Assembly: GCA_030019445.1 (NCBI GenBank)
Contig: JASEEU010000001.1
Span: 434,001-498,000 of the forward strand
DNA: 64,000 nucleotides
Reading direction: 5' to 3'
From: Anaerosomatales bacterium
GTDB taxonomy: Bacteria; Actinomycetota; Coriobacteriia; Anaerosomatales; Anaerosomataceae
The translations under genes were made by a program, and so were the position numbers. The notes below the pieces were generated by a model that was not told the origin of the DNA, did not search any database, and was given only the letters and a program-made list of their open reading frames with translations. Position 1 is the first letter of the stretch. Each line of letters begins with the position of its first letter. This document shows, piece after piece, positions 1 through 64,000 of the stretch.

Positions 1-367
1 TCTCCAACTTCTCCATGAAGCCCATCGTCTGATTGTCGAGCTTGTCTCTCCGTCTCCTGAGCGAGTCGAGCTCGCGCGAGAGGTTCTGCAGCTCCTTAGG
101 GTTGGTGACGTCGCCCGAGAGGATCTTGGCCTGCTCTACCTCCATCTTCTCATCGAGAAGGGCGGCCTCGTCCTCGTTGGCCTTGATGAGGCGCTCGGCG
201 TCGGCCACGTACGTCTCGGCCTTGCCGAGCAACGCCTCGACCTCGCGCATCTTGTGACGAAGGGAGAGGATCTCCTGCTTCTCGGGCAGCGCCTCGAGGC
301 GCTTCTCGGCACGCAGGATCGCGGCGTCCGCATCGGCGATCGCGAGGAGTACCTTCGCTGCTTCCAT
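1..367 (-). CDS. Zinc-ribbon coiled-coil protein, N-terminal part (cut by window edge)
   Basis: The visible 122 residues are almost entirely charged heptad-like helix (start MEAAKVLLAIADADAAILRA), as in the long coiled-coil arm of the CT398/YbgI-neighbour family whose C-terminus carries a C4 zinc ribbon. The zinc-ribbon end lies outside the window, so that part is not seen. The ATG overlaps the stop of the Nif3-family gene by one base (TGATG), indicating translational coupling. Pairing of these two families is common in Actinomycetota and Bacillota. The exact function is unknown; a structural or nucleic-acid-binding role is usually assumed. Family assignment rests on coiled coil plus context. 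Confidence 0.6.
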   Translation of the reverse strand, partial: MEAAKVLLAIADADAAILRAEKRLEALPEKQEILSLRHKMREVEALLGKAETYVADAERLIKANEDEAALLDEKMEVEQAKILSGDVTNPKELQNLSRELDSLRRRRDKLDNQTMGFMEKLE

Positions 368-1473
368 CAACGCCCCTTCGCTGTCCACCAGGCCACCACG
401 GGCTCATCCGCGACCACGCGCACGTCGCTGTCAGCCACGACGGCTCGCACGGCGTCCGCGAGGACGCGCACGAGCGGCCACTCGGTGGCGTCGTGCCCCG
501 CCTCGATCACCGCGCAGCCGGCTTCCACCGCGCCCGTCGCGCCATGATACCGCACCTCGCCACCGACCAGGACGTCGGCTCCCGCCGCGATCGCGTCTGG
601 CACGAGGCCGCCGACCGACCCGTTGCCGACCGCGACGGTCGAGACCATGCGCTCCGGGTCCCCCCAGACCCGCGGCTCCACGCCCAGGCGGGTCGCCACG
701 AGCGTCGCCAGGGACGCGAGCGTCAACGGCGCGTCGGGCACGCAGAGCCTGCCGAGACGTGCGGCGCCCCGGGAGAGGCGCCCCTCGGTAGCGATCACCA
801 CCGGCTCCTCATACGGGTGCGCGTCGCGGATCGCGGCGAGCACGGCGGCTCGAGAAGCCCGTGGTGCGACCATCTCCACGCGCGTCTCAGGCGCGCCTGC
901 TCCGGAGGCCGAAGCGACCGGACGGGCCCCGTCCAGCGGCTCGAACATCCCGGTGCCGTCGTTGAAGAACGCGCACCGCTCGTACTCCCCGATCCGCCCG
1001 GCGCCCGCGCGCCCAGCGGCCTCGACGACGGACTCGACCGCCGCCCCGGGGACATAGGTGACGATACGGTCCACCTCCTGCTCGGCGCGCTCGAGAGGGC
1101 GCATGATACGCAGCCCGAGCGCGCGCGGGAGCGCCTCGGCCCCGGCGGGGGCACGATCGAGGTTCGTGTGGAACGCAGCGACGGCGACCCCGTGCCGTAC
1201 GGCAGCGAAGGCGCCCGGAGCGCTCCCGGGTGTCAGCGTGGGCGGGCTCTCCAGGAAGAGCGGATGATGCGTCAACAACAGGTCGTGTCCCTGCTCGGCG
1301 GCACGACGCACTGACGTAACGGACGCATCGAGCGTCACCAGGACGGAACGCACCGGCGACCCGGGATCGCCGACCGCAAGCCCGACGCGGTCCCACGGCT
1401 CGGCCCACTGCGACGGGAAGCGCTCTTCGAGCGCGGACAACACATCGAAGACGCGCAGCTGCTTGGCAGACAT
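367..1473 (-). CDS. Nif3-like dinuclear metal centre protein
   Basis: This 368-residue protein carries the Nif3/YbgI signatures: LLLTHHPLFL at about residues 65-74, the following HTNLD motif, and near the C-terminus EAGHDATEWP, which together supply His, Asp and Glu ligands for a dinuclear metal site. The length (about 370 rather than 250) matches the subfamily with an inserted PII-like middle domain, here the stretch containing HPYEEPV. It is often annotated GTP cyclohydrolase 1 type 2, but the physiological reaction is not established. I chose the ATG at 1473 because the upstream frame extension overlaps the neighbouring gene and does not look like protein. It is two bases from the PHP phosphatase stop, in the same operon. 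Confidence 0.85.
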   Translation of the reverse strand: MSAKQLRVFDVLSALEERFPSQWAEPWDRVGLAVGDPGSPVRSVLVTLDASVTSVRRAAEQGHDLLLTHHPLFLESPPTLTPGSAPGAFAAVRHGVAVAAFHTNLDRAPAGAEALPRALGLRIMRPLERAEQEVDRIVTYVPGAAVESVVEAAGRAGAGRIGEYERCAFFNDGTGMFEPLDGARPVASASGAGAPETRVEMVAPRASRAAVLAAIRDAHPYEEPVVIATEGRLSRGAARLGRLCVPDAPLTLASLATLVATRLGVEPRVWGDPERMVSTVAVGNGSVGGLVPDAIAAGADVLVGGEVRYHGATGAVEAGCAVIEAGHDATEWPLVRVLADAVRAVVADSDVRVVADEPVVAWWTAKGR

Positions 1474-1474
1474 C

Positions 1475-2284
1475 CTAGAGACCGACCTCCTCCGGCACGC
1501 GCTTGCGGAACACGAGCACGCTCTGGTAGCCAGCCGAGCGCAACGCCGCCGCCGCCTCGTCCCATGCCGCGCCGACCTCCCCGGGCCGGTGCGCATCGGA
1601 GCCGACCGTCATGGGGACGCCTGCGCGGTTCAGCGCTCGCAGGAACGCCATGGAGGGGTAGAGCTCGCGGCACGGCTTGCGGAGACCCGCCGTGTTCACC
1701 TCGACGGCGACCCCGGCTGCCGCGAGCCGCTCGGCACACCACTGGTAGCGCTCGTCCAGCCCGCCCGGCGGCAGGAAGTTGAACTTCTTCATAAGGTCCG
1801 GGTGACCCATCACGTCGTAGAGGCCGGTCTCGGCCGCCTCGCACACGAGCGTGAAGTAGCGGTCCCACAGCGCGTCGAGATCGCGACCCTCGTACCCGTC
1901 TGTGCGGTCCGGGTCGTCGAACGCCCAGTCGTCGAGGTAGTGCACCGACCCGAGCACGACGTCGAAGTCCGCCGACGCCAGCGCGCGCTCCGTCTCCTCC
2001 AGATGCGCCGGCAGGTGATCGGCCTCTATGCCGAGAAGCACCTCCGGCGCCGCGGTGCGGCTCGCGAGGTCGCGGATCTCGGCCACGTAGTCGGGGAGCT
2101 CGGACGCCGGCATCGCGTAGGAGGCCGCATGCGGGTCGGCAGCGAGCACCGCCGCAGGCAGGGGGAGGTGATCGGTGAACGCGAGGATGCTCACCCCGCG
2201 CTCGCGCGCGGCGGCCACGTACTCGGCAGCGGCGCCGCGCGCATGCCCGCAGCGTGCCGTATGGACGTGCATATCGATGCTCAT
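1475..2284 (-). CDS. PHP-domain phosphatase, histidinol-phosphatase (HisJ) family
   Basis: This 269-residue PHP-fold metallohydrolase has the expected metal-binding motifs in order: HVHTARCGHA at the N-terminus, FTDHLP near residue 38, GIEADH in the middle and a late VGSDAHRP. The subfamily is closest in layout to HisJ/HisK histidinol-phosphate phosphatase, the penultimate step of histidine synthesis. No other his biosynthesis genes are adjacent (hisC lies 16 kb away and may serve aromatic transamination), so another phosphomonoester substrate is possible. The ATG at 2284 shares ATGA with the stop of mnmA. Confidence 0.75.
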   Translation of the reverse strand: MSIDMHVHTARCGHARGAAAEYVAAARERGVSILAFTDHLPLPAAVLAADPHAASYAMPASELPDYVAEIRDLASRTAAPEVLLGIEADHLPAHLEETERALASADFDVVLGSVHYLDDWAFDDPDRTDGYEGRDLDALWDRYFTLVCEAAETGLYDVMGHPDLMKKFNFLPPGGLDERYQWCAERLAAAGVAVEVNTAGLRKPCRELYPSMAFLRALNRAGVPMTVGSDAHRPGEVGAAWDEAAAALRSAGYQSVLVFRKRVPEEVGL

Positions 2285-3351
2285 CCGACCTCCGTGATGA
2301 AACCGCCACCGATCACGATGTCCTCGTTGTAGCACACCACCGACTGGCCCGGCGCCGCCCCCTCCACCGGTCGGTCGAAACGCACGATGAGCCGATCACC
2401 GTCGATGCTCGCCTCGGCGGGCACGGGCGCCATGCGGTAACGGGTCCGAGCCTCGCACCGCGCCGACGGGGTGTCCGCATACCAGACCGGGTCGCTCGCC
2501 CCGACCATCGTCGACGCGAGCGCCTCACGCGGACCGACGACCACGCGTGCCTTCTCGGCATCGATCGCCACCACGAAGAGCGGTTCGGCGGCCGCGACCC
2601 CGATACCCCTGCGCTGGCCGACGGTGAACGCGCATACGCCGTCATGGCGGCCGATCTCGTGTCCGGCGAGATCCACGACGGCACCCGGCGGGCACGTTGC
2701 GGACCCGTGCTCCCGGACGAACGAGCTCACGTCCTGTCCTGCCAGGAAGCACACGTCCTGACTCTCCGAGCGGTCGTGCGTCGGGATACCGAGACGAGCG
2801 CCCTCGGCACGCACGTCGCGCTTGTGCAGCCCGCTTAGCGGGAACCACACGTGCCGCAGGGTCTCCGGCCCGAGGCGGTAGAGGAAGTACGACTGGTCCT
2901 TGGCGGGATCCTTCCCCCTTGCCAGGCGTGGACCAGCGGGTGTCGCGGCGACAGCCGCGTAGTGGCCGGTGACCAGGCCGTCAGCGCCGCCGACGAGGGC
3001 GGCGTCGAGCAGGGCGCCGAACTTGATCCGCGCATTGCACACGATGCACGGATTGGGGGTGCGTCCGGCAAGGTACGCCGCGCAGAACGGGTCGACGACC
3101 TCCTCGGCGAACGCCGGGGACACGTCGAGCACACGGTGCGCGATCCCCAGCGCGCGGGCGACGGACTCCGCAGCGGCGCACGTCTCCTCGTCGCTGCTGC
3201 GTGAGACGCCGAGACGGAACGTGACACCGATGACATCGAGACCCGCTGCGAGCGCACGGGCGGCGGCGACCGCGCTGTCGACGCCTCCGCTCAACCCGGC
3301 CCAGACCGTGCGCCACGACGCGGGCGGTGCGGTCTGCGCGGGGCTGCTCAC
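2281..3351 (-). CDS. mnmA: tRNA-specific 2-thiouridylase MnmA
   Basis: This 356-residue cytosolic enzyme activates C2 of uridine-34 with ATP and inserts sulfur in tRNA-Lys, -Glu and -Gln. The PP-loop SGGVDSAV is at residues 21-28. The two catalytic cysteines are Cys102 in TPNPCIVCNARIKFG and Cys201 in SESQDVCFLAG, in the positions known from E. coli. The conserved GHYA and KDQSYFLYRL motifs are also present. The start is GTG at 3351, overlapping the stop of the upstream uncharacterised gene as GTGA, so the two are probably co-translated. A cysteine desulfurase partner is not in the window. Confidence 0.95.
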   Translation of the reverse strand: MSSPAQTAPPASWRTVWAGLSGGVDSAVAAARALAAGLDVIGVTFRLGVSRSSDEETCAAAESVARALGIAHRVLDVSPAFAEEVVDPFCAAYLAGRTPNPCIVCNARIKFGALLDAALVGGADGLVTGHYAAVAATPAGPRLARGKDPAKDQSYFLYRLGPETLRHVWFPLSGLHKRDVRAEGARLGIPTHDRSESQDVCFLAGQDVSSFVREHGSATCPPGAVVDLAGHEIGRHDGVCAFTVGQRRGIGVAAAEPLFVVAIDAEKARVVVGPREALASTMVGASDPVWYADTPSARCEARTRYRMAPVPAEASIDGDRLIVRFDRPVEGAAPGQSVVCYNEDIVIGGGFITEVG

Positions 3352-4052
3352 TGCGCTCCGGCGGCCGCGTCCTCGTCGGCGTGCAGCACCGAGAGCATCT
3401 CCCCAACGTCGATGTCGGCCACCGGCGCGAGGAGGACCACGATCTGGGCGTGCGACAACAGGCCGCGGTGCTTCATGGCACGCATGTCCTCGAGGTTGTC
3501 GATCGACACCGTACGCATGAGGTGGTGCATGCGGCGCTGTCGGATCGCCACCTTGAAGACATCCGCGGTCTGCTGCGACTCCACAACGAAGAGCACAGCC
3601 GACTCCTCGTCAGGTACCTGCTCGCAGCGCTGGGCGACCTCGCTCACGAAGTGCGTCGCGGCGGCGAGCGAGAGGGGCCGCTCGACCGTCCTCGTGCTGA
3701 CGGCGATCCCCGTGTCCGATGTCCACTTGCCGTCGCCGCGGGTCTCGAAGCCGAGGGACTGGGCTATGGTCTCCACACGCTGCCGGAACTCCTTGCGGGC
3801 ACGCGCCAGCTCGTCCGTATGGGGGGTCGAGGGTGCGATCACGACATCGGGCACGGCCTCCTGGACCTGCGCGACATCCGGGCCATCCTCGGGTCCGACG
3901 AGGTCGCGCACGTCGGAGGTGAGGGCGTCCTTGGCATCCATCGTGAGCAGCTCGGCAAGCCGTGGATTGCTCACCTCGAGCTTCAGTCCGAACACGTCGA
4001 GAACCGCGAACCGTCCGTCCTTGCCTGGAGCCGCGTCATCAGGTGCGCTCAT
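3348..4052 (-). CDS. Uncharacterised protein upstream of mnmA
   Basis: I do not recognise a family for this 234-residue soluble protein. It has no signal peptide or membrane segment. An acidic, Ala/Asp-rich middle (about residues 45-75) separates a short N-terminal segment from a C-terminal half with alternating hydrophobic strands (AVLFVVES, HAQIVVLLAP) and a basic stretch IRQRRMHHLMRT, so an alpha/beta nucleotide- or nucleic-acid-related fold is conceivable. The ATG at 4052 is preferred over the upstream in-frame GTG because AGGAG lies 9 bases before it. It is the first gene of a unit running into mnmA (GTGA overlap), which suggests a link to tRNA modification or sulfur transfer. That link is inference. 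Confidence 0.6.
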   Translation of the reverse strand: MSAPDDAAPGKDGRFAVLDVFGLKLEVSNPRLAELLTMDAKDALTSDVRDLVGPEDGPDVAQVQEAVPDVVIAPSTPHTDELARARKEFRQRVETIAQSLGFETRGDGKWTSDTGIAVSTRTVERPLSLAAATHFVSEVAQRCEQVPDEESAVLFVVESQQTADVFKVAIRQRRMHHLMRTVSIDNLEDMRAMKHRGLLSHAQIVVLLAPVADIDVGEMLSVLHADEDAAAGAQ

Positions 4053-4140
4053 CGCCTCGTTCTCCTCTGCGATCGTCGCCTGCCGGCCCTCCCCCACACG
4101 TCAGGGTATCCCATGCCTGTGCCGGTGGGAAGCGGCCCGA

Positions 4141-4162
4141 GACCGTGCGTCACCGCACGGTC
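4141..4162. repeat. Perfect 9-bp hairpin in the gap before the mnmA unit
   Basis: GACCGTGCG and CGCACGGTC form a perfect 9-bp inverted repeat with a four-base loop. On the minus strand it would lie in the 5' leader of the uncharacterised gene at 3348-4052. There is no T-run, so it does not look like an intrinsic terminator. It could be a leader structure or an operator. Apart from this, 4053-4253 holds nothing I can name. Confidence 0.4.
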
Positions 4163-4253
4163 CGGCGTCGGCGAGCACAGGACCCTTTCGCAGGCTGATG
4201 GCCACCACCCACCCCCGAAGCGCGTCCGCTCATCGAATCGAACAAACCATCGC

Positions 4254-4282
4254 TTGTGACGCCGGTGGGGCTTTGCTAGGGT
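4254..4282 (+). promoter_or_regulatory. Candidate promoter of a small RNA
   Basis: TTGTGA (4254-4259) and TAGGGT (4277-4282) are separated by exactly 17 bases, a plausible sigma-70-type pair on the plus strand. It points into a gene-free, hairpin-rich stretch rather than toward any coding region. Confidence 0.4.
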
Positions 4283-4284
4283 GG

Positions 4285-4414
4285 AAGCCCGCTCTCGCGA
4301 GCGGGTGGAAGATCGGACTTCCACGGCTGATAGCCACAGGGTGGCGAGAGCCCACTGGATAGCCCAGATGGAACGCCCAGGCTGCATCGCGGCCCGGGCG
4401 TTCCGGCGTCTTCC
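4285..4414 (+). ncRNA. Candidate small structured RNA
   Basis: The stretch between the ribH stop and the mnmA unit is non-coding but packed with hairpins. They are CCCGCTC-TCGC-GAGCGGG-like at 4288-4305, GTGGAAG-ATCGGA-CTTCCAC at about 4305-4324, GCCAC-AGG-GTGGC at about 4333-4345, and a long GGAACGCCC...GGGCGTTCC stem at about 4370-4403 followed by GTCTTCC, a weak intrinsic terminator. The 5' GGAAG could also pair with the terminal CTTCC. A plus-strand promoter-like pair lies just upstream. I tested it against SRP, 6S, tmRNA, RNase P and the common riboswitch cores by eye and matched none. Strand choice rests on the promoter and terminator order. Confidence 0.4.
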
Positions 4415-4421
4415 TGCCAGG

Positions 4422-4889
4422 CTAGCCGCGCAGCGACTTCACGAGGTTGGCCGTCTCGATGCCGGCCAGCGCGGCATCCCAGCCCTTGTTCCCCGCCTTG
4501 GTCCCCGCGCGCTCCACCGCCTGCTCGATAGTGTCGGCGGTGATCACGCCGAACATCACGGGCACGCCGCTGTCGAGCGCGATCTTCGCGACGCCCTTGG
4601 AGACCTCGGCGGCGACGTAATCGAAGTGCGGGGTCGCTCCGCGGATGACGACGCCGAGCGCGAGGACGACATCGTAACGCCCGGACTCGGCCATCGCACG
4701 CGCCGCCAGCGGGATCTCGAACGCGCCCGGTACCCAGGCGACGTCCACATCTCCGGCTGCCACGTCATGCCGCGCGAGCGCGTCCTGCGCGCCGCTCAGC
4801 AGACGACCCGACAACAGTTCGTTGAAGCGGCTCACGACGATGCCGACCTTCAGGCCGGTCCCGATGAGCTTCCCTTCGTAGACAGCCAT
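4422..4889 (-). CDS. ribH: 6,7-dimethyl-8-ribityllumazine synthase
   Basis: This 155-residue enzyme condenses 5-amino-6-ribitylaminouracil with 3,4-dihydroxy-2-butanone 4-phosphate, the penultimate step of riboflavin synthesis. Recognisable motifs are [13 protein letters not shown] near residues 19-31, [28 protein letters not shown] with the catalytic His, and [14 protein letters not shown]. The length is typical of the subunit that assembles into capsids. It is the last gene of the ribD-ribE-ribBA-ribH operon, one base after ribBA, and is therefore presumably controlled by the FMN riboswitch upstream of ribD. Confidence 0.96.
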
Positions 4890-4890
4890 G

Positions 4891-6135
4891 CTACGACTCC
4901 TTCCCGCCCGTCTCTCCCGGCAGCTCCAGCCGGTGGGACATCTTCTCCTTCTTCGTGCGCAGGTAACTCAGGTTGTCCGGACCGCAGCCGACCTGCAGCG
5001 GCACCTGCTCGGTCACCGTGAGCCCGTAGCCCTCAAGCCCGACGATCTTGGTCGGGTTGTTGGTCAACAGCCGCATCGACGTCAAGCCGAGGTCCGCGAG
5101 GATCTGCGCGCCGATGCCGTAATCCCTGAGGTCCGCGGCGAAGCCGAGCGCTTCGTTGGCCTCCACGGTGTCCGCCCCGCCGTCCTGCAGCGCGTACGCG
5201 CGCAGCTTGTTGGCCAGCCCGATACCGCGACCCTCGTGCCCGACGATGTAGAGGATGACGCCGAGGCCCTCGGCCTGGACGAGCCGCATCGCTTCCTCGA
5301 GCTGGTCGCCGCAGTCGCAGCGCGCCGAGTGGAACACGTCGCCGGTCAGGCACTCCGAGTGGACGCGCACGAGCACGTCCTCGGCGCCCTCCACCGCTCC
5401 CGCGACGAGCGCGACATGCGTCGAGTCGTCCACGGTGGACCGGTAGCCGTACGCGGTGAACTCGCCGTGACGGGTGGGCATCCTGACGGTCGCGATGCGC
5501 TCGACGAGCCGCTCCGTGCGGCGACGGTAGCGGATGAGGTCGGCGACCGTGATCATGAGCAGCCCGTGGTCGGCGGCCACCTGCTCGAGCTCCGGCCGCC
5601 GCGCCATCGTCCCATCGGGGTTCATGATCTCGCAGATCACACCCGCCGGCGTCAGCCCCGCCGCGCGGGACAGGTCCACCGCGGCCTCCGTGTGGCCCGC
5701 ACGCTCCAGCACGCCGCCGTCCTTGGCCCGCAACGGGAAGACGTGCCCCGGCATCGAGATGTCGTCGGGTGTGCTCCCGGGGTCGATGGCGACGCGGATC
5801 GTCTCGGCACGGTCGGCCGCCGAGATACCCGTCGTGATCCGACCCTTGGCGCCGATGGATACGTGGAACGCGGTGCCCTGCGCCGACGTGTTCTGGTCGG
5901 TCATGGGCGGGATGCGCAGCGCCGAGAGCCGGTCGGCGGTAAGCGGCATGCAGATGAGGCCGCGACCATGCTGCGCCATGAAGTTGATGGCTTCGGGCGT
6001 GACCTTCTCGGCCGCCATCACGAAGTCGCCCTCGTTCTCGCGGTCCTCGTCATCGACGACCACGACCATGCGGCCCTTGGCGATCTCTTCGATCGCGTCC
6101 TCGATGCGCGCGAACGGTCCGCTCATGACGGTCAC
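4891..6135 (-). CDS. ribBA: Bifunctional 3,4-DHBP synthase / GTP cyclohydrolase II
   Basis: This 414-residue fusion supplies both precursors of the riboflavin pathway. The N-terminal RibB half shows [30 protein letters not shown] and EIMNPDG. The C-terminal RibA half shows [13 protein letters not shown] followed by SARCDCG (three zinc-binding cysteines) and GHEGRGIGL with the catalytic Arg. Length is normal for RibBA. The start is taken as GTG at 6135, which overlaps the ribE stop (GTGA) and has GGAGG five bases upstream. An ATG three codons later at 6126 is the alternative. Confidence 0.95.
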
Positions 6136-6791
6136 CGGCCCTCCGTGAACTCGCGCAGCAGGTCGCCGAGACCGCGGCGGCCGGTCTCTTCGGCATGCCC
6201 GGTGTAGCGAGCGACGAAGCGCTCGACGTACTTGCCGAGGATGTCAGCTTCCAGGTTCACCTTGGCGCCGATGGCCTTGTCCTTGAGCGTCGTCGACTGC
6301 TCGGTCTGAGGGATGACGGCGACGGTGAACCCGCTCTCGCCGAGCTTGGCGACGGTCAGGGAGATGCCGTCCACAGCGATGGAGCCCTTCTCGACGACGT
6401 ACGCCATGACCTCGGGCGGCGCGCCGAACTGATAGACCGTGAACTTGCCCGCCGGCTGACGCAGCTCAAGCGTCCCGATGCCATCCACGTGCCCCGTCAC
6501 GAGATGTCCGCCGAGACGGTCCGACAGGCGCAGCGCGCGCTCGAGGTTGACCTTCGAGCCCTGCTGGAGGCCGGCGAGCGTGCTGCGCTCGAGGCTCTCG
6601 GCGGACACGTCGGTCAGAAACGCGCCACGTATGAACTTCACGACCGTCAGGCACACGCCGTCGACGGCGATGGAGTCCCCGATGGCCATGTCGCGGCCGA
6701 ACTCCGGCGCGTACACCTCGATCCGCATGCCGCCGCTCTGCCGCTCGGCGCGGGTGATGATACCTTCAGATTCGATGAGACCGGTGAACAT
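6132..6791 (-). CDS. ribE: Riboflavin synthase alpha subunit
   Basis: This 219-residue protein is built of two lumazine-binding repeats. The start [10 protein letters not shown] is diagnostic, and each repeat contains the core VDGVCLTV or [20 protein letters not shown] marks the second repeat boundary. It dismutates two lumazine molecules into riboflavin and the pyrimidine recycled by RibH. It is encoded between ribD and ribBA, in the order seen in Gram-positive rib operons. Confidence 0.96.
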
Positions 6792-6813
6792 CGAGCGCTC
6801 CCTCCTCGGCTCG

Positions 6814-7941
6814 TCACGCTTCTTCGGTAGTCACAGGGCGCCATACCACGGCGGCATCGTCTCCCGCCACCACGGCCTCGGCGGCCCTCAGCTTCACATC
6901 CAGGTCACCCGCTACGTCCGCCGGCCGACCGAGGAACAGCGGCGGGGCGGCGTTGCCGGCCATCCCGCCCGCCTGCACGACGATGAGCTCGTCGATCGCG
7001 CGCGCCTCCCAGAGCGCGGTGAGCATCCCCGGCCCCGCCTCCACAAGGACGTCATCGACGCCCTCGGCTGCGAGTGCTCTCAGTGCTCCACGGATGCCCT
7101 CAGCGTACACGTAGCGCGCGACACCGACCCCCGCCGCCCGCACCGCATCGAGCTGCGCGTCATCGGTACGATCGCTTGCGACCACGAGCGAGGGCCCCAG
7201 GCTGTCGGTGAAGACCGTTCGCTCCGGTCGCGGCACCGACGTCCGCGAGAAGACCACCCGCAGCGGCTGGCGGTCGAGCGGCGTTCCATCACCCGCGCGC
7301 ACGGTGAGACCCGGATCGTCGACGGTAAGCGTCGCGGCGCCCACGCCGACAGCGGTCGACAGCGCTCGCAGACGTCTCGTCACGCCCGCAGCCCCCGGCC
7401 CGGTCATCCGCGCGCGTCGGCCAGCCATGAGCGACGCCTTGCCATCCAGGGAGAGCGCTACCTTCACCCGGGTCCACGGGAGACCGGTGCGCAACCGCTT
7501 GAGCCACGCCTCGTTCAGCTCCTCGAACGGTGCGGGATCGTCGGCGAACCGGACCTCGATCCCGGCCTCACGCAAACGTCGCGCCCCGCCACCCGCGATC
7601 TCGTTGGGGTCGGCCATGCCGATGACCACACGGGCGACACCGGCCTTGATGAGCGCGTTGGTGCACGGAGGCGTTCGGCCGATGTGATTGCAGGGCTCAA
7701 GGGTGACGTAGACATCCGAACCCGCGGCGTGATCGCCTGCAGCCTCCAGCGCGCGCACCTCGGCATGAGCGTCACCCGCGCGCTCGTGCCAACCCTCCCC
7801 CACGACCTCGCCGTCCTTGACGATGACGGCGCCCACGAGCGGGTTGGGGCTCACGGTGCCGAGACCGCGCATCGCGAGATCGAGGGCGCGCGACAGCCAC
7901 CGCTCACCGACGAGGGGGCGTGCGTCGCTCAACAGATGCAC
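6814..7941 (-). CDS. ribD: Bifunctional diaminohydroxyphosphoribosylaminopyrimidine deaminase / reductase
   Basis: This enzyme performs deamination and side-chain reduction early in riboflavin synthesis. The N-terminal deaminase domain has NPLVGAVIVK, the zinc motif HAEVRAL and LEPCNHIGRTPPCTNAL. The C-terminal reductase domain contains MTGPGAAGVTRRLRALSTAVGVG and VEAGPGMLTALW. I place the start at GTG 7941 (375 residues), because the upstream ATG at 7962 lies inside the riboswitch, while AAGGAAGG sits six bases before the GTG. The Shine-Dalgarno sequence immediately follows the aptamer's closing strand, which suggests FMN controls translation initiation. Confidence 0.95.
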   Translation of the reverse strand: MHLLSDARPLVGERWLSRALDLAMRGLGTVSPNPLVGAVIVKDGEVVGEGWHERAGDAHAEVRALEAAGDHAAGSDVYVTLEPCNHIGRTPPCTNALIKAGVARVVIGMADPNEIAGGGARRLREAGIEVRFADDPAPFEELNEAWLKRLRTGLPWTRVKVALSLDGKASLMAGRRARMTGPGAAGVTRRLRALSTAVGVGAATLTVDDPGLTVRAGDGTPLDRQPLRVVFSRTSVPRPERTVFTDSLGPSLVVASDRTDDAQLDAVRAAGVGVARYVYAEGIRGALRALAAEGVDDVLVEAGPGMLTALWEARAIDELIVVQAGGMAGNAAPPLFLGRPADVAGDLDVKLRAAEAVVAGDDAAVVWRPVTTEEA

Positions 7942-7954
7942 GAAGAACCTTCCT

Positions 7955-8060
7955 TCTCCCATCCGGACTGTGACCGTCGGCTCCGGGATCTCACCGGATC
8001 GGCCCCTTTCGGGGTTCGCGGGCTATCACCGCCGGTGGGGACTCTCACCCCGCCCTGAAG
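7955..8060 (-). promoter_or_regulatory. FMN riboswitch (RFN element)
   Basis: Read on the minus strand, the conserved RFN blocks appear in order: CAGGGCGGGGTGAGAGTCCC, CACCGGCGGTGATAGCCCGC, a GAACCCCGAAAGGGGCC hairpin, GATCCGGTGAGATCCCGGAG, CCGACGGTCACAGTCCGGAT and GGGAGAAGG. It lies between rpe and ribD. FMN binding should repress the whole rib operon. No separate terminator follows, and the ribD Shine-Dalgarno abuts the 3' end, favouring translational control. A possible -10 (TAGAAT on the minus strand, 8074-8079) overlaps the rpe stop, but no convincing -35 was found. Confidence 0.95.
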
Positions 8061-8076
8061 AAAGTGCGTCGCTATT

Positions 8077-8754
8077 CTACACCAAGCGTGTGCGCGCCGC
8101 AGCGCGGATGGCTGCCAGCGCGCCCGCGGGGTCCTGCTTGCCGAAGATGGCGCTGCCCGCGATGAGCGTGTCGGCGCCCGCCTCGACCACGAGCGGCGCA
8201 GTGGTGGCATCGATCCCGCCATCGACGGCGATGCGCGGCGATGCGCCCACCTCGGTACAGAGCGCAGCGAGACGCTCGATCCGACCCGCTGAGCCGGGTA
8301 TGAACGCCTGTCCCCCGAAGCCGGGGTTGACCGACATCACGAGGACGAGGTCGACGTCGGTCAGGATGTCGCGCAACGCCTCGACCGGAGTCGCAGGATT
8401 CATGGACACGCCCGCAAGGCGGCCCGCCTCGTGCACCGATTGCACGACGCGGTGCAGGTGGTCGCACGCCTCGGCGTGCACCACCACGATGTCCGCACCG
8501 GCGTCCAGGTACCAGTCGAGCGTCGCCTCGGCGTTGTCGATCATGAGATGCACGTCGAGCGGGACGTCCGTGATGGCCTTGAGCGCCCGCACGACCGGCG
8601 GCCCGATGGTGAGGTTGGGGACGAAGTGCCCATCCATCACATCGACGTGGATGAGGTCGGCGCCCGCCTGCTCCACGAGCTTCACCGCATCGCCGAGCCG
8701 CGCGAAGTCCGCCGAGAGGATCGACGGGGCTATGAAGAGCTCGTTGCGCGCCAT
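8077..8754 (-). CDS. rpe: Ribulose-phosphate 3-epimerase
   Basis: This 225-residue TIM-barrel enzyme interconverts ribulose 5-phosphate and xylulose 5-phosphate in the pentose phosphate pathway. Signatures are IAPSILSADFARL, HVDVMDGHFVPNLTIGP, LDVHLMI, VMSVNPGFGGQAFIP and IAVDGGID, including both metal-binding His/Asp pairs. Two adjacent ATGs (8757 and 8754) are possible. The second is better spaced from GAGGAGG, while the first gives an ATGA overlap with gpsA. It is the last gene of the long aro-cmk-der unit before the FMN riboswitch. Confidence 0.95.
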   Translation of the reverse strand: MARNELFIAPSILSADFARLGDAVKLVEQAGADLIHVDVMDGHFVPNLTIGPPVVRALKAITDVPLDVHLMIDNAEATLDWYLDAGADIVVVHAEACDHLHRVVQSVHEAGRLAGVSMNPATPVEALRDILTDVDLVLVMSVNPGFGGQAFIPGSAGRIERLAALCTEVGASPRIAVDGGIDATTAPLVVEAGADTLIAGSAIFGKQDPAGALAAIRAAARTRLV

Positions 8755-9776
8755 CATGCCTCCTCGTCCACAAGACCCATGCCGTGCAGCTCGTCGGTGG
8801 CGCTGCGGCCCATGAGCAGGCTGCCTGCGCTCGACACGTCGGCGCCCTCGTACAGCACCGCGCGTACCTGGTGCGTGATGGGCAGCTCCATGCCCACGCT
8901 CTGCGCCAGCTCGTGCACGCTGATCGCGCTGCGAGCTCCCTCGGCTACCATGTGCGTCTTCTCGGCGTACCCCTCGACGGTGCCACCGCGGGCGACCCAC
9001 TCGCCCAGCGCCCGGTTCCGGCTGTGCTGCGACGTGCACGTCGCGATAAGGTCCCCCATGCCGGCCAGCCCCATGTACGTGAGCGGGTTCGCGCCGAGCG
9101 CGCGCCCAAGGCGGCTCATCTCGGCCAGACCGCGTGTCATGAGCGTCGCTTTGGTGTTGTCCCCGTACCCGACGCCGTCCGACATCCCGGCCGCCACCGC
9201 GATGACGTTCTTGGACGCGCCGCCGAGCTCCACCCCGACGATGTCGGGATTGGTGTACACGCGGAACGCCGGTCTCATGAACACGTCCTGCCACAGCTTG
9301 GCCACCGGCTCCTCATGGGCCGCCACGACGGTGGCCGAGGGGATCCCGCGGGACACCTCCTCGGCGTGGTTGGGGCCGGAGAGGGCCGCCAGGCGGGCAC
9401 GATTGCCGAGGACATCTTCGAGCACCTCGGTCATCCGCATGTGCGTGCCCTCTTCTACGCCCTTCGCCAGGTTGATGACGGGGGTATCGCCCGGAAGGAC
9501 GCCGCGCATGCTCTCGGCGGTGCCGCGCACGCCGTGGCTGGGCGTCACGATCACCACGCCCTCGGCGCCGCGCAGCGCCTCCTCGATGTCGGGATACGCG
9601 GTGACCGAGACGGGCACGTGCACGTCGGGAAGGTACAGCGGGTTGTGGCGATCTGCGTTGATCCCCTCGGCGATCTCGGGTTCACGCGCCCAGAGGGAGA
9701 CGTCGATGCCCTTGGAGCCGATGAGCCAGGAGACGGCCGTGCCCCACGACCCGGCCCCGATGACTGCGATCCTCAT
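8754..9776 (-). CDS. gpsA: Glycerol-3-phosphate dehydrogenase [NAD(P)+]
   Basis: This 340-residue cytosolic enzyme reduces dihydroxyacetone phosphate to sn-glycerol 3-phosphate for phospholipid synthesis. It has the Rossmann motif GAGSWGTAV at the N-terminus, VSGPNHAEE-type active-site residues (ALSGPNHAEEVSRG), and GGASKNVIAVAAGMSDG with the catalytic Lys. The ATG at 9776 begins MRIAVIGAGSWG and overlaps the plsY stop (TGATG). plsY uses the product of this reaction as acyl acceptor, so the pair forms a functional module. Confidence 0.96.
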   Translation of the reverse strand: MRIAVIGAGSWGTAVSWLIGSKGIDVSLWAREPEIAEGINADRHNPLYLPDVHVPVSVTAYPDIEEALRGAEGVVIVTPSHGVRGTAESMRGVLPGDTPVINLAKGVEEGTHMRMTEVLEDVLGNRARLAALSGPNHAEEVSRGIPSATVVAAHEEPVAKLWQDVFMRPAFRVYTNPDIVGVELGGASKNVIAVAAGMSDGVGYGDNTKATLMTRGLAEMSRLGRALGANPLTYMGLAGMGDLIATCTSQHSRNRALGEWVARGGTVEGYAEKTHMVAEGARSAISVHELAQSVGMELPITHQVRAVLYEGADVSSAGSLLMGRSATDELHGMGLVDEEA

Positions 9777-10447
9777 CACGCATCTCCTCCCTGGCGCCGC
9801 TTGCGCACTTCGTCCCACAGCCTTCTTCTGAAGGTTATCTTAGACTCCTCGCCACGGGCGATGCGGCGGATGTTGGAGCGGTGTCGCCAGATCACGAGGA
9901 CGCACGCGATGAACGCGAACACGAGCAGCGCGGTGCGACCGGGATAGAGCAGCGCGGTCACCACCGGGAAGAGCGCGGCGATCGTGATCGACCCGAGCGA
10001 GACCATGTGCCAGATCCCCACGACGATGAAGAAGACGGCGGCCATGACAGCAGCCGACTGGGGCGCGGCGACCACGATCGCCCCGGCGGCCGTCGCCACA
10101 CCCTTGCCGCCCGAGAAGCCGATGAACGGCGAGAACGAGTGGCCTGCTATGGCGACGGTCGCACCGAGGACCGACATCCAGTCATGGCCGCTCATCCCCC
10201 ACGCGGGCGCCGCGAGCGCAGCCGCGATCCACACCGCCATAGCTCCTTTGAGGGCGTCGAGCGCGAGCACGAGGAAGCCCGGCGCTGGGCCGAACACGCG
10301 CAGCACGTTGGTGGCACCGGTGTTACCCGAGCCATGGCGGCGGATGTCCTCGCCCCAGAACACGCGTCCCACGAGGATGGCGAACGGGATCGAGCCGAGC
10401 GCGTACGCGGCAAGCGCCGCCGCGCCTATGCGCCACGCATACTCCAC
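9776..10447 (-). CDS. plsY: Acyl-phosphate:glycerol-3-phosphate acyltransferase PlsY
   Basis: This 223-residue integral membrane protein transfers acyl groups from acyl phosphate to position 1 of glycerol 3-phosphate. The three active-site loops are visible: RHGSGNTGATNVLR near residues 35-48, SFSPFIGFSGGKGVAT with the GGKG motif, and VWRHRSNIRRIARGEE-like C-terminal basic loop. Several strongly hydrophobic helices lie between them. The start is GTG at 10447, with GAAGGA six bases upstream and only two bases after the der stop. Confidence 0.94.
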   Translation of the reverse strand: MEYAWRIGAAALAAYALGSIPFAILVGRVFWGEDIRRHGSGNTGATNVLRVFGPAPGFLVLALDALKGAMAVWIAAALAAPAWGMSGHDWMSVLGATVAIAGHSFSPFIGFSGGKGVATAAGAIVVAAPQSAAVMAAVFFIVVGIWHMVSLGSITIAALFPVVTALLYPGRTALLVFAFIACVLVIWRHRSNIRRIARGEESKITFRRRLWDEVRKRRQGGDA

Positions 10448-10449
10448 GC

Positions 10450-11763
10450 TCAGTCCTTCTTCTTGAACTTCAGGATGATCGGCGTTCCCACGAGGTCGAA
10501 CGCCTCGCGCAGGCGGTTCTCGAGGTACCGGCGATAGTTGTCGTCGACCAGTCGCGGATGGTTGGCGAAGAAGGTGAACCCGGGCGGCCTGGTGCGCGTC
10601 TGCGTCCCGTACTGGATGCGGAGCGACTTCCCCTGCCGTGAGACCGTGTGTCCGGTGGCGCGCAGGTCGGTGAGCAGCTTGTTGAGCGCGCTCGTCGAGA
10701 TCTCGCGCGTGTAGGCGGCGTACGCCTGCTCGATCGCAGCGAAGACCGTCTGCATGCCGCGCCCGGTCTTGGCGCTCACGCGGAGCACCGGCGCGAAGCC
10801 GATGAAACCGAGTCGCTCGGCGACCTGCTCGGCCACCTCGGCCTTCTCCTCCGGACCGCCCACGATGTCCCACTTGTTCATGAGCACGACGATCGCGCAT
10901 CCGCGCTCTGCCGCGAAGCGCGCGACCCGCTGGTCCTGGTCGGTCACCCCGAGGGGCGAGTCGATGACGAGCAGCGCGACGTCGGCCCGGTCGATCGCCC
11001 GCATGGCGCGCACGAAGCTGTAGTACTCGACCGACTCGTCGATCCGCGACTTGCGACGGAGCCCCGCGGTGTCCACGAGCCGGATCGCGGTCCCCTCGTG
11101 CTCGATGCGGGTGTCGATCGCGTCGCGCGTGGTACCCGCGACATCCGAGACGATCGTGCGCTCGGCGCCCACGAGACGGTTGAAGAGCGACGACTTCCCG
11201 GCGTTGGGCCGGCCGATGATGGCCACATCGATGACGCCCTCGCCCTCCTCGGCCATGCCCGCCTCGTCCGGCAGCGCAGCGACGAGCGCGTCGAGCAGGT
11301 CGCCGGTATTGTGGCCGTGGAGCGCCGAGACGCCCCACGGGCGGCCAAGTCCGAGGGACCAGAAGTCGTGGACGGCATCCTGCTGCCCGGGGGTGTCGAG
11401 CTTGTTCACGACGAGGAAGACCGGCTTGTCGGAGCGCTTGAGCAGCCGCGCGACCTCCTCGTCGCTCGTCTGCACCCCCGCCGCCGCGTCCACGAGGAAG
11501 ACGACCACATCTGCTTCCTCGGCCGCGTGGATGGCCTGGGCGCGGATGGACGAACCGAACGCGTCGGCATCAGCGAACTCGATGCCCCCGGTGTCGATGA
11601 GCATGAACTCGCGACCCGCCCAGTCGGCGTGGTGGTAGCTGCGGTCGCGCGTGACGCCGCTTGCGGCGTGCACGATCGCGTCGCGTGCCTGGGCAAGGCG
11701 GTTGACCAGCGTCGACTTGCCGACGTTGGGTCGTCCGACGACAGCGATGATAGGAAGTGCCAT
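10450..11763 (-). CDS. der: Ribosome-associated GTPase Der (EngA)
   Basis: This 437-residue protein has two tandem GTPase domains and a C-terminal KH-like domain, needed for 50S subunit assembly. P-loops are GRPNVGKSTL near residue 9 and GRPNAGKSSL near residue 185. The matching G4 motifs are NKLD and NKWD. Both DTGG/DTAG switch II motifs are present (IDTGGIEF, VDTAGLRRKS). The C-terminus contains RIQYGTQTRTRPPGFTFF, typical of the KH domain. It sits 15 bases after the DUF512 gene. Confidence 0.96.
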   Translation of the reverse strand: MALPIIAVVGRPNVGKSTLVNRLAQARDAIVHAASGVTRDRSYHHADWAGREFMLIDTGGIEFADADAFGSSIRAQAIHAAEEADVVVFLVDAAAGVQTSDEEVARLLKRSDKPVFLVVNKLDTPGQQDAVHDFWSLGLGRPWGVSALHGHNTGDLLDALVAALPDEAGMAEEGEGVIDVAIIGRPNAGKSSLFNRLVGAERTIVSDVAGTTRDAIDTRIEHEGTAIRLVDTAGLRRKSRIDESVEYYSFVRAMRAIDRADVALLVIDSPLGVTDQDQRVARFAAERGCAIVVLMNKWDIVGGPEEKAEVAEQVAERLGFIGFAPVLRVSAKTGRGMQTVFAAIEQAYAAYTREISTSALNKLLTDLRATGHTVSRQGKSLRIQYGTQTRTRPPGFTFFANHPRLVDDNYRRYLENRLREAFDLVGTPIILKFKKKD

Positions 11764-11778
11764 TCCGAGCGCCTTTCG

Positions 11779-13098
11779 TCAGCCGGGGTACGCCGCAAGC
11801 GCATGCACGAGCGACGCCGCATCGGCGGGGACGATCCGCACCGGCGCGTCGGCGAGTTCGCCGAGCGAAGCCGCGGGGATGTCGTCCAGGGTGAGCCCGT
11901 CGGAGTTTACTATAACGTCCGGCACGATGTAGGGCCCGTCGTCCCCATCCGCCCGTATCGCGGTGACGATGTCCGCGGCGCCGAGGAGGCCCGCCACCGT
12001 GACGCTCGGCCCGAAGAGCGTGTTGCCCACGCCGAGGACGCGCACACGGCCATCGAGCCCCGCGGCCGACAACAGGCGTTCAAGCACCGGCGCGAAGAGC
12101 GTCCCGGTCACGAGCACCCCGCGCCCGACGCGAGGCGACACGTCCGTGGAGCCGGCAAGCTCATCGGCGAACGCCCGGACCATGCCTATACCGTTCTCGT
12201 ACTGTGGGAATCCGTCGTACGCCTCAGCGGGCGGCACCTCCGACCCGGCCAGGAGATGGAATTCGTCGGCGGCGTAGACCCACCCGGACCCCCGCTCGCT
12301 CCGCATCCGGCGCTGCGTCTCGGCCACCGCGTCGAGCACGTCGCGCGCCTGCGCGGGCGTGCGGTACGAGGGCTTCTCGGCGGCATGCCGCGCGGTCCGA
12401 CCAACCGGGACGAGCCCACCGGAGCGCACGCCGTCCCGGGCTGCAAGCCACGCAAGGGTGCGACTGAGGACGCCGCCATCGTTGACGCCGGGCACGAGCA
12501 CGACCTGCGCGTGGACCTCGATGCCCGCCTCGAGCAACTCGTCGAGACGCTCGAGCGCGCGGTCCTCGACCGTCGGGCAGATGAGGCGCCGGCGCACATC
12601 GGGATCGACCGCGTGCACTGAGACGTAGAGCGGCGAGAGGCGTTGCTCGACGATGCGCGTCACGTCATCGTCGTCGAGGTTGGTGAGCGTGATGAACGTC
12701 TGCTCGAGGAAGGACAGCCGGTAGTCGTCATCGCGGACGTAGAGCGACCGGCGCAATCCCGTGGGCAGCCCGGCGACGAAGCAGAACGTGCACGCGTTCT
12801 CGCACTCGCGCACCCCGTCGAAGACGGCGTCCCGGAACGTCACGCCGAGCGCCGTCCCGTCACGCTCGATCTCGATCTCCCGCCGCCGGCCGCCGCGCTC
12901 GATGGTGACCGAGAAGGACGGCTCGCCGGTGAGCCACTGCCAGTCGAGGATGTCGCGCACGCGCCGTCCATCGACGGCGAGGACGACGTCACCCGGCCGA
13001 AGCCCGGCCCTCCAGGCGACCGACCCGCGCTCCACGGTCTCGAGCGTGCCGCCGGTGCCCGCCGCCGGGCGCGTCTCCGCGTATCGCCTATGCTCCAT
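11779..13098 (-). CDS. DUF512 protein: PDZ domain plus radical-SAM-like iron-sulfur enzyme
   Basis: This 439-residue protein begins with a PDZ-like domain (VERGSVAWRAGLRPGDVVLA, about residues 22-42). A radical-SAM-like core follows, with the three-cysteine motif CENACTFCFVAGLPTGLR near residue 99 and the companion signature LYVRDDDYRLSFL. The DUF512 C-terminal domain carries VTGTLFAP and DVIVNSDGL motifs. The family lies next to der and ispH in many Bacillota and Actinomycetota, and its substrate is unknown. It overlaps ispH by 11 bases. Family identity is confident; function is not. Confidence 0.85.
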   Translation of the reverse strand: MEHRRYAETRPAAGTGGTLETVERGSVAWRAGLRPGDVVLAVDGRRVRDILDWQWLTGEPSFSVTIERGGRRREIEIERDGTALGVTFRDAVFDGVRECENACTFCFVAGLPTGLRRSLYVRDDDYRLSFLEQTFITLTNLDDDDVTRIVEQRLSPLYVSVHAVDPDVRRRLICPTVEDRALERLDELLEAGIEVHAQVVLVPGVNDGGVLSRTLAWLAARDGVRSGGLVPVGRTARHAAEKPSYRTPAQARDVLDAVAETQRRMRSERGSGWVYAADEFHLLAGSEVPPAEAYDGFPQYENGIGMVRAFADELAGSTDVSPRVGRGVLVTGTLFAPVLERLLSAAGLDGRVRVLGVGNTLFGPSVTVAGLLGAADIVTAIRADGDDGPYIVPDVIVNSDGLTLDDIPAASLGELADAPVRIVPADAASLVHALAAYPG

Positions 13099-13933
13099 CG
13101 CCGTCGAGCGCCTCGATCGCCGCGATCACACCGCGGATCTGCTCGTCGGGCGTGGACGCGCCCGCCGTCACACCGACGGTCTCGGCATCGGCGAACCACT
13201 CTGCCCTGAGCTCGTCGGCGGTCTCGACATGCCGCACGTTGGGATTCACCGACCGGCAGATCTCAGCGAGCCGGTTCGTGTTTCCCGAGTTGTGCCCCCC
13301 GACGACCACGATGACATCGACGCGCGCGGCGAGGTCCGCGGCCGCGGCCTGCCGCTGTGCCGTCGCGCTGCAGATGGTGTTGCAGACGCGCAGCTCGGTC
13401 ACCCTGCCGAGGAGCGCCGAGACGACCTCTTCGAGCCGCGCGAGCGACTGCGTGGTCTGGACCACGACGCCGATGCGCCGTGACGGCAGCTTGGCCGGGA
13501 GGTCCGCCGCGCTTTGCACGATGAGCGCCTTGCCCCCCGCGTGGGCGAGGATGCCCTCCACTTCGGGATGCTCGGCCTCACCGACGATGATCACCGAGTA
13601 CGCGCCGGCCACCAGGTCTGAGGCGCATGTGTGGGCGGCACGGACGAACGGACATGTGGCGTCGACGACCTCCAGCCCTTTGGCGCGCGCCGCCTCGATG
13701 ATGGCCGGGTCGACGCCGTGGGAGCGGATGACGACGGTGCCCTCCGAGACCTCGTCGAGGCGTGAGGCTACCTCGACACCCTTTCCGCGGAGCCCCTCGA
13801 CGGCCTGCGGGTTATGGATGAGCGGACCGAGCGTGTGGACGGGGCCCTCGGCCCCGCTCGCCTCGACGGCGAGCTTGAGCGCACGCTCGACGCCGTAGCA
13901 GACGCCCGCGTGCTCTGCGACGATCACCTTCAT
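13088..13933 (-). CDS. ispH: 4-hydroxy-3-methylbut-2-enyl diphosphate reductase
   Basis: This 281-residue enzyme catalyses the last step of the MEP isoprenoid pathway, giving IPP and DMAPP through a 4Fe-4S cluster. The three cluster cysteines are in AGVCYGVERAL (residue 12), VVDATCPFV (near 95) and CNTICSATAQRQ (near 190). The conserved His motifs IRSHGVDP and GEAEHPEVEG are also present. No extra ribosomal protein S1 domain is fused, unlike in some Bacillota. It overlaps plsC by four bases. Confidence 0.96.
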   Translation of the reverse strand: MKVIVAEHAGVCYGVERALKLAVEASGAEGPVHTLGPLIHNPQAVEGLRGKGVEVASRLDEVSEGTVVIRSHGVDPAIIEAARAKGLEVVDATCPFVRAAHTCASDLVAGAYSVIIVGEAEHPEVEGILAHAGGKALIVQSAADLPAKLPSRRIGVVVQTTQSLARLEEVVSALLGRVTELRVCNTICSATAQRQAAAADLAARVDVIVVVGGHNSGNTNRLAEICRSVNPNVRHVETADELRAEWFADAETVGVTAGASTPDEQIRGVIAAIEALDGDGA

Positions 13934-14565
13934 GAGGCCTCACCCCGTCCTGCCGCCAGCTCGGCGGCGATCCCGGCCATGACGGCATCGGTGAGCGCAC
14001 GGACGCGCTCCTTGCGCGATGCCGCCTCGACCTCATCGGGCGGGATCGGCACCCCGAAGCGTATGGTCACGCGCCCGAGGCGCGGGAGCTTCGCTCCCCG
14101 CGGCATCACCCGGTCCGTCCCGATGAACGCTACCGGGACCACCGGCACCCCGCCCCGGAGCGCGATGAATGCGGCGCCTCCGTGCGCCTCGCCGGGGGCC
14201 TCGACATCAGCTTCCGCCCGCGTCCCTTCGGGGAAGATGCCCACCAGCCCGCCCTCACGCACGATGGCCGTCGCGCGCTCGATCGCGGCCCGGTCGACCT
14301 CGCCCCGCGTGACCGGGAAGGCCCAGAGCCTCGGCAGGAGCCACCCCAGGAACCAGCCCTCCCACAGCTCGCGCTTGGCCATGAAGTGGACCGGGCGCGG
14401 GCCGGCGCACCAGAGCGTGACCGGATCCATGTACGAGACGTGGTTGCCGGCAAGGACGGCGCCGCCCTCCGGGATGCGTTCGACGCCCACCGTGCGGACG
14501 CGGAACAGCGCGAGCACGAGCTTGCCGATCGTCGCACGCACGAACCGTCCCACCGGCTGGTTCAC
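13930..14565 (-). CDS. plsC: 1-acyl-sn-glycerol-3-phosphate acyltransferase
   Basis: This 211-residue membrane-associated enzyme makes phosphatidate from lysophosphatidate. The catalytic HX4D motif is in AGNHVSYMDPV near residue 41, and the acceptor-binding motif FPEGTRAEADV is near residue 115. A preceding hydrophobic stretch (IGKLVLALFRV) may anchor it to the membrane. It is placed between cmk and ispH with 4-base overlaps on both sides. Together with plsY and gpsA in the same run it completes phosphatidate synthesis. Confidence 0.93.
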   Translation of the reverse strand: MNQPVGRFVRATIGKLVLALFRVRTVGVERIPEGGAVLAGNHVSYMDPVTLWCAGPRPVHFMAKRELWEGWFLGWLLPRLWAFPVTRGEVDRAAIERATAIVREGGLVGIFPEGTRAEADVEAPGEAHGGAAFIALRGGVPVVPVAFIGTDRVMPRGAKLPRLGRVTIRFGVPIPPDEVEAASRKERVRALTDAVMAGIAAELAAGRGEAS

Positions 14566-15230
14566 GACGCCTCACCGACCAGCCGCGCGACGCGCTCGAC
14601 GACCTCGTCGACGCTCATCCCCGTCGTGTCGACCACGACGGCGTCATCGGCCACCGCAAGCGGGCTCGCCGCACGTGTAGAGTCCGCGCTGTCACGCGCC
14701 TCGATGCCCTCGTGCACCGCACGCTCCTCGAGGGCGTGACCGCGCTCGGCAAGCTCCCCGTGGCGGCGGCGCGCGCGCTCCTCGGCGGATGCCGTGAGGT
14801 AGGCCTTCACCGGCGCGTCAGGGAATACGACGGTTCCGATGTCCCGGCCCTCGACGACGGTGTCGCTCGCACCCGCAAGACGACGCTGCTGCGCGACCAT
14901 CGCCGCGCGCACGCCCGGGACCCGGGCGACCGCGCTCACCGCCGCGTCCGCCTCGGGGGTCCTGATGGCGGCCGTCACGTCGGTCCCGCCGATGTGGACC
15001 GTGTCGGGGACGGGATCGCCAGCGGGGTGTCCGAACGTGATGACCTCGCCCTCGGCCAACCGTGCCAGCGCCGCTTCGTCAGCGAGGTCGATGCCCCGGT
15101 CGAGGGCGAGCGCCGCGACGGCGCGGTACATGGCGCCGGTGTCGAGATACGCGAAGCCGAGACGCCGCGCGAGTGCGCGTGCCACGGTGGACTTGCCGGA
15201 GGCCGCAGGGCCGTCGATCGCTACGATCAC
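14562..15230 (-). CDS. cmk: Cytidylate kinase
   Basis: This 222-residue kinase phosphorylates CMP and dCMP. The start MIVAIDGPAASGKSTVARAL contains the P-loop, and YLDTGAMYRAVA and VEGRDIGTVVFPDA are family signatures. The lid segment with RARRRHGE is present. It follows aroA by 50 bases and overlaps plsC (ATGA-type). The aroA-cmk neighbourhood is a widespread bacterial arrangement. Confidence 0.95.
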   Translation of the reverse strand: MIVAIDGPAASGKSTVARALARRLGFAYLDTGAMYRAVAALALDRGIDLADEAALARLAEGEVITFGHPAGDPVPDTVHIGGTDVTAAIRTPEADAAVSAVARVPGVRAAMVAQQRRLAGASDTVVEGRDIGTVVFPDAPVKAYLTASAEERARRRHGELAERGHALEERAVHEGIEARDSADSTRAASPLAVADDAVVVDTTGMSVDEVVERVARLVGEAS

Positions 15231-15280
15231 GAGGCTCCGATCCGAGGGGTGCAGGCACGGGAGATTCTAGCACGTCAGGG

Positions 15281-16597
15281 TCAGCGGAGCGCCCCTCCGA
15301 CGCCAAGCGCCGCGAGGTCCTCGGTGAACGTCGGGTACGACACGTCGACCGCCTCGAACCGGTCGATCGAGACCGTGTCCGTCGCGGCGAGGCCGGCGAC
15401 CGCATACGCCATCGCGAGGCGGTGGTCGCCACGGGAGTCGACGGCGCCACCGGCAAGGCGGACCGGACCCTCGACCTCGAGCCAGTCGTCCCCGGAGCGC
15501 ACGCGCCCGCCGAGCGCGCGCAGCCCCTCGGCGAGAGCTTCGAGACGGTCCGACTCCTTGACGCGCAGCTCCCCCACGCCGGCGAAACGCGTCGTCCCCT
15601 CGGCCATGCTCGCCACGATCGCCAGGACCGGCACCTCGTCGATGAGCGACGGCACCTCGTCAGGGGTCACGATCGTGGCCGCGAGCGTCGCGCCCGAGCG
15701 TACCCGCAGCGTGCCGACCGGCTCGGGGTCGATGACCGCGAGGTCGACCGTGATGTCGGCGCCCATCCGCTCCAGGACGCGCAGGAAGCCGATGCGCGTG
15801 GGGTTGAGCGCAACGCGCGGCAGGACGATGTCGCTGCCGGAGACCATGAGCGCCGCCGCGACGAGGAACGCCGCCGAGGAGGGATCGCCCGGGACGTCAT
15901 AGTGGGCGGCGCGCGGGACGACGGGGCCGTCGACCCAGGCCGTGCGCTCGACGGCATCCGTGCCCACCGGCACGCCGAAGAGCGGCAGGAGCCGCTCGGT
16001 ATGGTCGCGGCACGGCGCGGGCTCGCGCACGAGCGTCCGCCCGGGGGCCCGCGTCCCCGCAAGCAACACGGCGGTCTTGACCTGCGCGCTCGCGACAGGA
16101 AGCTCGTAGTCGATGGGCGCGAGCGGCCCGCCATGCACCGTGACGGGCAGGCGGTCACCCTCGGCCATCGTGAATGCGGCCCCCATGCGCTCGAGCGGAG
16201 CCGTCACGCGCGCCATCGGCCGACGCGAGAGCGACTCGTCGCCGGTGAGCGTCACCTCGACGTCCCACCCGGCGAGCACGCCCATGAGCAGCCGGGCCGT
16301 GGTGCCGCTGTTGCCGCAGTCGACGGGCCCACCGGGAGCGAGCGGACCGGATGCACCCCACCCGACGACGCCGATGTCCAGGCCGCCGCCGACCCGCGCG
16401 GTCTCCACGCGTGCCCCGAGCGCCCGCACCGCCTCGATCGTCGAGCGCACATCCGCGCTGTCGAGCACGCCGGTGAGCGCCGACGTGCCCTCGGCCATAG
16501 CCGAGAAGAGCACCGCACGGTGCGAGAGCGACTTGTCCCCGGGGACCGTGACCTCCCCTGCGAGCGGGCCGTCGACCGGTCGGGCATGGTACCGCAT
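15281..16597 (-). CDS. aroA: 3-phosphoshikimate 1-carboxyvinyltransferase (EPSP synthase)
   Basis: This 438-residue shikimate-pathway enzyme joins phosphoenolpyruvate to shikimate 3-phosphate. Motifs are GDKSLSHRAVLFSAMAEG near residue 21, NSGTTARLLMGVLAG near 94, GDESLSRRPM, and RVKESDRL near the C-terminus, each contributing substrate-binding residues. The two-fold inverse alpha/beta barrel length is normal. It begins nine bases after tyrA in the hisC-aroF-tyrA-aroA unit. The motif spacing around GDKS does not by itself tell whether it is glyphosate sensitive. Confidence 0.95.
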   Translation of the reverse strand: MRYHARPVDGPLAGEVTVPGDKSLSHRAVLFSAMAEGTSALTGVLDSADVRSTIEAVRALGARVETARVGGGLDIGVVGWGASGPLAPGGPVDCGNSGTTARLLMGVLAGWDVEVTLTGDESLSRRPMARVTAPLERMGAAFTMAEGDRLPVTVHGGPLAPIDYELPVASAQVKTAVLLAGTRAPGRTLVREPAPCRDHTERLLPLFGVPVGTDAVERTAWVDGPVVPRAAHYDVPGDPSSAAFLVAAALMVSGSDIVLPRVALNPTRIGFLRVLERMGADITVDLAVIDPEPVGTLRVRSGATLAATIVTPDEVPSLIDEVPVLAIVASMAEGTTRFAGVGELRVKESDRLEALAEGLRALGGRVRSGDDWLEVEGPVRLAGGAVDSRGDHRLAMAYAVAGLAATDTVSIDRFEAVDVSYPTFTEDLAALGVGGALR

Positions 16598-16606
16598 GGG
16601 CGCCTC

Positions 16607-17752
16607 CTACTCGAGCGGCTTGAGCTGCGGGGCGAACCCGGCTTCGGCGAGCTCGGCCATCAGGCCGCCGATGTCGCCCTCGTCGGTCAGCACGAGGCGC
16701 AGGACCGCCGCGTCCTCGGACTGGTGGTCGATCTCGATGTCCTCGATGTTGCACCCGTGACGACCGACCGCCGTGGTGATCGTCGAGATGACGCCCGGCT
16801 CGTCGCGCATCAGGATCGACAGCTCGGAGAGCGCGCTCGTGGCAGGGACCCACTGCGCCGGAAGGGCACGCCGCTGCTCGGCGGCCTCAGCGAGCCACGC
16901 CTCGAGCGCTTCCGCGTCACGGCGACCGAGCACCGCCGAGAAGTCCCCGAGCACGCGCCGGAGGTCTTCCACGCCCGCGATGACGGCCTCGGCGTTGTCC
17001 AGGCAGATGCCCGTCCACAGCCCCGGGCTGCCCGCGGCGATGCGCGTCATGTCTTTGAAACCGCCCGCTGCGAGCCGGAGCAGGTCCTGCCCACCTGAGC
17101 GCGCGCGCTCGCCGGCGAGGGCGATCAGCGCCGCGGCAGCCACGTGCGGGACGTGCGAGATGACGGCCACCGCCTCATCGTGAGCCGCGGCGGGCACGGA
17201 GATCACGCGCGCTCCGAGCGAGGTGACGAAGGCGTGCAGCCGCCGGAACGCGTCGGCGTCGGTGTGGGCGGCGGGCGTGAGGACGTGGTAGGCGCCGTCG
17301 AGCAGCGTCGGCGAAGCGGCGTCGATGCCGCTGCGCTCCGAGCCCGCCATCGGGTGCCCGCCGATGACGTGCAGCCCTTCGCGCGCATTGCCGGCGGCGG
17401 CAGCCATCACCGCGGCCTTGGTGGATGCCACGTCGGTCACGACGCCACGGAATCCCTTCTGGGCCAGCTCGGCGATCCATGCGAGCGTCGCGTCCACGGG
17501 CGTCGCCAGCACCACGAGCCCGTCCGGGTCGGGCGCGAACCAGCCGGCCGCCCACGCCTCGGGCACCGTGAGCGCCTCATCGCACGCGCCGCGTTCGACC
17601 GCGAGGGCGACCGTCCGTGCATCCGTGTCAACGCCGCGGACTCGCACTACCCCGGCCCGGCGCGCGGCGTGCGCCACCGACCCGCCGATGAGCCCGAGGC
17701 CCACCACGGTCACGCGGGAGAACGGTGCCTGCTGTGGTCTCGTCTCGGCCAT
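16607..17752 (-). CDS. tyrA: Prephenate dehydrogenase with C-terminal ACT domain
   Basis: This 381-residue enzyme oxidatively decarboxylates prephenate on the way to tyrosine. The N-terminal Rossmann fold has [16 protein letters not shown], then [15 protein letters not shown] with the catalytic His, and [10 protein letters not shown] in the dimerisation domain. Residues from about 300 ([20 protein letters not shown]) form an ACT domain, suggesting feedback control by an amino acid such as tyrosine. The ATG at 17752 lies two bases from the aroF stop. The longer upstream frame has no protein-like character. Confidence 0.93.
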
Positions 17753-17754
17753 CG

Positions 17755-18780
17755 TCACGACACCCGTTCGAGCGTGGAACCAGACGCGGCGAGGATGGGA
17801 GCGATGTCGGACACCAAGGCGTCGAACTCGTCGAACGTGAGCGACTGCGGGCCGTCGCAGCGCGCGTGCTCGGGATCCGGATGCACCTCGACCATGAGCC
17901 CGTCCGCGCCCGCGGCGAGCGCCGCGCGGCACATCGGGGTCACAAGGTCGCGTCGACCGGTGGCGTGCGACGGGTCAACGACGACCGGCAGATGGGTGAG
18001 CGTCTTCAGCGCCGCGACGGCCGCCAGGTCGAGCGTGTTGCGCGTGTACGTCTCGAAGGTGCGTATCCCGCGCTCGCAGAGGATGACGTCGCGGTTGCCG
18101 CCCTTGAGGACGTACTCGGCGGCCGAGAGGAGCTCCTCGATGGTGGCCGAGAGGCCCCGCTTCAACAGCACGGGGCGGTGCATGGTGCCCAGCTCGTCCA
18201 GGAGCATGAAGTTCTGCATGTTCCGCGCGCCGACCTGCAGGATGTCCGCGTACGTGGCGACCTTCTCGGCATCGCGCACGTCGAGGACCTCGGTGACGAC
18301 CGGGAGCCCGGTGGCGTCCCCGGCTTCGCGCAGGAGCTTGAGCCCCTCCTCCCCCATGCCCTGGAACGCGTAGGGGCTCGTGCGGGGCTTGTACGCGCCG
18401 CCGCGCAGCATCGCGGCGCCAGCGGCCTTCACCGCCTCGGCGGTGGCCATGACCTGCTCGGCCGACTCGATGGAGCACGGCCCGGCGATGAGCGCCACCG
18501 CGCCGCCGCCGATCGCGACATCCCCGACGCGCACGACCGTCGGCTCCGGCTGGAAGTCCCTCGACACGAGCTTGTAGGGCTTCAGCACGCGGATGACGCT
18601 CTCGACGCCGGGGAACCCCTCGAGCTCGAGGGAGTAGATCACCTCGCGGTCGCCGATGACGCCGATGATGGTCTTGATCTCGCCCTCGGACAGGTGCGCC
18701 TCGGCACCGGCCTCCCGCAGGTGGGACACGACGTGTTCGACCTCGCCGGGGGTAGCGTGGTCGCGCATGATCACAAGCAT
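17755..18780 (-). CDS. aroF: 3-deoxy-7-phosphoheptulonate synthase, type I-beta
   Basis: This 341-residue first enzyme of the shikimate pathway has an N-terminal ferredoxin-like regulatory domain of about 70 residues ([18 protein letters not shown]) before the TIM barrel. Barrel motifs are [41 protein letters not shown] and [13 protein letters not shown]. The ATG at 18780 is favoured because AGGAG sits nine bases upstream. A GTG two codons earlier is possible. It is followed two bases later by tyrA. Confidence 0.95.
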
Positions 18781-18846
18781 CGTCACTCACTCCTCAAGCA
18801 CGCGGCGCGTGCGTCGTGGCGGTCATCCGGTCCGCCACGCAGGGAG

Positions 18847-19947
18847 CTAGATGCTTCCCAGGCGCGCGGCGACCGCTTCCATCGCCCGGACGGTGATCTC
18901 CGTGTCCGTCGGTGTACCGATACCCACACGCAACGCGGGCGCGTTGCCGAAGTCCCGGACGATGACGCCCTCCTCGAGCAGGGCCTCGAAGACTTCGACC
19001 GGTCGCTCGGTCGCGAAGTAGACGAAGTTCGTCTCCGATCGCGCATAGCCGATGCCGAGCCGGTCGAAGCACGAATACAGGTAGGTCTTCTGTTCCTGGT
19101 TCTCCGCGCGGCGGCGCCGCACCTCGGCCTCGTCGTCGAGCGAGTAGTACGCGGCCACCTGGCCGACCGTGTTGACGTTGAACGGCTCGCGCAGAGCGTC
19201 GATCGCGCGCACGAGCGGCTCGGGGCAGAGCGCGTAGCCGGTCCTCAGCCCCGCGAGCGAGTAGATCTTCGAGAACGTCCGGGTGACCACGAGCGGCCGC
19301 GCGCCGTCGAACCACTCCGACGCGTCCGGGTAGTCGGAGGCCGTGACGAACTCGAAGTACGCCTCATCGACGACGACGAGGACGTGCTCGGGCACGCGCT
19401 GCATGAACCGCGCGAACGCCTCGCGGCCGTACGCGGTCCCGGTGGGGTTGTTGGGGTTGCACAGGAACAGCAGCCGCGTCCGGTCCGTCACCGCGTCGAG
19501 CATCGCCTCGAGGTCGTGCGTCTGCGCGGCATCGAGCGGTACCCGCACGTGCGTGGCGCCGAAGTGGTCGGTCACCATCGAGTACACGATGAAGGACGGC
19601 CACGCGTAGACGACCTCGTCACCGGGTCTGAGGACGGCTTGCGCGATGAGGCGCAGGATCTCGTTGGAGCCGTTGCCGATGACGACGTTGGCCACCGGCA
19701 CGCCGAGACGGTCAGCTAGCTTGCCCCGCAGCGCGCGGCACGCGCCGTCGGGATAGCGGTTCATCCGGGGAAGCACCGCCTCCATCGCGCGAACAGCGGT
19801 GGGGACCGGTCCGCAGGGATGCTCGTTGCTCGAGAGCTTGAGGACGACGTCCTTGCCCGAGCGCTCCCGCACCTGGCTCACGCGCAGACCGGGCTCGTAC
19901 GGCCTCAGACGGCCGACCTCGGGTCGTATGATCTCGTCCCAGCGCAC
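18847..19947 (-). CDS. hisC: Histidinol-phosphate / aromatic aminotransferase
   Basis: This 366-residue class I/II PLP aminotransferase has SSNEHPCGP near the N-terminus, CNPNNPTGTAYGR, DEAYFEFV and the PLP-lysine motif TRTFSKIYSLAGLRTGY. Its position directly before aroF-tyrA-aroA, with no other his genes nearby, suggests it also or mainly transaminates prephenate-derived keto acids, as HisC does in several Bacillota. The start is GTG 19947 with AGGAG nine bases upstream. Upstream in-frame starts would run into the preceding gene. Confidence 0.88.
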   Translation of the reverse strand: MRWDEIIRPEVGRLRPYEPGLRVSQVRERSGKDVVLKLSSNEHPCGPVPTAVRAMEAVLPRMNRYPDGACRALRGKLADRLGVPVANVVIGNGSNEILRLIAQAVLRPGDEVVYAWPSFIVYSMVTDHFGATHVRVPLDAAQTHDLEAMLDAVTDRTRLLFLCNPNNPTGTAYGREAFARFMQRVPEHVLVVVDEAYFEFVTASDYPDASEWFDGARPLVVTRTFSKIYSLAGLRTGYALCPEPLVRAIDALREPFNVNTVGQVAAYYSLDDEAEVRRRRAENQEQKTYLYSCFDRLGIGYARSETNFVYFATERPVEVFEALLEEGVIVRDFGNAPALRVGIGTPTDTEITVRAMEAVAARLGSI

Positions 19948-20008
19948 GCCTCGCCCCTCCTCGCGGGTATCGAAGGATTGTGCCGCTTTGCGGCGCGTCC
20001 CGCAACCG

Positions 20009-20623
20009 CTACGCGTCGAAGCCGCACGCGGGCACGCCGAATCCGAGCAGGCTGGCGTAGCCGTCATCGATGCGGATCCGCGCTCCGGTGGCGTTACCCA
20101 CCCGCAGACGCCACGCGGTCTCATGCGGCAGGCCGAGAAGGTGCGCGACGAGCGCGCGCACGACCCCGCCATGCGCGACGACCGCGGTGCGTCCCTCCTC
20201 GGCCACCAGCTCCTCGGCCACCGAGCACACCCGGGAGTAGAACGCGTCCCATGGCTCCCCTACGACACGCATGCCGTCCGGCGCCGGGAGACCGGGCTGC
20301 TCTACGGCCATGCCGCGCGCGGAGATCTCCTCGAAGGTGAGCCCCTCGGCGGGGCCGAAGTCTACCTCGGCGAGCCCGTCACGCACGAGGAGCGGCACGC
20401 CGCACCCCGCGACGTGCACGGAGACGGCCATCGCGCGCTGCAGCGGCGACGTGTAGACGCGGACGGGGCGCCACTCGGTGAGCGCCACGACGAGGTCGGC
20501 GGCCTGCTCTTCACCGCGCCGCGTGAACGGGGAGTCGCCGCGCCCCACGTAGCGACGCTCGGTGTTGGCGACGGTCTCGGGGTGCCGGACGATGAGCAGC
20601 TCGGTGCCGCACGGCGCGCTCAT
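20009..20623 (-). CDS. cobC: Alpha-ribazole-5'-phosphate phosphatase-like histidine phosphatase
   Basis: This 204-residue protein belongs to the histidine phosphatase superfamily. It carries VRHPETVANTERRYVGR, with Pro replacing the commoner Gly in RHGE, then SPLQRAM and VAHGGVVRAL with the second catalytic His. Its last-gene position in cobU-cobT-cobS, with an ATGA overlap onto cobS, supports a role in removing the 5' phosphate during nucleotide-loop assembly of cobalamin. Sequence alone could not exclude a phosphoglycerate-mutase-like enzyme. Confidence 0.8.
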   Translation of the reverse strand: MSAPCGTELLIVRHPETVANTERRYVGRGDSPFTRRGEEQAADLVVALTEWRPVRVYTSPLQRAMAVSVHVAGCGVPLLVRDGLAEVDFGPAEGLTFEEISARGMAVEQPGLPAPDGMRVVGEPWDAFYSRVCSVAEELVAEEGRTAVVAHGGVVRALVAHLLGLPHETAWRLRVGNATGARIRIDDGYASLLGFGVPACGFDA

Positions 20624-21369
20624 GCGAGCCCGCCCACGAGCGCCCCTGCCACGAGCACAGCCGTCTCCACCACCACGATCACGGCGCCGAGCACGTCGCC
20701 CGTAACGCCCCCGAACCTGCGCGCAAGCCACCATGCCGAGACGACCGCGACCACGACGCCGCCGACCACGATCGCCACTCGCTCGGGGGCTTGTCGGACG
20801 GCCATGAGGGCGACGAGCGGCAGCGCGGCGACGAACGCGCCCTGGACGCTCTCGCGCCGGGCGAGCGACGCCGCCAGACCCTCCGGGCGGGCAGCGCGAT
20901 GCTGGCTGAGCGCCATCGCAGCCGCCCACCGTCCGAGCACCGGGGCCGCGCCGAGCGCCCACCACGAGCCGCTGTCGATGATCACGCCCGCAGCGAGGGC
21001 CTGCAGCAGCAGGCCCAGGCCGATAGCCGCCACACCGAAAGCGCCCGTGCGGCTGTCGCGCATGACGGCGAGCCGCTCGTCGACGTCGCCGCGCGCTCCA
21101 AGCGCATCGGCGGTGTCCGCGAGGCCGTCCCAGTGCAGCAGACGGCTCAGTACCGCCCACGAGCACACGACGATCGCGCCCACGAGCAGGGCCGCCGGGC
21201 CGTCGTCCGCACCCGCCCACGCGGCCGCGGACGCGAGCCCCACGCCCAGAGCGCCGAACAGCAGCCCGACCCACGAGAACCAGCGCGCCGGACGGTCGCC
21301 CACCCCGCCGGGCAATGGAAGGATCGTCAGGACGCGAAGTGCCGTCGCGATGTCCCGCAGGAACCGCAC
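20620..21369 (-). CDS. cobS: Adenosylcobinamide-GDP ribazoletransferase (cobalamin synthase)
   Basis: This polytopic membrane protein of about 249 residues joins adenosylcobinamide-GDP to alpha-ribazole (phosphate). The diagnostic motif is HWDGLADTADALGARGD near residue 80, with ALRVLTILPLPG at the N-terminus and at least six hydrophobic helices. I take GTG 21369 because GGGGAG lies five bases upstream. GTG 21375, which would overlap the cobT stop as GTGA, is the alternative. Confidence 0.93.
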   Translation of the reverse strand: MRFLRDIATALRVLTILPLPGGVGDRPARWFSWVGLLFGALGVGLASAAAWAGADDGPAALLVGAIVVCSWAVLSRLLHWDGLADTADALGARGDVDERLAVMRDSRTGAFGVAAIGLGLLLQALAAGVIIDSGSWWALGAAPVLGRWAAAMALSQHRAARPEGLAASLARRESVQGAFVAALPLVALMAVRQAPERVAIVVGGVVVAVVSAWWLARRFGGVTGDVLGAVIVVVETAVLVAGALVGGLA

Positions 21370-21371
21370 CC

Positions 21372-22439
21372 TCACTCCCCGCTTCCCGAGACGCCCGCCG
21401 AGGCGAACGTCGCCATGCCGCTCATGACCTCGCACGCCGCGGCCATGATGTCCATGGCCAGCGCGGCGCCTGTGCCCTCACCGAGCCGCATGTCGAGCTC
21501 GAGCACGGGCGTGAGCCCGAGCGCCCCGAGCACCGTCCCGTGACCCGGTTCAGCCGAGCGGTGCGACGGGAACAGGTACCCGCTCGCCGCGGGGCAGAGG
21601 TTCACGGCGGCAAGCGCCGCGGCGCCCGCGATGAATCCGTCGCTCACGACCGGCAGCCCGGCCGAGGCGCATCCGATGAAGACGCCCGCGAGTCCCGCGA
21701 TCTCAAGCCCGCCGACCGCAGCGAGGACGCCGAGCGCATCGAGGCGAGCGACGTCGTTCACTTGGAGCGCGTGTGCGATGACGCGGGCCTTGCGCTCCAC
21801 GCCCGCGGCATCGAGCCCGGTGCCCGCGCCGACGACGCCACCGGGGTCTGCGCCGCAGTACGCGGCCGTCAGCGCCGCGGCCGCCGTGCTGTTGCCGATG
21901 CCCATCTCGCCGGTGCCGACGAGCCGCACGCCCTCCTCGGCAAGCTCCTGTGCGACGCGTACCCCGACGAGCACGGCCTCGGCGGCCTCCTCACGCGACA
22001 TCGCAGGGCCTGTCGAGAAGTCCGCGGTCCCGGGACGCACCTTGGCGTGCACGACGCCGTCGATGCCGCTGACGTCCCCGGCGACGCCCACGTCCACGAG
22101 CACGAGGCGCGCCCCCGCGTGGCGGGCGAGCTGGTTGATCGCCGCGCCGCCCGCCGAGAAGTTCGCGACCATCTGGGCGGTGACCTCCGGCGGGTAGGGG
22201 CTCACGCCCTGCGCGGTGACCCCGTGGTCTCCCGCCATGAGCACGATCGCCATGGGCGCGACCGCCGGGTGCGCGGTGCGCTGGAGCGTCGCCACGCGCG
22301 CGGCGATCGTCTCGAGCTTGCCGAGGCTGCGCGGCGGCTTGGTGAGGGAGTCGAGGCGCTGCCACGCCGCAGCCTCGAAGGTGACATCAGGCTCGTTCAC
22401 GCTCGCGACGAGGTCGTGCAGGCGCTGTTCGAAGGTCAT
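21372..22439 (-). CDS. cobT: Nicotinate-nucleotide--dimethylbenzimidazole phosphoribosyltransferase
   Basis: This 355-residue enzyme makes alpha-ribazole phosphate, the lower-ligand nucleotide of cobalamin. Motifs include LTKPPRSLGKLE near residue 32, MAGDHGVTAQGVSPYP, ANFSAGGAAINQLAR and GTGEMGIGNSTAAAAL, with the catalytic Glu near the C-terminus (LDMRLGEGTGAAL). The ATG at 22439 overlaps the cobU stop as ATGA. Confidence 0.95.
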   Translation of the reverse strand: MTFEQRLHDLVASVNEPDVTFEAAAWQRLDSLTKPPRSLGKLETIAARVATLQRTAHPAVAPMAIVLMAGDHGVTAQGVSPYPPEVTAQMVANFSAGGAAINQLARHAGARLVLVDVGVAGDVSGIDGVVHAKVRPGTADFSTGPAMSREEAAEAVLVGVRVAQELAEEGVRLVGTGEMGIGNSTAAAALTAAYCGADPGGVVGAGTGLDAAGVERKARVIAHALQVNDVARLDALGVLAAVGGLEIAGLAGVFIGCASAGLPVVSDGFIAGAAALAAVNLCPAASGYLFPSHRSAEPGHGTVLGALGLTPVLELDMRLGEGTGAALAMDIMAAACEVMSGMATFASAGVSGSGE

Positions 22440-23026
22440 CCGTCCTCCCTGTCGGGTCCGTCCGGCCATGCCGCCGTCACCGGCAGCGATCCCAGGTCCA
22501 CGCATCTCCCGGCGACCACGAGGTACGCCGCGTCGGCGGCGTCGACGAGCTGCCTCGTCGCACGGCCGAGAAGGTCACGGAACAGCCTCCCGCTCGCCGA
22601 GACGGGCACCACGCCCCACCCGACCTCGTTCGTCACCACGATCGTGTCACCGTCGCGGTCACGGATAGCCGCTACGAGCCCGCCTACGGCCTTCTCGGCG
22701 GCCTTCTCGGCCTGGCCGGAGACAGACGCGCCCCACACGTCGAGCGGCGCGAGAGCGCGCGTCACGAGCGCGCCGAGGCAGTCGATGAGCACGACCTCGG
22801 CGGGACGGACGTCGTCGAGCCACGAGACGGCGTCGCGCGCTTCAAGCGTCCTGAAGCCCACCGGACGCTCCGTCCGGTGCCGGCGGATGCGGCGGGACAT
22901 CTCGTCATCGGCCTCGTCGCCCGCGACGACGACGGCGACCGGCGCCCCTCGCTGCGCCGCGAGCTCGGTGGCGGCGGCCGACTTACCGCCACGCACGGGG
23001 CCGGTCAGAACGACGAGCGCCATCAC
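22436..23026 (-). CDS. cobU: Adenosylcobinamide kinase / adenosylcobinamide-phosphate guanylyltransferase
   Basis: This 196-residue P-loop protein (GPVRGGKSAAATELA at residues 9-23) phosphorylates adenosylcobinamide and then activates it with GTP. VVLIDCLGALV and VVTNEVGWGVVP are family motifs. The start is either GTG 23026 (GTGA overlap with rluB) or the next codon ATG 23023. It opens the cobU-cobT-cobS-cobC set, which covers only the late nucleotide-loop steps, consistent with corrinoid salvage unless the ring-building genes are elsewhere. Confidence 0.94.
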   Translation of the reverse strand: MMALVVLTGPVRGGKSAAATELAAQRGAPVAVVVAGDEADDEMSRRIRRHRTERPVGFRTLEARDAVSWLDDVRPAEVVLIDCLGALVTRALAPLDVWGASVSGQAEKAAEKAVGGLVAAIRDRDGDTIVVTNEVGWGVVPVSASGRLFRDLLGRATRQLVDAADAAYLVVAGRCVDLGSLPVTAAWPDGPDREDG

Positions 23027-23766
23027 GCCTCACCCTGCCCCGAGAGCCCGGCCGCATCGCGCAAGGCTGCGACCTCGGCGGCGGAGAGGGTTCGGGTCGC
23101 ACCCTCCTCGAGCGTCCCGAGCGTCAGCGGCCCGAACGCGACGCGCGTGAGCGCGCGTACCGGGTGCCCGACGTGCGAGAGCATCCTTCGCACCTGGCGC
23201 TTGCGGCCCTCGGCGATCGTCAGACGAACGGTCGCGACACCCGCCCCCTCGGCCACCAGCTCGACCTCCGCGGGCTTGGTCGGGCCGTCGTCGAGCGTCA
23301 CGCCGCGCGCGAGCGCGCGCAGGTCCGCATCGTCCGGGACGCCGTCGACCTCGGCGACGTACGTCTTGCGCACGTGGAAGCGCGGGTGCATGAGCCGGTG
23401 CGCGAGCTCGCCGTCGTCGGTGAGCAGGAGCAGACCGGTGGTGTCGCGGTCGAGCCTGCCCACCGAGAAGAGCCGGCGCGACGTCTCCGGGAACAGGTCG
23501 GCCACGGTCGCCCGCCCCTGCGGGTCGTCCATCGTCGTGACATACCCGGCGGGCTTGTTGAGCACGAAGTACGCGTGTCCTTCGGGCGGCAGGACGGGCT
23601 TCCCGTCCACCGCCACGACGTCACCGGCCGCGACCCGGGTGCCCGGCTGTGTGACGACGGTCCCGTTGACCGCCACCCGGCCCGACTCGATCACCGTCTC
23701 GGCGCCCCGTCGCGACGCGACGCCCGCCCGAGCGAGGAACTTCTGCAGGCGTTCGCCCTCGGTCAT
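23023..23766 (-). CDS. rluB: Pseudouridine synthase, RluB/RsuA family
   Basis: This 247-residue protein has an N-terminal S4 RNA-binding domain (RLQKFLARAGVASRRGAE) and a pseudouridine synthase domain with the catalytic motif SVGRLDRDTTGLLLLTDDG, the Asp being essential. LNKPAGYVTTMDDPQGR and RKRQVRRMLSHVGHPVRAL are further family signatures. RluB modifies 23S rRNA near position 2605. RsuA-type 16S specificity cannot be excluded from sequence. It follows scpB by three bases, the widespread scpA-scpB-rluB order. Confidence 0.92.
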   Translation of the reverse strand: MTEGERLQKFLARAGVASRRGAETVIESGRVAVNGTVVTQPGTRVAAGDVVAVDGKPVLPPEGHAYFVLNKPAGYVTTMDDPQGRATVADLFPETSRRLFSVGRLDRDTTGLLLLTDDGELAHRLMHPRFHVRKTYVAEVDGVPDDADLRALARGVTLDDGPTKPAEVELVAEGAGVATVRLTIAEGRKRQVRRMLSHVGHPVRALTRVAFGPLTLGTLEEGATRTLSAAEVAALRDAAGLSGQGEA

Positions 23767-23769
23767 CGA

Positions 23770-24420
23770 TCAGTCGTCCCCGTTCTCGTCCTCGTCGTCG
23801 TCCGCCTCGTCGTCCTCGTACTCTTCCTCGGTGGCGCCGAGCGCCGACCCATCGAGCGCGTTCAGCCGCTCGCGGATGGCCCGCTCGGTCTCCGGCTCGG
23901 GAGCGAACTCCTCGAGGGGCGGCAGTCCCGCGAGGTCTTTGAGCCCGAACTTCTCGAGGAAGACGCGGGTCGTCCCGTAGAGGATCGCGTTGCCCGCGTT
24001 CTTGTCGCGACCGACCTCCTTGACGAGCCCCTTCTCGACCAGAGAGGCGATGACCGCCTCGCTGTTCACCCCGCGGACCGCGTTCACACCCTGACGCGTC
24101 ACCGGCTGGTGGTACGCCACCACGGCGAGCGCCTCGAGGGCCGCCTGCGACAGACGGCGCGTGTCCCACGACAGCACGAAGTGCTCGACGTGGTGGTGGA
24201 ACGCGGGGTGTGTGTAGAGTCGCCACCCGCCCGCGACCTCGCGCAGCTGGAACCCGCGCTCATCGGCGGCGTACTCCTCGGACAGCGCGCGCAGCGCGGC
24301 ATCCACGTCGGCTTTGGCGGCCTCGAGGATGCTCGCCAGCCTGGCCGAGGATACGGGCTCGTCGCTCACGAACAGCAGCGCCTCCAGCGCGCCGCGCAGC
24401 TCGCGTGAGATGTCGGTCAT
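23770..24420 (-). CDS. scpB: Segregation and condensation protein B
   Basis: This 216-residue winged-helix protein partners with ScpA and SMC in chromosome condensation. Recognisable are LEALLFVSDEPVS at the N-terminus, LSQAALEALAVVAYHQPVTR in the first winged helix and VEKGLVKEVGRDKNAGNAILYGTT in the second. The last 30 residues are a highly acidic tail (EEEYEDDEADDDEDENGDD), longer than usual. The gene overlaps scpA by four bases. Confidence 0.94.
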   Translation of the reverse strand: MTDISRELRGALEALLFVSDEPVSSARLASILEAAKADVDAALRALSEEYAADERGFQLREVAGGWRLYTHPAFHHHVEHFVLSWDTRRLSQAALEALAVVAYHQPVTRQGVNAVRGVNSEAVIASLVEKGLVKEVGRDKNAGNAILYGTTRVFLEKFGLKDLAGLPPLEEFAPEPETERAIRERLNALDGSALGATEEEYEDDEADDDEDENGDD

Positions 24421-25166
24421 CGCACTCCCTCGTTCTCGATCGTCTCCACTTCGATGTCCCCGAAGATCGTCTCCTGGCGCAACACGACCTCGCCACGCTT
24501 GTAGAGCTCGAGGATGGCGAGGAAGGTCACGACGACCTCCTCGCGGCTCGCACCCGCGTACACCAGCTCGCTGAACGAGACCCGCCGCTCGCGCCGGACG
24601 CGGTGCGCGACGAGGTCGACGTGGTCTTCCAGGCTGATGGGCGCCGAGGCGATGTGCTCCGCCTCGAGCAGGAAGATCTCGCGGCGGAAGACGAGCTCGG
24701 CGCAGGTGACCGCAAGCGTGTGCAGCGTCACGCCCTCGAGGAAGTCGGGCATCAGGTGCAGGAAGGGCTCCTCGAGCCCGGCGGCTCGCGGGTGGGTGCG
24801 GGCAGCGGCCTCGTAACGGCCGGACAGCTCGAGCGAGGCGTTCTTGAACTGCTTGTACGTCAGCAGCCGCGCGATGAGCAGCTCGCGCGCCTCTTCAGGC
24901 GGCAGGTCGTCGAACTCCTCGAGCGCGGCATCCGCGGTCTCGGGCAGCATGCGCGCGGCTTTGAGCTCGAGCAGCGTCGCCGCCACGAGCAGGAAGTCGC
25001 TCGCGACGTCGAGGTCGAGGTCGCGCATGCGCTCGACGTGGGCCAGGTACTGGTCGGCGATCTCGGCTATCGAGAGCTCGGCGACGTCCACCTTCTGCTT
25101 GGCCACGAGGTGGAGCAGGAGGTCGAAGGGCCCCTCGAAGACGTCGGTCTTGACGGTGTAGCCCAT
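24417..25166 (-). CDS. scpA: Segregation and condensation protein A
   Basis: This 249-residue kleisin bridges the SMC heads. The N-terminus FEGPFDLLLHLVAKQKVDVAELSIAEIADQ-type region (residues 9-38) and YLAHVERMRDLDLDVASDFL are diagnostic of the ScpA N-domain. The C-terminal winged helix includes SREEVVVTFLAILELYKRGEV. It follows trpS by six bases. Confidence 0.95.
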   Translation of the reverse strand: MGYTVKTDVFEGPFDLLLHLVAKQKVDVAELSIAEIADQYLAHVERMRDLDLDVASDFLLVAATLLELKAARMLPETADAALEEFDDLPPEEARELLIARLLTYKQFKNASLELSGRYEAAARTHPRAAGLEEPFLHLMPDFLEGVTLHTLAVTCAELVFRREIFLLEAEHIASAPISLEDHVDLVAHRVRRERRVSFSELVYAGASREEVVVTFLAILELYKRGEVVLRQETIFGDIEVETIENEGVR

Positions 25167-25172
25167 GAGGCG

Positions 25173-26171
25173 CTACCCGGCGTCGATGTGGAGCGCCGAG
25201 CGGACCTCGGCCATGAGCGACTCGACCGCGGGCCGGACGCGCGCCGCTCCGTCCGCCAGCACCTCCCAGGCGTAGCCGGGCGTGGCGGCAAGCTCCGCCC
25301 GACGCTCCCGGAACGGGCGCAGGTACGCGTTGAGATCCTGGATGAGCGCCTTCTTGTGGGCGACGCATCCGCATTCGGCACCACGGCAGCAGCGGTCCCA
25401 CTCGGCGATGGCGCCGGCGTCCGCGCTCACGAGCTTGTGGATCTGGTGGAGCGGGCAGATGTCCGGGTCGCCGGGGTCGGTCTTGAGCTTGCGTGCCGGG
25501 TCGGTGATCATCCCGCGGACCTTGGCCGCGGTCTCCTCCTCGGTCTCCGAGAGGTAGATCGCGTTGCCGTAGGACTTGGACATCTTGCGGCCGTCGGTGC
25601 CCGGGACGCGCGCGCCCTCCTTCGCGATGATCGCCTGGGGCTCAGGCAGCAGCTCACCGTACTGGTTGTTGAAGCGGCGCACGACCTCCCGCGTCAGCTC
25701 GAGGTGCGGCAGCTGGTCCTCGCCCACCGGCACGAAGTCGCCCTTGACGATGGTGATGTCGGCGGCCTGCAGGAGCGGATAGAGGAAGAAGCCGATGTTG
25801 CCGAGGTCCTTCTCGGTGATCTGCTCGCGCTGCTCCTTGTAGCTCGGGACGCGCTCGAGCCACGGCATCGGGGTGACCATGGAGAGGTAGAGCGTGAGCT
25901 CGGCCACCTCGGGGATGTCGGACTGCCGGTAGATGGTGGACCGCTCCGGGTCGATGCCCGCCGCGATCCAGTCGAGCACCATCTCCTCGGTGAAGCGCCT
26001 GATCGCGTGCGTGTCCTGCCAGTCGCTCGTGAGCGCGTGCCAGTCGGCGACGAAGTAGTACGCGTCGTAGCGCTCCTGGAGCTCCCGCATGTTGAGCAGG
26101 TTGCCGAACCAGTGGCCGAGGGTGAGACGACCGGTGGGCCGGTACCCCGTGAGCACGCGGTTGGTGGTCAT
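25173..26171 (-). CDS. trpS: Tryptophanyl-tRNA synthetase
   Basis: This 332-residue class Ic synthetase charges tRNA-Trp. The HIGH-equivalent is TLGHWFGN near residue 17, and KMSKS lies in GRKMSKSYGN. Between about residues 236 and 272 the protein has the cysteine-rich insert seen in thermophile-type TrpRS that can hold a 4Fe-4S cluster (spacing C-x22-C-x6-C-x2-C). Here the first three cysteines are conserved, but the fourth position is His, and two extra cysteines lie nearby (CCRGAECGCVAHKK). The insert suggests the Thermotoga-like rather than E. coli-like group. Confidence 0.95.
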   Translation of the reverse strand: MTTNRVLTGYRPTGRLTLGHWFGNLLNMRELQERYDAYYFVADWHALTSDWQDTHAIRRFTEEMVLDWIAAGIDPERSTIYRQSDIPEVAELTLYLSMVTPMPWLERVPSYKEQREQITEKDLGNIGFFLYPLLQAADITIVKGDFVPVGEDQLPHLELTREVVRRFNNQYGELLPEPQAIIAKEGARVPGTDGRKMSKSYGNAIYLSETEEETAAKVRGMITDPARKLKTDPGDPDICPLHQIHKLVSADAGAIAEWDRCCRGAECGCVAHKKALIQDLNAYLRPFRERRAELAATPGYAWEVLADGAARVRPAVESLMAEVRSALHIDAG

Positions 26172-26264
26172 ACGGCGAGGCTCCTGACGTCGTGCGGATG
26201 GACGCGCATCATCATACCGTACCCGGCCCGGTCTGACCCGTTCGCGCGGCGTGCCGAGAGCGAC

Positions 26265-26921
26265 CTAGCTGACGCCTGTCAGGAGCCCCAGGAGCGGCAT
26301 GACGGTCGACTCGAAGTACCAGCTCAGCACGTCGAAGCCAAGCATCGGGGGGATCCAGAGCAGCGCCAGAAGGAGGATGAACCCCTGCCGCTCGATCCGG
26401 CGGAACGTCCGGAGCCCTTCGTCAGAGAGGAACGGCACGATCACCGACGACCCGTCGAGCGGCGGTATCGGCAGCAGGTTGAAGAACATCAGCACGAGAT
26501 TCACGTACGCCAGCAGGAAGCCCAGGTACCACACGACATCGAAGACGGCGCCGGCGGGCGCGTAGGACACCGCACGCACGATGACCCCGCCGACCGCCGC
26601 GAGCGCGAAGTTGGTGAGCGGCCCGACGAGCCCGATGATGAGCTCCCCTTTCCGGGGATCGCGCAGGTTGTGCGGGTTGAACGGCACCGGCTTGGCGTAG
26701 CCGAAGACAGGCCCGCCGCCAAGCGACATGAGCGCCGGCAGCAGGATGGTCCCGAAGGGGTCGACGTGCTTGAGCGGGTTCAGGGAGAGCCGACCCGCGC
26801 GCTTGGCCGTGGGATCGCCGAGACGGAACGCGGCATAGCCGTGCGCGACCTCGTGGAAGATCACCGACGGTATGAGGACGACGAAGGCCGCAACGGAAAA
26901 CGCCCAGTCGGGAAGCTGCAT
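26265..26921 (-). CDS. Site-2 protease family (M50) membrane metalloprotease
   Basis: This 218-residue integral membrane protein has the zinc motif HEVAHG near residue 24 and the third-ligand motif NLLPIPPLDGS near residue 155, plus NPLKHVDPFGTILLPALM. Six hydrophobic segments are apparent and there is no PDZ domain, so it belongs to the compact YwhC/SpoIVFB-like branch rather than RseP. The substrate is unknown. The ATG at 26921 starts MQLPDWAFSV. It lies between trpS and the DHH-CBS-nucleotidyltransferase gene, a pairing also seen in other Actinomycetota and Bacillota. Confidence 0.88.
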   Translation of the reverse strand: MQLPDWAFSVAAFVVLIPSVIFHEVAHGYAAFRLGDPTAKRAGRLSLNPLKHVDPFGTILLPALMSLGGGPVFGYAKPVPFNPHNLRDPRKGELIIGLVGPLTNFALAAVGGVIVRAVSYAPAGAVFDVVWYLGFLLAYVNLVLMFFNLLPIPPLDGSSVIVPFLSDEGLRTFRRIERQGFILLLALLWIPPMLGFDVLSWYFESTVMPLLGLLTGVS

Positions 26922-26926
26922 CGTGT

Positions 26927-29587
26927 TCAGGAGTCCTTTCGGCGGCGTCGGACGAGCCGCTCGAGATTCGCGAGTTCCGCCTCGCGTCCGACGGCGCGTC
27001 CGTCGATGCGGTCCGCGAGAGCTTCGGCAAGGATACCAGAGAACCTCGGACCCGGCTCGAGCCCGAGCGCGACGAGGTCCTCGCCGCTCACCGCCGTCCG
27101 GATCCGCGAGAGCGTGCGCACGAACCGCTCGACGCGCTCGCGCGTCGTCCGGTCGCCGACGGCCCACAGGTAGCACACGACCTCATCGGGGACTCCCTCG
27201 AGCAGGAAGTAGAGCCGGCTGTCACGCATCTTGCGGCGGTCGCGCAGACGCTGCAGCAGGTGCTCGCTCTTCTCGGCGGCGAACACGACGGGCGTGCCGT
27301 ACTCGCGCCCGAACCGCAGCCACTTCGCCCACTTCTCGGTCTCGCGCCGTCCGCCCGACGCGCCGAGCGCCGTGATGAGCGTGACGCGCCGTCGCGGCGT
27401 GCGCTGGAAGCCCTCCGAGAGCGTGCGGTACGCGGTCTCGGTGAGCGCGAGCTCGTCGAGCACCCGTCGCGGGTCGGCGCCATCCGGCAGCAGCGTGCCA
27501 AGAGCGCCGAGCTCGGCGAGCCGCTCGAAGATGGGCGCGCATGGCTCCTCGTCCACGATATCGAGGACCTCCTCGCGGATCCGCGCGCCGCTGACCTCAT
27601 CGAGCATGTTCATGTCCACCGCCTGCCGGAGCAGCGCCTCGGTGGAGGGGTCGATCGAGAACCCGTAACGCTTCTCGAAGCGCGCGGCGCGCAGCACGCG
27701 CGTGGGGTCCTCCACGAACGAGAGCGAGTGCAGCGAACGCACGACTCCTCGCTTGAGGTCGTGCAACCCGCCGAACGGGTCAGCGATGATGCCGAAGCTC
27801 GCGGGATCGATCGAAGCGGCCATGGCGTTGATGGAGAAGTCGCGCCGGAAGAGGTCCTGCCGGAGCGACGAGCGTTCCACCGTGGGCAGCGCACCCGGCC
27901 GCGTGTAGTACTCGGTGCGCGCGCTCGTGATATCCACGTGCAGGTGCTTGTCCCAGATCAGCACGGCGGTCCCGAAGCGGCGATGGACCCGCACGCGCTT
28001 GCCGAGGCGCTCGGCGGCCCGCTGCGCGAACTCCAGACCGTCGCCCTCGACGACGATGTCCACATCGAGGTTCTTCCTTCCGAGGAGCATGTCGCGGACG
28101 AACCCGCCCACGACGTGCGCGCGCAGCCCGTCCTCATCGGCCAGCCTGCCGAGGACGTGGACCGCTTCACGCGCGTTCTCCGGCAGGAGCCGGTCCACTG
28201 AGCCGAGGAACGCGCGCGTGGCCTCGGTCCGCTCGCGCACGACCGCCCGGTCGAGGTACGCCTCGCCGTGCTCGGCGCGCAGCAGGTCCTTGCGCGTGAC
28301 GATGCCGACGAGCCGATCGCCCTCGACCACCGGGACGCGCCCGATGCCGGCCCTGGCCAGCAGCCGCTCGAGCTCGGCCATCGGCGTCGACCGGGCGACC
28401 GTGATGGGCTCGCGCGCCATGAAGCCGGTCACCGGCGCGTGGTCGAGCCCGTGCCGCGAGGCCTTGTCGACGTCCTTGCGGGTCACGAGCCCCACGAGCC
28501 GCTCGTCCTCGACGACGGGCAGGCCGCCGTGCCCCCACGTCGCCATCAGGCGCCCCGCCTCGCCCATCGTCATCTCCGGGCCGACGGTCCGCACCGGTGT
28601 CGACATGATGTCGGCGGCACGCAGCGGCGCCGTCACCACGAGCTCGAGCGCGTCGCGCAGGCGTTCGCGGACCTCCTCGACGCTCGCGCCCTTGAGCGCC
28701 GCGGACGCCGCCTGCGGGTGCCCGCCTCCGCCGAGATGCGCGAGCACGCTCCCCACGTCCACCTCGGCCAGACGGCTCCGCGCCACGACGTGCAGCCGCT
28801 CGGGCATGTCCACGATGGCGATCGCCACCGGATAGCCGAGGTCCTCGCTGATGTAGTGCGTGAGCACGCTTGCGGAGTCCACGTACTCCTCGGCAGAAGC
28901 CGACGCGACGGCGATGTCCTGGCCGTGCACGCTCCACGTCTCCAGCGAGTCGAGGAGCCGGTCGAGCAGGGCGCGCTGCTGCTCGTCGAGCGCGCGGGAC
29001 AGGAAGCGGGTCACGACCTCCAGATCCGCACCCGCCGCCATGAGGTAGGTGACCGCCTCGGCATCGTACGCCGTCGTGCCCGGGTACGTGAGCGAGCCGG
29101 TGTCCTCGTGGATGCCGAGCAGCATGACGCTCGCCTCGAGCGGGGTGATCGCGATGCCGCGGTCGCGGAGCTCGTGCACGAGGATCGAGGTGGCCGCTCC
29201 CACGCTCATGCAGTGGTCCTCGGCAGCCTCGATGTCGCCCTCGGCGCGCGGGTGGTGGTCGTAGACGACGACCTCCACGTCCTCGCGCTCGGCGATGCGC
29301 CCGATCTCGCCGATCCGGCCGGGGTCGCGCGTGTCGACCATGATGACACGCTCCACCGCGTCGCCGTCGAGCGACCTGAGGTCGACGAACGACAGGAAGT
29401 CCTCGTGCAGGTTGTGGAACTCACGCACGTTCGCGTTCTGGCTGCCGAGAAAGACCGCCCGCGCTCCCCGGTAGAGCTTGGTGGCGGCGACCATCGCTGC
29501 GTACGCGTCGAAGTCGGGGTTCGCGTGCCCGACGACGAGCTGCGTGACCGGCGGGCGCTTGCGCGCGCGGGCGGAGCGCCGCGTCAT
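26927..29587 (-). CDS. DHH-CBS-CBS-tRNA nucleotidyltransferase/poly(A) polymerase fusion
   Basis: This 886-residue multidomain protein starts with a DHH phosphoesterase domain (GHANPDFDA at 20-28, DTRDPG, DHH at 110-112, GGGGHPQAASAAL as DHHA1). Two CBS domains follow (from IMSTPVRTV and FMAREPITV), then a class II nucleotidyltransferase head (VVGGFVRDMLLGRKNLDVDI with the catalytic DxD) and an RNA-binding body (LRRDFSINAMA-like, EDPTRVLRAARFEKRYGF). This architecture is known from A-adding or CCA-adding enzymes of Aquifex, Thermotoga and Actinomycetota. It likely matures tRNA 3' ends. The DHH domain may act as a nuclease or oligoribonuclease, and the CBS pair may sense adenine nucleotides. 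Confidence 0.88.
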   Translation of the reverse strand: MTRRSARARKRPPVTQLVVGHANPDFDAYAAMVAATKLYRGARAVFLGSQNANVREFHNLHEDFLSFVDLRSLDGDAVERVIMVDTRDPGRIGEIGRIAEREDVEVVVYDHHPRAEGDIEAAEDHCMSVGAATSILVHELRDRGIAITPLEASVMLLGIHEDTGSLTYPGTTAYDAEAVTYLMAAGADLEVVTRFLSRALDEQQRALLDRLLDSLETWSVHGQDIAVASASAEEYVDSASVLTHYISEDLGYPVAIAIVDMPERLHVVARSRLAEVDVGSVLAHLGGGGHPQAASAALKGASVEEVRERLRDALELVVTAPLRAADIMSTPVRTVGPEMTMGEAGRLMATWGHGGLPVVEDERLVGLVTRKDVDKASRHGLDHAPVTGFMAREPITVARSTPMAELERLLARAGIGRVPVVEGDRLVGIVTRKDLLRAEHGEAYLDRAVVRERTEATRAFLGSVDRLLPENAREAVHVLGRLADEDGLRAHVVGGFVRDMLLGRKNLDVDIVVEGDGLEFAQRAAERLGKRVRVHRRFGTAVLIWDKHLHVDITSARTEYYTRPGALPTVERSSLRQDLFRRDFSINAMAASIDPASFGIIADPFGGLHDLKRGVVRSLHSLSFVEDPTRVLRAARFEKRYGFSIDPSTEALLRQAVDMNMLDEVSGARIREEVLDIVDEEPCAPIFERLAELGALGTLLPDGADPRRVLDELALTETAYRTLSEGFQRTPRRRVTLITALGASGGRRETEKWAKWLRFGREYGTPVVFAAEKSEHLLQRLRDRRKMRDSRLYFLLEGVPDEVVCYLWAVGDRTTRERVERFVRTLSRIRTAVSGEDLVALGLEPGPRFSGILAEALADRIDGRAVGREAELANLERLVRRRRKDS

Positions 29588-29588
29588 G

Positions 29589-30890
29589 TCAGACCTCGTG
29601 GAAGAGCGGGGGCGGCGTCACGGGCTCATCGGCGATGCGGACCGACGCCACGAGGCGCGCCGCGCCCTCCTCAAGGCGCGCCTCGTCCTGCGCGTACAGC
29701 GTCGCGATGACATCGCCGGCGGCGACCTCGTCACCGGCCTTCACCGCGAGCACGATGCCCGCTCCCGGGTCGATGGGGTCTTCCTTGCGAGCGCGGCCAG
29801 CCCCGAGCGCCATCGCCGCCCGACCGACGCCCTCGGCGTCGAATCCCGCGATCCAGCCGCCGCGCGCGGCCGTCACCTCCCGGGTCGCCGGTGCCAGCGG
29901 CAAGAGGGAGTCATCCTCGGCCACCCGCGCGTCTCCTCCCTGAGCCGCGATCCATGCACGGAAGGTCTCGAGCGCGCGCCCTGAGGCGATGGAGTCGAGC
30001 AGCAGTTGGCGCCCTTCGCGCTCGTCCTCGGCCCGCCCGCCGAGCACGAGCATCTTGGCGCCGAGCGCGATGCAGAGCTCCGTCAGATCCTCGGGACCGT
30101 CGCCCCGCAGCGTCGCGATCGCTTCGCGCACCTCGACCGCGTTCCCGACGGCACACCCGAGCGGCTGGTCCATGTCGGACAGGACGGCGACGAACCGTCG
30201 CCCGAGACGTTCGCCCACGCGGACCAACTCGGCCGCAAGACGCCGCGCCTCGGCCTCCGTCTTCATGAACGCGCCGGAGCCCACCTTCACGTCCAGGAGG
30301 ACGGCATCCGCGCACCCCGCGACCTTCTTGCTCACGATGGAGCCCACGATGAGCGGGATGGACGGCACGGTCGCCGTGACGTCCCGGAGCGCGTACATCT
30401 TCTTGTCGGCCGGATCCACATCGGCGCTCTGCGCGATCACCGCGATCCCCACGTCGCGCACCTGCTTCGCGAAGGCATCAGTGTCCAGCGTCACCCTGAA
30501 GCCCGGTATGGACTCGAGCTTGTCGAGCGTCCCGCCGGTGTGGCCAAGTCCCCGGCCGCTCATCTTCGCCACCGGCACGCCGCAGCTCGCCACGAGCGGC
30601 GCGAGCACGAGGGTCGTCTTGTCGCCTACACCGCCGGTCGAGTGCTTGTCGACCTTGGTGCCGGGAACGGACGAGAGGTCGACCGTCCTGCCGGACTCGG
30701 CCATGGCCTTGGTCAGCCACACCGTCTCGTCGTCATCGAGGCCGTTGATGAAGGCGGCCATGAGCCACGCCGACATCTGGTAGTCAGCCATCTCGCCGCT
30801 GACGAACGCGTTCACGATGTGCTCGAGCTCTTGCTCCGTGTGCTTGCCCCCGTCGCGCTTGACCTCGATGAGCTCCTCGACAGACTTCAC
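29589..30890 (-). CDS. deoA: Pyrimidine-nucleoside (thymidine) phosphorylase
   Basis: This 433-residue enzyme phosphorolyses thymidine, uridine or deoxyuridine to base and (deoxy)ribose 1-phosphate. The family motif KMSGRGLGHTGGTLDKLE is at about residues 111-128, preceded by VDKHSTGGVGDKTTL, which binds phosphate. The pyrimidine-nucleoside phosphorylase and thymidine phosphorylase subgroups are not separable by eye. It overlaps deoB by four bases, and DeoB would convert its sugar 1-phosphate product. Confidence 0.93.
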   Translation of the reverse strand: MKSVEELIEVKRDGGKHTEQELEHIVNAFVSGEMADYQMSAWLMAAFINGLDDDETVWLTKAMAESGRTVDLSSVPGTKVDKHSTGGVGDKTTLVLAPLVASCGVPVAKMSGRGLGHTGGTLDKLESIPGFRVTLDTDAFAKQVRDVGIAVIAQSADVDPADKKMYALRDVTATVPSIPLIVGSIVSKKVAGCADAVLLDVKVGSGAFMKTEAEARRLAAELVRVGERLGRRFVAVLSDMDQPLGCAVGNAVEVREAIATLRGDGPEDLTELCIALGAKMLVLGGRAEDEREGRQLLLDSIASGRALETFRAWIAAQGGDARVAEDDSLLPLAPATREVTAARGGWIAGFDAEGVGRAAMALGAGRARKEDPIDPGAGIVLAVKAGDEVAAGDVIATLYAQDEARLEEGAARLVASVRIADEPVTPPPLFHEV

Positions 30891-32089
30891 GCTTCACGCA
30901 CCTCCCGCAGGAACGATGTGCCGCGGCCGCAGCTGCCGGCCAGCCCGTAGAAGTCGAGCACCGTCTCGCCCACGTCGGCGAACGTCGCTCGCGTACCGAG
31001 CCCGACGCCACGGTCCACACCCTTGATCTTCGCGATGAGCGGCGTGTGCTCCCGGCTGTGATCCGTGCTGTCGGTCGTGGGGTCGCATCCGTGGTCGGCG
31101 GTGATGATGAGGAGGTCGCCCTCGGCCATGGCATCGAGCAGCTCGGGCATCCGCCGGTCGACGTCCTCCAGTCCTCGCGCGTAGGCCTCGGCATCGTTGC
31201 GATGTCCCCACAACATGTCGAAGTCGACGAGATTGGCGAACACGAATCCCTGCTCGGCACGGGACACCTCCCGCACGAGCGTTGTGAACCCGTCCATGTT
31301 GTCGGTGACGTGCGGCGAGGACGTCACGCCCTGCCATGCGAAGATGTCGCCGATCTTCCCGACACCGAAGACCGGGACGTCGTGCTCCTGCAGGATATCG
31401 AGCACGGTAGGCTCGAACGGCTTGACGGCGTAGTCGCGACGACGGTGCGTGCGCACGTACGTCCCGCTCTCGTCAGGTCCCACGAACGGCCGGGCGATCA
31501 CTCGCCCGACGCAGTGGTCGCCGGTAAGCATCGCGCGCGCCGTCTCGCACACTTCGTACAGCCGCTCAAGGCCGAACGCCTCCTCGTGGCACGCGATCTG
31601 GAAGACCGAGTCCGCGGACGTGTAGACGATCGGCTTGCCGGTCTCGACGTGCTCGTCGCCGAGGTCCTGGATGATGACCGTGCCGCTCGCCGCGTAGTTG
31701 CCGAGCACGCCCGGGACGCCGGTGAGCCGCACGAACTCGTCGATGACCACATCGGGGAAGCCGTCAGGATAGGTCGGGAACGCCCGCTCGAGCTTGAGCC
31801 CCATCATCTCCCAGTGCCCGGTCGTGGTGTCCTTGCCTGCCGAGGCCTCGGCGTTGATGCCCCACGACGCGGTAGGCGCATCGGCGGGCGGCACGCCCAT
31901 GATGTCCGTGATGTTGCCGAGCCCCATGCGCTGGAGGTGCGGCATCGCCAGCCCGCCCACGGCCCGCGCCGTGTTGCCGAGGGTGTTCGAACCCTCGTCG
32001 CCGTAGCGGTCGGCGTCCGGCAGCGCACCGGCCCCGACGCTGTCGAGCACGAGCACGATCGCCCGCGGGGCGCGCGACGTCCCTCCCAC
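30887..32089 (-). CDS. deoB: Phosphopentomutase
   Basis: This 400-residue metalloenzyme of the alkaline phosphatase superfamily interconverts (deoxy)ribose 1- and 5-phosphates. Motifs are VLDSVGAGALPDA at the N-terminus, NTLGNTARAVGG, TTTGHWEMMGL with the phosphorylated Thr, NLVDFDMLWGHRND, and ITADHGCDPTT near the C-terminus. The GTG at 32089 is chosen because AGGAGG lies five bases upstream. Together with deoA it forms a nucleoside salvage pair. Confidence 0.94.
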   Translation of the reverse strand: MGGTSRAPRAIVLVLDSVGAGALPDADRYGDEGSNTLGNTARAVGGLAMPHLQRMGLGNITDIMGVPPADAPTASWGINAEASAGKDTTTGHWEMMGLKLERAFPTYPDGFPDVVIDEFVRLTGVPGVLGNYAASGTVIIQDLGDEHVETGKPIVYTSADSVFQIACHEEAFGLERLYEVCETARAMLTGDHCVGRVIARPFVGPDESGTYVRTHRRRDYAVKPFEPTVLDILQEHDVPVFGVGKIGDIFAWQGVTSSPHVTDNMDGFTTLVREVSRAEQGFVFANLVDFDMLWGHRNDAEAYARGLEDVDRRMPELLDAMAEGDLLIITADHGCDPTTDSTDHSREHTPLIAKIKGVDRGVGLGTRATFADVGETVLDFYGLAGSCGRGTSFLREVREA

Positions 32090-32105
32090 GGCAGCCTCCT
32101 TCGCT

Positions 32106-33785
32106 CTAGATGACGACCCGGGCGATCTCCTCGAGACTCGTGACGCCGGCGGCCACCTTGTCGAGCGCATCCCGCCGCAGCGACTTCATCCCCGTGGCGA
32201 GCGCCGTCTTGCGCAGGTCCTCCGAGGAGGCACGCTTGAGGAACAGCGCACGGAGGTCGTCGTTCATCTCCATGATCTCGAACAGCCCGATACGTCCCGC
32301 ATACCCCGTGCCGTAGCATTCGTCACAGCCGACCGGGCCGTACACCTTGACCGAGGAAGACTCCTCTTTCGTGAAGCCCGCAGCAGTGAGCGTGGATGCG
32401 GAGAGCCGGCGCCGCTTCTTGCAGGCGGGGCAGAGTCGCCGGGCCAGGCGCTGGGCGACCACGCCGACGAGCGCCGAGGACGTCACGTACGGCGCCACCT
32501 CCATATCGACCAGACGCGTGAGCGCGGAAGGGGCGTCGTTGGTGTGGATGGAGGAGAGCACGAGATGCCCGGTAAGCGCCGCCCTGATGGCGATCTCGGC
32601 GGTCTCCGGGTCGCGGATCTCGCCGACCATCGCGACGTCAGGGTCGGAGCGCAGGACCGTGCGCAGCAGCCGCGCGAAGCTCAGGCCGATCGCCGGGTTC
32701 ACCGCCATCTGCGTGATCCCCCCGATCTGGTACTCGATCGGGTCCTCGATGGTGATGATCTTGCGGCTGGGCTCGTTGAGCTGCATGAGCGACGCGTAGA
32801 GCGTGGTGGTCTTGCCCGACCCGGTCGGCCCCGAGATGAAGACCGCCCCGTACGGACGCGTCAGGAACCGCCGCATGATCTCGAGGTTGCCCTCGGTCAG
32901 GCCGAGGTCCTCGAGCTTGAGCGCTTCCATGTCCTGGTTGAGCACGCGCAGCACGATGCTCTCGCCGGAGGGGGTGGGCAGCGTAGCGACGCGCAGGTCG
33001 ACGGGACGACCGTTCACGATGACGCCGATCCGTCCGTCCTGGGGGCGGCGACGCTCGGCGATGTTCATGTCGGCCATGACCTTCACCCGGCTGATGAGGC
33101 CGGGCTTGATGGAGAGCGGGAGCCGCATGATCTCCTGCAGCACACCGTCGATCCGATAGCGGATCCGCACGCCCTTGTCACCGGGCTCGATGTGGATGTC
33201 GCTCGCGTTGTCGGCGATCGCCTCACGGATGAGCTGGTTGACCAGGCGGACGACCGGCACGTCCTCGTCACCGGCGATCACCTCGTCGGGGACTGCTTCC
33301 TCCTCGCCCGCCGCGACCATGATGTCCTGCACGACGTCGGCGGCAGCGATGTACTTCTCGATCGCGTACTGGATCTGGGTGCCGGTCGCGACCACCGGGA
33401 TCACGCCGAGGCCCGTGCTCACCTTCACGTCGTCGATCGCCTCGACGTCGAGCGGATCGGCCATCGCGAGCACGAGGGAACCGTCCTCGTAGCCGATGGG
33501 TATCACGAGGTTGCGCCTCGCGATGCGCTCGGGGATGCGACTCGTGGCCTCGCGGTCCACCGGATACGTGGTGAGGCTCACATGGTCGAGCCCTTTCTGC
33601 TCTGCAAGCGTCCGTGCGATGTCGTCCTCGTCCACGATCAGCTGCCTGACGAGGATCTGACCGAGCTTGCCCCCCTCGGCAACCTGGACCTGGAGCGCGT
33701 GATCGAGTTGGGCGCGGGTGACCAGCCCCGCCGCCACGAGCAGCTCGCCCAGTCGTTCGCGCGTGTACCCGACGCCGCCACCCAT
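32106..33785 (-). CDS. pilB: GspE/PilB-type assembly ATPase with MshEN c-di-GMP-binding domain
   Basis: This 559-residue hexameric ATPase powers type IV pilus or type II secretion assembly. Residues 11-34 and 40-63 are two MshEN motifs (RLGELLVAAGLV..., KLGQILVRQLIV...) separated by the canonical five residues, predicting c-di-GMP binding. The ATPase has GPTGSGKTTTLYASL (Walker A, 319-333), the Asp box, VGEIRDPETAEIA (Walker B) and the His box HTNDAPSALTRLVDM. A zinc finger is formed by C452, C455, C487 and C490. No pilin, PilC or PilT gene adjoins it. Start ATG 33785 (MGGGVGYTRE). Confidence 0.9.
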   Translation of the reverse strand: MGGGVGYTRERLGELLVAAGLVTRAQLDHALQVQVAEGGKLGQILVRQLIVDEDDIARTLAEQKGLDHVSLTTYPVDREATSRIPERIARRNLVIPIGYEDGSLVLAMADPLDVEAIDDVKVSTGLGVIPVVATGTQIQYAIEKYIAAADVVQDIMVAAGEEEAVPDEVIAGDEDVPVVRLVNQLIREAIADNASDIHIEPGDKGVRIRYRIDGVLQEIMRLPLSIKPGLISRVKVMADMNIAERRRPQDGRIGVIVNGRPVDLRVATLPTPSGESIVLRVLNQDMEALKLEDLGLTEGNLEIMRRFLTRPYGAVFISGPTGSGKTTTLYASLMQLNEPSRKIITIEDPIEYQIGGITQMAVNPAIGLSFARLLRTVLRSDPDVAMVGEIRDPETAEIAIRAALTGHLVLSSIHTNDAPSALTRLVDMEVAPYVTSSALVGVVAQRLARRLCPACKKRRRLSASTLTAAGFTKEESSSVKVYGPVGCDECYGTGYAGRIGLFEIMEMNDDLRALFLKRASSEDLRKTALATGMKSLRRDALDKVAAGVTSLEEIARVVI

Positions 33786-33808
33786 CAGATCACTCTCCCG
33801 GAGATCCG

Positions 33809-34093
33809 CTACAGCCGTTTGCGTACGATCGCGAGCACCCACTCCATGACGAGCACACCGGCCACGGTCGCCGCTGCTGAGGCGTCGAACACGCCGAAGT
33901 ACGGCGTCGACACGCGCGGCAGCCCGAACGCGGGGGTGAGCGCATCCGCAAGCCTGAGGACCGCCCCGCCGACCGCCGACTGCGCGAGGACCCCGAAGTA
34001 CCGTGCGACGATACCCGCGGTCAGCACGATCGCGACGGCGACGAGCACGTCCATGACGAACGTGACGAACCGCTGTGCCGGCAGCTTGCGCAT
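33809..34093 (-). CDS. Small uncharacterised membrane protein
   Basis: This 94-residue protein has two hydrophobic helices (about residues 10-34 and 68-88) separated by a short loop containing TPYFGVFD. It ends in a basic VRKRL, so both termini are probably cytoplasmic. I do not recognise a family. It precedes pilB by 23 bases and follows a strong intrinsic terminator, so it may open the pilB-deoB-deoA unit and may assist the pilus ATPase, though nothing in the sequence proves that. Confidence 0.6.
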   Translation of the reverse strand: MRKLPAQRFVTFVMDVLVAVAIVLTAGIVARYFGVLAQSAVGGAVLRLADALTPAFGLPRVSTPYFGVFDASAAATVAGVLVMEWVLAIVRKRL

Positions 34094-34154
34094 GAGCCCT
34101 CTCCGGTCGTCCCTACCTGCCGAGACGCCGTGCCCGGCCCACTGGAATCGTAGC

Positions 34155-34184
34155 AGAAAAGCGGCGGCGCGAATGCGCCGCCGC
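34155..34184 (-). terminator. Intrinsic terminator after the FlgM-like gene
   Basis: On the minus strand, AGCGGCGGCGC and GCGCCGCCGCT form a perfect 11-bp stem with an ATTC loop, followed by TTTTCTG. It lies about 25 bases beyond the stop of the gene at 34210-34482 and separates it from the small membrane protein and pilB. Confidence 0.85.
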
Positions 34185-34209
34185 TCGTCACCCCGACCGG
34201 GCAGTCGCG

Positions 34210-34482
34210 TCAGCGGACGGCGTCCGAGATGACGCGGCCGATGAGCTTCTCGGCCACCTCGGACGCGCTCGGCGCCGACTCCGCGAGCAGCCGCCGCGCT
34301 TCCGCGATACGGTCGTCGCGAACGTCGGGCACCTCGCGCAGGGCCTCCGTCACGCGCACCACGAGCTCACGTGGTGCTTCGTGCGACGCCGGACACTTCG
34401 CAGGCTCGTATTCGTCTGATGTCCGCAGGTACTCGACGGCGCACCGCACCTGCTCGGCTGAGATGATCATGATGCAGTTCAT
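34210..34482 (-). CDS. FlgM-like putative anti-sigma factor
   Basis: This 90-residue protein has the size and layout of FlgM. It has a short N-terminus starting with IISAEQVRCAVEYL, a variable middle, and a C-terminal helix pair in which DVRDDRIAEARRLL is followed by SASEVAEKLIGRVISD, resembling the FlgM pattern in which a helix ending ...KVAEKML binds sigma-28. No flagellar genes are in the window, so it could inhibit a sigma factor for another regulon, or flagellar genes may lie elsewhere. The start may be ATG 34482 or the in-frame ATG 34470. It has its own promoter, structured leader and terminator. Confidence 0.5.
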   Translation of the reverse strand: MNCIMIISAEQVRCAVEYLRTSDEYEPAKCPASHEAPRELVVRVTEALREVPDVRDDRIAEARRLLAESAPSASEVAEKLIGRVISDAVR

Positions 34483-34609
34483 ATCGGCTTGGCGCCTCGC
34501 TCACTTGAGAGCGATGCGCCCGGCGGCGCGCGTCCACACCGATCGCCGTCCTCGCCCGGCGTGGGACGTGGACGGGGTACGCGGACTGCATGGGGCACCC
34601 ACGGAGATG

Positions 34610-34682
34610 ACCCCTACAAAAGGGGGAGCCCCAAGGCCGGCACCTTGAGGCTCAGGGGTAAGGGGTTGCCGAAGCAACTCTG
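34610..34682 (-). terminator. Structured leader with terminator-like hairpin between nuoN and the FlgM-like gene
   Basis: On the minus strand, GTTGC-TTCG-GCAAC at 34665-34678 is followed by an interrupted stem GAGCC..AAGG / CCTT..GGCTC (34626-34653) and then CCCCCTTTTGT. The second hairpin looks like an intrinsic terminator. It could end the nuo transcript, and because a promoter lies between it and nuoN it would also act as an attenuator on the FlgM-like transcript. A third small stem CCCCT/AGGGG follows. No known riboswitch core was recognised. The rest of the 34483-34788 gap (34483-34600) shows nothing clear. Confidence 0.5.
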
Positions 34683-34688
34683 CTAGTG

Positions 34689-34717
34689 ATTCTACGCACG
34701 GATTCAGCATCGCGCAA
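34689..34717 (-). promoter_or_regulatory. Candidate promoter of the FlgM-like gene
   Basis: On the minus strand TTGCGC (34717-34712) and TAGAAT (34694-34689) are separated by exactly 17 bases. Transcription would begin near 34682, at the base of the GTTGC hairpin, giving a leader of about 200 bases before the FlgM-like gene. Confidence 0.5.
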
Positions 34718-34722
34718 GGGTC

Positions 34723-34740
34723 TTGTGAATGAATCCACAA
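34723..34740. promoter_or_regulatory. Rex-type operator upstream of the FlgM-like promoter
   Basis: TTGTGAATGAATCCACAA differs at one base from the actinobacterial Rex consensus TTGTGAA-N4-TTCACAA. It sits six bases upstream of the -35 element of the promoter at 34689-34717. Further TGTGAA/TTCACA half-sites follow within 30 bases (TATTCACATG, AGTTCACAGG), suggesting a composite regulatory region. Rex is known to respond to the NADH/NAD+ ratio. The regulator gene itself is not in the window. Confidence 0.5.
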
Positions 34741-34788
34741 TATTCACATGCAGTTCACAGGGTGGAAACATGCAGTCCGGAGCCGCGC

Positions 34789-36246
34789 CTACATCACCGC
34801 AAGCAGGCGCAGCATCGGCTCGATACCGAACGCAACCGGCGCCACTCCCCCGCCGATGACGAGCAGTATGGCGATCGCCGCCGCCCATGCGGCGCTGCCG
34901 CCACGGGCGCCCGGCTCATCGCCGAGCACCGCGAGCGCCTCGTCCGGTTCTTCGAAGTACGCGACCTTGAGCACGCGGCCGTAGTAGCCGAACGACACGA
35001 CCGAGCCGATCACCCCGACGATGACGAGCCACGTCCAGCCCTCGCCGACAGCGGACAGGAAGACGAGCAGCTTGCCCCAGAACCCGATCAGGAGCGGTAT
35101 CCCGGTGAGCGAGAGCATCGACGCCGCCAGCGCCACGCCGATGAGCGGATGACGTCTGCCCAGGCCCTTCATCCCGGCCACCGTGCCGTTCCAGCGGGGC
35201 TCGGCCACGGCGAGCGCCTCGGCGCAGATGAACGCCGCAGCCACGCTCACCGCGTACGTCGCGCCGAAGAGCACGGCCCGGCCCGCACCTGCGTCGCCCG
35301 CCGAGAGGCCGATGAGCGCGTACCCGACCTGAGCGATGCCCGAGTAGCCGAGCATCCGCGCGAACGAGGACTGCCGCAGCGCGCCAAGATTGCCCACGAC
35401 GATCGACGCCGTGGCGAGCGCGGCAGCGAGGTTGGCGAGGACCGCGAACGCGTCCGCCTCGAACACGGCGCCGCGGAACAGCACGAACATCGCCGCCAGC
35501 GCCGCGACTTTCGGTACCGAAGACAGGACCGCCGCGCCGGACGCTTCGCTCGTCTCATACGCGTCGGGCACCCACGCGTGGAACGGGAACGCCCCGAGCT
35601 TGAACGCGAAGACGGCCAGGAGGAGCGCCATCGCAAGCAGCGCGGGCCGGGCCGGCGCCTGCGCCATGGTCACCGCGAGCGTGCCGTAGTCGACCGCCCC
35701 GCCTCCGAAGGCGTGAACGAGCGCGAGGCCGAGGACCGCCAGCGAGGTCGCGACCGCGCCCTGCACGAAGTACCTGACGGCGGCCTCGTCGCTGCGATCG
35801 GTACGCGCGCCGGCGATGACGGCGTAGCTGCCCACCGCGACGATCTCGAGCGCGATGAGCACCGAGAGCAGGTCGAGCGCCGAGGCGAGGGCCTGCGACG
35901 CGATGGCGAGGAACGCCATGAGCGCCCCGATGCCCGGCCCGTTCGAGCGACGTGAGAGCCGTGAGCCGCCGGCGAGGACGCCGAGCGCCGCGATGAGGTA
36001 GCCGAGCGCGGCGACCCCGGCGAAGCCCCGGCCGACGACGAAGGCGTCGCCGAGCGCGAGCTGCACGGGATGCATCCATGCGGTGTACGCCGCGACACCC
36101 GCCGCTCCGGCGAGGCCGAAGAAGATGATGGCGAGCGCACCCGCGCGACGGCCTGCGGCGTCGGCCGCAAGCCCCGCGCACGCAGCAGCGAGCGCGATGG
36201 CGGCCGGAAGCCAGAACAGCCACGCGGGAGCGGTGATGACGTTCAC
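34789..36246 (-). CDS. nuoN: NADH-quinone oxidoreductase subunit N
   Basis: This 485-residue antiporter-like membrane subunit of complex I is made of about 14 hydrophobic helices. Characteristic stretches include YFVQGAVATSLAVLGLALV, FPFHAWVPDAYETSEASG with the key Lys/His region, and MLGYSGIAQVGYALIGLS. It is the distal gene of the nuo operon, preceded immediately by nuoM. It forms one of three proton channels in the membrane arm. Confidence 0.95.
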   Translation of the reverse strand: MNVITAPAWLFWLPAAIALAAACAGLAADAAGRRAGALAIIFFGLAGAAGVAAYTAWMHPVQLALGDAFVVGRGFAGVAALGYLIAALGVLAGGSRLSRRSNGPGIGALMAFLAIASQALASALDLLSVLIALEIVAVGSYAVIAGARTDRSDEAAVRYFVQGAVATSLAVLGLALVHAFGGGAVDYGTLAVTMAQAPARPALLAMALLLAVFAFKLGAFPFHAWVPDAYETSEASGAAVLSSVPKVAALAAMFVLFRGAVFEADAFAVLANLAAALATASIVVGNLGALRQSSFARMLGYSGIAQVGYALIGLSAGDAGAGRAVLFGATYAVSVAAAFICAEALAVAEPRWNGTVAGMKGLGRRHPLIGVALAASMLSLTGIPLLIGFWGKLLVFLSAVGEGWTWLVIVGVIGSVVSFGYYGRVLKVAYFEEPDEALAVLGDEPGARGGSAAWAAAIAILLVIGGGVAPVAFGIEPMLRLLAVM

Positions 36247-37686
36247 CTAGAACCCACCCCCGATCGCCGCGAGCGCCGAGAAGGCCCGCTCGGTGGCGCT
36301 CAGCACGAGCCCCGGAGCCACCCCGAGCGCTACGATCGGCAGGCCGAGGACCGCCGCGGCGAGCCATTCACGCCCGGTGAGGTCGCGGCAGGCGGCCTCC
36401 GGAGCGTCGGCGCCGTGCCCGATCCGCCGCACGGCCGCAAGGCCGTAGACCGCCGCCATGACCACGCCTACGCCCGCAACGGCGATCCAGCCGCCCCAGC
36501 GGGAGAACGCCTCGGCCAGCGTGAGGAACTCGCCCGGGAACCCCGAGAGACCAGGCAGGCCGAGGCTCGCGAGGGTGGCGAAAACGAACACGCCGCCCCA
36601 GCGCGGGACAGCGGCGACAAGCCCGCGCAGCCGCGCCATCTCGCGCGTGCGCGTCCGCTCGTAGAGCGCGCCGACGAGGAAGAACAGAAGCCCCGCCACC
36701 AACCCGTGGCTCACCATGCCGAGCATCGCCGCGCCGTAGCCGAGCGCGGTGCCCGTGGCGATCGCAAGGACCACGAACCCCATGTGCGCGACCGAGGAGT
36801 ACGCGACGAGACGCTTGATGTCGGTCTGGCCGAAGGCGAGGAAGGCTCCGTAGACGATGCCGCCCACGCCGAGCACCGCGAGCACCCACGCCGCATCGGC
36901 GAACGCCTGAGGGGCGTACGGCACGGCCACGCGCATGAGCCCGTAGCCGCCCATCTTCAGCAGGACGCCGGCGAGCATCACCGAGCCTGCCGTCGGCGCC
37001 TCGGTATGGGCGTCGGGCAGCCACGTGTGGACGCCGATCACGGGCAGCTTCACGAGCATCCCGGCGGCCAGCAGCCAGAACACCGCCGTCTGGACGTGGG
37101 TCGGCAGCGCCTCGACCTCGGCGCCGAGGTCGGTCGTGCCGCCACCCCAGAAGATGATGAGGAGCAGGCCGACGAGCATGAGCGCCGACCCCGCGAACGT
37201 GTAGAGGAAGAACTTCATCGCCGCGTGGCGGCGGCGCTCGTGACCCCATCCCCCGATGAGGAAGAACATGGGGATGAGCACGGCCTCCCACGCCACGTAG
37301 AAGAGCACGAGGTCGTCCGCCAGGAAGACGGTCGTCACCGCTGCCTGCAACGCGAGCAGCAGGGCGTAGTGCGTCCGAACGCGAGACGTCACCGTCCACG
37401 ACGCGAGCACGGCCACGAAGCCGAGCAGCGCGGTCAGCAGGACGAGCGGGAGCGCCAGGCCGTCCGCGGCGAGCCGCGCCACGGGGACGGCCGAGGGCCC
37501 CTCGGCCACCCACGCCAGGATGCCATCGGACCCACGCCACTCGAGCAACAAGACGACCGAGGCCGCGATCGTCGCGAGCGTGGCGATCACCGAGAGCACG
37601 CGCGCGCGAGCGTCATCGCGACCGAGCAGGACGACGAGCGCCAGACCTGCCAGCGGCACGAGGACCGGGAGCGCGACCACGAACAT
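36247..37686 (-). CDS. nuoM: NADH-quinone oxidoreductase subunit M
   Basis: This 479-residue membrane subunit shows the NuoM signatures: FYVAWEAVLIPMFFLIGGWGHERR around residue 130, VIGVHTWLPDAHTEAPTAGSV, and KRLVAYSSVAHMGFV containing the conserved Lys of the proton path. The Glu in the first motif (AWEAVLIP) corresponds to the essential TM5 Glu. It is flanked directly by nuoL and nuoN in the standard order. Confidence 0.96.
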   Translation of the reverse strand: MFVVALPVLVPLAGLALVVLLGRDDARARVLSVIATLATIAASVVLLLEWRGSDGILAWVAEGPSAVPVARLAADGLALPLVLLTALLGFVAVLASWTVTSRVRTHYALLLALQAAVTTVFLADDLVLFYVAWEAVLIPMFFLIGGWGHERRRHAAMKFFLYTFAGSALMLVGLLLIIFWGGGTTDLGAEVEALPTHVQTAVFWLLAAGMLVKLPVIGVHTWLPDAHTEAPTAGSVMLAGVLLKMGGYGLMRVAVPYAPQAFADAAWVLAVLGVGGIVYGAFLAFGQTDIKRLVAYSSVAHMGFVVLAIATGTALGYGAAMLGMVSHGLVAGLLFFLVGALYERTRTREMARLRGLVAAVPRWGGVFVFATLASLGLPGLSGFPGEFLTLAEAFSRWGGWIAVAGVGVVMAAVYGLAAVRRIGHGADAPEAACRDLTGREWLAAAVLGLPIVALGVAPGLVLSATERAFSALAAIGGGF

Positions 37687-37688
37687 GG

Positions 37689-39503
37689 CTACACCCCCAT
37701 CCAGAGCGCGACGCCGATCAGCGCGACCAGCCCGATGGCCATGAGCGCCACGTAAAGGTCGGTCTCCCCCGTCTGCAGCGAGGCGACGAGCCGGCCCGCG
37801 CGCTCCGCCAGCGACGGCAGCCCTTCGACGGCGCGGTCGAGCCCGCGTCGGTCGAGGCGGTCGGCGAGCCAGCGCGCAAGCGCCCTCACCGGGCGTGCGA
37901 CCGCCCGATCGTAGAGCGCGTCGATGCGGTACGCCTCAGCGATGAACGCGTATGTGCCGCCGAGCTTCTCGGCCAGACGCGTGTCGAGCGCCGGACCTCG
38001 ACGGTAGAGCGCTACGCCCGCGCCGATGCCGAGCGCGCTTGCGACGACCGAGATCGCGGCGACGGTCGCGTCGAGGCCGGCCTCGCCGCCCCAGAGCACG
38101 GCGAGCGGGCCGGCGGCCGCACCAAGGCCGGCCGCGCCGATGCCGAGGGCGACGAGCGGCAGCGTCATGACGAGCGGGCTTTCGTGCGGGGCGCCGTCGT
38201 GGCGCGGCTCGCCGAAGAATACGAGCAACGTCACGCGCGTCGCGTAGAGCGCGGTGAGCACGCTCGCGAGCGCGAGCGCCCAACCGGCGAGCGGCATATG
38301 GCCCAGAGCGGCGTGCAGGACGGCGTCTTTGGAGAAGAAGCCGGCGAGCGGCGGGACACCGGCGAGCGCGAGCGCACCGGCGCACCACGTCGCCGCGGTC
38401 ACCGGCATCCGGCGCGCCAGACCGCCCATCTCGCGGACGTCCTGCGTGTGGGTGGCATGGATGACGCTGCCCGAGCCGAGGAAGAGCAGCGCCTTGAACG
38501 CGGCGTGCGTCACCAGGTGGAACAGCGCCGCCTGCCACACGCCCGCGCCGAGCGCGACGAACATGAAGCCGAGCTGGCTGATCGTGGAGTACGCGAGCAC
38601 CTTCTTGATGTCGGTCTGCGTGATCGCGACCATGGCCGAGAAGAGCGCCGTCACCGCCCCGATGGCTGCGATGGCCACACGGACCGTCTCGGCAACCTCG
38701 AAGAGCCCCCACATCCGCGCGATCAGGAAGACGCCGGCGGCGACCATCGTCGCGGCGTGGATGAGCGCCGAGACCGGCGTGGGGCCCTCCATGGCGTCCG
38801 GCAGCCACACGTGCAGCGGGAACTGCGCGGACTTCCCCACCGCGCCCGCAAAGAGCAGGGCGGCCGCAGCGGTCACGACGCCCGCGCCAAGCGCGGGGGC
38901 GGCGGCGAGCACGTCAGCGATGACGAGCGTCCCGGTCTCGCGCCACAACAGCGCCAGGCCGAACAGCAGGCCGACGTCTCCGATGCGCGTCACGAGGAAC
39001 GCCTTCATCGCGGCGTCGGCCGCGGAGGGCTTGCGGTACCAGAAGCCGATGAGCAGGTAGCTGCACGCGCCCATCACCTCCCACGCGACGAACAGCGTGA
39101 CGAGGCTCGTCGCGGTCACCAGGAGCGCCATGGCGCCGACGAAGAGCGAGATGACCGAGAAGTACCGCGCCTGCCCGTCCTCCTCGGCCATGTAGCCGAT
39201 CGAGAACACCACGACGCAGGCCGAGACGAGCCCCACGACAACGAGCATCACCGCGGAGAGCGCGTCGAGCGCGACCCCGGCGGTCATCACCGCCCCGCCC
39301 TGCGCGAGCCAGTCCGCCTGCACCGCTGCCGCGGCGCGGTCGCCGCCGAGCCACGCGATGCCCACGAGCGCGGTGGCCAGCGGGCCGGCGACGGCGATCC
39401 ACTTGAGCGCGCGCACCGCGCGCCGTCCCCCGGCCATGACGACCAGGCCGAGCGCCGCGGGCACGACGACGGCGAGGAGCGGGTGAGCCGCGAGGTACGC
39501 CAT
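37689..39503 (-). CDS. nuoL: NADH-quinone oxidoreductase subunit L
   Basis: This 604-residue subunit has about 16 transmembrane helices including the long lateral C-terminal helix of the distal proton pump. Motifs are LFVAWEVMGACSYLLIGFW, VGKSAQFPLHVWLPDAMEGPTPVSALIHAAT and KKVLAYSTISQLGFM. The ATG overlaps the nuoK stop (TGATG). Length is typical. Confidence 0.96.
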   Translation of the reverse strand: MAYLAAHPLLAVVVPAALGLVVMAGGRRAVRALKWIAVAGPLATALVGIAWLGGDRAAAAVQADWLAQGGAVMTAGVALDALSAVMLVVVGLVSACVVVFSIGYMAEEDGQARYFSVISLFVGAMALLVTATSLVTLFVAWEVMGACSYLLIGFWYRKPSAADAAMKAFLVTRIGDVGLLFGLALLWRETGTLVIADVLAAAPALGAGVVTAAAALLFAGAVGKSAQFPLHVWLPDAMEGPTPVSALIHAATMVAAGVFLIARMWGLFEVAETVRVAIAAIGAVTALFSAMVAITQTDIKKVLAYSTISQLGFMFVALGAGVWQAALFHLVTHAAFKALLFLGSGSVIHATHTQDVREMGGLARRMPVTAATWCAGALALAGVPPLAGFFSKDAVLHAALGHMPLAGWALALASVLTALYATRVTLLVFFGEPRHDGAPHESPLVMTLPLVALGIGAAGLGAAAGPLAVLWGGEAGLDATVAAISVVASALGIGAGVALYRRGPALDTRLAEKLGGTYAFIAEAYRIDALYDRAVARPVRALARWLADRLDRRGLDRAVEGLPSLAERAGRLVASLQTGETDLYVALMAIGLVALIGVALWMGV

Positions 39504-39799
39504 CAGCCGCTCACCTCCGTGAACTCATCGGTGCGCGAACGCCCGCTGCGCCGTACGGCGGCGATCACGAGCGCGAGGCCGACGGCCGCTTCGGCGGCTG
39601 CCAGAACGATAACGAGCGCTCCTGCGGACTCCACGAGCGCGGTGAACGACCCGGCGACCGAGGCGAGCGCCACCAGAAGCACGTTGGCCGCGCCGAGCAT
39701 GAGCTCGACACCCGCCAGGATCGCGACGAGATCGCGCCTGACGAGCACCACGTACAGGCCCACCGAGAAGACCGCCGATGCGAGCACGACCACGATCAC
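39503..39799 (-). CDS. nuoK: NADH-quinone oxidoreductase subunit K
   Basis: This 98-residue protein has three transmembrane helices. The conserved acidic residues of the proton path are visible in ILAGVELMLGAANVLLVA (Glu of helix 2) and AAAEAAVGLALVIA (Glu of helix 3). It starts at GTG 39799, sharing GTGA with the nuoJ stop. Confidence 0.93.
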   Translation of the reverse strand: MIVVVLASAVFSVGLYVVLVRRDLVAILAGVELMLGAANVLLVALASVAGSFTALVESAGALVIVLAAAEAAVGLALVIAAVRRSGRSRTDEFTEVSG

Positions 39800-40290
39800 T
39801 CGGCATCACCGCCGTTCACGATCACGAGCACGGCGACGAGCGCGACCAGGAGCAGCAGGCCCGCTAGCTCGAACGGCACGATGCGCGGGCCGAGAAGATC
39901 GGCGGCGACGCTCCCCGCCACGTCCGGGGGCACCGGCCACAGCCCACCCGACTCGGGCACGAGGGCGATCACGAGCAGCCCGAACACGGCAGTGGCGGTC
40001 ACCGCGGCGCCGACGTCGTGGCGCGTGGCGAGCAGCGTGATGTCGCCCGATCCGCGGCGCAGCACCATGAGCGCGAAGAGGAAGAGCACGAGCACGCCGC
40101 CCACATACACGAAGACCTGCGCGACAGCCAGGAAGGGAGCCGCGAAGTACACGAAGAGCAGCGCCACGCCCAGCAGGAAGCCACCGAGCGCGATCACGAG
40201 GCGCATGGCCTCGTTGACGAGCAGCACGCCGAGCGCGCCGAGAGCGAGCAGCAGCGATCCGGCGATCAGCGCGGTCATCTCAAGCGTCAC
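39796..40290 (-). CDS. nuoJ: NADH-quinone oxidoreductase subunit J
   Basis: This 164-residue membrane subunit has five hydrophobic helices. The family hallmark FLAVAQVFVYVGGVLVLFLFALMVL (residues about 54-78) contains the conserved Tyr/Gly segment that links quinone chemistry to the membrane arm. The GTG at 40290 overlaps the stop of the fused nuoI gene (GTGA). Confidence 0.93.
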   Translation of the reverse strand: MTLEMTALIAGSLLLALGALGVLLVNEAMRLVIALGGFLLGVALLFVYFAAPFLAVAQVFVYVGGVLVLFLFALMVLRRGSGDITLLATRHDVGAAVTATAVFGLLVIALVPESGGLWPVPPDVAGSVAADLLGPRIVPFELAGLLLLVALVAVLVIVNGGDAE

Positions 40291-42344
40291 CGGTCCTCAC
40301 CGCCTCTATGCGGACGCGTCGGGCAGGACGGCGGCAAGACCCCGTCCCGGCCGGTCGCGCGGGTGCCGCCGCCATCACGCAGCATCTCGCCCTTGTCGAA
40401 CGTCATGAGGTCGCGATGGTAGAAGGACAGCTCGTACTGCCCGGTATGGGTGAGCGCGTTGGTGGGGCACTGCTCGGCGCACAGCCCGCAGAAACAGCAC
40501 TTCGTGAGGTCCAGGTCGTAGCGCGTCAGGCAGCGGATGCCCGGGTCGTCGACCCGCTCCACCTGGAGCGCGTAGTCCGGGCAGGTCCGGGCGCAGAACG
40601 TGCAACCCACGCACACCTCGGACTGGCAGCGCAGGCAGCGCGACGCCTCGGCCATCGCCTCGAGGTGCGTGAGGCCGAGCTCCACCGGGCGGAAGTCCCG
40701 CGCGCGGTCCTCGGGCTTGGCCATCGGCATCACCGCGCGCAGACGGGTGCGCTCGACACCCGCCACGTCGGCCTTGGCGTACCGGGCGTAGACGGGCACC
40801 GGCCGACGCACGCGGTGCTCGTCGTCGGTGGGCCGGCCCTCGAGGAAGCGGTGGATGGACGTCGCCGCTTCGTGGCCGGTCGCGATGGAGACGATCGCGC
40901 TGCCGGGCCCGGTGACGACCTCGCCGCACGCGAAGACGCCCGCCACCGACGTGGTGAAGTCGGTGCCGTCGGCGACGAGCTGCCCACGACCCGAGACGAG
41001 CAGCTCGGTGCCGCCCAGCAGGTCGTCGAGCTTGGCCGCCTGGCCGATCGCGAAGACGATGACGTCGGCCGGCACGTCGGTGAACTCATCGGCGAACTCG
41101 GGCGCGAACCGTCCCGTCTCGTCGAACACCCGCGTGCAGGACTGCATGCGCATCGCGGTGACGTGCCCGCCCTCGGTCAGGACTTCCTTCGGGCCGAGAG
41201 AACAGAGCGCCGTCACGCCCTCGTCGAGCGCCTCCTCGATCTCCCACGGGTGGCACGGCATCTCGTCCTCGCCCTCGAGGCACGCGAGGCTCACGTCCGC
41301 GGCGCCCATGCGCAGCGCGCACCGGGCGGCGTCGACGGCCACGTTGCCGCCGCCGATCACCAGCACCCGCTTGCCGCGCAGTCCGGCCTCGCCGCGATGG
41401 TTGGCGGCCCACAAGAGCTCGAGCGCGCCTACGACACCATCGGCGTCGTGACCGGGTATCGGGAGGATGCGGCTCTCCTGCAGGCCGACGGCGAGCAGCA
41501 CGGCGTCGTAGTCGCGCATCAGCACGCTGAGGGGTACGTCCTTCCCGACCTCGGTGGACAGACGCAGGTCGAGGCCGAGCGCCACGAGGTCGTTCACCTC
41601 GTTGTAGAGCACGTCGCGCGGCAGCCGGTACGTCGGCACGCCGGTGTTGAGCGCTCCGCCCGGCTGCGGCTCGCGCTCGAACATCGTCACGGCGTAGCCG
41701 AGCGTCATGAGGTCGTACGCCGCGGCAAGGCCCGACGGCCCGCTGCCCACGATCGCGACGGTCTGCTCCCGGGTGACGGGAAGCGGCGTCAGCCGCTCCT
41801 CGGCCACCTTCCGATACTCCTCGTACGCGAAGCGGTGGAGCGGCCGGATGGCGACGGGCTCGTCGTAGTAGTTGCGGCGACACGCCGTCTCGCACGGGTG
41901 GTGGCAGATGCGCCCGAGCACGCCCGGCAGGATGTTGCGCGACCGCACGAGCTCGTACGCTTCTGGGATCCGGTCGTCGGCGATGAGGAACGCCTGCCCC
42001 CGCGCATCCACGTTGGCGGGGCAGTTCCCCACGCACGGCGGCAGCCGCTCGCCGCGATACAGGTCGTCGATGACCGCGTTGTAGCCGGGAGGTTCCGCCG
42101 AGATGAGCGGTATCTCGTCATGGCCGAGAAGACCCCGCAGCCGCAGCGCTCCGCGCCAGCGCGGGCTCACCCTGATCTTCTCGGCGGGATAGCGCACCGT
42201 CACCGGCGTGCGCGCGGCCGTGCGGCCGGTGATGCCCAGCCCGGTGAGGAGCGAGCGCCCGGCGTCAAGCCAGCCGCGCAGGCCGGCGGCGAAGTCGTTG
42301 GAGACGGTTCGCGGGGTGCGGACGCGGTCGCGGTCTACAGCCAT
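40287..42344 (-). CDS. nuoI: NuoI interrupted by a GltD-type FAD/NAD(P) oxidoreductase
   Basis: This 685-residue protein occupies the nuoI slot. Residues 14-66 resemble the NuoI membrane-anchoring N-terminus (TPVTVRYPAEK, PRWRGALRLR). Residues about 95-560 are a glutamate-synthase-small-subunit-like module: Fe-S cysteines C104, C108, C147, C151 and C155; FAD motif VAIVGSGPSGLAAAYDL from 196; pyridine-nucleotide motif VLVIGGGNVAVDAARCA from 327; and a second FAD motif GVFACGEVV from 469. NuoI resumes with two 4Fe-4S motifs (C578, C581, C584, C588; C616 or C617, C619, C622, C626) and the NuoI tail YELSFYHRDLMTFDK. The extra pair C570/C573 is typical of GltD-ferredoxin junctions. It may let complex I exchange electrons with NAD(P)H without NuoEFG. 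ATG 42344 overlaps nuoH by 10 bases. Confidence 0.9.
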   Translation of the reverse strand: MAVDRDRVRTPRTVSNDFAAGLRGWLDAGRSLLTGLGITGRTAARTPVTVRYPAEKIRVSPRWRGALRLRGLLGHDEIPLISAEPPGYNAVIDDLYRGERLPPCVGNCPANVDARGQAFLIADDRIPEAYELVRSRNILPGVLGRICHHPCETACRRNYYDEPVAIRPLHRFAYEEYRKVAEERLTPLPVTREQTVAIVGSGPSGLAAAYDLMTLGYAVTMFEREPQPGGALNTGVPTYRLPRDVLYNEVNDLVALGLDLRLSTEVGKDVPLSVLMRDYDAVLLAVGLQESRILPIPGHDADGVVGALELLWAANHRGEAGLRGKRVLVIGGGNVAVDAARCALRMGAADVSLACLEGEDEMPCHPWEIEEALDEGVTALCSLGPKEVLTEGGHVTAMRMQSCTRVFDETGRFAPEFADEFTDVPADVIVFAIGQAAKLDDLLGGTELLVSGRGQLVADGTDFTTSVAGVFACGEVVTGPGSAIVSIATGHEAATSIHRFLEGRPTDDEHRVRRPVPVYARYAKADVAGVERTRLRAVMPMAKPEDRARDFRPVELGLTHLEAMAEASRCLRCQSEVCVGCTFCARTCPDYALQVERVDDPGIRCLTRYDLDLTKCCFCGLCAEQCPTNALTHTGQYELSFYHRDLMTFDKGEMLRDGGGTRATGRDGVLPPSCPTRPHRGGEDR

Positions 42345-43282
42345 GCCGCCACCACCCCCGCCACGAGCAGCTGCACGAGCGCGACCGGCGTGAGCACCTT
42401 CCAGCAAAACGCCATAAGCTGGTCCGCGCGCAGGCGCGGGAACGTCCACTTCACCCACATCACGACCGTGATGATCGCGCAGGCGACCACGACCATGGCG
42501 ACGATGCCGCCGACGCCGGGGAGCAGGCGATGCCCGCCGAAGAAGAAGGCGGCGCCGAACAGGCTCGTGGCGATGAGCGCGCCGTACTCGCCCATCATGA
42601 AGACCGCCCACCGGATGCCCGAGTAGTCGGCGAAGTAGCCGGCCACGAGCTCGCTCTCGGCCTCAGGGATGTCGAACGGGCCGCGGTTCATCTCGGCGAT
42701 TGACGAGATCAGGAAGACGAGGAAGCCCACGAACGTGAGCGGGATCCACCACCACTCCCACGCTGCCATGACGTCGGTGGGCCGGAGCGTGCCCGCGAGC
42801 ACGATGACCGAGAGCACCGAGAGCGAACGCGGGACCTCGTAGCTCACCATCTGCGCGGCCGCACGCAGCCCGCCAAGCGCCGCGAAGGTGTTGTGCGACG
42901 CCCACGCGGAGAGCAGGATGCCGATGACCGAGATGGACGGCACCGCAAGGAAGAAGAGCGCGCCGACCGTGCTGTCGAACGGGGCCCAGCCGGCCGCGAA
43001 GGGCACGACAGCGAGCGACATCGCCGCGGGCGCGAAGACCGCGAGCGGCGCGTAGCGGAAGAGCGGCTCATCGGCGCCCTCGGGGACGATGTCCTCTTTG
43101 AAGAGCAGCTTGGGCACGTCGGCGATCATCTGGAGCGAGCCCGCCGGCCCGATCTGCTGCGGCCCGTAGCGCATCTGCACGCGCCCGGCCACCTTGCGCT
43201 CCCACCACACGCCGATGATCGCGCCGCCGGCGATGAGCATCACCGCGGCAAGACCCCAGAGCAGGCCCCAGAGCAGGCTCAC
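42335..43282 (-). CDS. nuoH: NADH-quinone oxidoreductase subunit H
   Basis: This 315-residue membrane subunit forms the quinone entry site with NuoB and NuoD. Signatures are WWERKVAGRVQMRYGPQQIGP near residue 26, LLFKEDIVPEGAD, and IAEMNRGPFDIPEAESELVAG near residue 195. At least eight hydrophobic helices are present. It overlaps the nuoD stop and the downstream fused nuoI start. Confidence 0.96.
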   Translation of the reverse strand: MSLLWGLLWGLAAVMLIAGGAIIGVWWERKVAGRVQMRYGPQQIGPAGSLQMIADVPKLLFKEDIVPEGADEPLFRYAPLAVFAPAAMSLAVVPFAAGWAPFDSTVGALFFLAVPSISVIGILLSAWASHNTFAALGGLRAAAQMVSYEVPRSLSVLSVIVLAGTLRPTDVMAAWEWWWIPLTFVGFLVFLISSIAEMNRGPFDIPEAESELVAGYFADYSGIRWAVFMMGEYGALIATSLFGAAFFFGGHRLLPGVGGIVAMVVVACAIITVVMWVKWTFPRLRADQLMAFCWKVLTPVALVQLLVAGVVAAWL

Positions 43283-44421
43283 CGGTCCACCTCCCCGAAG
43301 ACGGGGTCGAGGGAACCGAGGATGACGACGAGGTCTGAGAGCGTGTGGCCCTCGGCAAGGTAGCCGAGGACGGACAGGTTCTGGAACGCGGGCGACCGCA
43401 CGTGCATGCGATACGGGCGCACGCTCCCGTCAGAGACGAGGTAGACGCCGAGTGAGCCACGCGCGCTCTCGATGTGGTCGTACGCCTCGCCCGGGCGCGG
43501 CGCGAGCAGCCGCGGCAGACCCTCGGCCTTGATGGGGCCCTCTTCGATCTGCGCGAGCGCCTGGTCGATGATCCGGCAGCTCTCAACGCACTCCCAGAGC
43601 CGGACGCGACCGCGGTCGTACGCGTCGCCGTTCTCGCCGAGCGGGATCTCGAAGTCCACGCGCGGGTAGACCGAGTAGCTGTCGTCGCGCCTGAGGTCCC
43701 AGTCCACGCCCGACCCGCGGGCAGCAGGCCCGGTGACACCGCGCGCGATGGCCTCCTCGGCGGGCAGCACGCCGATGCCCTTGAGGCGCTGGCGCGCGAT
43801 GACGTTGCCGAAGAGCAGCTTGTCGATCTCGACCATGGCCGAGGGATGCGAACGCGTGAACGCGCGACACTGCTCGATCCATCCGTCCGGGAGGTCGAAC
43901 GACACGCCGCCGGGGCGGACGTAGTTGTACGTGAGCCGCGCGCCGCACACCGCCTCGAACAGGTCGACCACCTGTTCGCGCTGGTTGAAGGCGTAGATGA
44001 AGGCTGACGTGGCCCCGGTGTCGGCGCCGGTGGAGCCGATGGACATCATGTGGCTCGCGATGCGCTGGAGCTCGCACATGACGACGCGGATGTACTCGGC
44101 ACGCTCGGGGACGCGGATGCCCGCAAGGCGCTCGACCGCGCGGCAGTACGCCCAGTTCGCATACATCGAGCCCACGTAGTCGAGGCGGTCGGTCAGCGGA
44201 ACGACCTGAAGGTACGTGCGGTTCTCGGCCATCTTCTCGATGCCCCGGTGCAGGTGTCCGATGACGGGCTCGGCGTGCGTCACGATCTCGCCGTCGAGGT
44301 GGACGATCACGCGGCAGACGCCGTGCGTGGAAGGGTGCGACGGCCCGATGTTCACCACGAGCTCGTCGCCCGTCTGCAGCAGGTGCGCGTCGACGCCGCA
44401 CGCCTCGGCCTGCCCGGTCAT
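43279..44421 (-). CDS. nuoD: NADH-quinone oxidoreductase subunit D
   Basis: This 49-kDa-type subunit lines the quinone pocket. Motifs are NIGPSHPSTHGVCRVIVHLDGE near the N-terminus (the quinone-binding His), HRGIEKMAENRTYLQ, and the C-terminal GYLAEGHTLSDLVVILGSLDPVFGEVDR. Two starts are plausible. ATG 44421 (380 residues) has the full nine-base Shine-Dalgarno AGGAGGTGA three bases before it, and GTG 44454 has AGGAG five bases upstream. I prefer the former. Confidence 0.95.
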   Translation of the reverse strand: MTGQAEACGVDAHLLQTGDELVVNIGPSHPSTHGVCRVIVHLDGEIVTHAEPVIGHLHRGIEKMAENRTYLQVVPLTDRLDYVGSMYANWAYCRAVERLAGIRVPERAEYIRVVMCELQRIASHMMSIGSTGADTGATSAFIYAFNQREQVVDLFEAVCGARLTYNYVRPGGVSFDLPDGWIEQCRAFTRSHPSAMVEIDKLLFGNVIARQRLKGIGVLPAEEAIARGVTGPAARGSGVDWDLRRDDSYSVYPRVDFEIPLGENGDAYDRGRVRLWECVESCRIIDQALAQIEEGPIKAEGLPRLLAPRPGEAYDHIESARGSLGVYLVSDGSVRPYRMHVRSPAFQNLSVLGYLAEGHTLSDLVVILGSLDPVFGEVDR

Positions 44422-44463
44422 CGTCACCTCCTCTGCACGCAGCTCGTCTCGCACGCTCGCTCC

Positions 44464-44925
44464 TCAGATGTAGTCCGGCCGGCGGATGATGCGCTCGTCC
44501 GCGTAGTCCTTGCGCAGCGGGTAGCCCTCCCAGTCGTCCGGCAGCAGGATGCGCCGCAGGTCGGGATGACCCTCGAAGACGATGCCGAACATGTCGTAGA
44601 CCTCGCGCTCCTGCCAGTCGGCGGCAGGCCAGAGCGGTACGAGCGACGGGATGCGCGGCTCGTCACGCGGGACCTCGGTCTTCAGGAAGATCGCGGCAGA
44701 CATCTCGCGGGAGCGCACGCGGTAGACGAGCTCGAACGTCTCGCCGCGGTCGACCGCCGTCAGCATGCCGAGCAGGTCGAAGCCGAGGTCGCGCATGTCC
44801 TGCGCCGCCGAGAAGAGCCGGTCGGCCGGCACGGTGAGCGTGCCGTCGCCGAACTCCACCGAGAAGAGCGGGCAGAGGTCCGGGTAGACCGAGCACAGAT
44901 GCTCGCGGAGCTCCTCGATGCGCAT
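44464..44925 (-). CDS. nuoC: NADH-quinone oxidoreductase subunit C
   Basis: This 153-residue 30-kDa-type subunit carries the signature WQEREVYDMFGIVFEGHPDLRR-like block at about residues 103-124 and LLPDDWEGYPLRKDY. It is not fused to NuoD, unlike in E. coli. The ATG overlaps the nuoB stop (TGATG). Confidence 0.95.
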   Translation of the reverse strand: MRIEELREHLCSVYPDLCPLFSVEFGDGTLTVPADRLFSAAQDMRDLGFDLLGMLTAVDRGETFELVYRVRSREMSAAIFLKTEVPRDEPRIPSLVPLWPAADWQEREVYDMFGIVFEGHPDLRRILLPDDWEGYPLRKDYADERIIRRPDYI

Positions 44926-45518
44926 CAGCCCTCACCGCTCCCGTCGTCGGCCGTCGCGACGCCGCCCGCGCGGGGGTCGGTCGGCGACGGCAGGACGAGC
45001 TTGGCGGGCCGAGAGCGCCCCGGCGCGATGGACTCGGCGCGGATCTTCTCGCGCAGCCGCAGCACCGCGTCCTGGAGCGACTCCGGCCGCGGAGGGCATC
45101 CGGCGATGTAGACGTCGACCGGAAGGAACTCGTCGACGCCGCGCACCACCGAGTACGTGTCGTAGTAGAAGATGCCGCCCGACACGGCGCAGTTGCCCAT
45201 GGCGATGACCCACTTGGGGTCGGGCATCTGCTCGTAGAGCCGCTTGACCGCGGGCGCCATCTTGCGGGTGATCGTCCCCGCCACCACCATCACGTCGGCG
45301 TGGCGCGGGTCGGCGCGCGGGATGGTCCCGTGACGGTCGAAGTCGAACCGCGCGAACGACGCGGCGATGAGCTCCATGGCACAGCACGCGGTACCCATCG
45401 GCATCGACCACAGGGAGTGGCCGCGCGACCAGTCCATGACCGCGTCCAGGCTCGTGAGGATGATCCCACCGCCCGGTGTGCGCTCGAGCGCCCGGCCGAG
45501 GTCGTCTACGAGAGCCAC
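44925..45518 (-). CDS. nuoB: NADH-quinone oxidoreductase subunit B
   Basis: This 197-residue subunit ligates cluster N2, the electron donor to quinone. The four ligand cysteines are the adjacent pair in GTACCAMELIAAS and those in GNCAVSGG and IAGCPPRPE. DVMVVAGTITRKMAP is also diagnostic. The start is GTG 45518, overlapping nuoA by 13 bases with GGAG seven bases upstream. The C-terminal 25 residues are a Pro/Ala/Gly-rich extension. Confidence 0.95.
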   Translation of the reverse strand: MALVDDLGRALERTPGGGIILTSLDAVMDWSRGHSLWSMPMGTACCAMELIAASFARFDFDRHGTIPRADPRHADVMVVAGTITRKMAPAVKRLYEQMPDPKWVIAMGNCAVSGGIFYYDTYSVVRGVDEFLPVDVYIAGCPPRPESLQDAVLRLREKIRAESIAPGRSRPAKLVLPSPTDPRAGGVATADDGSGEG

Positions 45519-45874
45519 TTGAGCGCTCCCTTCCGCCACGCGTAGACGAGGCCGAAGGCAAGGAACGCGGTGAACGCGGCGACCTCGGCGGCGCCGGTCC
45601 ACGAGCCGCGGACGCCAGGAGCGACTGCGAAGAGCAGGACCGTCTCGGCATCGAAGATCACGAAGAGCAGCGCGATGGTGGAGAACCGTACGTTCACGCG
45701 ACGCCACGGCGATCCGGCCTGCGGGATGCCGCACTCGTACGCGCTTCGCTTCTCGGCAGAAGGACGACGCGGCGAGAGAAGCGCGTTGAGCGCGAAGAGC
45801 AGGAGCAGGAAGAGCGCGGGGGCGGCGGCGAGACCGATGACGAACAGGACGTCAGGCGCGGATGTCGCTTCCAC
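45506..45874 (-). CDS. nuoA: NADH-quinone oxidoreductase subunit A
   Basis: This 122-residue protein has three transmembrane helices. YECGIPQAGSPWRRVNVRFSTIALLFVIFDAET-type residues 45-77 contain the conserved Cys and Glu/Asp of the quinone-site loop. It is the first gene of the nuo operon. A promoter with an operator-like repeat lies about 145 bases upstream. Confidence 0.94.
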   Translation of the reverse strand: MEATSAPDVLFVIGLAAAPALFLLLLFALNALLSPRRPSAEKRSAYECGIPQAGSPWRRVNVRFSTIALLFVIFDAETVLLFAVAPGVRGSWTGAAEVAAFTAFLAFGLVYAWRKGALKWLS

Positions 45875-45919
45875 GCATGCCTCCTCCCCGGCAATCGGCG
45901 CTTGATGCGGCGTGGGCTT

Positions 45920-45934
45920 GTAACGCTCAGTTAC
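45920..45934. repeat. Inverted repeat in the nuo leader
   Basis: GTAAC-GCTCA-GTTAC is a perfect 5-bp inverted repeat between the presumed nuo transcription start and nuoA. Its left flank makes TTGTAAC, so it resembles the operator-like repeat overlapping the -35 element (TTGTAA...TTACAA), but the half-site spacing is one base longer and the outer ACAA is missing. It might be a secondary operator or a leader hairpin. Confidence 0.35.
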
Positions 45935-46019
45935 GTTCTTGCCGCTCGCGAGTATCCGCCCACGTCAGCACGTTTCTTCCCATACCCGGCGCTGACGAAC
46001 CACGGCCGGGTTGGACAGC

Positions 46020-46048
46020 GTTATACCAGACGTTTCGGAGTTTGTAAA
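46020..46048 (-). promoter_or_regulatory. Promoter of the nuo operon
   Basis: On the minus strand TTTACA (46048-46043) and TATAAC (46025-46020) are separated by exactly 17 bases, the best sigma-70-type match in the window. Transcription would start near 46013, leaving a leader of about 140 bases before nuoA. Confidence 0.75.
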
Positions 46049-46059
46049 CATTGTTACAA
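46042..46059. promoter_or_regulatory. Rex-like operator overlapping the nuo -35 element
   Basis: TTGTAAACATTGTTACAA has the TTGT-N10-ACAA frame of Rex sites with symmetric substitutions at inner positions (A5/T14). It covers the -35 hexamer, so a bound repressor would block RNA polymerase. In Streptomyces, Rex represses nuo in response to the NADH/NAD+ ratio. Assignment here is by similarity of the site only. Confidence 0.5.
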
Positions 46060-46083
46060 TCTGAGGCGCCACAGGGCGTGCGA

Positions 46084-48063
46084 CTAGAGCGCTTCGAGCC
46101 GCTCGAGCTCCTCGCTCGCCTCGATCCAGCGCTCCTCCGCGTCCGCCAGGCACGTCTTCGCCTCGTTGTACGCCTCCATGGTGGCGAAGAAGCGCTCCTT
46201 GTCCTCGTAGACCTCGGGCAGCGCCAGCTCGGCCAGCAGCTCATCGTGGCGCGCCTGAGCGTGAGCCAGGTCGCTCTCGGCCCGCTGCGCGCGCTTGCGC
46301 GCCTCCTTCCCCGTGCGGTAAGCGCGGTTGCGCTCCTCGGCCTCCGCGCGCTTCTGCTCGCGCGACTTGGGCGCGCCGGGTTGCGCGCCAGGCTCCCGCG
46401 ACGCAGGCGGGACCGGCCCGGGGCGTCGCTCCTCCCCCGCCTGAGGTGGAAGGACGTCTGACGCGCCCTTCTTGAAGAGGTAGTAGTCGTAGTCGCCGCC
46501 GTAACGCGTCACCCGGCCGGACTCGACCTCGATCACCACATCGGCGACAGCCCGGATGAGGTGCCGGTCGTGCGTGATGAGCACGAGCGTGCCGGTGAAC
46601 TGCATGAGCGCCTGCTCCAGGATGTCGGACGACGCGATGTCGAGGTGGTTCGTCGGCTCGTCGAGGCAGAGCAGTGGCGCCGGTCTGACGAGCAGCTTGG
46701 CGAGGGCGAGGCGTGCCCGCTCGCCGCCGGAGAGCACGCTCACCTTCTTCCTGACGTCATCGCCCTCGAACAGGAACGCACCCAGGAGCCGGCGGCACTC
46801 CTGCTGGGTCCACCCCGGCGCCGAGTCCTCGAGCTCGGCGAGCACCGTCTTGCGGGCGTCGAGCGCCTCGAGCTGGTGCTGCGCGAAGTACGCGACGCTC
46901 ACGTGATGGCCGAGACGACGCTCCCCCGCATCGGGGGCCAGCGCGCCGCCGAGGAGCTTCAGGAGGGTGGACTTGCCCGCGCCGTTGGGGCCTACGAGGG
47001 CGACCTTCTCACCGCGGTAGAGCGTGAGGTCGAGCCCGTCGTAGACGACGTTGTCCCCGTACGCCTTGCGCACCCCGTCGAGCTCGATGACCGTTTCCCC
47101 CGTGCGCTCCGGCTGCGGGAACGAGAAGTGGACCCGCTTGCGCTCCTCGGGCAGCTCGATCCGCTCGACCTTCTCAAGCGCCTTCACGCGGCTCTGCACC
47201 TGTCGGGCCTTGTTCGCCTTGTAGCGGAACCGCTCGATGAAGCGCTCGGTCGCCGCGATCTCACGCTGCTGCTGCTCGTAGGCCGCTTTCAGGCGCTCGA
47301 GCGAGGCGACGCGCTCGCGCTCGTAGTTCGAGTAGTCGCCGTGGTAGACCGTGAGGGTCCGCTGGTCCAGCTCCGCCACGCGGTCCACGAGCCCGTCCAT
47401 GAACGCGCGGTCGTGGCTCACGAGCACCACGGCGCCGTCGTAGGCACGCAGGAAGCCTTCCAGCCACAGCACCGACTCCAGGTCCAGGTGGTTGGTCGGC
47501 TCGTCGAGGAGCAGGAGGTCCGGCTGCAGGAAGAGCAGCTTGGCCATGGCGATCCGCATGAGCCATCCGCCCGAGAACTCGCTGGTGTCGCGCGTGAGGT
47601 CGTGCTCCTTGAAGCCGAGGCCCGTCAGCACGGCGCGCGCATCCACTTCCGCGGCATACCCGCCGAGATGGTCGAAGCGCTCGCGCAGGCGTCCGTACTC
47701 GGCCATGATGCCCTCGAGCTCGTCGGTCTCCTCGGCCGCGCTCATCTCGGCCTCCAGCACCGCGAGACGGTGCTCGAGCGAGGTGACCTGCGGCGCCGCC
47801 GAGAGGACCTCGGCAAGCACCGGGCGACCTGCCATCTCGATCGCCTCCTGGCGCAGGTAGCCCACCACGACGTCTTTGCGGCGCACGATCGTGCCGGCGT
47901 CCGGCTCCTCGTTGCCGGCCATGATCTCCAGAAGCGTCGTCTTGCCCGCGCCGTTGGGGCCGACGAGCGCCACGCGGTCGCGCGCGCCCACGCGCAGGAA
48001 CGCGTCTGAGAACAGCACGCGCTCCCCCACCGTTTTCGTCACGTTGTCGACGGTGATAATCAC
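46084..48063 (-). CDS. ABC-F family ATP-binding protein
   Basis: This 659-residue soluble protein has two ABC cassettes and no membrane segments, placing it in the ABC-F translation-factor family. Walker A motifs are [16 protein letters not shown] (about 35-50) and [16 protein letters not shown] (about 355-370). Signature motifs are [14 protein letters not shown] and [15 protein letters not shown]. The inter-domain linker ([20 protein letters not shown]) is of the YheS/Uup-like kind, and a long charged C-terminal coiled coil follows residue 560. Such proteins act at the ribosomal E site, and some give antibiotic resistance. No specificity can be assigned. The start is GTG 48063. Confidence 0.88.
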
Positions 48064-48095
48064 GACGACGAGTCTACCACCGAGGAGGCCGCCTC

Positions 48096-49445
48096 ATGAC
48101 CGAGCGCTACGACGTCTTCTGCCTCGGCGGAGGGACCGCCGGCAACGCCGCCACCCGCGCGCTCGCCGATGCCGGGAAGTCCGTCGCCGTGGCCGAGCCC
48201 GACCGCGTCGGCGGCACGTGCCTGTGGCGCGGGTGCGTGCCCAAGAAATCGCTCTACCACTCGGCGCGCACCTACCGTGACCTGCGCCAGGCCGAGGAGT
48301 GGGGGCTCGTACCCGGCGCCGTCGCCGTGGACTGGCCCGGCGTGCTCGCCTGGAAGTGGCACGTGCAGGAGACGTACGCGGGCGACCAGGAAGGCATCAT
48401 GGCATCCCGGGGGATCGTCCACATCGACGCGCCCGCTCGGTTCGTGGCCGAGAACGCCGTCGAGGCGGGTGGTGTCACCTACGAGGCCGAGCGCTTCATC
48501 ATCGCCACCGGGTCTGTGGCGACCCGTCCGCCCATCCCCGGGGCGGAGCTCGCCGATACGAGCGACGACGCGCTGCGCTACCCCGAGCTGCCGCGGTCGC
48601 TGGTCATCATCGGCGCGGGCTACATCGGCCTGGAGTTCGCCGGGATCTTCGCCTCGTTCGGCACGAAGGTCACCGTCGTCAACCACGATCCGGGTATCCT
48701 CGCGCCCTTCGACCCCGACACCGTCGCCGTCGCGCGCGCGGCGCTCGAGGAGCTCGGCGTCCGTTTCGTCCTCGACACCTCCGTGGCCGAGATCAGCGGC
48801 GTCGCCGGCGATCTCACCGTCGCGCTCACGCCGGCCGACGGCGCGCCGTACACGCTCACCGCCGAGCGCGTGCTGCTCGCGACCGGGCGCAAGCCCGCGC
48901 TTGACGACCTCGGGCTCGAGCACGCCGGCGTCGACCGCGACGAGCGCGGCGCACCGGTCCTCGACGCGTCGCTCGCCTCCACGAACCCGCGCATCTACGT
49001 GATCGGCGATGCTGCCGGCCGAGAGATGCACACCCCCGTCGCGAACCTCCACGGCAAGGCGGTGGCCCATACGATCCTCGGCGACAGCCCGGTCGCGGTG
49101 GATGCCAGCGCGGTGCCGTTCACATGCTTCACCGTCCCCCAGCTCGCACAGGTCGGGCTCACCGCCGAGCGCGCCGGGCAACTCGCCATCCCCCACTCCA
49201 CCAAGACCGGCAGCTTCGAGTACGTCGCCGCCGCGATCATCGACGACACACGGCAGGGGCTCATCAAGCTCGTGGTGGCCGAGGACGGGAGCCTGCTCGG
49301 CGCGCACATCGCGCATGACGCCGCGTGCGACCTCATCTACCCGTTCGCGCTCGCGCTCCGTGCGGGCCTGGATGTCGAGACGATCGCCGCCACGCGCGCC
49401 ATCCACCCGGCGCTCACCGAGGCGGTCAACTGGTCGGCGGGCTAG
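48096..49445 (+). CDS. FAD-dependent pyridine nucleotide-disulfide oxidoreductase
   Basis: This 449-residue flavoprotein belongs to the dihydrolipoamide dehydrogenase/glutathione reductase/mercuric reductase class. FAD motif LGGGTAGNAATRAL is at the N-terminus, the redox-active CxxxxC is GGTCLWRGCVPKKSL at about residues 40-54, the NAD(P) motif is VIIGAGYIGLEFAGIF near 170, and the second FAD motif is IYVIGDAAG. The C-terminal dimer-interface motif IHPALTEAVNW supplies the catalytic His-Glu. No lipoyl-enzyme subunits, merA-type metal-binding domain or thiol-synthesis genes are nearby, so the substrate is unknown. It is divergent from the ABC-F gene by only 32 bases. Confidence 0.85.
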   Translation: MTERYDVFCLGGGTAGNAATRALADAGKSVAVAEPDRVGGTCLWRGCVPKKSLYHSARTYRDLRQAEEWGLVPGAVAVDWPGVLAWKWHVQETYAGDQEGIMASRGIVHIDAPARFVAENAVEAGGVTYEAERFIIATGSVATRPPIPGAELADTSDDALRYPELPRSLVIIGAGYIGLEFAGIFASFGTKVTVVNHDPGILAPFDPDTVAVARAALEELGVRFVLDTSVAEISGVAGDLTVALTPADGAPYTLTAERVLLATGRKPALDDLGLEHAGVDRDERGAPVLDASLASTNPRIYVIGDAAGREMHTPVANLHGKAVAHTILGDSPVAVDASAVPFTCFTVPQLAQVGLTAERAGQLAIPHSTKTGSFEYVAAAIIDDTRQGLIKLVVAEDGSLLGAHIAHDAACDLIYPFALALRAGLDVETIAATRAIHPALTEAVNWSAG

Positions 49446-49811
49446 CTACTGCGGCACTCGGGAGATCACGCGCTCGAGCTGGGAGCGGTGCCGCCGGACC
49501 ATGTCCTCCGTGGCGCCCCATGCCAGGGCCTTCTGCCCGAGATGATCGAGGACGCGCTCGAGCGACTCGCGGGTAGGAGTGTTGTAGTCGCCCTTGCAGG
49601 TCTTGAAGGCGAGCCGCAGCGTCCCCTGCACGCTGCGGCGGATCGCCGCCTCATCGCACGGCACGCCCATGTGCTGCTTGGTCTGTACGAAGTGGGGTCC
49701 ATGGACGGCGTACATGCACTCGGCCATGAGGTCGCGCGCTCGCTCGGCCGTGATGCCGCGCATCATCTCGCGATCGAGCGTCCAGCTGCCGAACTCCCGT
49801 TCCAACGCCAT
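49446..49811 (-). CDS. Uncharacterised 121-residue protein
   Basis: I do not recognise a family. The protein is helical and charged, without a signal peptide or membrane segment. It contains FGSWTLDREMMRGITAERA, the Cys/His-bearing segment ECMYAVHGPHFVQTKQHMG, and CKGDYNTPTRESLERVLDHL, so a helical regulatory or adaptor role is conceivable but not shown. ATG 49811 is favoured by AAGGCGG five bases upstream; the longer frame is Arg-rich and unconvincing. It converges on the flavoprotein gene, the stops being adjacent. Confidence 0.6.
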   Translation of the reverse strand: MALEREFGSWTLDREMMRGITAERARDLMAECMYAVHGPHFVQTKQHMGVPCDEAAIRRSVQGTLRLAFKTCKGDYNTPTRESLERVLDHLGQKALAWGATEDMVRRHRSQLERVISRVPQ

Positions 49812-50036
49812 ATGGACCGCCTTTGCGGGTCGATGCCGCGTACCGTCGGCGGTTCTCCGCGCCCTCCTCGGCGGCGTCACCGTCGCCCCATCGCCGAGAC
49901 CCGTTCATGCTGGTTTATCGGCATTCGTTAGCGCGCTCTCAAGCACATTCCTGTGTGCCGCGGGACACGCCCTGCCGCCGGACGGTCGGTCTCGAGCCGG
50001 GATGCCAGGTCGGATGCACCTGCCCTGAACAGGCAA

Positions 50037-50079
50037 AACGCCCCTCCGGCTGTCTCATCAGAGACCCCGAAGGGGCGTT
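50037..50079 (-). terminator. Intrinsic terminator after tRNA-Val
   Basis: On the minus strand a long stem AACGCCCCT...AGGGGCGTT, capped by an inner GTCTC/GAGAC stem, is followed by TTTTGCC. It lies 11 bases beyond the tRNA CCA end. The remaining gap 49812-50036 shows no gene or other clear signal. Confidence 0.85.
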
Positions 50080-50089
50080 CATGCATCCA

Positions 50090-50164
50090 TGGTGGGCGAT
50101 ACAGGATTTGAACCTGTGACTTCTTCCGTGTGAAGGAAGCGCTCTCCCACTGAGCTAATCGCCC
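50090..50164 (-). tRNA. tRNA-Val (anticodon CAC)
   Basis: The minus strand folds into a standard cloverleaf. The acceptor stem is GGGCGAT/ATCGCCC, the D arm contains TTAGCTCAGTGGGAGAGC, the anticodon stem CTTCC/GGAAG encloses the loop TTCACAC with anticodon CAC (codon GTG), and the T arm has the GGTTCAAATCC loop. CCA is encoded (50092-50090). A perfect TATAAT (50200-50195, minus strand) lies about 30 bases upstream, although no good -35 is visible. Confidence 0.97.
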
Positions 50165-50194
50165 GCACGGCCGCCCCAAGGGGCAGCGACGACC

Positions 50195-50200
50195 ATTATA
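50195..50200 (-). promoter_or_regulatory. Minus 10 element of the tRNA-Val promoter
   Basis: TATAAT on the minus strand, 31 bases before the mature tRNA 5' end. The -35 region is GC-only and overlaps the terminator hairpin of the upstream surface-protein gene. Confidence 0.5.
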
Positions 50201-50243
50201 GCGAGATTCCCCGCGCGCGCCACACCCGCACGGGGAATCGCGC
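50201..50243 (-). terminator. Hairpin after the CWB2 surface-protein gene
   Basis: GATTCCCCG and CGGGGAATC form a perfect 9-bp stem extended by GCG/CGC, with an 17-base loop, six bases beyond the stop of the CWB2 gene at 50249. A T-run is absent (it runs into TATAATGG), so termination efficiency is uncertain. Confidence 0.55.
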
Positions 50244-50248
50244 GAACC

Positions 50249-52513
50249 CTACAGCACGCCGTCGATCTGCGTCAGGACGATGGAGTCCACGGCCGCCGGA
50301 CCGCCGAAGACCTCCACGTCGAGGACGTCACTCTTGAAGTCGCGCAGGAACGCCCACGGCGGCGGAGAGAGCCGCGTCGGCTCAGTCAGAAGCAGCACGC
50401 CGCCCCTCGCCCCGCACACGGCTCCCCCGCCGAGCGCATCGGGGAAGTTGGCGCCTGTGGCCATACCCACGTACGCCGCGCTCCCCCAGAAGTGTCGTTC
50501 TCCGTAGCGCGCCATGCCCGAGGCGGTCGCGTAGCGGTTGGAGCCCGCCACGCGTTCGACCGTGCGCATACCGGACAGCCCTCTCACCGTGCTCATGACC
50601 GTCGCTGAGACGGCGCTCGTCCCGCCGGCGATGACGACATCGGTCACGCCGGTCTGTCCGATGACCGAACGCGTCTCGCCCGAGAGCGTGGTGGAGGCGG
50701 TCAGCAGGACGGGGTACCCCTTGTGGTAGGCGAACGGCGAGACCGCCAACGCGTCCGCGAACTGGTCCCCGCGCACGAGAAACGCCGTCCCTGACCAGTC
50801 AGCCCCCATCAGGCGTTTCACTTCCCGGGCGATCGCGGCAGCGGTCGCATACCGGTTGGAGCCCTGGATGCGCTGTACGGTGTAGCCCGCCACGTTGCGC
50901 AGGTACGTCTCCACCGATGCGGACACGGCCGCCGTCCCGCCGACGATCACCACCTTGTCCGCCCCGAGCCGCGAGAGTTCTGCGAGCACGACCGTGGGGA
51001 CGGCGTCGCGCGTGGTCAGGAGCAGCGAGCCCTCATACGCGCCCGCGAGGCCGGAAGCCGCGAGCGCGTCGGCGAAGTTCTCGCCGGTCGCGAGCACGAC
51101 GGTGTCGACCGACCCTGCCGGGAACGTCGTCTTGGACATCTGGACCGCGGTGCTGTAGCGATTGCTGCCGGAGACGCGATCGCTCTCGTCGAAGACGGGA
51201 GTGACCGTGCGCTGCCACGCGAAGGTGTATGCCCCTGAACCCACCCAGGCCTGCGCCTCGATGAAGTATCGGCCCGACGTCGTGGCGTCGAGCACCACCG
51301 TCTCCTCGGAGATCGTGTCGTTCGACCACGCGGTCGCAGCGCCGGTGAGCACCGAGAGCGTCCCCGGGCCGTACGCGTAGAGGTCGAAGTCGGCCACGGC
51401 GGGGTCCGCCGGCCCCGTGAGCTCGAGGACCACCCGCTCGCCGGCGACGAGGTCCATGTACCACACGTCGTTGGCGTCGGTCGCCTGATCGAGCGTCCCG
51501 CCAAGCGAACCCGAGCTCGAGCCGATAGCGACCGCCTGTCCGACGTCGTCCCACGCGCCCGCGGGCTGCGCGCCCACCGTGGCGCTGAGCGTGTACGCAC
51601 CCGACCCGCCGTGCGCCCGTACGCAGATGTAGTAGGTGCCGCCCTCGGCGGTGAAGACGTCGTGAAGGTCAGCTTCCGTCACACCCGGACCCGGGGAACT
51701 CGAGCCGCTCACCGGGACCGATCCCGCGCTGGCACCCGGCGCGTACACGTACACGTCGGCGTCGAGCGTGCCCTCCATGTCAAGCAGCAGCGACAGGCGC
51801 TGGCCCGCCGCCACCGAGATCGAGTAGAAGTCCATCTCATCGTGGTAGCGCTCGACCGTGCCGCCCATCGTGGGCCCCACGAACGCTGTCGCTCCCGCGG
51901 GAGCGTCATCGGCCTCGGACGGCGACGCGTAGACGGCCCACTGCAAGGTGTAGGCGCCGGTCCCGCGCCACGCGCCCACCACGAGGTAGTGCGTCGCGGC
52001 GACGGTTCCCGTGTAGTCGAAGACGAACGTCTCCACCGGCCCGTCGCTCACGGTCCCCGCGATCGCCCGGTCGGCATCCACATCGGTCGCCCACGGGTCG
52101 AGCAGGTACGCGTCGGCCAGCAGCGCGGCGGTATCCGACGGGTCGGCGTCCGCCGCCGAGAGCGTCACCTGCAGCCGTTCTCCGGGCTGCAGCTCGATCG
52201 ACCAGACGTCGTGCGGGTCGGCCGAGAAGGACAGCGTCTCGGCCACCGGAGACGCCGGAAGCGCGAGCGCTCCTCCGATGTCGTTGGCGGCGTCTGCGGC
52301 GATCGAGACGTCCGCGGCCCCGATCATCCCGGTGTCGTCGAGCCCGAGCGCCGACCGGGCGGCCTTGGCCGCCTTGGGGCTCACCGCCCCCGAATCCGTT
52401 GTGGTGACCGCGACTGCCGAGAACGGCACCGCGAGCACGAGCGCGAACACGCAGACGACCGCGCACGCGCTCTTCAGGATGCGCGTCGCACGGCCCCGTG
52501 TGGGCTGCAGCAT
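50249..52513 (-). CDS. Secreted CWB2 surface protein with three PPC-like domains
   Basis: This 754-residue exported protein has a signal peptide with hydrophobic core ACAVVCVFALVLAVPFSAVA (residues 16-35). Three pre-peptidase-C-terminal-like beta domains follow at about 95-192, 205-312 and 325-434, each ending in a GxGAYTL/F motif. Residues 446-754 are three cell-wall-binding repeat 2 units marked by GSNRYxTA, ATGENFADAL-like and VGGTxAVS motifs, known to bind anionic wall polymers in Clostridioides. No catalytic domain is recognised, so it is probably a structural or adhesive S-layer-type protein. ATG 52513 has GAGGGG eight bases upstream. Confidence 0.88.
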   Translation of the reverse strand: MLQPTRGRATRILKSACAVVCVFALVLAVPFSAVAVTTTDSGAVSPKAAKAARSALGLDDTGMIGAADVSIAADAANDIGGALALPASPVAETLSFSADPHDVWSIELQPGERLQVTLSAADADPSDTAALLADAYLLDPWATDVDADRAIAGTVSDGPVETFVFDYTGTVAATHYLVVGAWRGTGAYTLQWAVYASPSEADDAPAGATAFVGPTMGGTVERYHDEMDFYSISVAAGQRLSLLLDMEGTLDADVYVYAPGASAGSVPVSGSSSPGPGVTEADLHDVFTAEGGTYYICVRAHGGSGAYTLSATVGAQPAGAWDDVGQAVAIGSSSGSLGGTLDQATDANDVWYMDLVAGERVVLELTGPADPAVADFDLYAYGPGTLSVLTGAATAWSNDTISEETVVLDATTSGRYFIEAQAWVGSGAYTFAWQRTVTPVFDESDRVSGSNRYSTAVQMSKTTFPAGSVDTVVLATGENFADALAASGLAGAYEGSLLLTTRDAVPTVVLAELSRLGADKVVIVGGTAAVSASVETYLRNVAGYTVQRIQGSNRYATAAAIAREVKRLMGADWSGTAFLVRGDQFADALAVSPFAYHKGYPVLLTASTTLSGETRSVIGQTGVTDVVIAGGTSAVSATVMSTVRGLSGMRTVERVAGSNRYATASGMARYGERHFWGSAAYVGMATGANFPDALGGGAVCGARGGVLLLTEPTRLSPPPWAFLRDFKSDVLDVEVFGGPAAVDSIVLTQIDGVL

Positions 52514-52610
52514 GGGATACACCCCTCGTCCGCCCGCGCGTGACCGTCGCCAGCACGGGCTCCTCCCTCTCCGAACGCTACCAGTATGCCACTACGTCGT
52601 GACATGGGCC

Positions 52611-52630
52611 AGGACGCCGTCCGGCGTCCT
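52611..52630 (-). terminator. Hairpin downstream of galE
   Basis: AGGACGCCG and CGGCGTCCT form a perfect 9-bp stem with a two-base loop about 60 bases after the galE stop. There is no T-run, so it may be a terminator only in a Rho-assisted sense. The remaining 52514-52688 gap holds nothing else clear. Confidence 0.4.
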
Positions 52631-52688
52631 CCTGCGGGTCGCCAGACCCGCTCCCAGCAGCGTACATGCGCCCGTGACGTCGCCGCGA

Positions 52689-53660
52689 TCAGCCCGTGTG
52701 GCGGCGGTGCCAGCGCCACGCATCGGCGACGATGTCGGCCAGCGCGGCGCGCTCCGGACGCCAGCCGAGGGCGGCCTCGGCGCGATCCGCGCACGCCACG
52801 AGCACCGCCGGGTCGCCCGGCCGGCGTGGTCCGAACTCAACGCTGACGTCTCGGCCGGTCACCTCGGCACACATACGCACGACCTCGAGGTTGGAGAAGC
52901 CCTCGCCGTTGCCGAGGTTGTACACGCCGCCCGCATCGCCGGCGTGCAGCGCCTCCAGGCCGAGGCGGTGCGCGCGCGCCAGGTCGCAGACGTGCACGTA
53001 GTCGCGCACGCACGTCCCGTCCGGCGTGGGGTAGTCGTCGCCGAAGACCTCGAAGCGCTCCTGCCCCCCGGCCATCGCGCCCAGGACGCGCGGGATGATG
53101 TGCGTCTCGGGGTCGTGCGCCTCGCCGAGAGAAGCGTCGGGCATCGCCCCGGCGACGTTGAAGTAGCGGAAGCGCACCGAGCGCAGGCCGTGCGCGCTGC
53201 CGAAGAGCTCCAGCAGCTGCTCGAAGACGAGCTTGGACGCTCCGTACGCGTTCACCGGCGCGAGGCGGGCGTCCTCGGTGACCGGCACGCGCTCGGGCTC
53301 GCCGTAGACGGCGGCGGTGGAAGAGAAGACGAGGGCGTCGACGCCGTGCGCGACCATCGCGCGCAGCATCACGAGCGGACGGGCGACGTTGTTCTCGAAG
53401 TACCGGCCCGGGTCGCGCTGGGACTCGGCCACCTCGATGTAGCCGGCCAGGTGCATCACCGCATCGACGCCCGGCAGGGCCGTGGCAAGCGCGGTCTCAT
53501 CCCCCACGTCGCCCACCACGAGCGTCGCGCGCGGATCGACCGCCCACTCATGCCCGCGCTCGAGCGTGTCGAGCACGACGACCTCGTGTCCCGCGTCGGC
53601 CAGGTCGCGAACGGTGACGCTCCCGATGTAGCCGGCGCCGCCGGTGACGAGCACCTTCAC
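52689..53660 (-). CDS. galE: UDP-glucose 4-epimerase
   Basis: This 323-residue extended short-chain dehydrogenase has the NAD motif TGGAGYIGSV at residues 6-15, the catalytic Ser/Thr at FSSTAAVYG and the YxxxK pair in NAYGASKLVFEQ. It interconverts UDP-glucose and UDP-galactose or the N-acetyl forms, providing sugars for wall glycans. It is nine bases from wecB in the same unit and lies between two CWB2 surface-protein genes, which supports a cell-envelope role. Confidence 0.93.
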   Translation of the reverse strand: MKVLVTGGAGYIGSVTVRDLADAGHEVVVLDTLERGHEWAVDPRATLVVGDVGDETALATALPGVDAVMHLAGYIEVAESQRDPGRYFENNVARPLVMLRAMVAHGVDALVFSSTAAVYGEPERVPVTEDARLAPVNAYGASKLVFEQLLELFGSAHGLRSVRFRYFNVAGAMPDASLGEAHDPETHIIPRVLGAMAGGQERFEVFGDDYPTPDGTCVRDYVHVCDLARAHRLGLEALHAGDAGGVYNLGNGEGFSNLEVVRMCAEVTGRDVSVEFGPRRPGDPAVLVACADRAEAALGWRPERAALADIVADAWRWHRRHTG

Positions 53661-53669
53661 GCTGACCCC

Positions 53670-54767
53670 CTACGCGCCTTCGTAGCCCGCGAGCGGCGGG
53701 ATGCCATCGGTGAGCGCGTCGGCCACGCGCGAGGCGACGAGCTCGTCCCAGCGCTCCGGCGGGCTCCAGTCGCGGTGCTTGGCGAGCGCGCGTTCGAGCG
53801 CGACGCCGATGAGCTCGCGCTCTGCCGAGACGAGCTCGTTGGCGCCTACGTCGATGGTGATGCCGCGCTCGGTGTTGCGCCGCACGGTCACGCACGGCGT
53901 GCGCACCATGCACGCCTCTTCCTGGACGCCGCCGGAGTCCGTGAGCACGGCCGCGGCGTCACGCTGCAGCGCGAGCATGTCCAGGTAGCCCACCGGCTCG
54001 GTCAGCCGCACGCGCGAGGACGCCTCGCCCACGCCGTACGCGGCCAGGCGCGGCCGGGTGCGCGGGTGCACGGGGAAGAGCACGGGCAAGGGCGCCGATT
54101 CGAGCGCCGCGGCGATCTCGGCCAGACGCTCGGGATGGTCGGTGTTCTCGGGCCGATGCACGGTCACGAGCAGGTAGTCGTTCTCGGCCATGCCGAAGCG
54201 CGTGCACACGTCCCGCCCCTCGATGCGCGGGAGGTTGCGCAGCACGGACTCGGCCATGATGTTGCCGACGAAGACGATGCGCGCGGGATCGACGCCCTCG
54301 GCGAGCAGGTTCGCATCGGCTTCGGTGACCGGCGTGAGCAGGAGCGCCGACAGCTGATCGGTGACGAGGCGGTTCACCTCCTCGGGCATCGACATATCGC
54401 GCGAGCGCAGTCCCGCCTCCAGGTGCACGACGGGGACGTGGACCTTCACCGCGGCGAGCGCGGCCGCGAGCGTGGAGTTCACGTCGCCCACGACCAGGAC
54501 CGCGTCAGGTCGTTCGGCCGAGAAGAGCTCTTCGAGCTTCATCATCGCCGTGCCGGTCTGCACCGCATGGGTGCCGCTGCCGACGCCGAGGAACCACTCC
54601 GGCTCGGGGATGTCGAGGTCGGCGAAGAAGACATCGGACATGGCGCTGTCGTAGTGCTGCCCGGTGTGCGCGATGTGCGCGTGGATGCCCGCCGCGGCGA
54701 GCGCCGGCATGAGCGGGCCGACCTTGATGAAGTTGGGCCGAGCGCCCACGACCACGATGACCCGCAC
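53670..54767 (-). CDS. wecB: UDP-N-acetylglucosamine 2-epimerase (non-hydrolysing)
   Basis: This 365-residue GT-B-fold enzyme makes UDP-N-acetylmannosamine. Motifs are VVGARPNFIKVGPLM at the N-terminus, HTGQHYDSAMSDVFF, VVGDVNSTLAAAL, HLEAGLRSRDMSMPEEVNR and TDSGGVQEEA near residue 277. UDP-ManNAc is a precursor of teichoic and teichuronic acid-type wall polymers, the sort of ligand CWB2 domains bind, which fits the neighbouring genes. The initiator is the ATG at 54767. Confidence 0.95.
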   Translation of the reverse strand: MRVIVVVGARPNFIKVGPLMPALAAAGIHAHIAHTGQHYDSAMSDVFFADLDIPEPEWFLGVGSGTHAVQTGTAMMKLEELFSAERPDAVLVVGDVNSTLAAALAAVKVHVPVVHLEAGLRSRDMSMPEEVNRLVTDQLSALLLTPVTEADANLLAEGVDPARIVFVGNIMAESVLRNLPRIEGRDVCTRFGMAENDYLLVTVHRPENTDHPERLAEIAAALESAPLPVLFPVHPRTRPRLAAYGVGEASSRVRLTEPVGYLDMLALQRDAAAVLTDSGGVQEEACMVRTPCVTVRRNTERGITIDVGANELVSAERELIGVALERALAKHRDWSPPERWDELVASRVADALTDGIPPLAGYEGA

Positions 54768-54923
54768 GATCGCCCTCCCGCTCGTCAGGATTCGCCGCCG
54801 CTACTCTACCACGATGCGCCGTTGGGAGAACCGTTCGTCGGATGGGATGCCGGAGCGGTTACGTTCCGCTCACACGGCGCATAGCACCTGGTAGGGACTG
54901 CGTCTTGAGGGGGGAGCTCGGCC

Positions 54924-56861
54924 ATGAAGGCACGCTCACGGCGCGTGCGCGTCCGCGCGCGTCCGCTTCTCGCGCTCACGGTCGTCATCCTGCTTGCGGG
55001 CGCCGCGCCGGCGACCGCGATCATCACCGGCATAGCCGGCAGCGCTATCACCAACGACGCCTTCACGCAGGAGGAGGCCGACACGTTCGGCGACTGGAGC
55101 GTGTGGCAGGACAACCGAAACGGAAACTGGGAGATCTACGGCTACGACCGCGCGGCCCACACCGAGTTCCGCATCACCACCGAGTCACACAATCAGGTCT
55201 ACCCCGCCGTGGACTGGGAGACGGTCGTCTGGAGCGACGACCGCAACGGCACCTGGGACATCTACGGCTACGACCTCATCGGAGACACTGAGTTCTCGGT
55301 GGCAACCGGTGCCGGGAACCAGCGAACGCCCGATGTCCACGAGCGCTACATCGTCTGGCAGAGCGACACCGCCGGGAGCTGGGACATCAAGGCGTATGAC
55401 CGCTACCTCCACACGACGATCAACGTGTGCAGCAACGTCGCCGACCAGACCGACCCCGCGGTGTGGGGCGACTTCGTGGTCTGGACCGACTGGCGCAACG
55501 GCAACCTCGACATCTACGGGTACGACCTCACCCTGCGCAGGGAGTTCCCCATCCGCATCGGGACGGGTCACCAGGAGCAGCCCGACATCTGCAACGAGTG
55601 GATCGTCTACCGCGATGCGTCGTACGGCAACTTCGAGATCGCGGCGTACAACCGCGCTACACGCACCATCCTCAGACTCACGAACGACCCTTCGATGCAG
55701 AACAACCCCCGCATCTCGGGCGATTGGGTGGTCTGGCACGACACGCGCGACGATCCGGGCGACGTCTACCTCTTCGACCTCATGGACCTCGAGCTCTACG
55801 ATGACCTCGTGCCCAAGACGCTCAACCAGTACCGCCCCAGCATCTCGGGCGCACGACTCACCTACGAGCTCCAGTCAGGCGACACGGAGATCGCCATCGC
55901 GGACCTCTCGTGGACGCACGACACCGAGTCTCTTGCGGGCTCCAATCGTTACGCCACCTGCAAGCTCATCTGCGACGCGGGCATCTATCCCACTGATGAC
56001 GTCGTGCTCGCTACCGGCGAGAACTTCCCCGACGCGCTCGGCGCGGCGGCGCTCGCCGGCGCGCTCGGCGCCCCGATCGTCCTGACGGACGGCGACACGC
56101 TCTCCCCTGCCACGGCGGCATCGCTCGCCGACAACTGCGGGCACATCTACGTGGTAGGCGGCACGTCCGCCGTCTCCGACGCGGTCGTGGCGCAGGCAGC
56201 CGACGCCATGCTGGCGTGCGGCGGGACCACGCGCATCGAGGGGTCGAACCGCTACGCCACCTCGCTTGAGGTCGCCGACGAGGTCGCCTCGCTGCAGGGT
56301 GGTTCGCTTACCGAGAAGACCGGCATCGTGGCGACGGGTCTCAACTTCCCCGACGCGCTCGCGGCCTCCTCGATCGCCAACGCGTGCGCGATCCCCATCT
56401 ATCTGTGCGACGGCGTGAGCATGCCCGCGAGCACGGTCGCCATGATGGACGGCGTCGGCGTGGACCGCGTCATCATCGTGGGCGGCACCGCCGTTATCAG
56501 CAGCAACGTCGAGAGCGCGCTCAGGGCGCGGTTCGGCACCGCGAACGTCGTTCGCATCTGGGGCGTCAACCGCTTTGATACGGCGGCCGAGGTCGGCGGG
56601 TACGCGATGGCGCTCTGCGACTTCGGCGCCACCGGCGCGATCATCGCCACCGGCGCCGACTTCCCCGACGCGCTGTCGGCGGGCCCGCTCGCGGGACAGC
56701 GCTACGCCCCCATCCTGCTCACCGAACCCGGGACGCTCCCCTACGCGACACGGGGGTTCCTCGAGATGATGAGCGAGGACATCCACGACATCACGTTCGT
56801 GGGCGGGACGAGCGCGATCTCAGCCTCGGTGCGCAGCACCGTGGACGGCCTGCTCGAGTAG
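54924..56861 (+). CDS. Secreted CWB2 surface protein with beta-propeller-like repeats
   Basis: This 645-residue exported protein begins with a basic n-region and hydrophobic core (LLALTVVILLAGAAPATA, residues 15-32). Residues about 50-330 contain six to seven repeats of roughly 45 residues with a W-x-D-x-R-N-G-N/T-W/L-D/E-I-Y-G-Y-D pattern, resembling TolB-like propeller blades. Residues 336-645 are three CWB2 repeats (AGSNRYATCKL, EGSNRYATSLEVA, WGVNRFDTAAEV) that should anchor it to wall polymers. Ligand and function are unknown. The ATG is preceded by GGGGGGAG seven bases upstream. Confidence 0.88.
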   Translation: MKARSRRVRVRARPLLALTVVILLAGAAPATAIITGIAGSAITNDAFTQEEADTFGDWSVWQDNRNGNWEIYGYDRAAHTEFRITTESHNQVYPAVDWETVVWSDDRNGTWDIYGYDLIGDTEFSVATGAGNQRTPDVHERYIVWQSDTAGSWDIKAYDRYLHTTINVCSNVADQTDPAVWGDFVVWTDWRNGNLDIYGYDLTLRREFPIRIGTGHQEQPDICNEWIVYRDASYGNFEIAAYNRATRTILRLTNDPSMQNNPRISGDWVVWHDTRDDPGDVYLFDLMDLELYDDLVPKTLNQYRPSISGARLTYELQSGDTEIAIADLSWTHDTESLAGSNRYATCKLICDAGIYPTDDVVLATGENFPDALGAAALAGALGAPIVLTDGDTLSPATAASLADNCGHIYVVGGTSAVSDAVVAQAADAMLACGGTTRIEGSNRYATSLEVADEVASLQGGSLTEKTGIVATGLNFPDALAASSIANACAIPIYLCDGVSMPASTVAMMDGVGVDRVIIVGGTAVISSNVESALRARFGTANVVRIWGVNRFDTAAEVGGYAMALCDFGATGAIIATGADFPDALSAGPLAGQRYAPILLTEPGTLPYATRGFLEMMSEDIHDITFVGGTSAISASVRSTVDGLLE

Positions 56862-56918
56862 ATCCCCCCGCAGCGCTCCTTGCTGCGCGAGGCCGTCGGC
56901 GTCCCCTCGCCGGCGGCC

Positions 56919-58694
56919 TCACTCCTGCGGGTGCGTCCCGTCGGTGGGTGCGGCAAGCGGCAGCACGACCTCGAACGTGCTTCCCGAACCGAGCTCGCTG
57001 CGAACGCTGATCGTCCCGCCGAGGACCTCGGCCATCCTGAGCGCGATAGCGAGGCCGAGACCCGCGCCGCGCGGCTTGCCGCGGTCGGCGCCCGAGAACT
57101 GCCAGAAGACCTGGAAGATGTCGTCGATGTGGGCGTCGGAGATGCCGGGACCGGTGTCGCTCACCGCGATGACGAAGTCGTCGCGCAGAACGCGGCCGAC
57201 GACGGTGACGGCGCCGACGTCGGTGAACTTCACGGCGTTGCCGACGATGTTGAGCACGATCTGGCGCAGCTTGCGCTCGTCCGAGCGCATCATCACCGAA
57301 TCGGGCAGCTTGTAGCTCAGCGTGATGCCCTTGTTCTCGGCGGCCGGCTCGAGGCTGCGTACCGCCTTGGCGATGGTCGCCGCGGCGTCGAACGTGTCGA
57401 CATCGATGCGGTCGCCGCCGGTCTCGATCCGCGAGAGGTCGAGCACCTCGTCCACGAGCTCGAGCAGGTGACGGCCCGAGTCCCGGATCATCTGGATCTG
57501 GCGTTGCTGCTCTTCGGTGAGCGGACCCGCGAGGCCCGAGAGGAGCACGTCGCCGAAACCGATCACCGAGTTGAGCGGCGTGCGGAGCTCATGGCTCATG
57601 TTGGCCATGAAGAGGTCTTTTGCGCGCGTGGCCGCGAGGAGCTCCTCGTTGGCCTCCTCAAGCTGCTTCGTGCGCTGCTCGACGAGCTCCTCAAGCTGGA
57701 AGTGGTAGCGCTCCAGCTCCTCGGCCTGCTTCACGAGGAGGTCCTCGGCGGCCTCTCGTTCGGCGACCTGGTTCATGAGCTCCTCGTTGGTCATCTCCAG
57801 GTCTTCCGTGCGCTCGGCCACGCGGTCCTCGAGCGAGTCGACGAGCTGCTTGAGCCGGTGCGACATCTCGTTGAAGGCCTCGCCGAGCTGCTCGATCTCC
57901 CGGGCGCCGGTGATCGAGACCTCCGCGCCGACCACCTCCGTGTCGCTCGCGATCGCGCGCGCCTGGTCCCGGACGGACTTGATGGGGGCAACGACCGCAC
58001 GGCGGTTGTAGACGGTCACACCCGCGAACGTGACGAGCATCGCCGCAATGAGCCACCCGGAGAGCACGCCGGCGGTGCGGTCGGCCGACGCGTAGGCGTC
58101 GGCGAGCGGGACCCTGATCGACACCACCGAGGAGAAGTCCCCGACCTTACGGCCGAAGCTCCGCTCCGCGCCGTATGACGCGACGAGGTCCGCGGGCGCG
58201 TCCGCGGGGTCGCCGTGGCAGACGAGGCACTCCTCGATCATGCGCTCGCCGTCACGCATCACGTAGAAGAAGGGCTTTCCGTCGATCTCGCGCACGCCCG
58301 AGCGCGTCAGCAACTGACCGGCCTCGTTCATCTCGGCGAGGAACGCGGCCTCGATGGCGTCAGCCTCGTTGCGCGGGCTCCGCGCATTGATGGCGGCATC
58401 CTTGAGGTAGAAGTCCTCGCCCTCGAATCGCTCGTTGAAGTAGTCCTGCATGCCCCGGACGGCGTAGGACGACGACATCCAGCGCGGATCGAAGTAGTCG
58501 TCGCCCTGCGTGCCGCGCGAGAGCGGGAACACGGAGGGCTTGAGCTCGTGGGTGAAGTAGTCGTGCACGGCGAGGTTGCGCGCGGCGATGATCTCGGCCT
58601 TCTCGCGGGCCTCCTCAAGCGCGTAGTCGCGCATGGCCTGGCGCACCCCGAGGACCACGATCGCGGCAGACACCGCGAACGCGACGACCGCCAT
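56919..58694 (-). CDS. Sensor histidine kinase with haem-binding Tll0287-like extracytoplasmic domain
   Basis: This 591-residue kinase starts with a transmembrane helix (residues 2-20), then a periplasmic domain of about 190 residues of the Tll0287/DUF3365 type with the c-haem motif CLVCH at 156-160. A second helix lies at about 209-229, followed by HAMP, a long coiled coil (265-360), HisKA with His368 in ANMSHELRTPLNSV, and an ATPase domain (N486, DTGPG 513-517, GAGLGL 543-548). It probably senses redox state or a gas through haem. No response regulator adjoins it. The ATG at 58694 has no Shine-Dalgarno; an ACG at 58733 preceded by GGGAGG may be the real start, adding 13 residues. Confidence 0.88.
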   Translation of the reverse strand: MAVVAFAVSAAIVVLGVRQAMRDYALEEAREKAEIIAARNLAVHDYFTHELKPSVFPLSRGTQGDDYFDPRWMSSSYAVRGMQDYFNERFEGEDFYLKDAAINARSPRNEADAIEAAFLAEMNEAGQLLTRSGVREIDGKPFFYVMRDGERMIEECLVCHGDPADAPADLVASYGAERSFGRKVGDFSSVVSIRVPLADAYASADRTAGVLSGWLIAAMLVTFAGVTVYNRRAVVAPIKSVRDQARAIASDTEVVGAEVSITGAREIEQLGEAFNEMSHRLKQLVDSLEDRVAERTEDLEMTNEELMNQVAEREAAEDLLVKQAEELERYHFQLEELVEQRTKQLEEANEELLAATRAKDLFMANMSHELRTPLNSVIGFGDVLLSGLAGPLTEEQQRQIQMIRDSGRHLLELVDEVLDLSRIETGGDRIDVDTFDAAATIAKAVRSLEPAAENKGITLSYKLPDSVMMRSDERKLRQIVLNIVGNAVKFTDVGAVTVVGRVLRDDFVIAVSDTGPGISDAHIDDIFQVFWQFSGADRGKPRGAGLGLAIALRMAEVLGGTISVRSELGSGSTFEVVLPLAAPTDGTHPQE

Positions 58695-58843
58695 GGCCAG
58701 GTAGCGCTGATTGAGTGTCGTCCGGCGTGCCGTGGCACACCTCCCTTGTTGGTAACCGCATCATACAACCGCAGTCCCTGAAGGTATGCATCGGCGGACG
58801 GACGGCCCAACTGTAGGCCGAACGGCACGCCGGACAGACGAAC

Positions 58844-58867
58844 GGCGCGGCCCCGAAGGGCCGCGCC
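58844..58867 (-). terminator. Hairpin downstream of the acetamidase operon
   Basis: GGCGCGGCCC and GGGCCGCGCC form a perfect 10-bp stem with a TTCG loop (minus strand), 76 bases beyond the acetamidase stop. GTTCGTCTG follows rather than a T-run. It is the likely 3' boundary of the transporter-acetamidase transcript. The rest of the 58734-58943 gap shows no gene. Confidence 0.6.
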
Positions 58868-58943
58868 GCCTCCTGAGGGAGCCCACCCGCCGTCAGAGCG
58901 ACGGGATGAGGTGATACCGCGCTTCCTTCTCGAGCGGTGCCCC

Positions 58944-59849
58944 CTACCCGGGCATGCTGAAACCGTAGTCGGCCAGCACCTTCTTGGGGAACTCGAAGCG
59001 CACGGTGAGCAGCGGGTCGACCACCTGGCAGAAGCGCAGATTCCCGACGAGGCTCATGAGCAACGCCGCGTCGTTGACGGGAAGGCCCGCGACCTTGGTC
59101 AAGAACCCGTGCATCATGTCGAGCGCCATCTTGTATGCGGCGTCGGTGCTCTCGGCTGATGCGATCACCGCGACGAGATCCTCGGTCTCCACGAACGGCG
59201 TCGGGAGCGCGGGGATATCGACCACCTGGGCGGTCATGCGGACCTCGCCCGGCGTCTCGGCGCCGCAGATCACGACTTCGCCGTCGCCCATCACCGCGTG
59301 CATGTCGCCGCAGCCGAACAGCGCGCCTTCCACCGCCACGCTCAGGTAGAGCTTGGCGCCGGTGGTGATCAGCGTGCAGTCCATGTTGCCGCCGTGCGGG
59401 CCGGGCGTGCTGTTGGGCACCACGCCTTCGGCCGGAGCCACGCCGATGACGCCGAGCATCGGGTCCTGGTCGACCACGACGGTGTCCTTGAAGTAGACCT
59501 TGCCGTCGCGGTTTTCGAGGATGACCGTCTCTTCCTGCTCGATGAGGTGGCCGAGCGCGCCCACCTGGGGGACCGCGACCATGACCGAGGAGCCCGTCGC
59601 CGTGACCTCGAGCAGGTCGACGCGCAGCAGGTCGCCGGGCTTGGCACCCTCGATGTAGACCGGGCCGGTCGCGGGGTTGGTGATCGACCAGTCCAGGGTG
59701 GCGAGCGTATCGGCCGGGGTCTTGAGCTGACCGCTGAAGCAATCGTGCGTGGTCAGGTGGACCTCCTCACCCTGCGCGACGCGCAGGGCGGGTTCGATAG
59801 CGGGCGAGAACCCGAAGAATGCCGTATCCCTTGTGATCTCCTGTGCCAT
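58944..59849 (-). CDS. Acetamidase/formamidase family protein
   Basis: This 301-residue enzyme of the FmdA/AmdA family hydrolyses short-chain amides to ammonia and the acid. Family landmarks include THDCFSGQL near residue 34, NPATGPVYIEGAKPGDLLRV, TPGPHGGNMDCTLITTGAKLYLSV and GDMHAVMGDGEV, which carry metal-binding His/Asp/Cys residues. It is the last gene of an operon encoding a complete LIV-type ABC importer, as in formamide or urea utilisation clusters (fmdDEF-type), so the importer probably brings in an amide that this enzyme cleaves. The exact substrate is not determined by sequence. Confidence 0.85.
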   Translation of the reverse strand: MAQEITRDTAFFGFSPAIEPALRVAQGEEVHLTTHDCFSGQLKTPADTLATLDWSITNPATGPVYIEGAKPGDLLRVDLLEVTATGSSVMVAVPQVGALGHLIEQEETVILENRDGKVYFKDTVVVDQDPMLGVIGVAPAEGVVPNSTPGPHGGNMDCTLITTGAKLYLSVAVEGALFGCGDMHAVMGDGEVVICGAETPGEVRMTAQVVDIPALPTPFVETEDLVAVIASAESTDAAYKMALDMMHGFLTKVAGLPVNDAALLMSLVGNLRFCQVVDPLLTVRFEFPKKVLADYGFSMPG

Positions 59850-59886
59850 GGTAGCCCTCCTCGGTAGAAACGGCGGTACCCGACGT

Positions 59887-60954
59887 TCAGTCCGTCGGTA
59901 CGTCCTCTTGTGGCAGCGCCCTCCTGTTGCGGAGCAGGCGGACGCCGATCTCCTGCCCGCCGATCACTCCGGCGGGACGCCAGACAAGAACAAGCACCAG
60001 CAACACCGCCAGGACGAGCTCGGTCAGCCCGTAGACTTCGAACGGCAGGACGCGCGCGTTGTTGATGAACGCCTCGACCTGGCGCAGCCCCTCGCGCGCG
60101 ACCGTCACGAGCGTCGTGCCGATCACCGCGCCCGAGATGCTGCCGGTGCCACCGATGACGATCATGCTGATGAGCAGGAACATCTCGGTCAGGTAGAACG
60201 CCTTGGGCGAGAACGACGTGATGTAGTGTGCCCAGAGCCCACCGGCCAGACCGCCCATGAGCGCGCTCAGCACGAAGCCCGCGTAGCGCACACCCATGAC
60301 GTGGATGCCGGTCGCGGCGGCAGCGTAGCGGTCGTCACGCGATGCCCGCAACCGCAGGCCTACGGAGGACTCGCGGAACCAGTAGCCCACGAGCAGGAAG
60401 CCGACCGCGGCGACGAGCGCCACGATGAGCGTGGTGTACTCGGGCACGCCGAAGAACGTGCGCGGACCATTGGTGACGTTGTCCCACTGGGTCATGATCA
60501 CGTGGAAGACGATGAGCGTGGCGAAGAGCGTGATGACCGCGACAGCATCGGACAGCCGCATGAGCGGATAGCCGATGATGACCGCGATGAGCGCCGCCAC
60601 GAGCCCGCCGACGGCGATCGCCGGCAGGACGGGTATCTGGATATCCACCAGGAACGGGTAGAGATTGGGGACGCCGAGCGCCTTGGTGGCCGGCGCGGTG
60701 GAGAGCAGGCCCGAGACGTACGCGCCCACGCCCACGAACCCGACGTGCAGGAACGATAGGATTCCCGAGTTCCCCATGAAGACCTGGACGCCGATGACCA
60801 TCATCAGGCTCACGCAGAAGAACGTGAAGATGTTGACCAACAGCGGCGAGCCGAGGAAGTTGATCACCAGCCCGGCGACGACGAGTAGGGCTGCCAGCAG
60901 CGGAAGCGCGGCGTGATGGCGCGTCCAGTCAGCGGCCTGACGCAAAAGACTCAT
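59887..60954 (-). CDS. LIV/amide-type ABC transporter permease (LivM family)
   Basis: This 355-residue permease has about ten transmembrane helices and the LivM signature region GLRLRASRDDRYAAAATGIHVMGVRYAGFVLSA (around residues 215-245), which contacts the ATPases. The hydrophobic MIVIGGTGSISGAVIGT segment follows. It overlaps livH by four bases (ATGA). The N-terminus MSLLRQAADWTRHH is short and cytoplasmic. Confidence 0.9.
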   Translation of the reverse strand: MSLLRQAADWTRHHAALPLLAALLVVAGLVINFLGSPLLVNIFTFFCVSLMMVIGVQVFMGNSGILSFLHVGFVGVGAYVSGLLSTAPATKALGVPNLYPFLVDIQIPVLPAIAVGGLVAALIAVIIGYPLMRLSDAVAVITLFATLIVFHVIMTQWDNVTNGPRTFFGVPEYTTLIVALVAAVGFLLVGYWFRESSVGLRLRASRDDRYAAAATGIHVMGVRYAGFVLSALMGGLAGGLWAHYITSFSPKAFYLTEMFLLISMIVIGGTGSISGAVIGTTLVTVAREGLRQVEAFINNARVLPFEVYGLTELVLAVLLVLVLVWRPAGVIGGQEIGVRLLRNRRALPQEDVPTD

Positions 60955-61844
60955 CCGACACGCTCCTCGATATAGCCGTGCCTCACGATGCCTTCCGGAC
61001 GGAACAGCAGGAACAGCACGACGATCGCGAACATGAACGCGTCGCGGTAGCTGATCATGCTCGCCGGCAAGGTGATGCTCAGCACGTTGAACAACAGGCC
61101 GTACACGTAGCCGCCGACGACCGCCCCCACCGGGCTGTGCATGCCGCCGATGACGGTGGCGATGAACGCGATCAACAGCGGTGCGGAACCGGTGATCGGA
61201 TCCACCGAGGCCGAGCGGCCCACCCAGAAGATGCCAGCGGTGCCGGCAAGGAAGCCGCTGATGATGAACGCAGCCGCGATGACGGTGTTGGCGGGGACGC
61301 CCATGAGCCGCGTCGTCTCGAACTTGCCGGCGGCCGCGCGCATCGCCATGCCGAGCACCGTTTTCTTCATGACGATCGAGAGGACCGTGAGCACGACGAG
61401 CGTGGTGCCGATGACGAGCAGGTTGCGCACCGGGACGGTGGCTCCGCCCACGGTGACCGTGTCCGAGAAGAACGCGGGGAACGGGACAGCCTTGGCTCGC
61501 GGCGAGATGACGATCAGGACCAGGTTCTGCAGGAAGATGCTCACCGCGAACGACGTCACGAGCATGGCGTCCATGGACTTGCTCCGGACCGGGCGGAACG
61601 CCGCGAACTCGGTCAGAAAGCTCACACTCATGGCCGCGATGACCGCGACGAGCATGGTGGCCCACCACGGGAAGCTGAGCGCCGTGGCGGACAGGAAGAT
61701 CGCATAGCCGGCGATGGTCAGGTACTCGCCGTATGCGAAGTTGACGAGCTTCAGGATGCCGTAGACCAGCACCAGGCCGAGCGCGAGCAGCGCGTAGAGG
61801 CTGCCGAGGCTCAGCGTGTTGATGACGAACTCAAGATCGATCAC
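60951..61844 (-). CDS. LIV/amide-type ABC transporter permease (LivH family)
   Basis: This 297-residue permease has eight or nine helices. Diagnostic stretches are NTLSLGSLYALLALGLVLVYGILKLVNFAYGEYL-type residues 9-42, MAMRAAAGKFETTRLMGVPANTV (ATPase-contacting loop) and FIATVIGGMHSPVGAVVGGYVYG. It forms the heterodimeric pore with the LivM-type partner and overlaps livF by four bases. Confidence 0.92.
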   Translation of the reverse strand: MIDLEFVINTLSLGSLYALLALGLVLVYGILKLVNFAYGEYLTIAGYAIFLSATALSFPWWATMLVAVIAAMSVSFLTEFAAFRPVRSKSMDAMLVTSFAVSIFLQNLVLIVISPRAKAVPFPAFFSDTVTVGGATVPVRNLLVIGTTLVVLTVLSIVMKKTVLGMAMRAAAGKFETTRLMGVPANTVIAAAFIISGFLAGTAGIFWVGRSASVDPITGSAPLLIAFIATVIGGMHSPVGAVVGGYVYGLLFNVLSITLPASMISYRDAFMFAIVVLFLLFRPEGIVRHGYIEERVG

Positions 61845-62584
61845 ATTCCCACCCCTGTGCCATCGGAGTCCTCGCCACCGAGGTAGATCGACGCCAGATC
61901 GACCTGCGCCTTCACCTCGGCGGCAGTGCCGGACGCCTCAACGACGCCGTTGCTCAGCAGGTACGCCTTGTCGACGACCTCGAGCGCGCGTTCGGCGTTC
62001 TGCTCGACCAGCAGGATCGTCAGCCCCCGCTCGCGCAGCTGCGCGATGAGCTCGAAGACGTGGTCGGTGATCGCCGGCGACAGGCCGAGCGACGGCTCGT
62101 CGAGCATGAGCAGTTTGGGTCGGGCCATGAGCGCCCGGGCGATGGCGAGCATCTGCTGCTCACCGCCCGAGAGCAGCCCTCCGGCCTGCGTGAAGCGCTC
62201 CTTGAGGATCGGGAAGAGCTCGAACATCTCCTCGAGGTCTTCCCGGTAGGTCTCGCGTGAGTACGAGACGTAGGCCCCCAGCCGCAGGTTCTCCTCCACC
62301 GTGAGCGTGCTGAAGATCTCGCGCCCCTCGGGCACGAGCGACAGGCCGCGCTTGACGATGGATTCCGGCTTGCGTCCGGTGATGTCCTCGCCCCTGAACG
62401 TGATGCTGCCCTGCGTGGGCTTCATGAGCCCGGTGATAGCGCGCAGCGTGGTCGACTTGCCGGCGCCGTTGACGCCGAGAAGGGCGACGACCTCGCCCTC
62501 GGCCACCTCGAGCGATACGCCGTGCAGCGCGCGTACCGCCCCGTAGGCGGCGTGGATGTCGGTGACCCTCAGCATGGTTTCCAT
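61841..62584 (-). CDS. LIV/amide-type ABC transporter ATPase (LivF family)
   Basis: This 247-residue ATPase has Walker A GVNGAGKSTTLRAITG near residue 37, signature LLSGGEQQMLAIARALM, Walker B LLMLDEPSLGLSP and the switch His in LLVEQN (Gln in place of His, usual for LivF). Length is that of the LivF class without extension. The start is ATG 62584 or the preceding GTG 62587, which overlaps the livG stop as GTGA. Confidence 0.93.
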   Translation of the reverse strand: METMLRVTDIHAAYGAVRALHGVSLEVAEGEVVALLGVNGAGKSTTLRAITGLMKPTQGSITFRGEDITGRKPESIVKRGLSLVPEGREIFSTLTVEENLRLGAYVSYSRETYREDLEEMFELFPILKERFTQAGGLLSGGEQQMLAIARALMARPKLLMLDEPSLGLSPAITDHVFELIAQLRERGLTILLVEQNAERALEVVDKAYLLSNGVVEASGTAAEVKAQVDLASIYLGGEDSDGTGVGM

Positions 62585-63327
62585 CACGCGCTGCTCCCCA
62601 GGTAGGCGGTGACGACGTCGTGATCGGCCCGGACCTCGGAAGGCGTGCCCTCGGCTATGGTCTTGCCGTAGTTGAGCACGTGCAGGCGCGGACAGAGGCT
62701 CATCATGAGCCGCATGTCGTGCTCCACCACCACAAGACCCACGCCGTAGCGCTGTGGGATCTCACGCAGCAGGGCGAGCAACGCGTCGGACTCCTCTTCG
62801 TTGAGACCGGCGGCCGGCTCGTCCAGGAACACGAACTTGGGACCGCCCGCGAGCGCACGCGCGATCTCGAGACGGCGCTGATGGCCGAAGGGGATGGCGT
62901 CGCCGAGGGTATCGGCATGCGCCGAGAGGTCAAGCTCCTCGAGCAACCGCTCGGCGACTCTGACCGCCTTGCGACGCGGCAGGCCCATGCTCACCGCGCC
63001 GACCTCTACGTTCTCCAGGACCGTCAGGTTGTGGAACAGCCGGATGGTCTGGAACGTGCGCGCGATCCCGGCCTTGGCGACCCGGTGCGCCCGCTTCCCG
63101 CTGACAACCGACCCATCCACCTTGACGGTGCCGCCCGTGGCGGGCAGAAGACCGGTGACCACGTTGATGAGCGTGGTCTTGCCCGATCCGTTGGGGCCGA
63201 TGAGCCCCAGAATCTCCCCGGTGCGCACCGTGAAGCTCACATCATCGACGGCCTTGAGGCCCGCGAACCACTTGCGGACGTTCTCGACCTCCAGGACGTG
63301 TGCCGGTGCGGGTTCTGCTTGTTGCAT
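62584..63327 (-). CDS. LIV/amide-type ABC transporter ATPase (LivG family)
   Basis: This 247-residue ATPase has Walker A GPNGSGKTTLINVVTG near residue 44, the LivG-specific ARTFQTIRLFHNLTVLENV, a signature region IPFGHQRRLEIARALAG in which the usual LSGGQ-like motif is replaced (common in LivG), Walker B FVFLDEPAAGLN and the switch His in VVVEHDMRLMM. It follows the substrate-binding protein gene by about 100 bases. Confidence 0.93.
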   Translation of the reverse strand: MQQAEPAPAHVLEVENVRKWFAGLKAVDDVSFTVRTGEILGLIGPNGSGKTTLINVVTGLLPATGGTVKVDGSVVSGKRAHRVAKAGIARTFQTIRLFHNLTVLENVEVGAVSMGLPRRKAVRVAERLLEELDLSAHADTLGDAIPFGHQRRLEIARALAGGPKFVFLDEPAAGLNEEESDALLALLREIPQRYGVGLVVVEHDMRLMMSLCPRLHVLNYGKTIAEGTPSEVRADHDVVTAYLGSSA

Positions 63328-63430
63328 ACACGACTCCCGAACGTGTGCGAGCGCATCTGACCGCTATCGCGCACGGGGGAACCCGCCGAGACGAGCTCCC
63401 CCTCTGGCGCGATACCGTTGAACCCGATCC

Positions 63431-64000
63431 CTACGGTGCGGGGATCTTCTCCGGGATGACCCAGCCGATGAACTCCGGCTTGGCGTCGACGAGCTGGACC
63501 AGCGCAGCGGCCTTGTTGGGCTCGTGGCCGGACGCGGCGTCGGACCAGTCCAACGTGCCCGTCAGCAGCTCGAAGGTGTTCTCCTCCATGGCCTTGGCCA
63601 CGGCGGCGCCGTCGGTGGTGCCGGCGATCTCCATCGCCTCGGCAATGGCCATCACGGCGTCGTAGCCGGGCATGACCCAGACCGCCTCAGGCGCGGAGCC
63701 GAACTTCGCCTCGTAGGCCGCTTCCCACTCGCTGTAGTCGGGGTTGGCCTCGTCGGAGAGGAAGCCGTGCGTGTCGTAGTAGATGTCGGAGCCGTACTCG
63801 GCACCGAGCGACTCGAAGAGCGACGGATCGTCATAGGAGTCGCCACCGACGACCGGCTGCGTCACGCCGCTCTCGCGGAGCGTGCGGATGATGAGCGCGA
63901 GGTCGGGCATGTACGACGAGATGTAGATGAAGTCGGGCTGCTCCTCGAGCGCCTTGATGCGGGCGAGCTGCGCCGAAGCGTCGGCCTGGCCCTGCGTGTA
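63431..64000 (-). CDS. ABC transporter substrate-binding protein, C-terminal part (cut by window edge)
   Basis: The visible 189 residues are the C-terminal half of a type I periplasmic binding protein of the Leu/Ile/Val or amide class: DFIYISSYMPDLALIIRTLR, VGGDSYDDPSLFESLG, DTHGFLSDEANPDYSEWEAAY and AYEAKFGSAPEAVWVMPGYDA. The N-terminus with its lipoprotein signal lies outside the window. It should be the extracytoplasmic receptor for the importer encoded downstream, and its placement ahead of an acetamidase favours an amide or similar nitrogen compound over branched-chain amino acids. Confidence 0.9.
   Translation of the reverse strand, partial: YTQGQADASAQLARIKALEEQPDFIYISSYMPDLALIIRTLRESGVTQPVVGGDSYDDPSLFESLGAEYGSDIYYDTHGFLSDEANPDYSEWEAAYEAKFGSAPEAVWVMPGYDAVMAIAEAMEIAGTTDGAAVAKAMEENTFELLTGTLDWSDAASGHEPNKAAALVQLVDAKPEFIGWVIPEKIPAP

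Follow-up and report, generated by a model that had tools for sequence, protein, structure and literature searches.

The RoxS/RsaE RNAs carry a C-rich pairing region, the small 6C RNA of Actinobacteria has two hairpins and unpaired stretches rich in C, and RyhB belongs to the iron/Fur system. In Bacillus and Staphylococcus, RoxS/RsaE have a Rex operator at the promoter, and RoxS, which is repressed by Rex, has been proposed to help in readjusting the NAD+/NADH balance (PMC5419742). Going by titles and the opening lines of abstracts, RoxS/RsaE of the Firmicutes is the only small RNA that stands out as Rex-controlled among the papers matched by our searches pairing Rex with sRNAs (PMC5419742). 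The RyhB of Shewanella is described as an sRNA acting on cytochrome expression (PMC5826389). Our searches for papers on RNA motifs of Coriobacteriia and on sRNAs of OPB41 found none.

We analyzed a 64,000-nucleotide stretch of an Anaerosomatales genome (the window), in which a comparable locus lies between nuoN and a FlgM-like gene, with all features on the minus strand (Table 1). Like RoxS/RsaE, it appears to encode a small RNA with a Rex-type operator at its promoter and a C-rich candidate pairing region, but the RNA is ∼65 nt long with two hairpins, belongs to another phylum and has other candidate targets. With 6C RNA it shares the small size, the two hairpins and the unpaired C's, which lie here in the linker, whereas in 6C, as commonly described, they lie in the hairpin loops. 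Similarly, it may act on cytochromes as RyhB does, but its control is Rex-type and we found no kinship. No Rfam family matched positions 34600–34690 at E ≤ 5, the RoxS/RsaE and 6C models included, and the only hits were chance ones outside the element. With moderate confidence, we favor reading the locus as a gene for a Rex-controlled, C-rich, base-pairing sRNA that acts like RoxS/RsaE on respiratory electron transfer. If this is true, it would be a second Rex-controlled sRNA, without visible kinship to RoxS, in Actinobacteria and aimed at multiheme cytochromes. It would thus represent a convergent wiring of NADH sensing to respiration via RNA, and a first handle on electron-transfer control in poorly studied subsurface actinobacteria.

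Table 1. Predicted features of the locus and its neighbors, in window positions
Feature	Position	Strand	Basis
nuoN, upstream neighbor	34789..36246	−	listed open reading frame and match
Rex-type operator, TTGTGGATTCATTCACAA on the minus strand, 5 bp upstream of the −35 element	34723..34740	−	pattern search, relatives
−35 element TTGCGC	34712..34717	−	sequence; conserved pair
−10 element TAGAAT, spacer 17	34689..34694	−	sequence; conserved pair
Small RNA, predicted transcript ∼64 nt (start inferred from −10)	34618..34681	−	R1 match, fold
P1 hairpin GTTGC-TTCG-GCAAC	34665..34678	−	arms vary, pairing kept
C-rich single-stranded linker CCCTTACCCCT, proposed pairing region	34654..34664	−	open in fold, conserved
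P2 hairpin GAGCCTCAAGGTGCCGGCCTTGGGGCTC, 12 pairs, almost invariant across the order	34626..34653	−	alignment, fold
CCCCTTTT tail, presumed 3′ end	34618..34625	−	sequence, alignment
Optional weak third hairpin CCCCT-TTTGT-AGGGG	34611..34625	−	computed
Sigma28/WhiG-type promoter TCAA-N16-GCCGATA of the FlgM-like gene	34482..34508	−	sequence, relatives
FlgM-like anti-sigma gene, 86 aa, start at the second ATG of the listed open reading frame	34210..34470	−	homology

The original prediction had named a near-consensus Rex site, a TTGCGC-17-TAGAAT promoter, an RNA start with GTTGC-TTCG-GCAAC and a terminator-like hairpin. All four are present: the 18-mer is one mismatch away from the Rex consensus TTGTGAANNNNTTCACAA, the promoter and the first hairpin are where they had been placed, and the second hairpin is followed by CCCCTTTT. 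Folded alone, the 66-nt RNA reached −27.9 kcal/mol (z −2.75; 2 of 200 shuffles fold as well) and formed exactly P1 and P2, leaving the C-rich linker (CCCUUACCCCU) open, also by unpaired probabilities. For a 97-nt piece the z score was −1.88, and part of the linker paired with downstream G's. The U-tract after P2 is short and comes after C's, with CCCCUUUU as the tail at the presumed 3′ end. Past the tail, a third hairpin scored at least 9 in 41 of 61 units, and its mean strength of 8.90, against 8.14 in a tail-swap control (control maximum 8.92), gives it modest support. Taken together, the sequence features point to a ∼65-nt RNA gene, which would be transcribed from the promoter in Table 1.

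The element is strongly conserved. FlgM-like matches occurred in 56 of 99 genomes, including the window's own, and the same 32-nt core was found at 56 of the 58 fetched loci. Columns 3–37 of the core were identical in 55 of 55 copies except for columns 15 and 16, which deviate in one copy each, and column 32, which is G or A (44:11). These 55 RNA copies are a different set from the 55 FlgM loci considered below, since L063 and L064 carry the RNA without a FlgM BLAST match and L019 and L049 carry FlgM without the RNA; L051, a duplicate contig end of G032, was left out of all unit counts. Information content was 1.7–2.0 bits per position in the core, as compared with 0.03–0.10 from 60 nt past the core start towards flgM. 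Thirty-five nucleotides of the RNA are thus almost invariant, which raises the question of a partner molecule. A coding sequence was judged unlikely, given a core almost without substitutions, and a dif-like 11-6-11 DNA site was rejected for P2, as the window has no clear GC-skew turn, G·U pairs are kept and P1 covaries.

The original prediction had proposed covariation in relatives as a check, and here the two hairpins differed. P1 occurred in 15 arm combinations, with UNCG (27) or GNRA (25) loops in 52 of 55 copies in an arm search that gave such loops a bonus, and its pairing was kept through changes such as GTTGC/GCAAC to GCTGC/GCAGC, and also in L063 with an entirely different helix. Three P1 pairs had substitutions in both partners, a number attained by 14 of 500 shuffles, and the covariation score of the 23 distinct rows was above all 500 shuffles (0/500). 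P2, in contrast, pairs fully but has zero pairs changed on both sides. In the MAFFT alignment P1 occurs in two lengths that are not correctly aligned with each other, and for this reason RNAalifold recovered P2 but just two P1 pairs.

Globally, a covariance model (R1) built from 32 of the 55 copies (alignment A2) matched 60 of the 69 genomes of the order (Anaerosomatales/OPB41) but gave no match in the 81 genomes from other orders (class sample of 149). Its match in the window's own genome (34618–34678; 82.8 bits, E 1.2e-16) is to one of the 32 model-building sequences. Copies were single except in G024 (two) and G032 (two identical contig ends), both MAGs, and R1 had no match in G014, G048, G051 and G062 despite completeness of at least 90%. 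An exact scan with a 29-mer returned 46 stretches labelled Coriobacteriia, Coriobacteriales, Coriobacteriaceae, Actinobacteria, Actinomycetes or Actinomycetota, and one Anaerosomatales; two records with the genus labels Aeromicrobium and Slackia look like mislabels. In a phylum sample searched at ≤3 mismatches, 4 of 396 genomes matched, all in the window's family and including its own, and viral contigs gave no exact match. The element shows what is expected of an independent gene, namely its own promoter at a fixed distance (spacer 16–18), covariation (in P1) and freedom from the orientation of its neighbor (in one genome, L043).

A TTG…-16/17/18-TA…T pair stood at the promoter position in 61 of 61 copies, in a scan that takes the best-scoring pair per copy; a strict promoter scanner missed TTGCGC-17-TAGAAT. 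Within 47 nt upstream of the −35 element, a Rex-type box was found at ≤3 mismatches in 23 of 61 units (0.07 expected from shuffles; one with the reversed pattern) and at ≤4 mismatches in 28 (0.57 expected; three reversed), counted as genomes with related ones apart and therefore not as independent events. Twenty-seven of these 28 boxes end 0–6 nt from the −35 element and one at 15 nt. The conservation of the 18-bp site anticipated by the original prediction thus holds for these 28 units, whereas in the other 33 the box was absent from the 47 nt at ≤4 mismatches. Across the order, a search at ≤1 mismatch returned 21 sites in 19 of 69 genomes and one control site. Only the window's site adjoins this RNA; elsewhere, the neighbors of such sites include a pyridine nucleotide-disulphide oxidoreductase (L153, L157), a GGDEF protein (L155, L156) and a CDGSH protein (L168, L169), and several others were inside open reading frames. 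In G023, one such site with 1 mismatch (L154:1001-1018) precedes a gene of the cytochrome b561 family at a place distant from the sRNA. In its own 2.09-Mb genome, the window's box is the sole site at ≤1 mismatch, but the reversed control pattern also gives one site there, so the own-genome match is weak evidence by itself and the strength of the box comes from the relatives. The window holds two Rex-type sites at ≤3 mismatches, against 0.12 expected from shuffles, the second being the palindrome TTGTAAACATTGTTACAA at 46042–46059 (3 mismatches).

The locus thus combines a near-consensus site at a promoter with a genome that encodes Rex, and we take the box to be Rex-type, with Rex as its probable binder. 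Three PF06971 (Rex-type) genes are present in the 2.1-Mb genome (L004, L005, L006), and two or three copies occur in 53 of the 69 genomes of the order. The operator could instead belong to a Crp/Fnr-type regulator, as the palindrome includes TGTGA-N6-TCACA, the Crp consensus, and a search of the 1.5 kb flanking each side of the three own rex-type genes turned up nothing closer to the consensus than 4 mismatches. However, the inner GAA-N4-TTC, which is part of the Rex consensus, is mostly kept where one half decays in other families, as in Rex sites, and Rex-type proteins are encoded in 66 of the 69 genomes. We consider the Crp/Fnr assignment unlikely.

The original prediction had further interpreted the element as an attenuator leader linking redox state to an anti-sigma factor. 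The identity of the neighbor is weak when judged from its own protein (Pfam FlgM, E 0.01, below the cut-off) and better from relatives: FlgM was matched at E ≤ 0.1 in 22 of 38 (alignment A3, 38 of 55 proteins), at best with 9e-6, and the best PDB match of their profile was a negative regulator of flagellin synthesis (E 0.0065). Directly before the start of this gene, T(C/T/A)AA-N16-CCGAT is found in 52 of 55 loci, in line with the sigma28/WhiG-type consensus as quoted in PMC8325347. A FliA/WhiG sigma factor is encoded ∼105 kb away in the same genome (290.7 bits, above the cut-off).

Could the RNA then be part of the 5′ leader of flgM-orf94-pilB, as a riboswitch or attenuator whose regulated terminator is P2? 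Fifty-two of the 53 units with a recognized flgM point towards it, loci without a nuoN match upstream among them, and the weak third hairpin lies directly downstream. Yet in L043 the segment between nuoN and flgM carries box, promoter and RNA turned round as a single block, a separate sigma28-type promoter serves flgM, the spacer towards flgM is unconserved, P2 lacks the covariation expected of an aptamer helix, and the linker is complementary to cytochrome RBSs in trans. A flgM attenuator should always lie in cis, on the same strand and with no closer promoter, which is not what we observe. The cis-leader reading is therefore quite improbable, and a Rex-to-FlgM attenuator in particular is unlikely, because the block is inverted in one genome and flgM has a promoter of its own; read-through from the RNA into flgM is possible. 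What stands of the earlier interpretation is a conserved redox box before a structured RNA, and the element is better read, from these comparisons, as a stand-alone small RNA gene. In agreement with this, the RNA is kept even where no nuoN match precedes it, which is the case at five loci or more (L008, L040, L044, L048, L054).

Near the FlgM-like gene lies a gene for a PilB/GspE-type ATPase (32106–33842). The order has two cultured isolates, both reported to lack motility and to bear pili-like appendages; one of them is a dissimilatory Fe(III) reducer (PMC9686372). Together with the conserved sigma28-type promoter and the encoded sigma factor, this suggests that a sigma28/FlgM switch has been reused for type IV pili. 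The RsiG–WhiG switch over type IV pili of Rubrobacter, likewise in a deep actinobacterial lineage, also combines a sigma28/WhiG-type promoter and an anti-sigma factor by type IV pilus genes (PMC8325347), but the anti-sigma factor here is FlgM-like and the sRNA is a separate unit. Just past the FlgM-like gene, a strong GC hairpin followed by TTTTCT (34155–34185, minus strand) probably serves as its terminator, which may make flgM monocistronic.

We searched for candidate targets of the linker in the genomes of the order. The long perfect target AGGGGTAAGGGG, searched in 69 genomes, matched almost only the RNA gene itself, and the rest of the matches were no more than in the control. The RBS-type pattern AGGGGTAAN{2,8}ATG, searched in 34 genomes (one per genus), gave 46 hits (one site counted twice) as compared with 17 for the control and led to a cytochrome cluster, with the same c-type cytochrome in three families of the order. 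Matches to this cytochrome, weak paralogs included, occur in 57 of 69 genomes; the window's own genome encodes no more than a weakly similar relative (E 5.4e-8). In G002, the cluster comprises a cytochrome b561 and three multiheme c cytochromes, and looks like an extracellular electron-transfer conduit. A Rex-type gene lies within a multiheme cluster of the Fe(III)-reducing isolate (PMC9686372).

The linker paired with the RBS of the multiheme cytochrome c gene with a mean of −14.7 kcal/mol at 29 of 30 loci fetched from the 57 genomes with a match (L258 was dropped for want of a start codon), as compared with −12.3 for the reversed linker. For the cytochrome b561-family gene (PF01292) two genes upstream, the mean was −14.0 in 23 cases (reversed −11.5), and for the multiheme gene between the two it was −7.2 in 17. 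The RBSs of nuoN, nuoM, flgM, orf94 and pilB gave −5.5 to −7.8, values that include misplaced starts and flatter the contrast; with better-placed starts, the nuo genes reached −8.3 to −11.6 but were not specific relative to shuffled linkers (+0.5 to +1.0; nuoL −0.7), and they showed no complementarity that is conserved. Since the reversed linker still reaches −12.3 and −11.5, much of the pairing energy is G-richness. Contiguous matches reached 10 bp at a cytochrome c RBS (G032) and 11 bp at a cytochrome b RBS (G031).

The measure that we trust most is the energy of the linker minus that of shuffled linkers, with gene starts picked by best anti-Shine–Dalgarno energy. Here, the background averaged +0.82 (587 genes), as opposed to −3.0 for cytochrome c (26 of 29 negative) and −3.6 for cytochrome b (21 of 23 negative). 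To obtain the 23 cytochrome b genes, we used 20 chosen regions and three background stretches (L295, L311, L317) placed deliberately over the cytochrome locus, so that the cytochrome genes in the background list carry a selection bias. When values were averaged within families, to correct for relatedness, specificity was negative in 11 of 11 families for cytochrome c and for cytochrome b, and none of 20,000 random gene sets was as low, also against the 159 background genes with G-runs. A composition test gave a weaker result, in that 12 of 399 shuffled linkers did as well for cytochrome c and 4 of 399 for cytochrome b. RBSs complementary to the linker at ≤−14 were not enriched over those for the reversed linker (27 versus 24 of 587; 12 versus 15 in G002). 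Conserved complementarity to RBSs, as expected of a C-rich trans-acting sRNA, was thus found for the cytochrome c and b genes. G048 and G062, in which R1 did not find the RNA, nevertheless have the cytochrome with a complementary RBS (−13.0 in both).

From a gene, structure, conservation, box and RBS complementarity that are supported by sequence comparison, we infer the following course of events. Where the box exists, a Rex-type repressor, a sensor of NADH/NAD+, would sit beside the −35 element and keep the promoter shut at low NADH; a rise in NADH would relieve it, and the ∼65-nt RNA would be made, its 5′ end guarded by the tetraloop hairpin and its 3′ end closed by P2. In the cell, the linker CCCUUACCCCU would then pair with G-rich RBSs (GGGGUAAGG, GGGUAGGGG) of mRNAs for respiratory electron carriers, chiefly the cytochrome b561/multiheme c-cytochrome cluster, and alter their translation, by either repression or activation.

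Pairing by the linker does not account for the invariance of P2, which is conserved beyond the need of a terminator, so a second partner is likely. That the main role of the RNA is to capture an RNA-binding protein through P2, as a 6S- or CsrB-like decoy with base pairing secondary, would fit arms and a loop that barely vary across the order, a constancy beyond what pairing by itself requires, but is decidedly improbable, as we recognized no known protein-binding motif in P2 by eye and the RBS-complementary linker offers a simpler function. A more far-reaching version of the base-pairing sRNA that we favor can be put forward tentatively: a new order-wide RNA family, whose Rex-to-sRNA logic evolved independently of RoxS, through which, in Gram-positive metal reducers, NADH sets the translation of cytochromes for extracellular electron transfer, and whose near-frozen P2 binds a protein or RNA partner.

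The pattern AGGGGTAAN{2,8}ATG had no match in the window's own genome. A possible target there, judged by complementarity, is ispH (Pfam LYTB; 13088–13933, minus strand), whose RBS GGGGTGAGG pairs with the linker at −17.8 kcal/mol. In G002, the RBS of adenylate kinase (L283:4952-5605) is also complementary to the linker, and the same pattern matches adk-like genes in G040 and G060.
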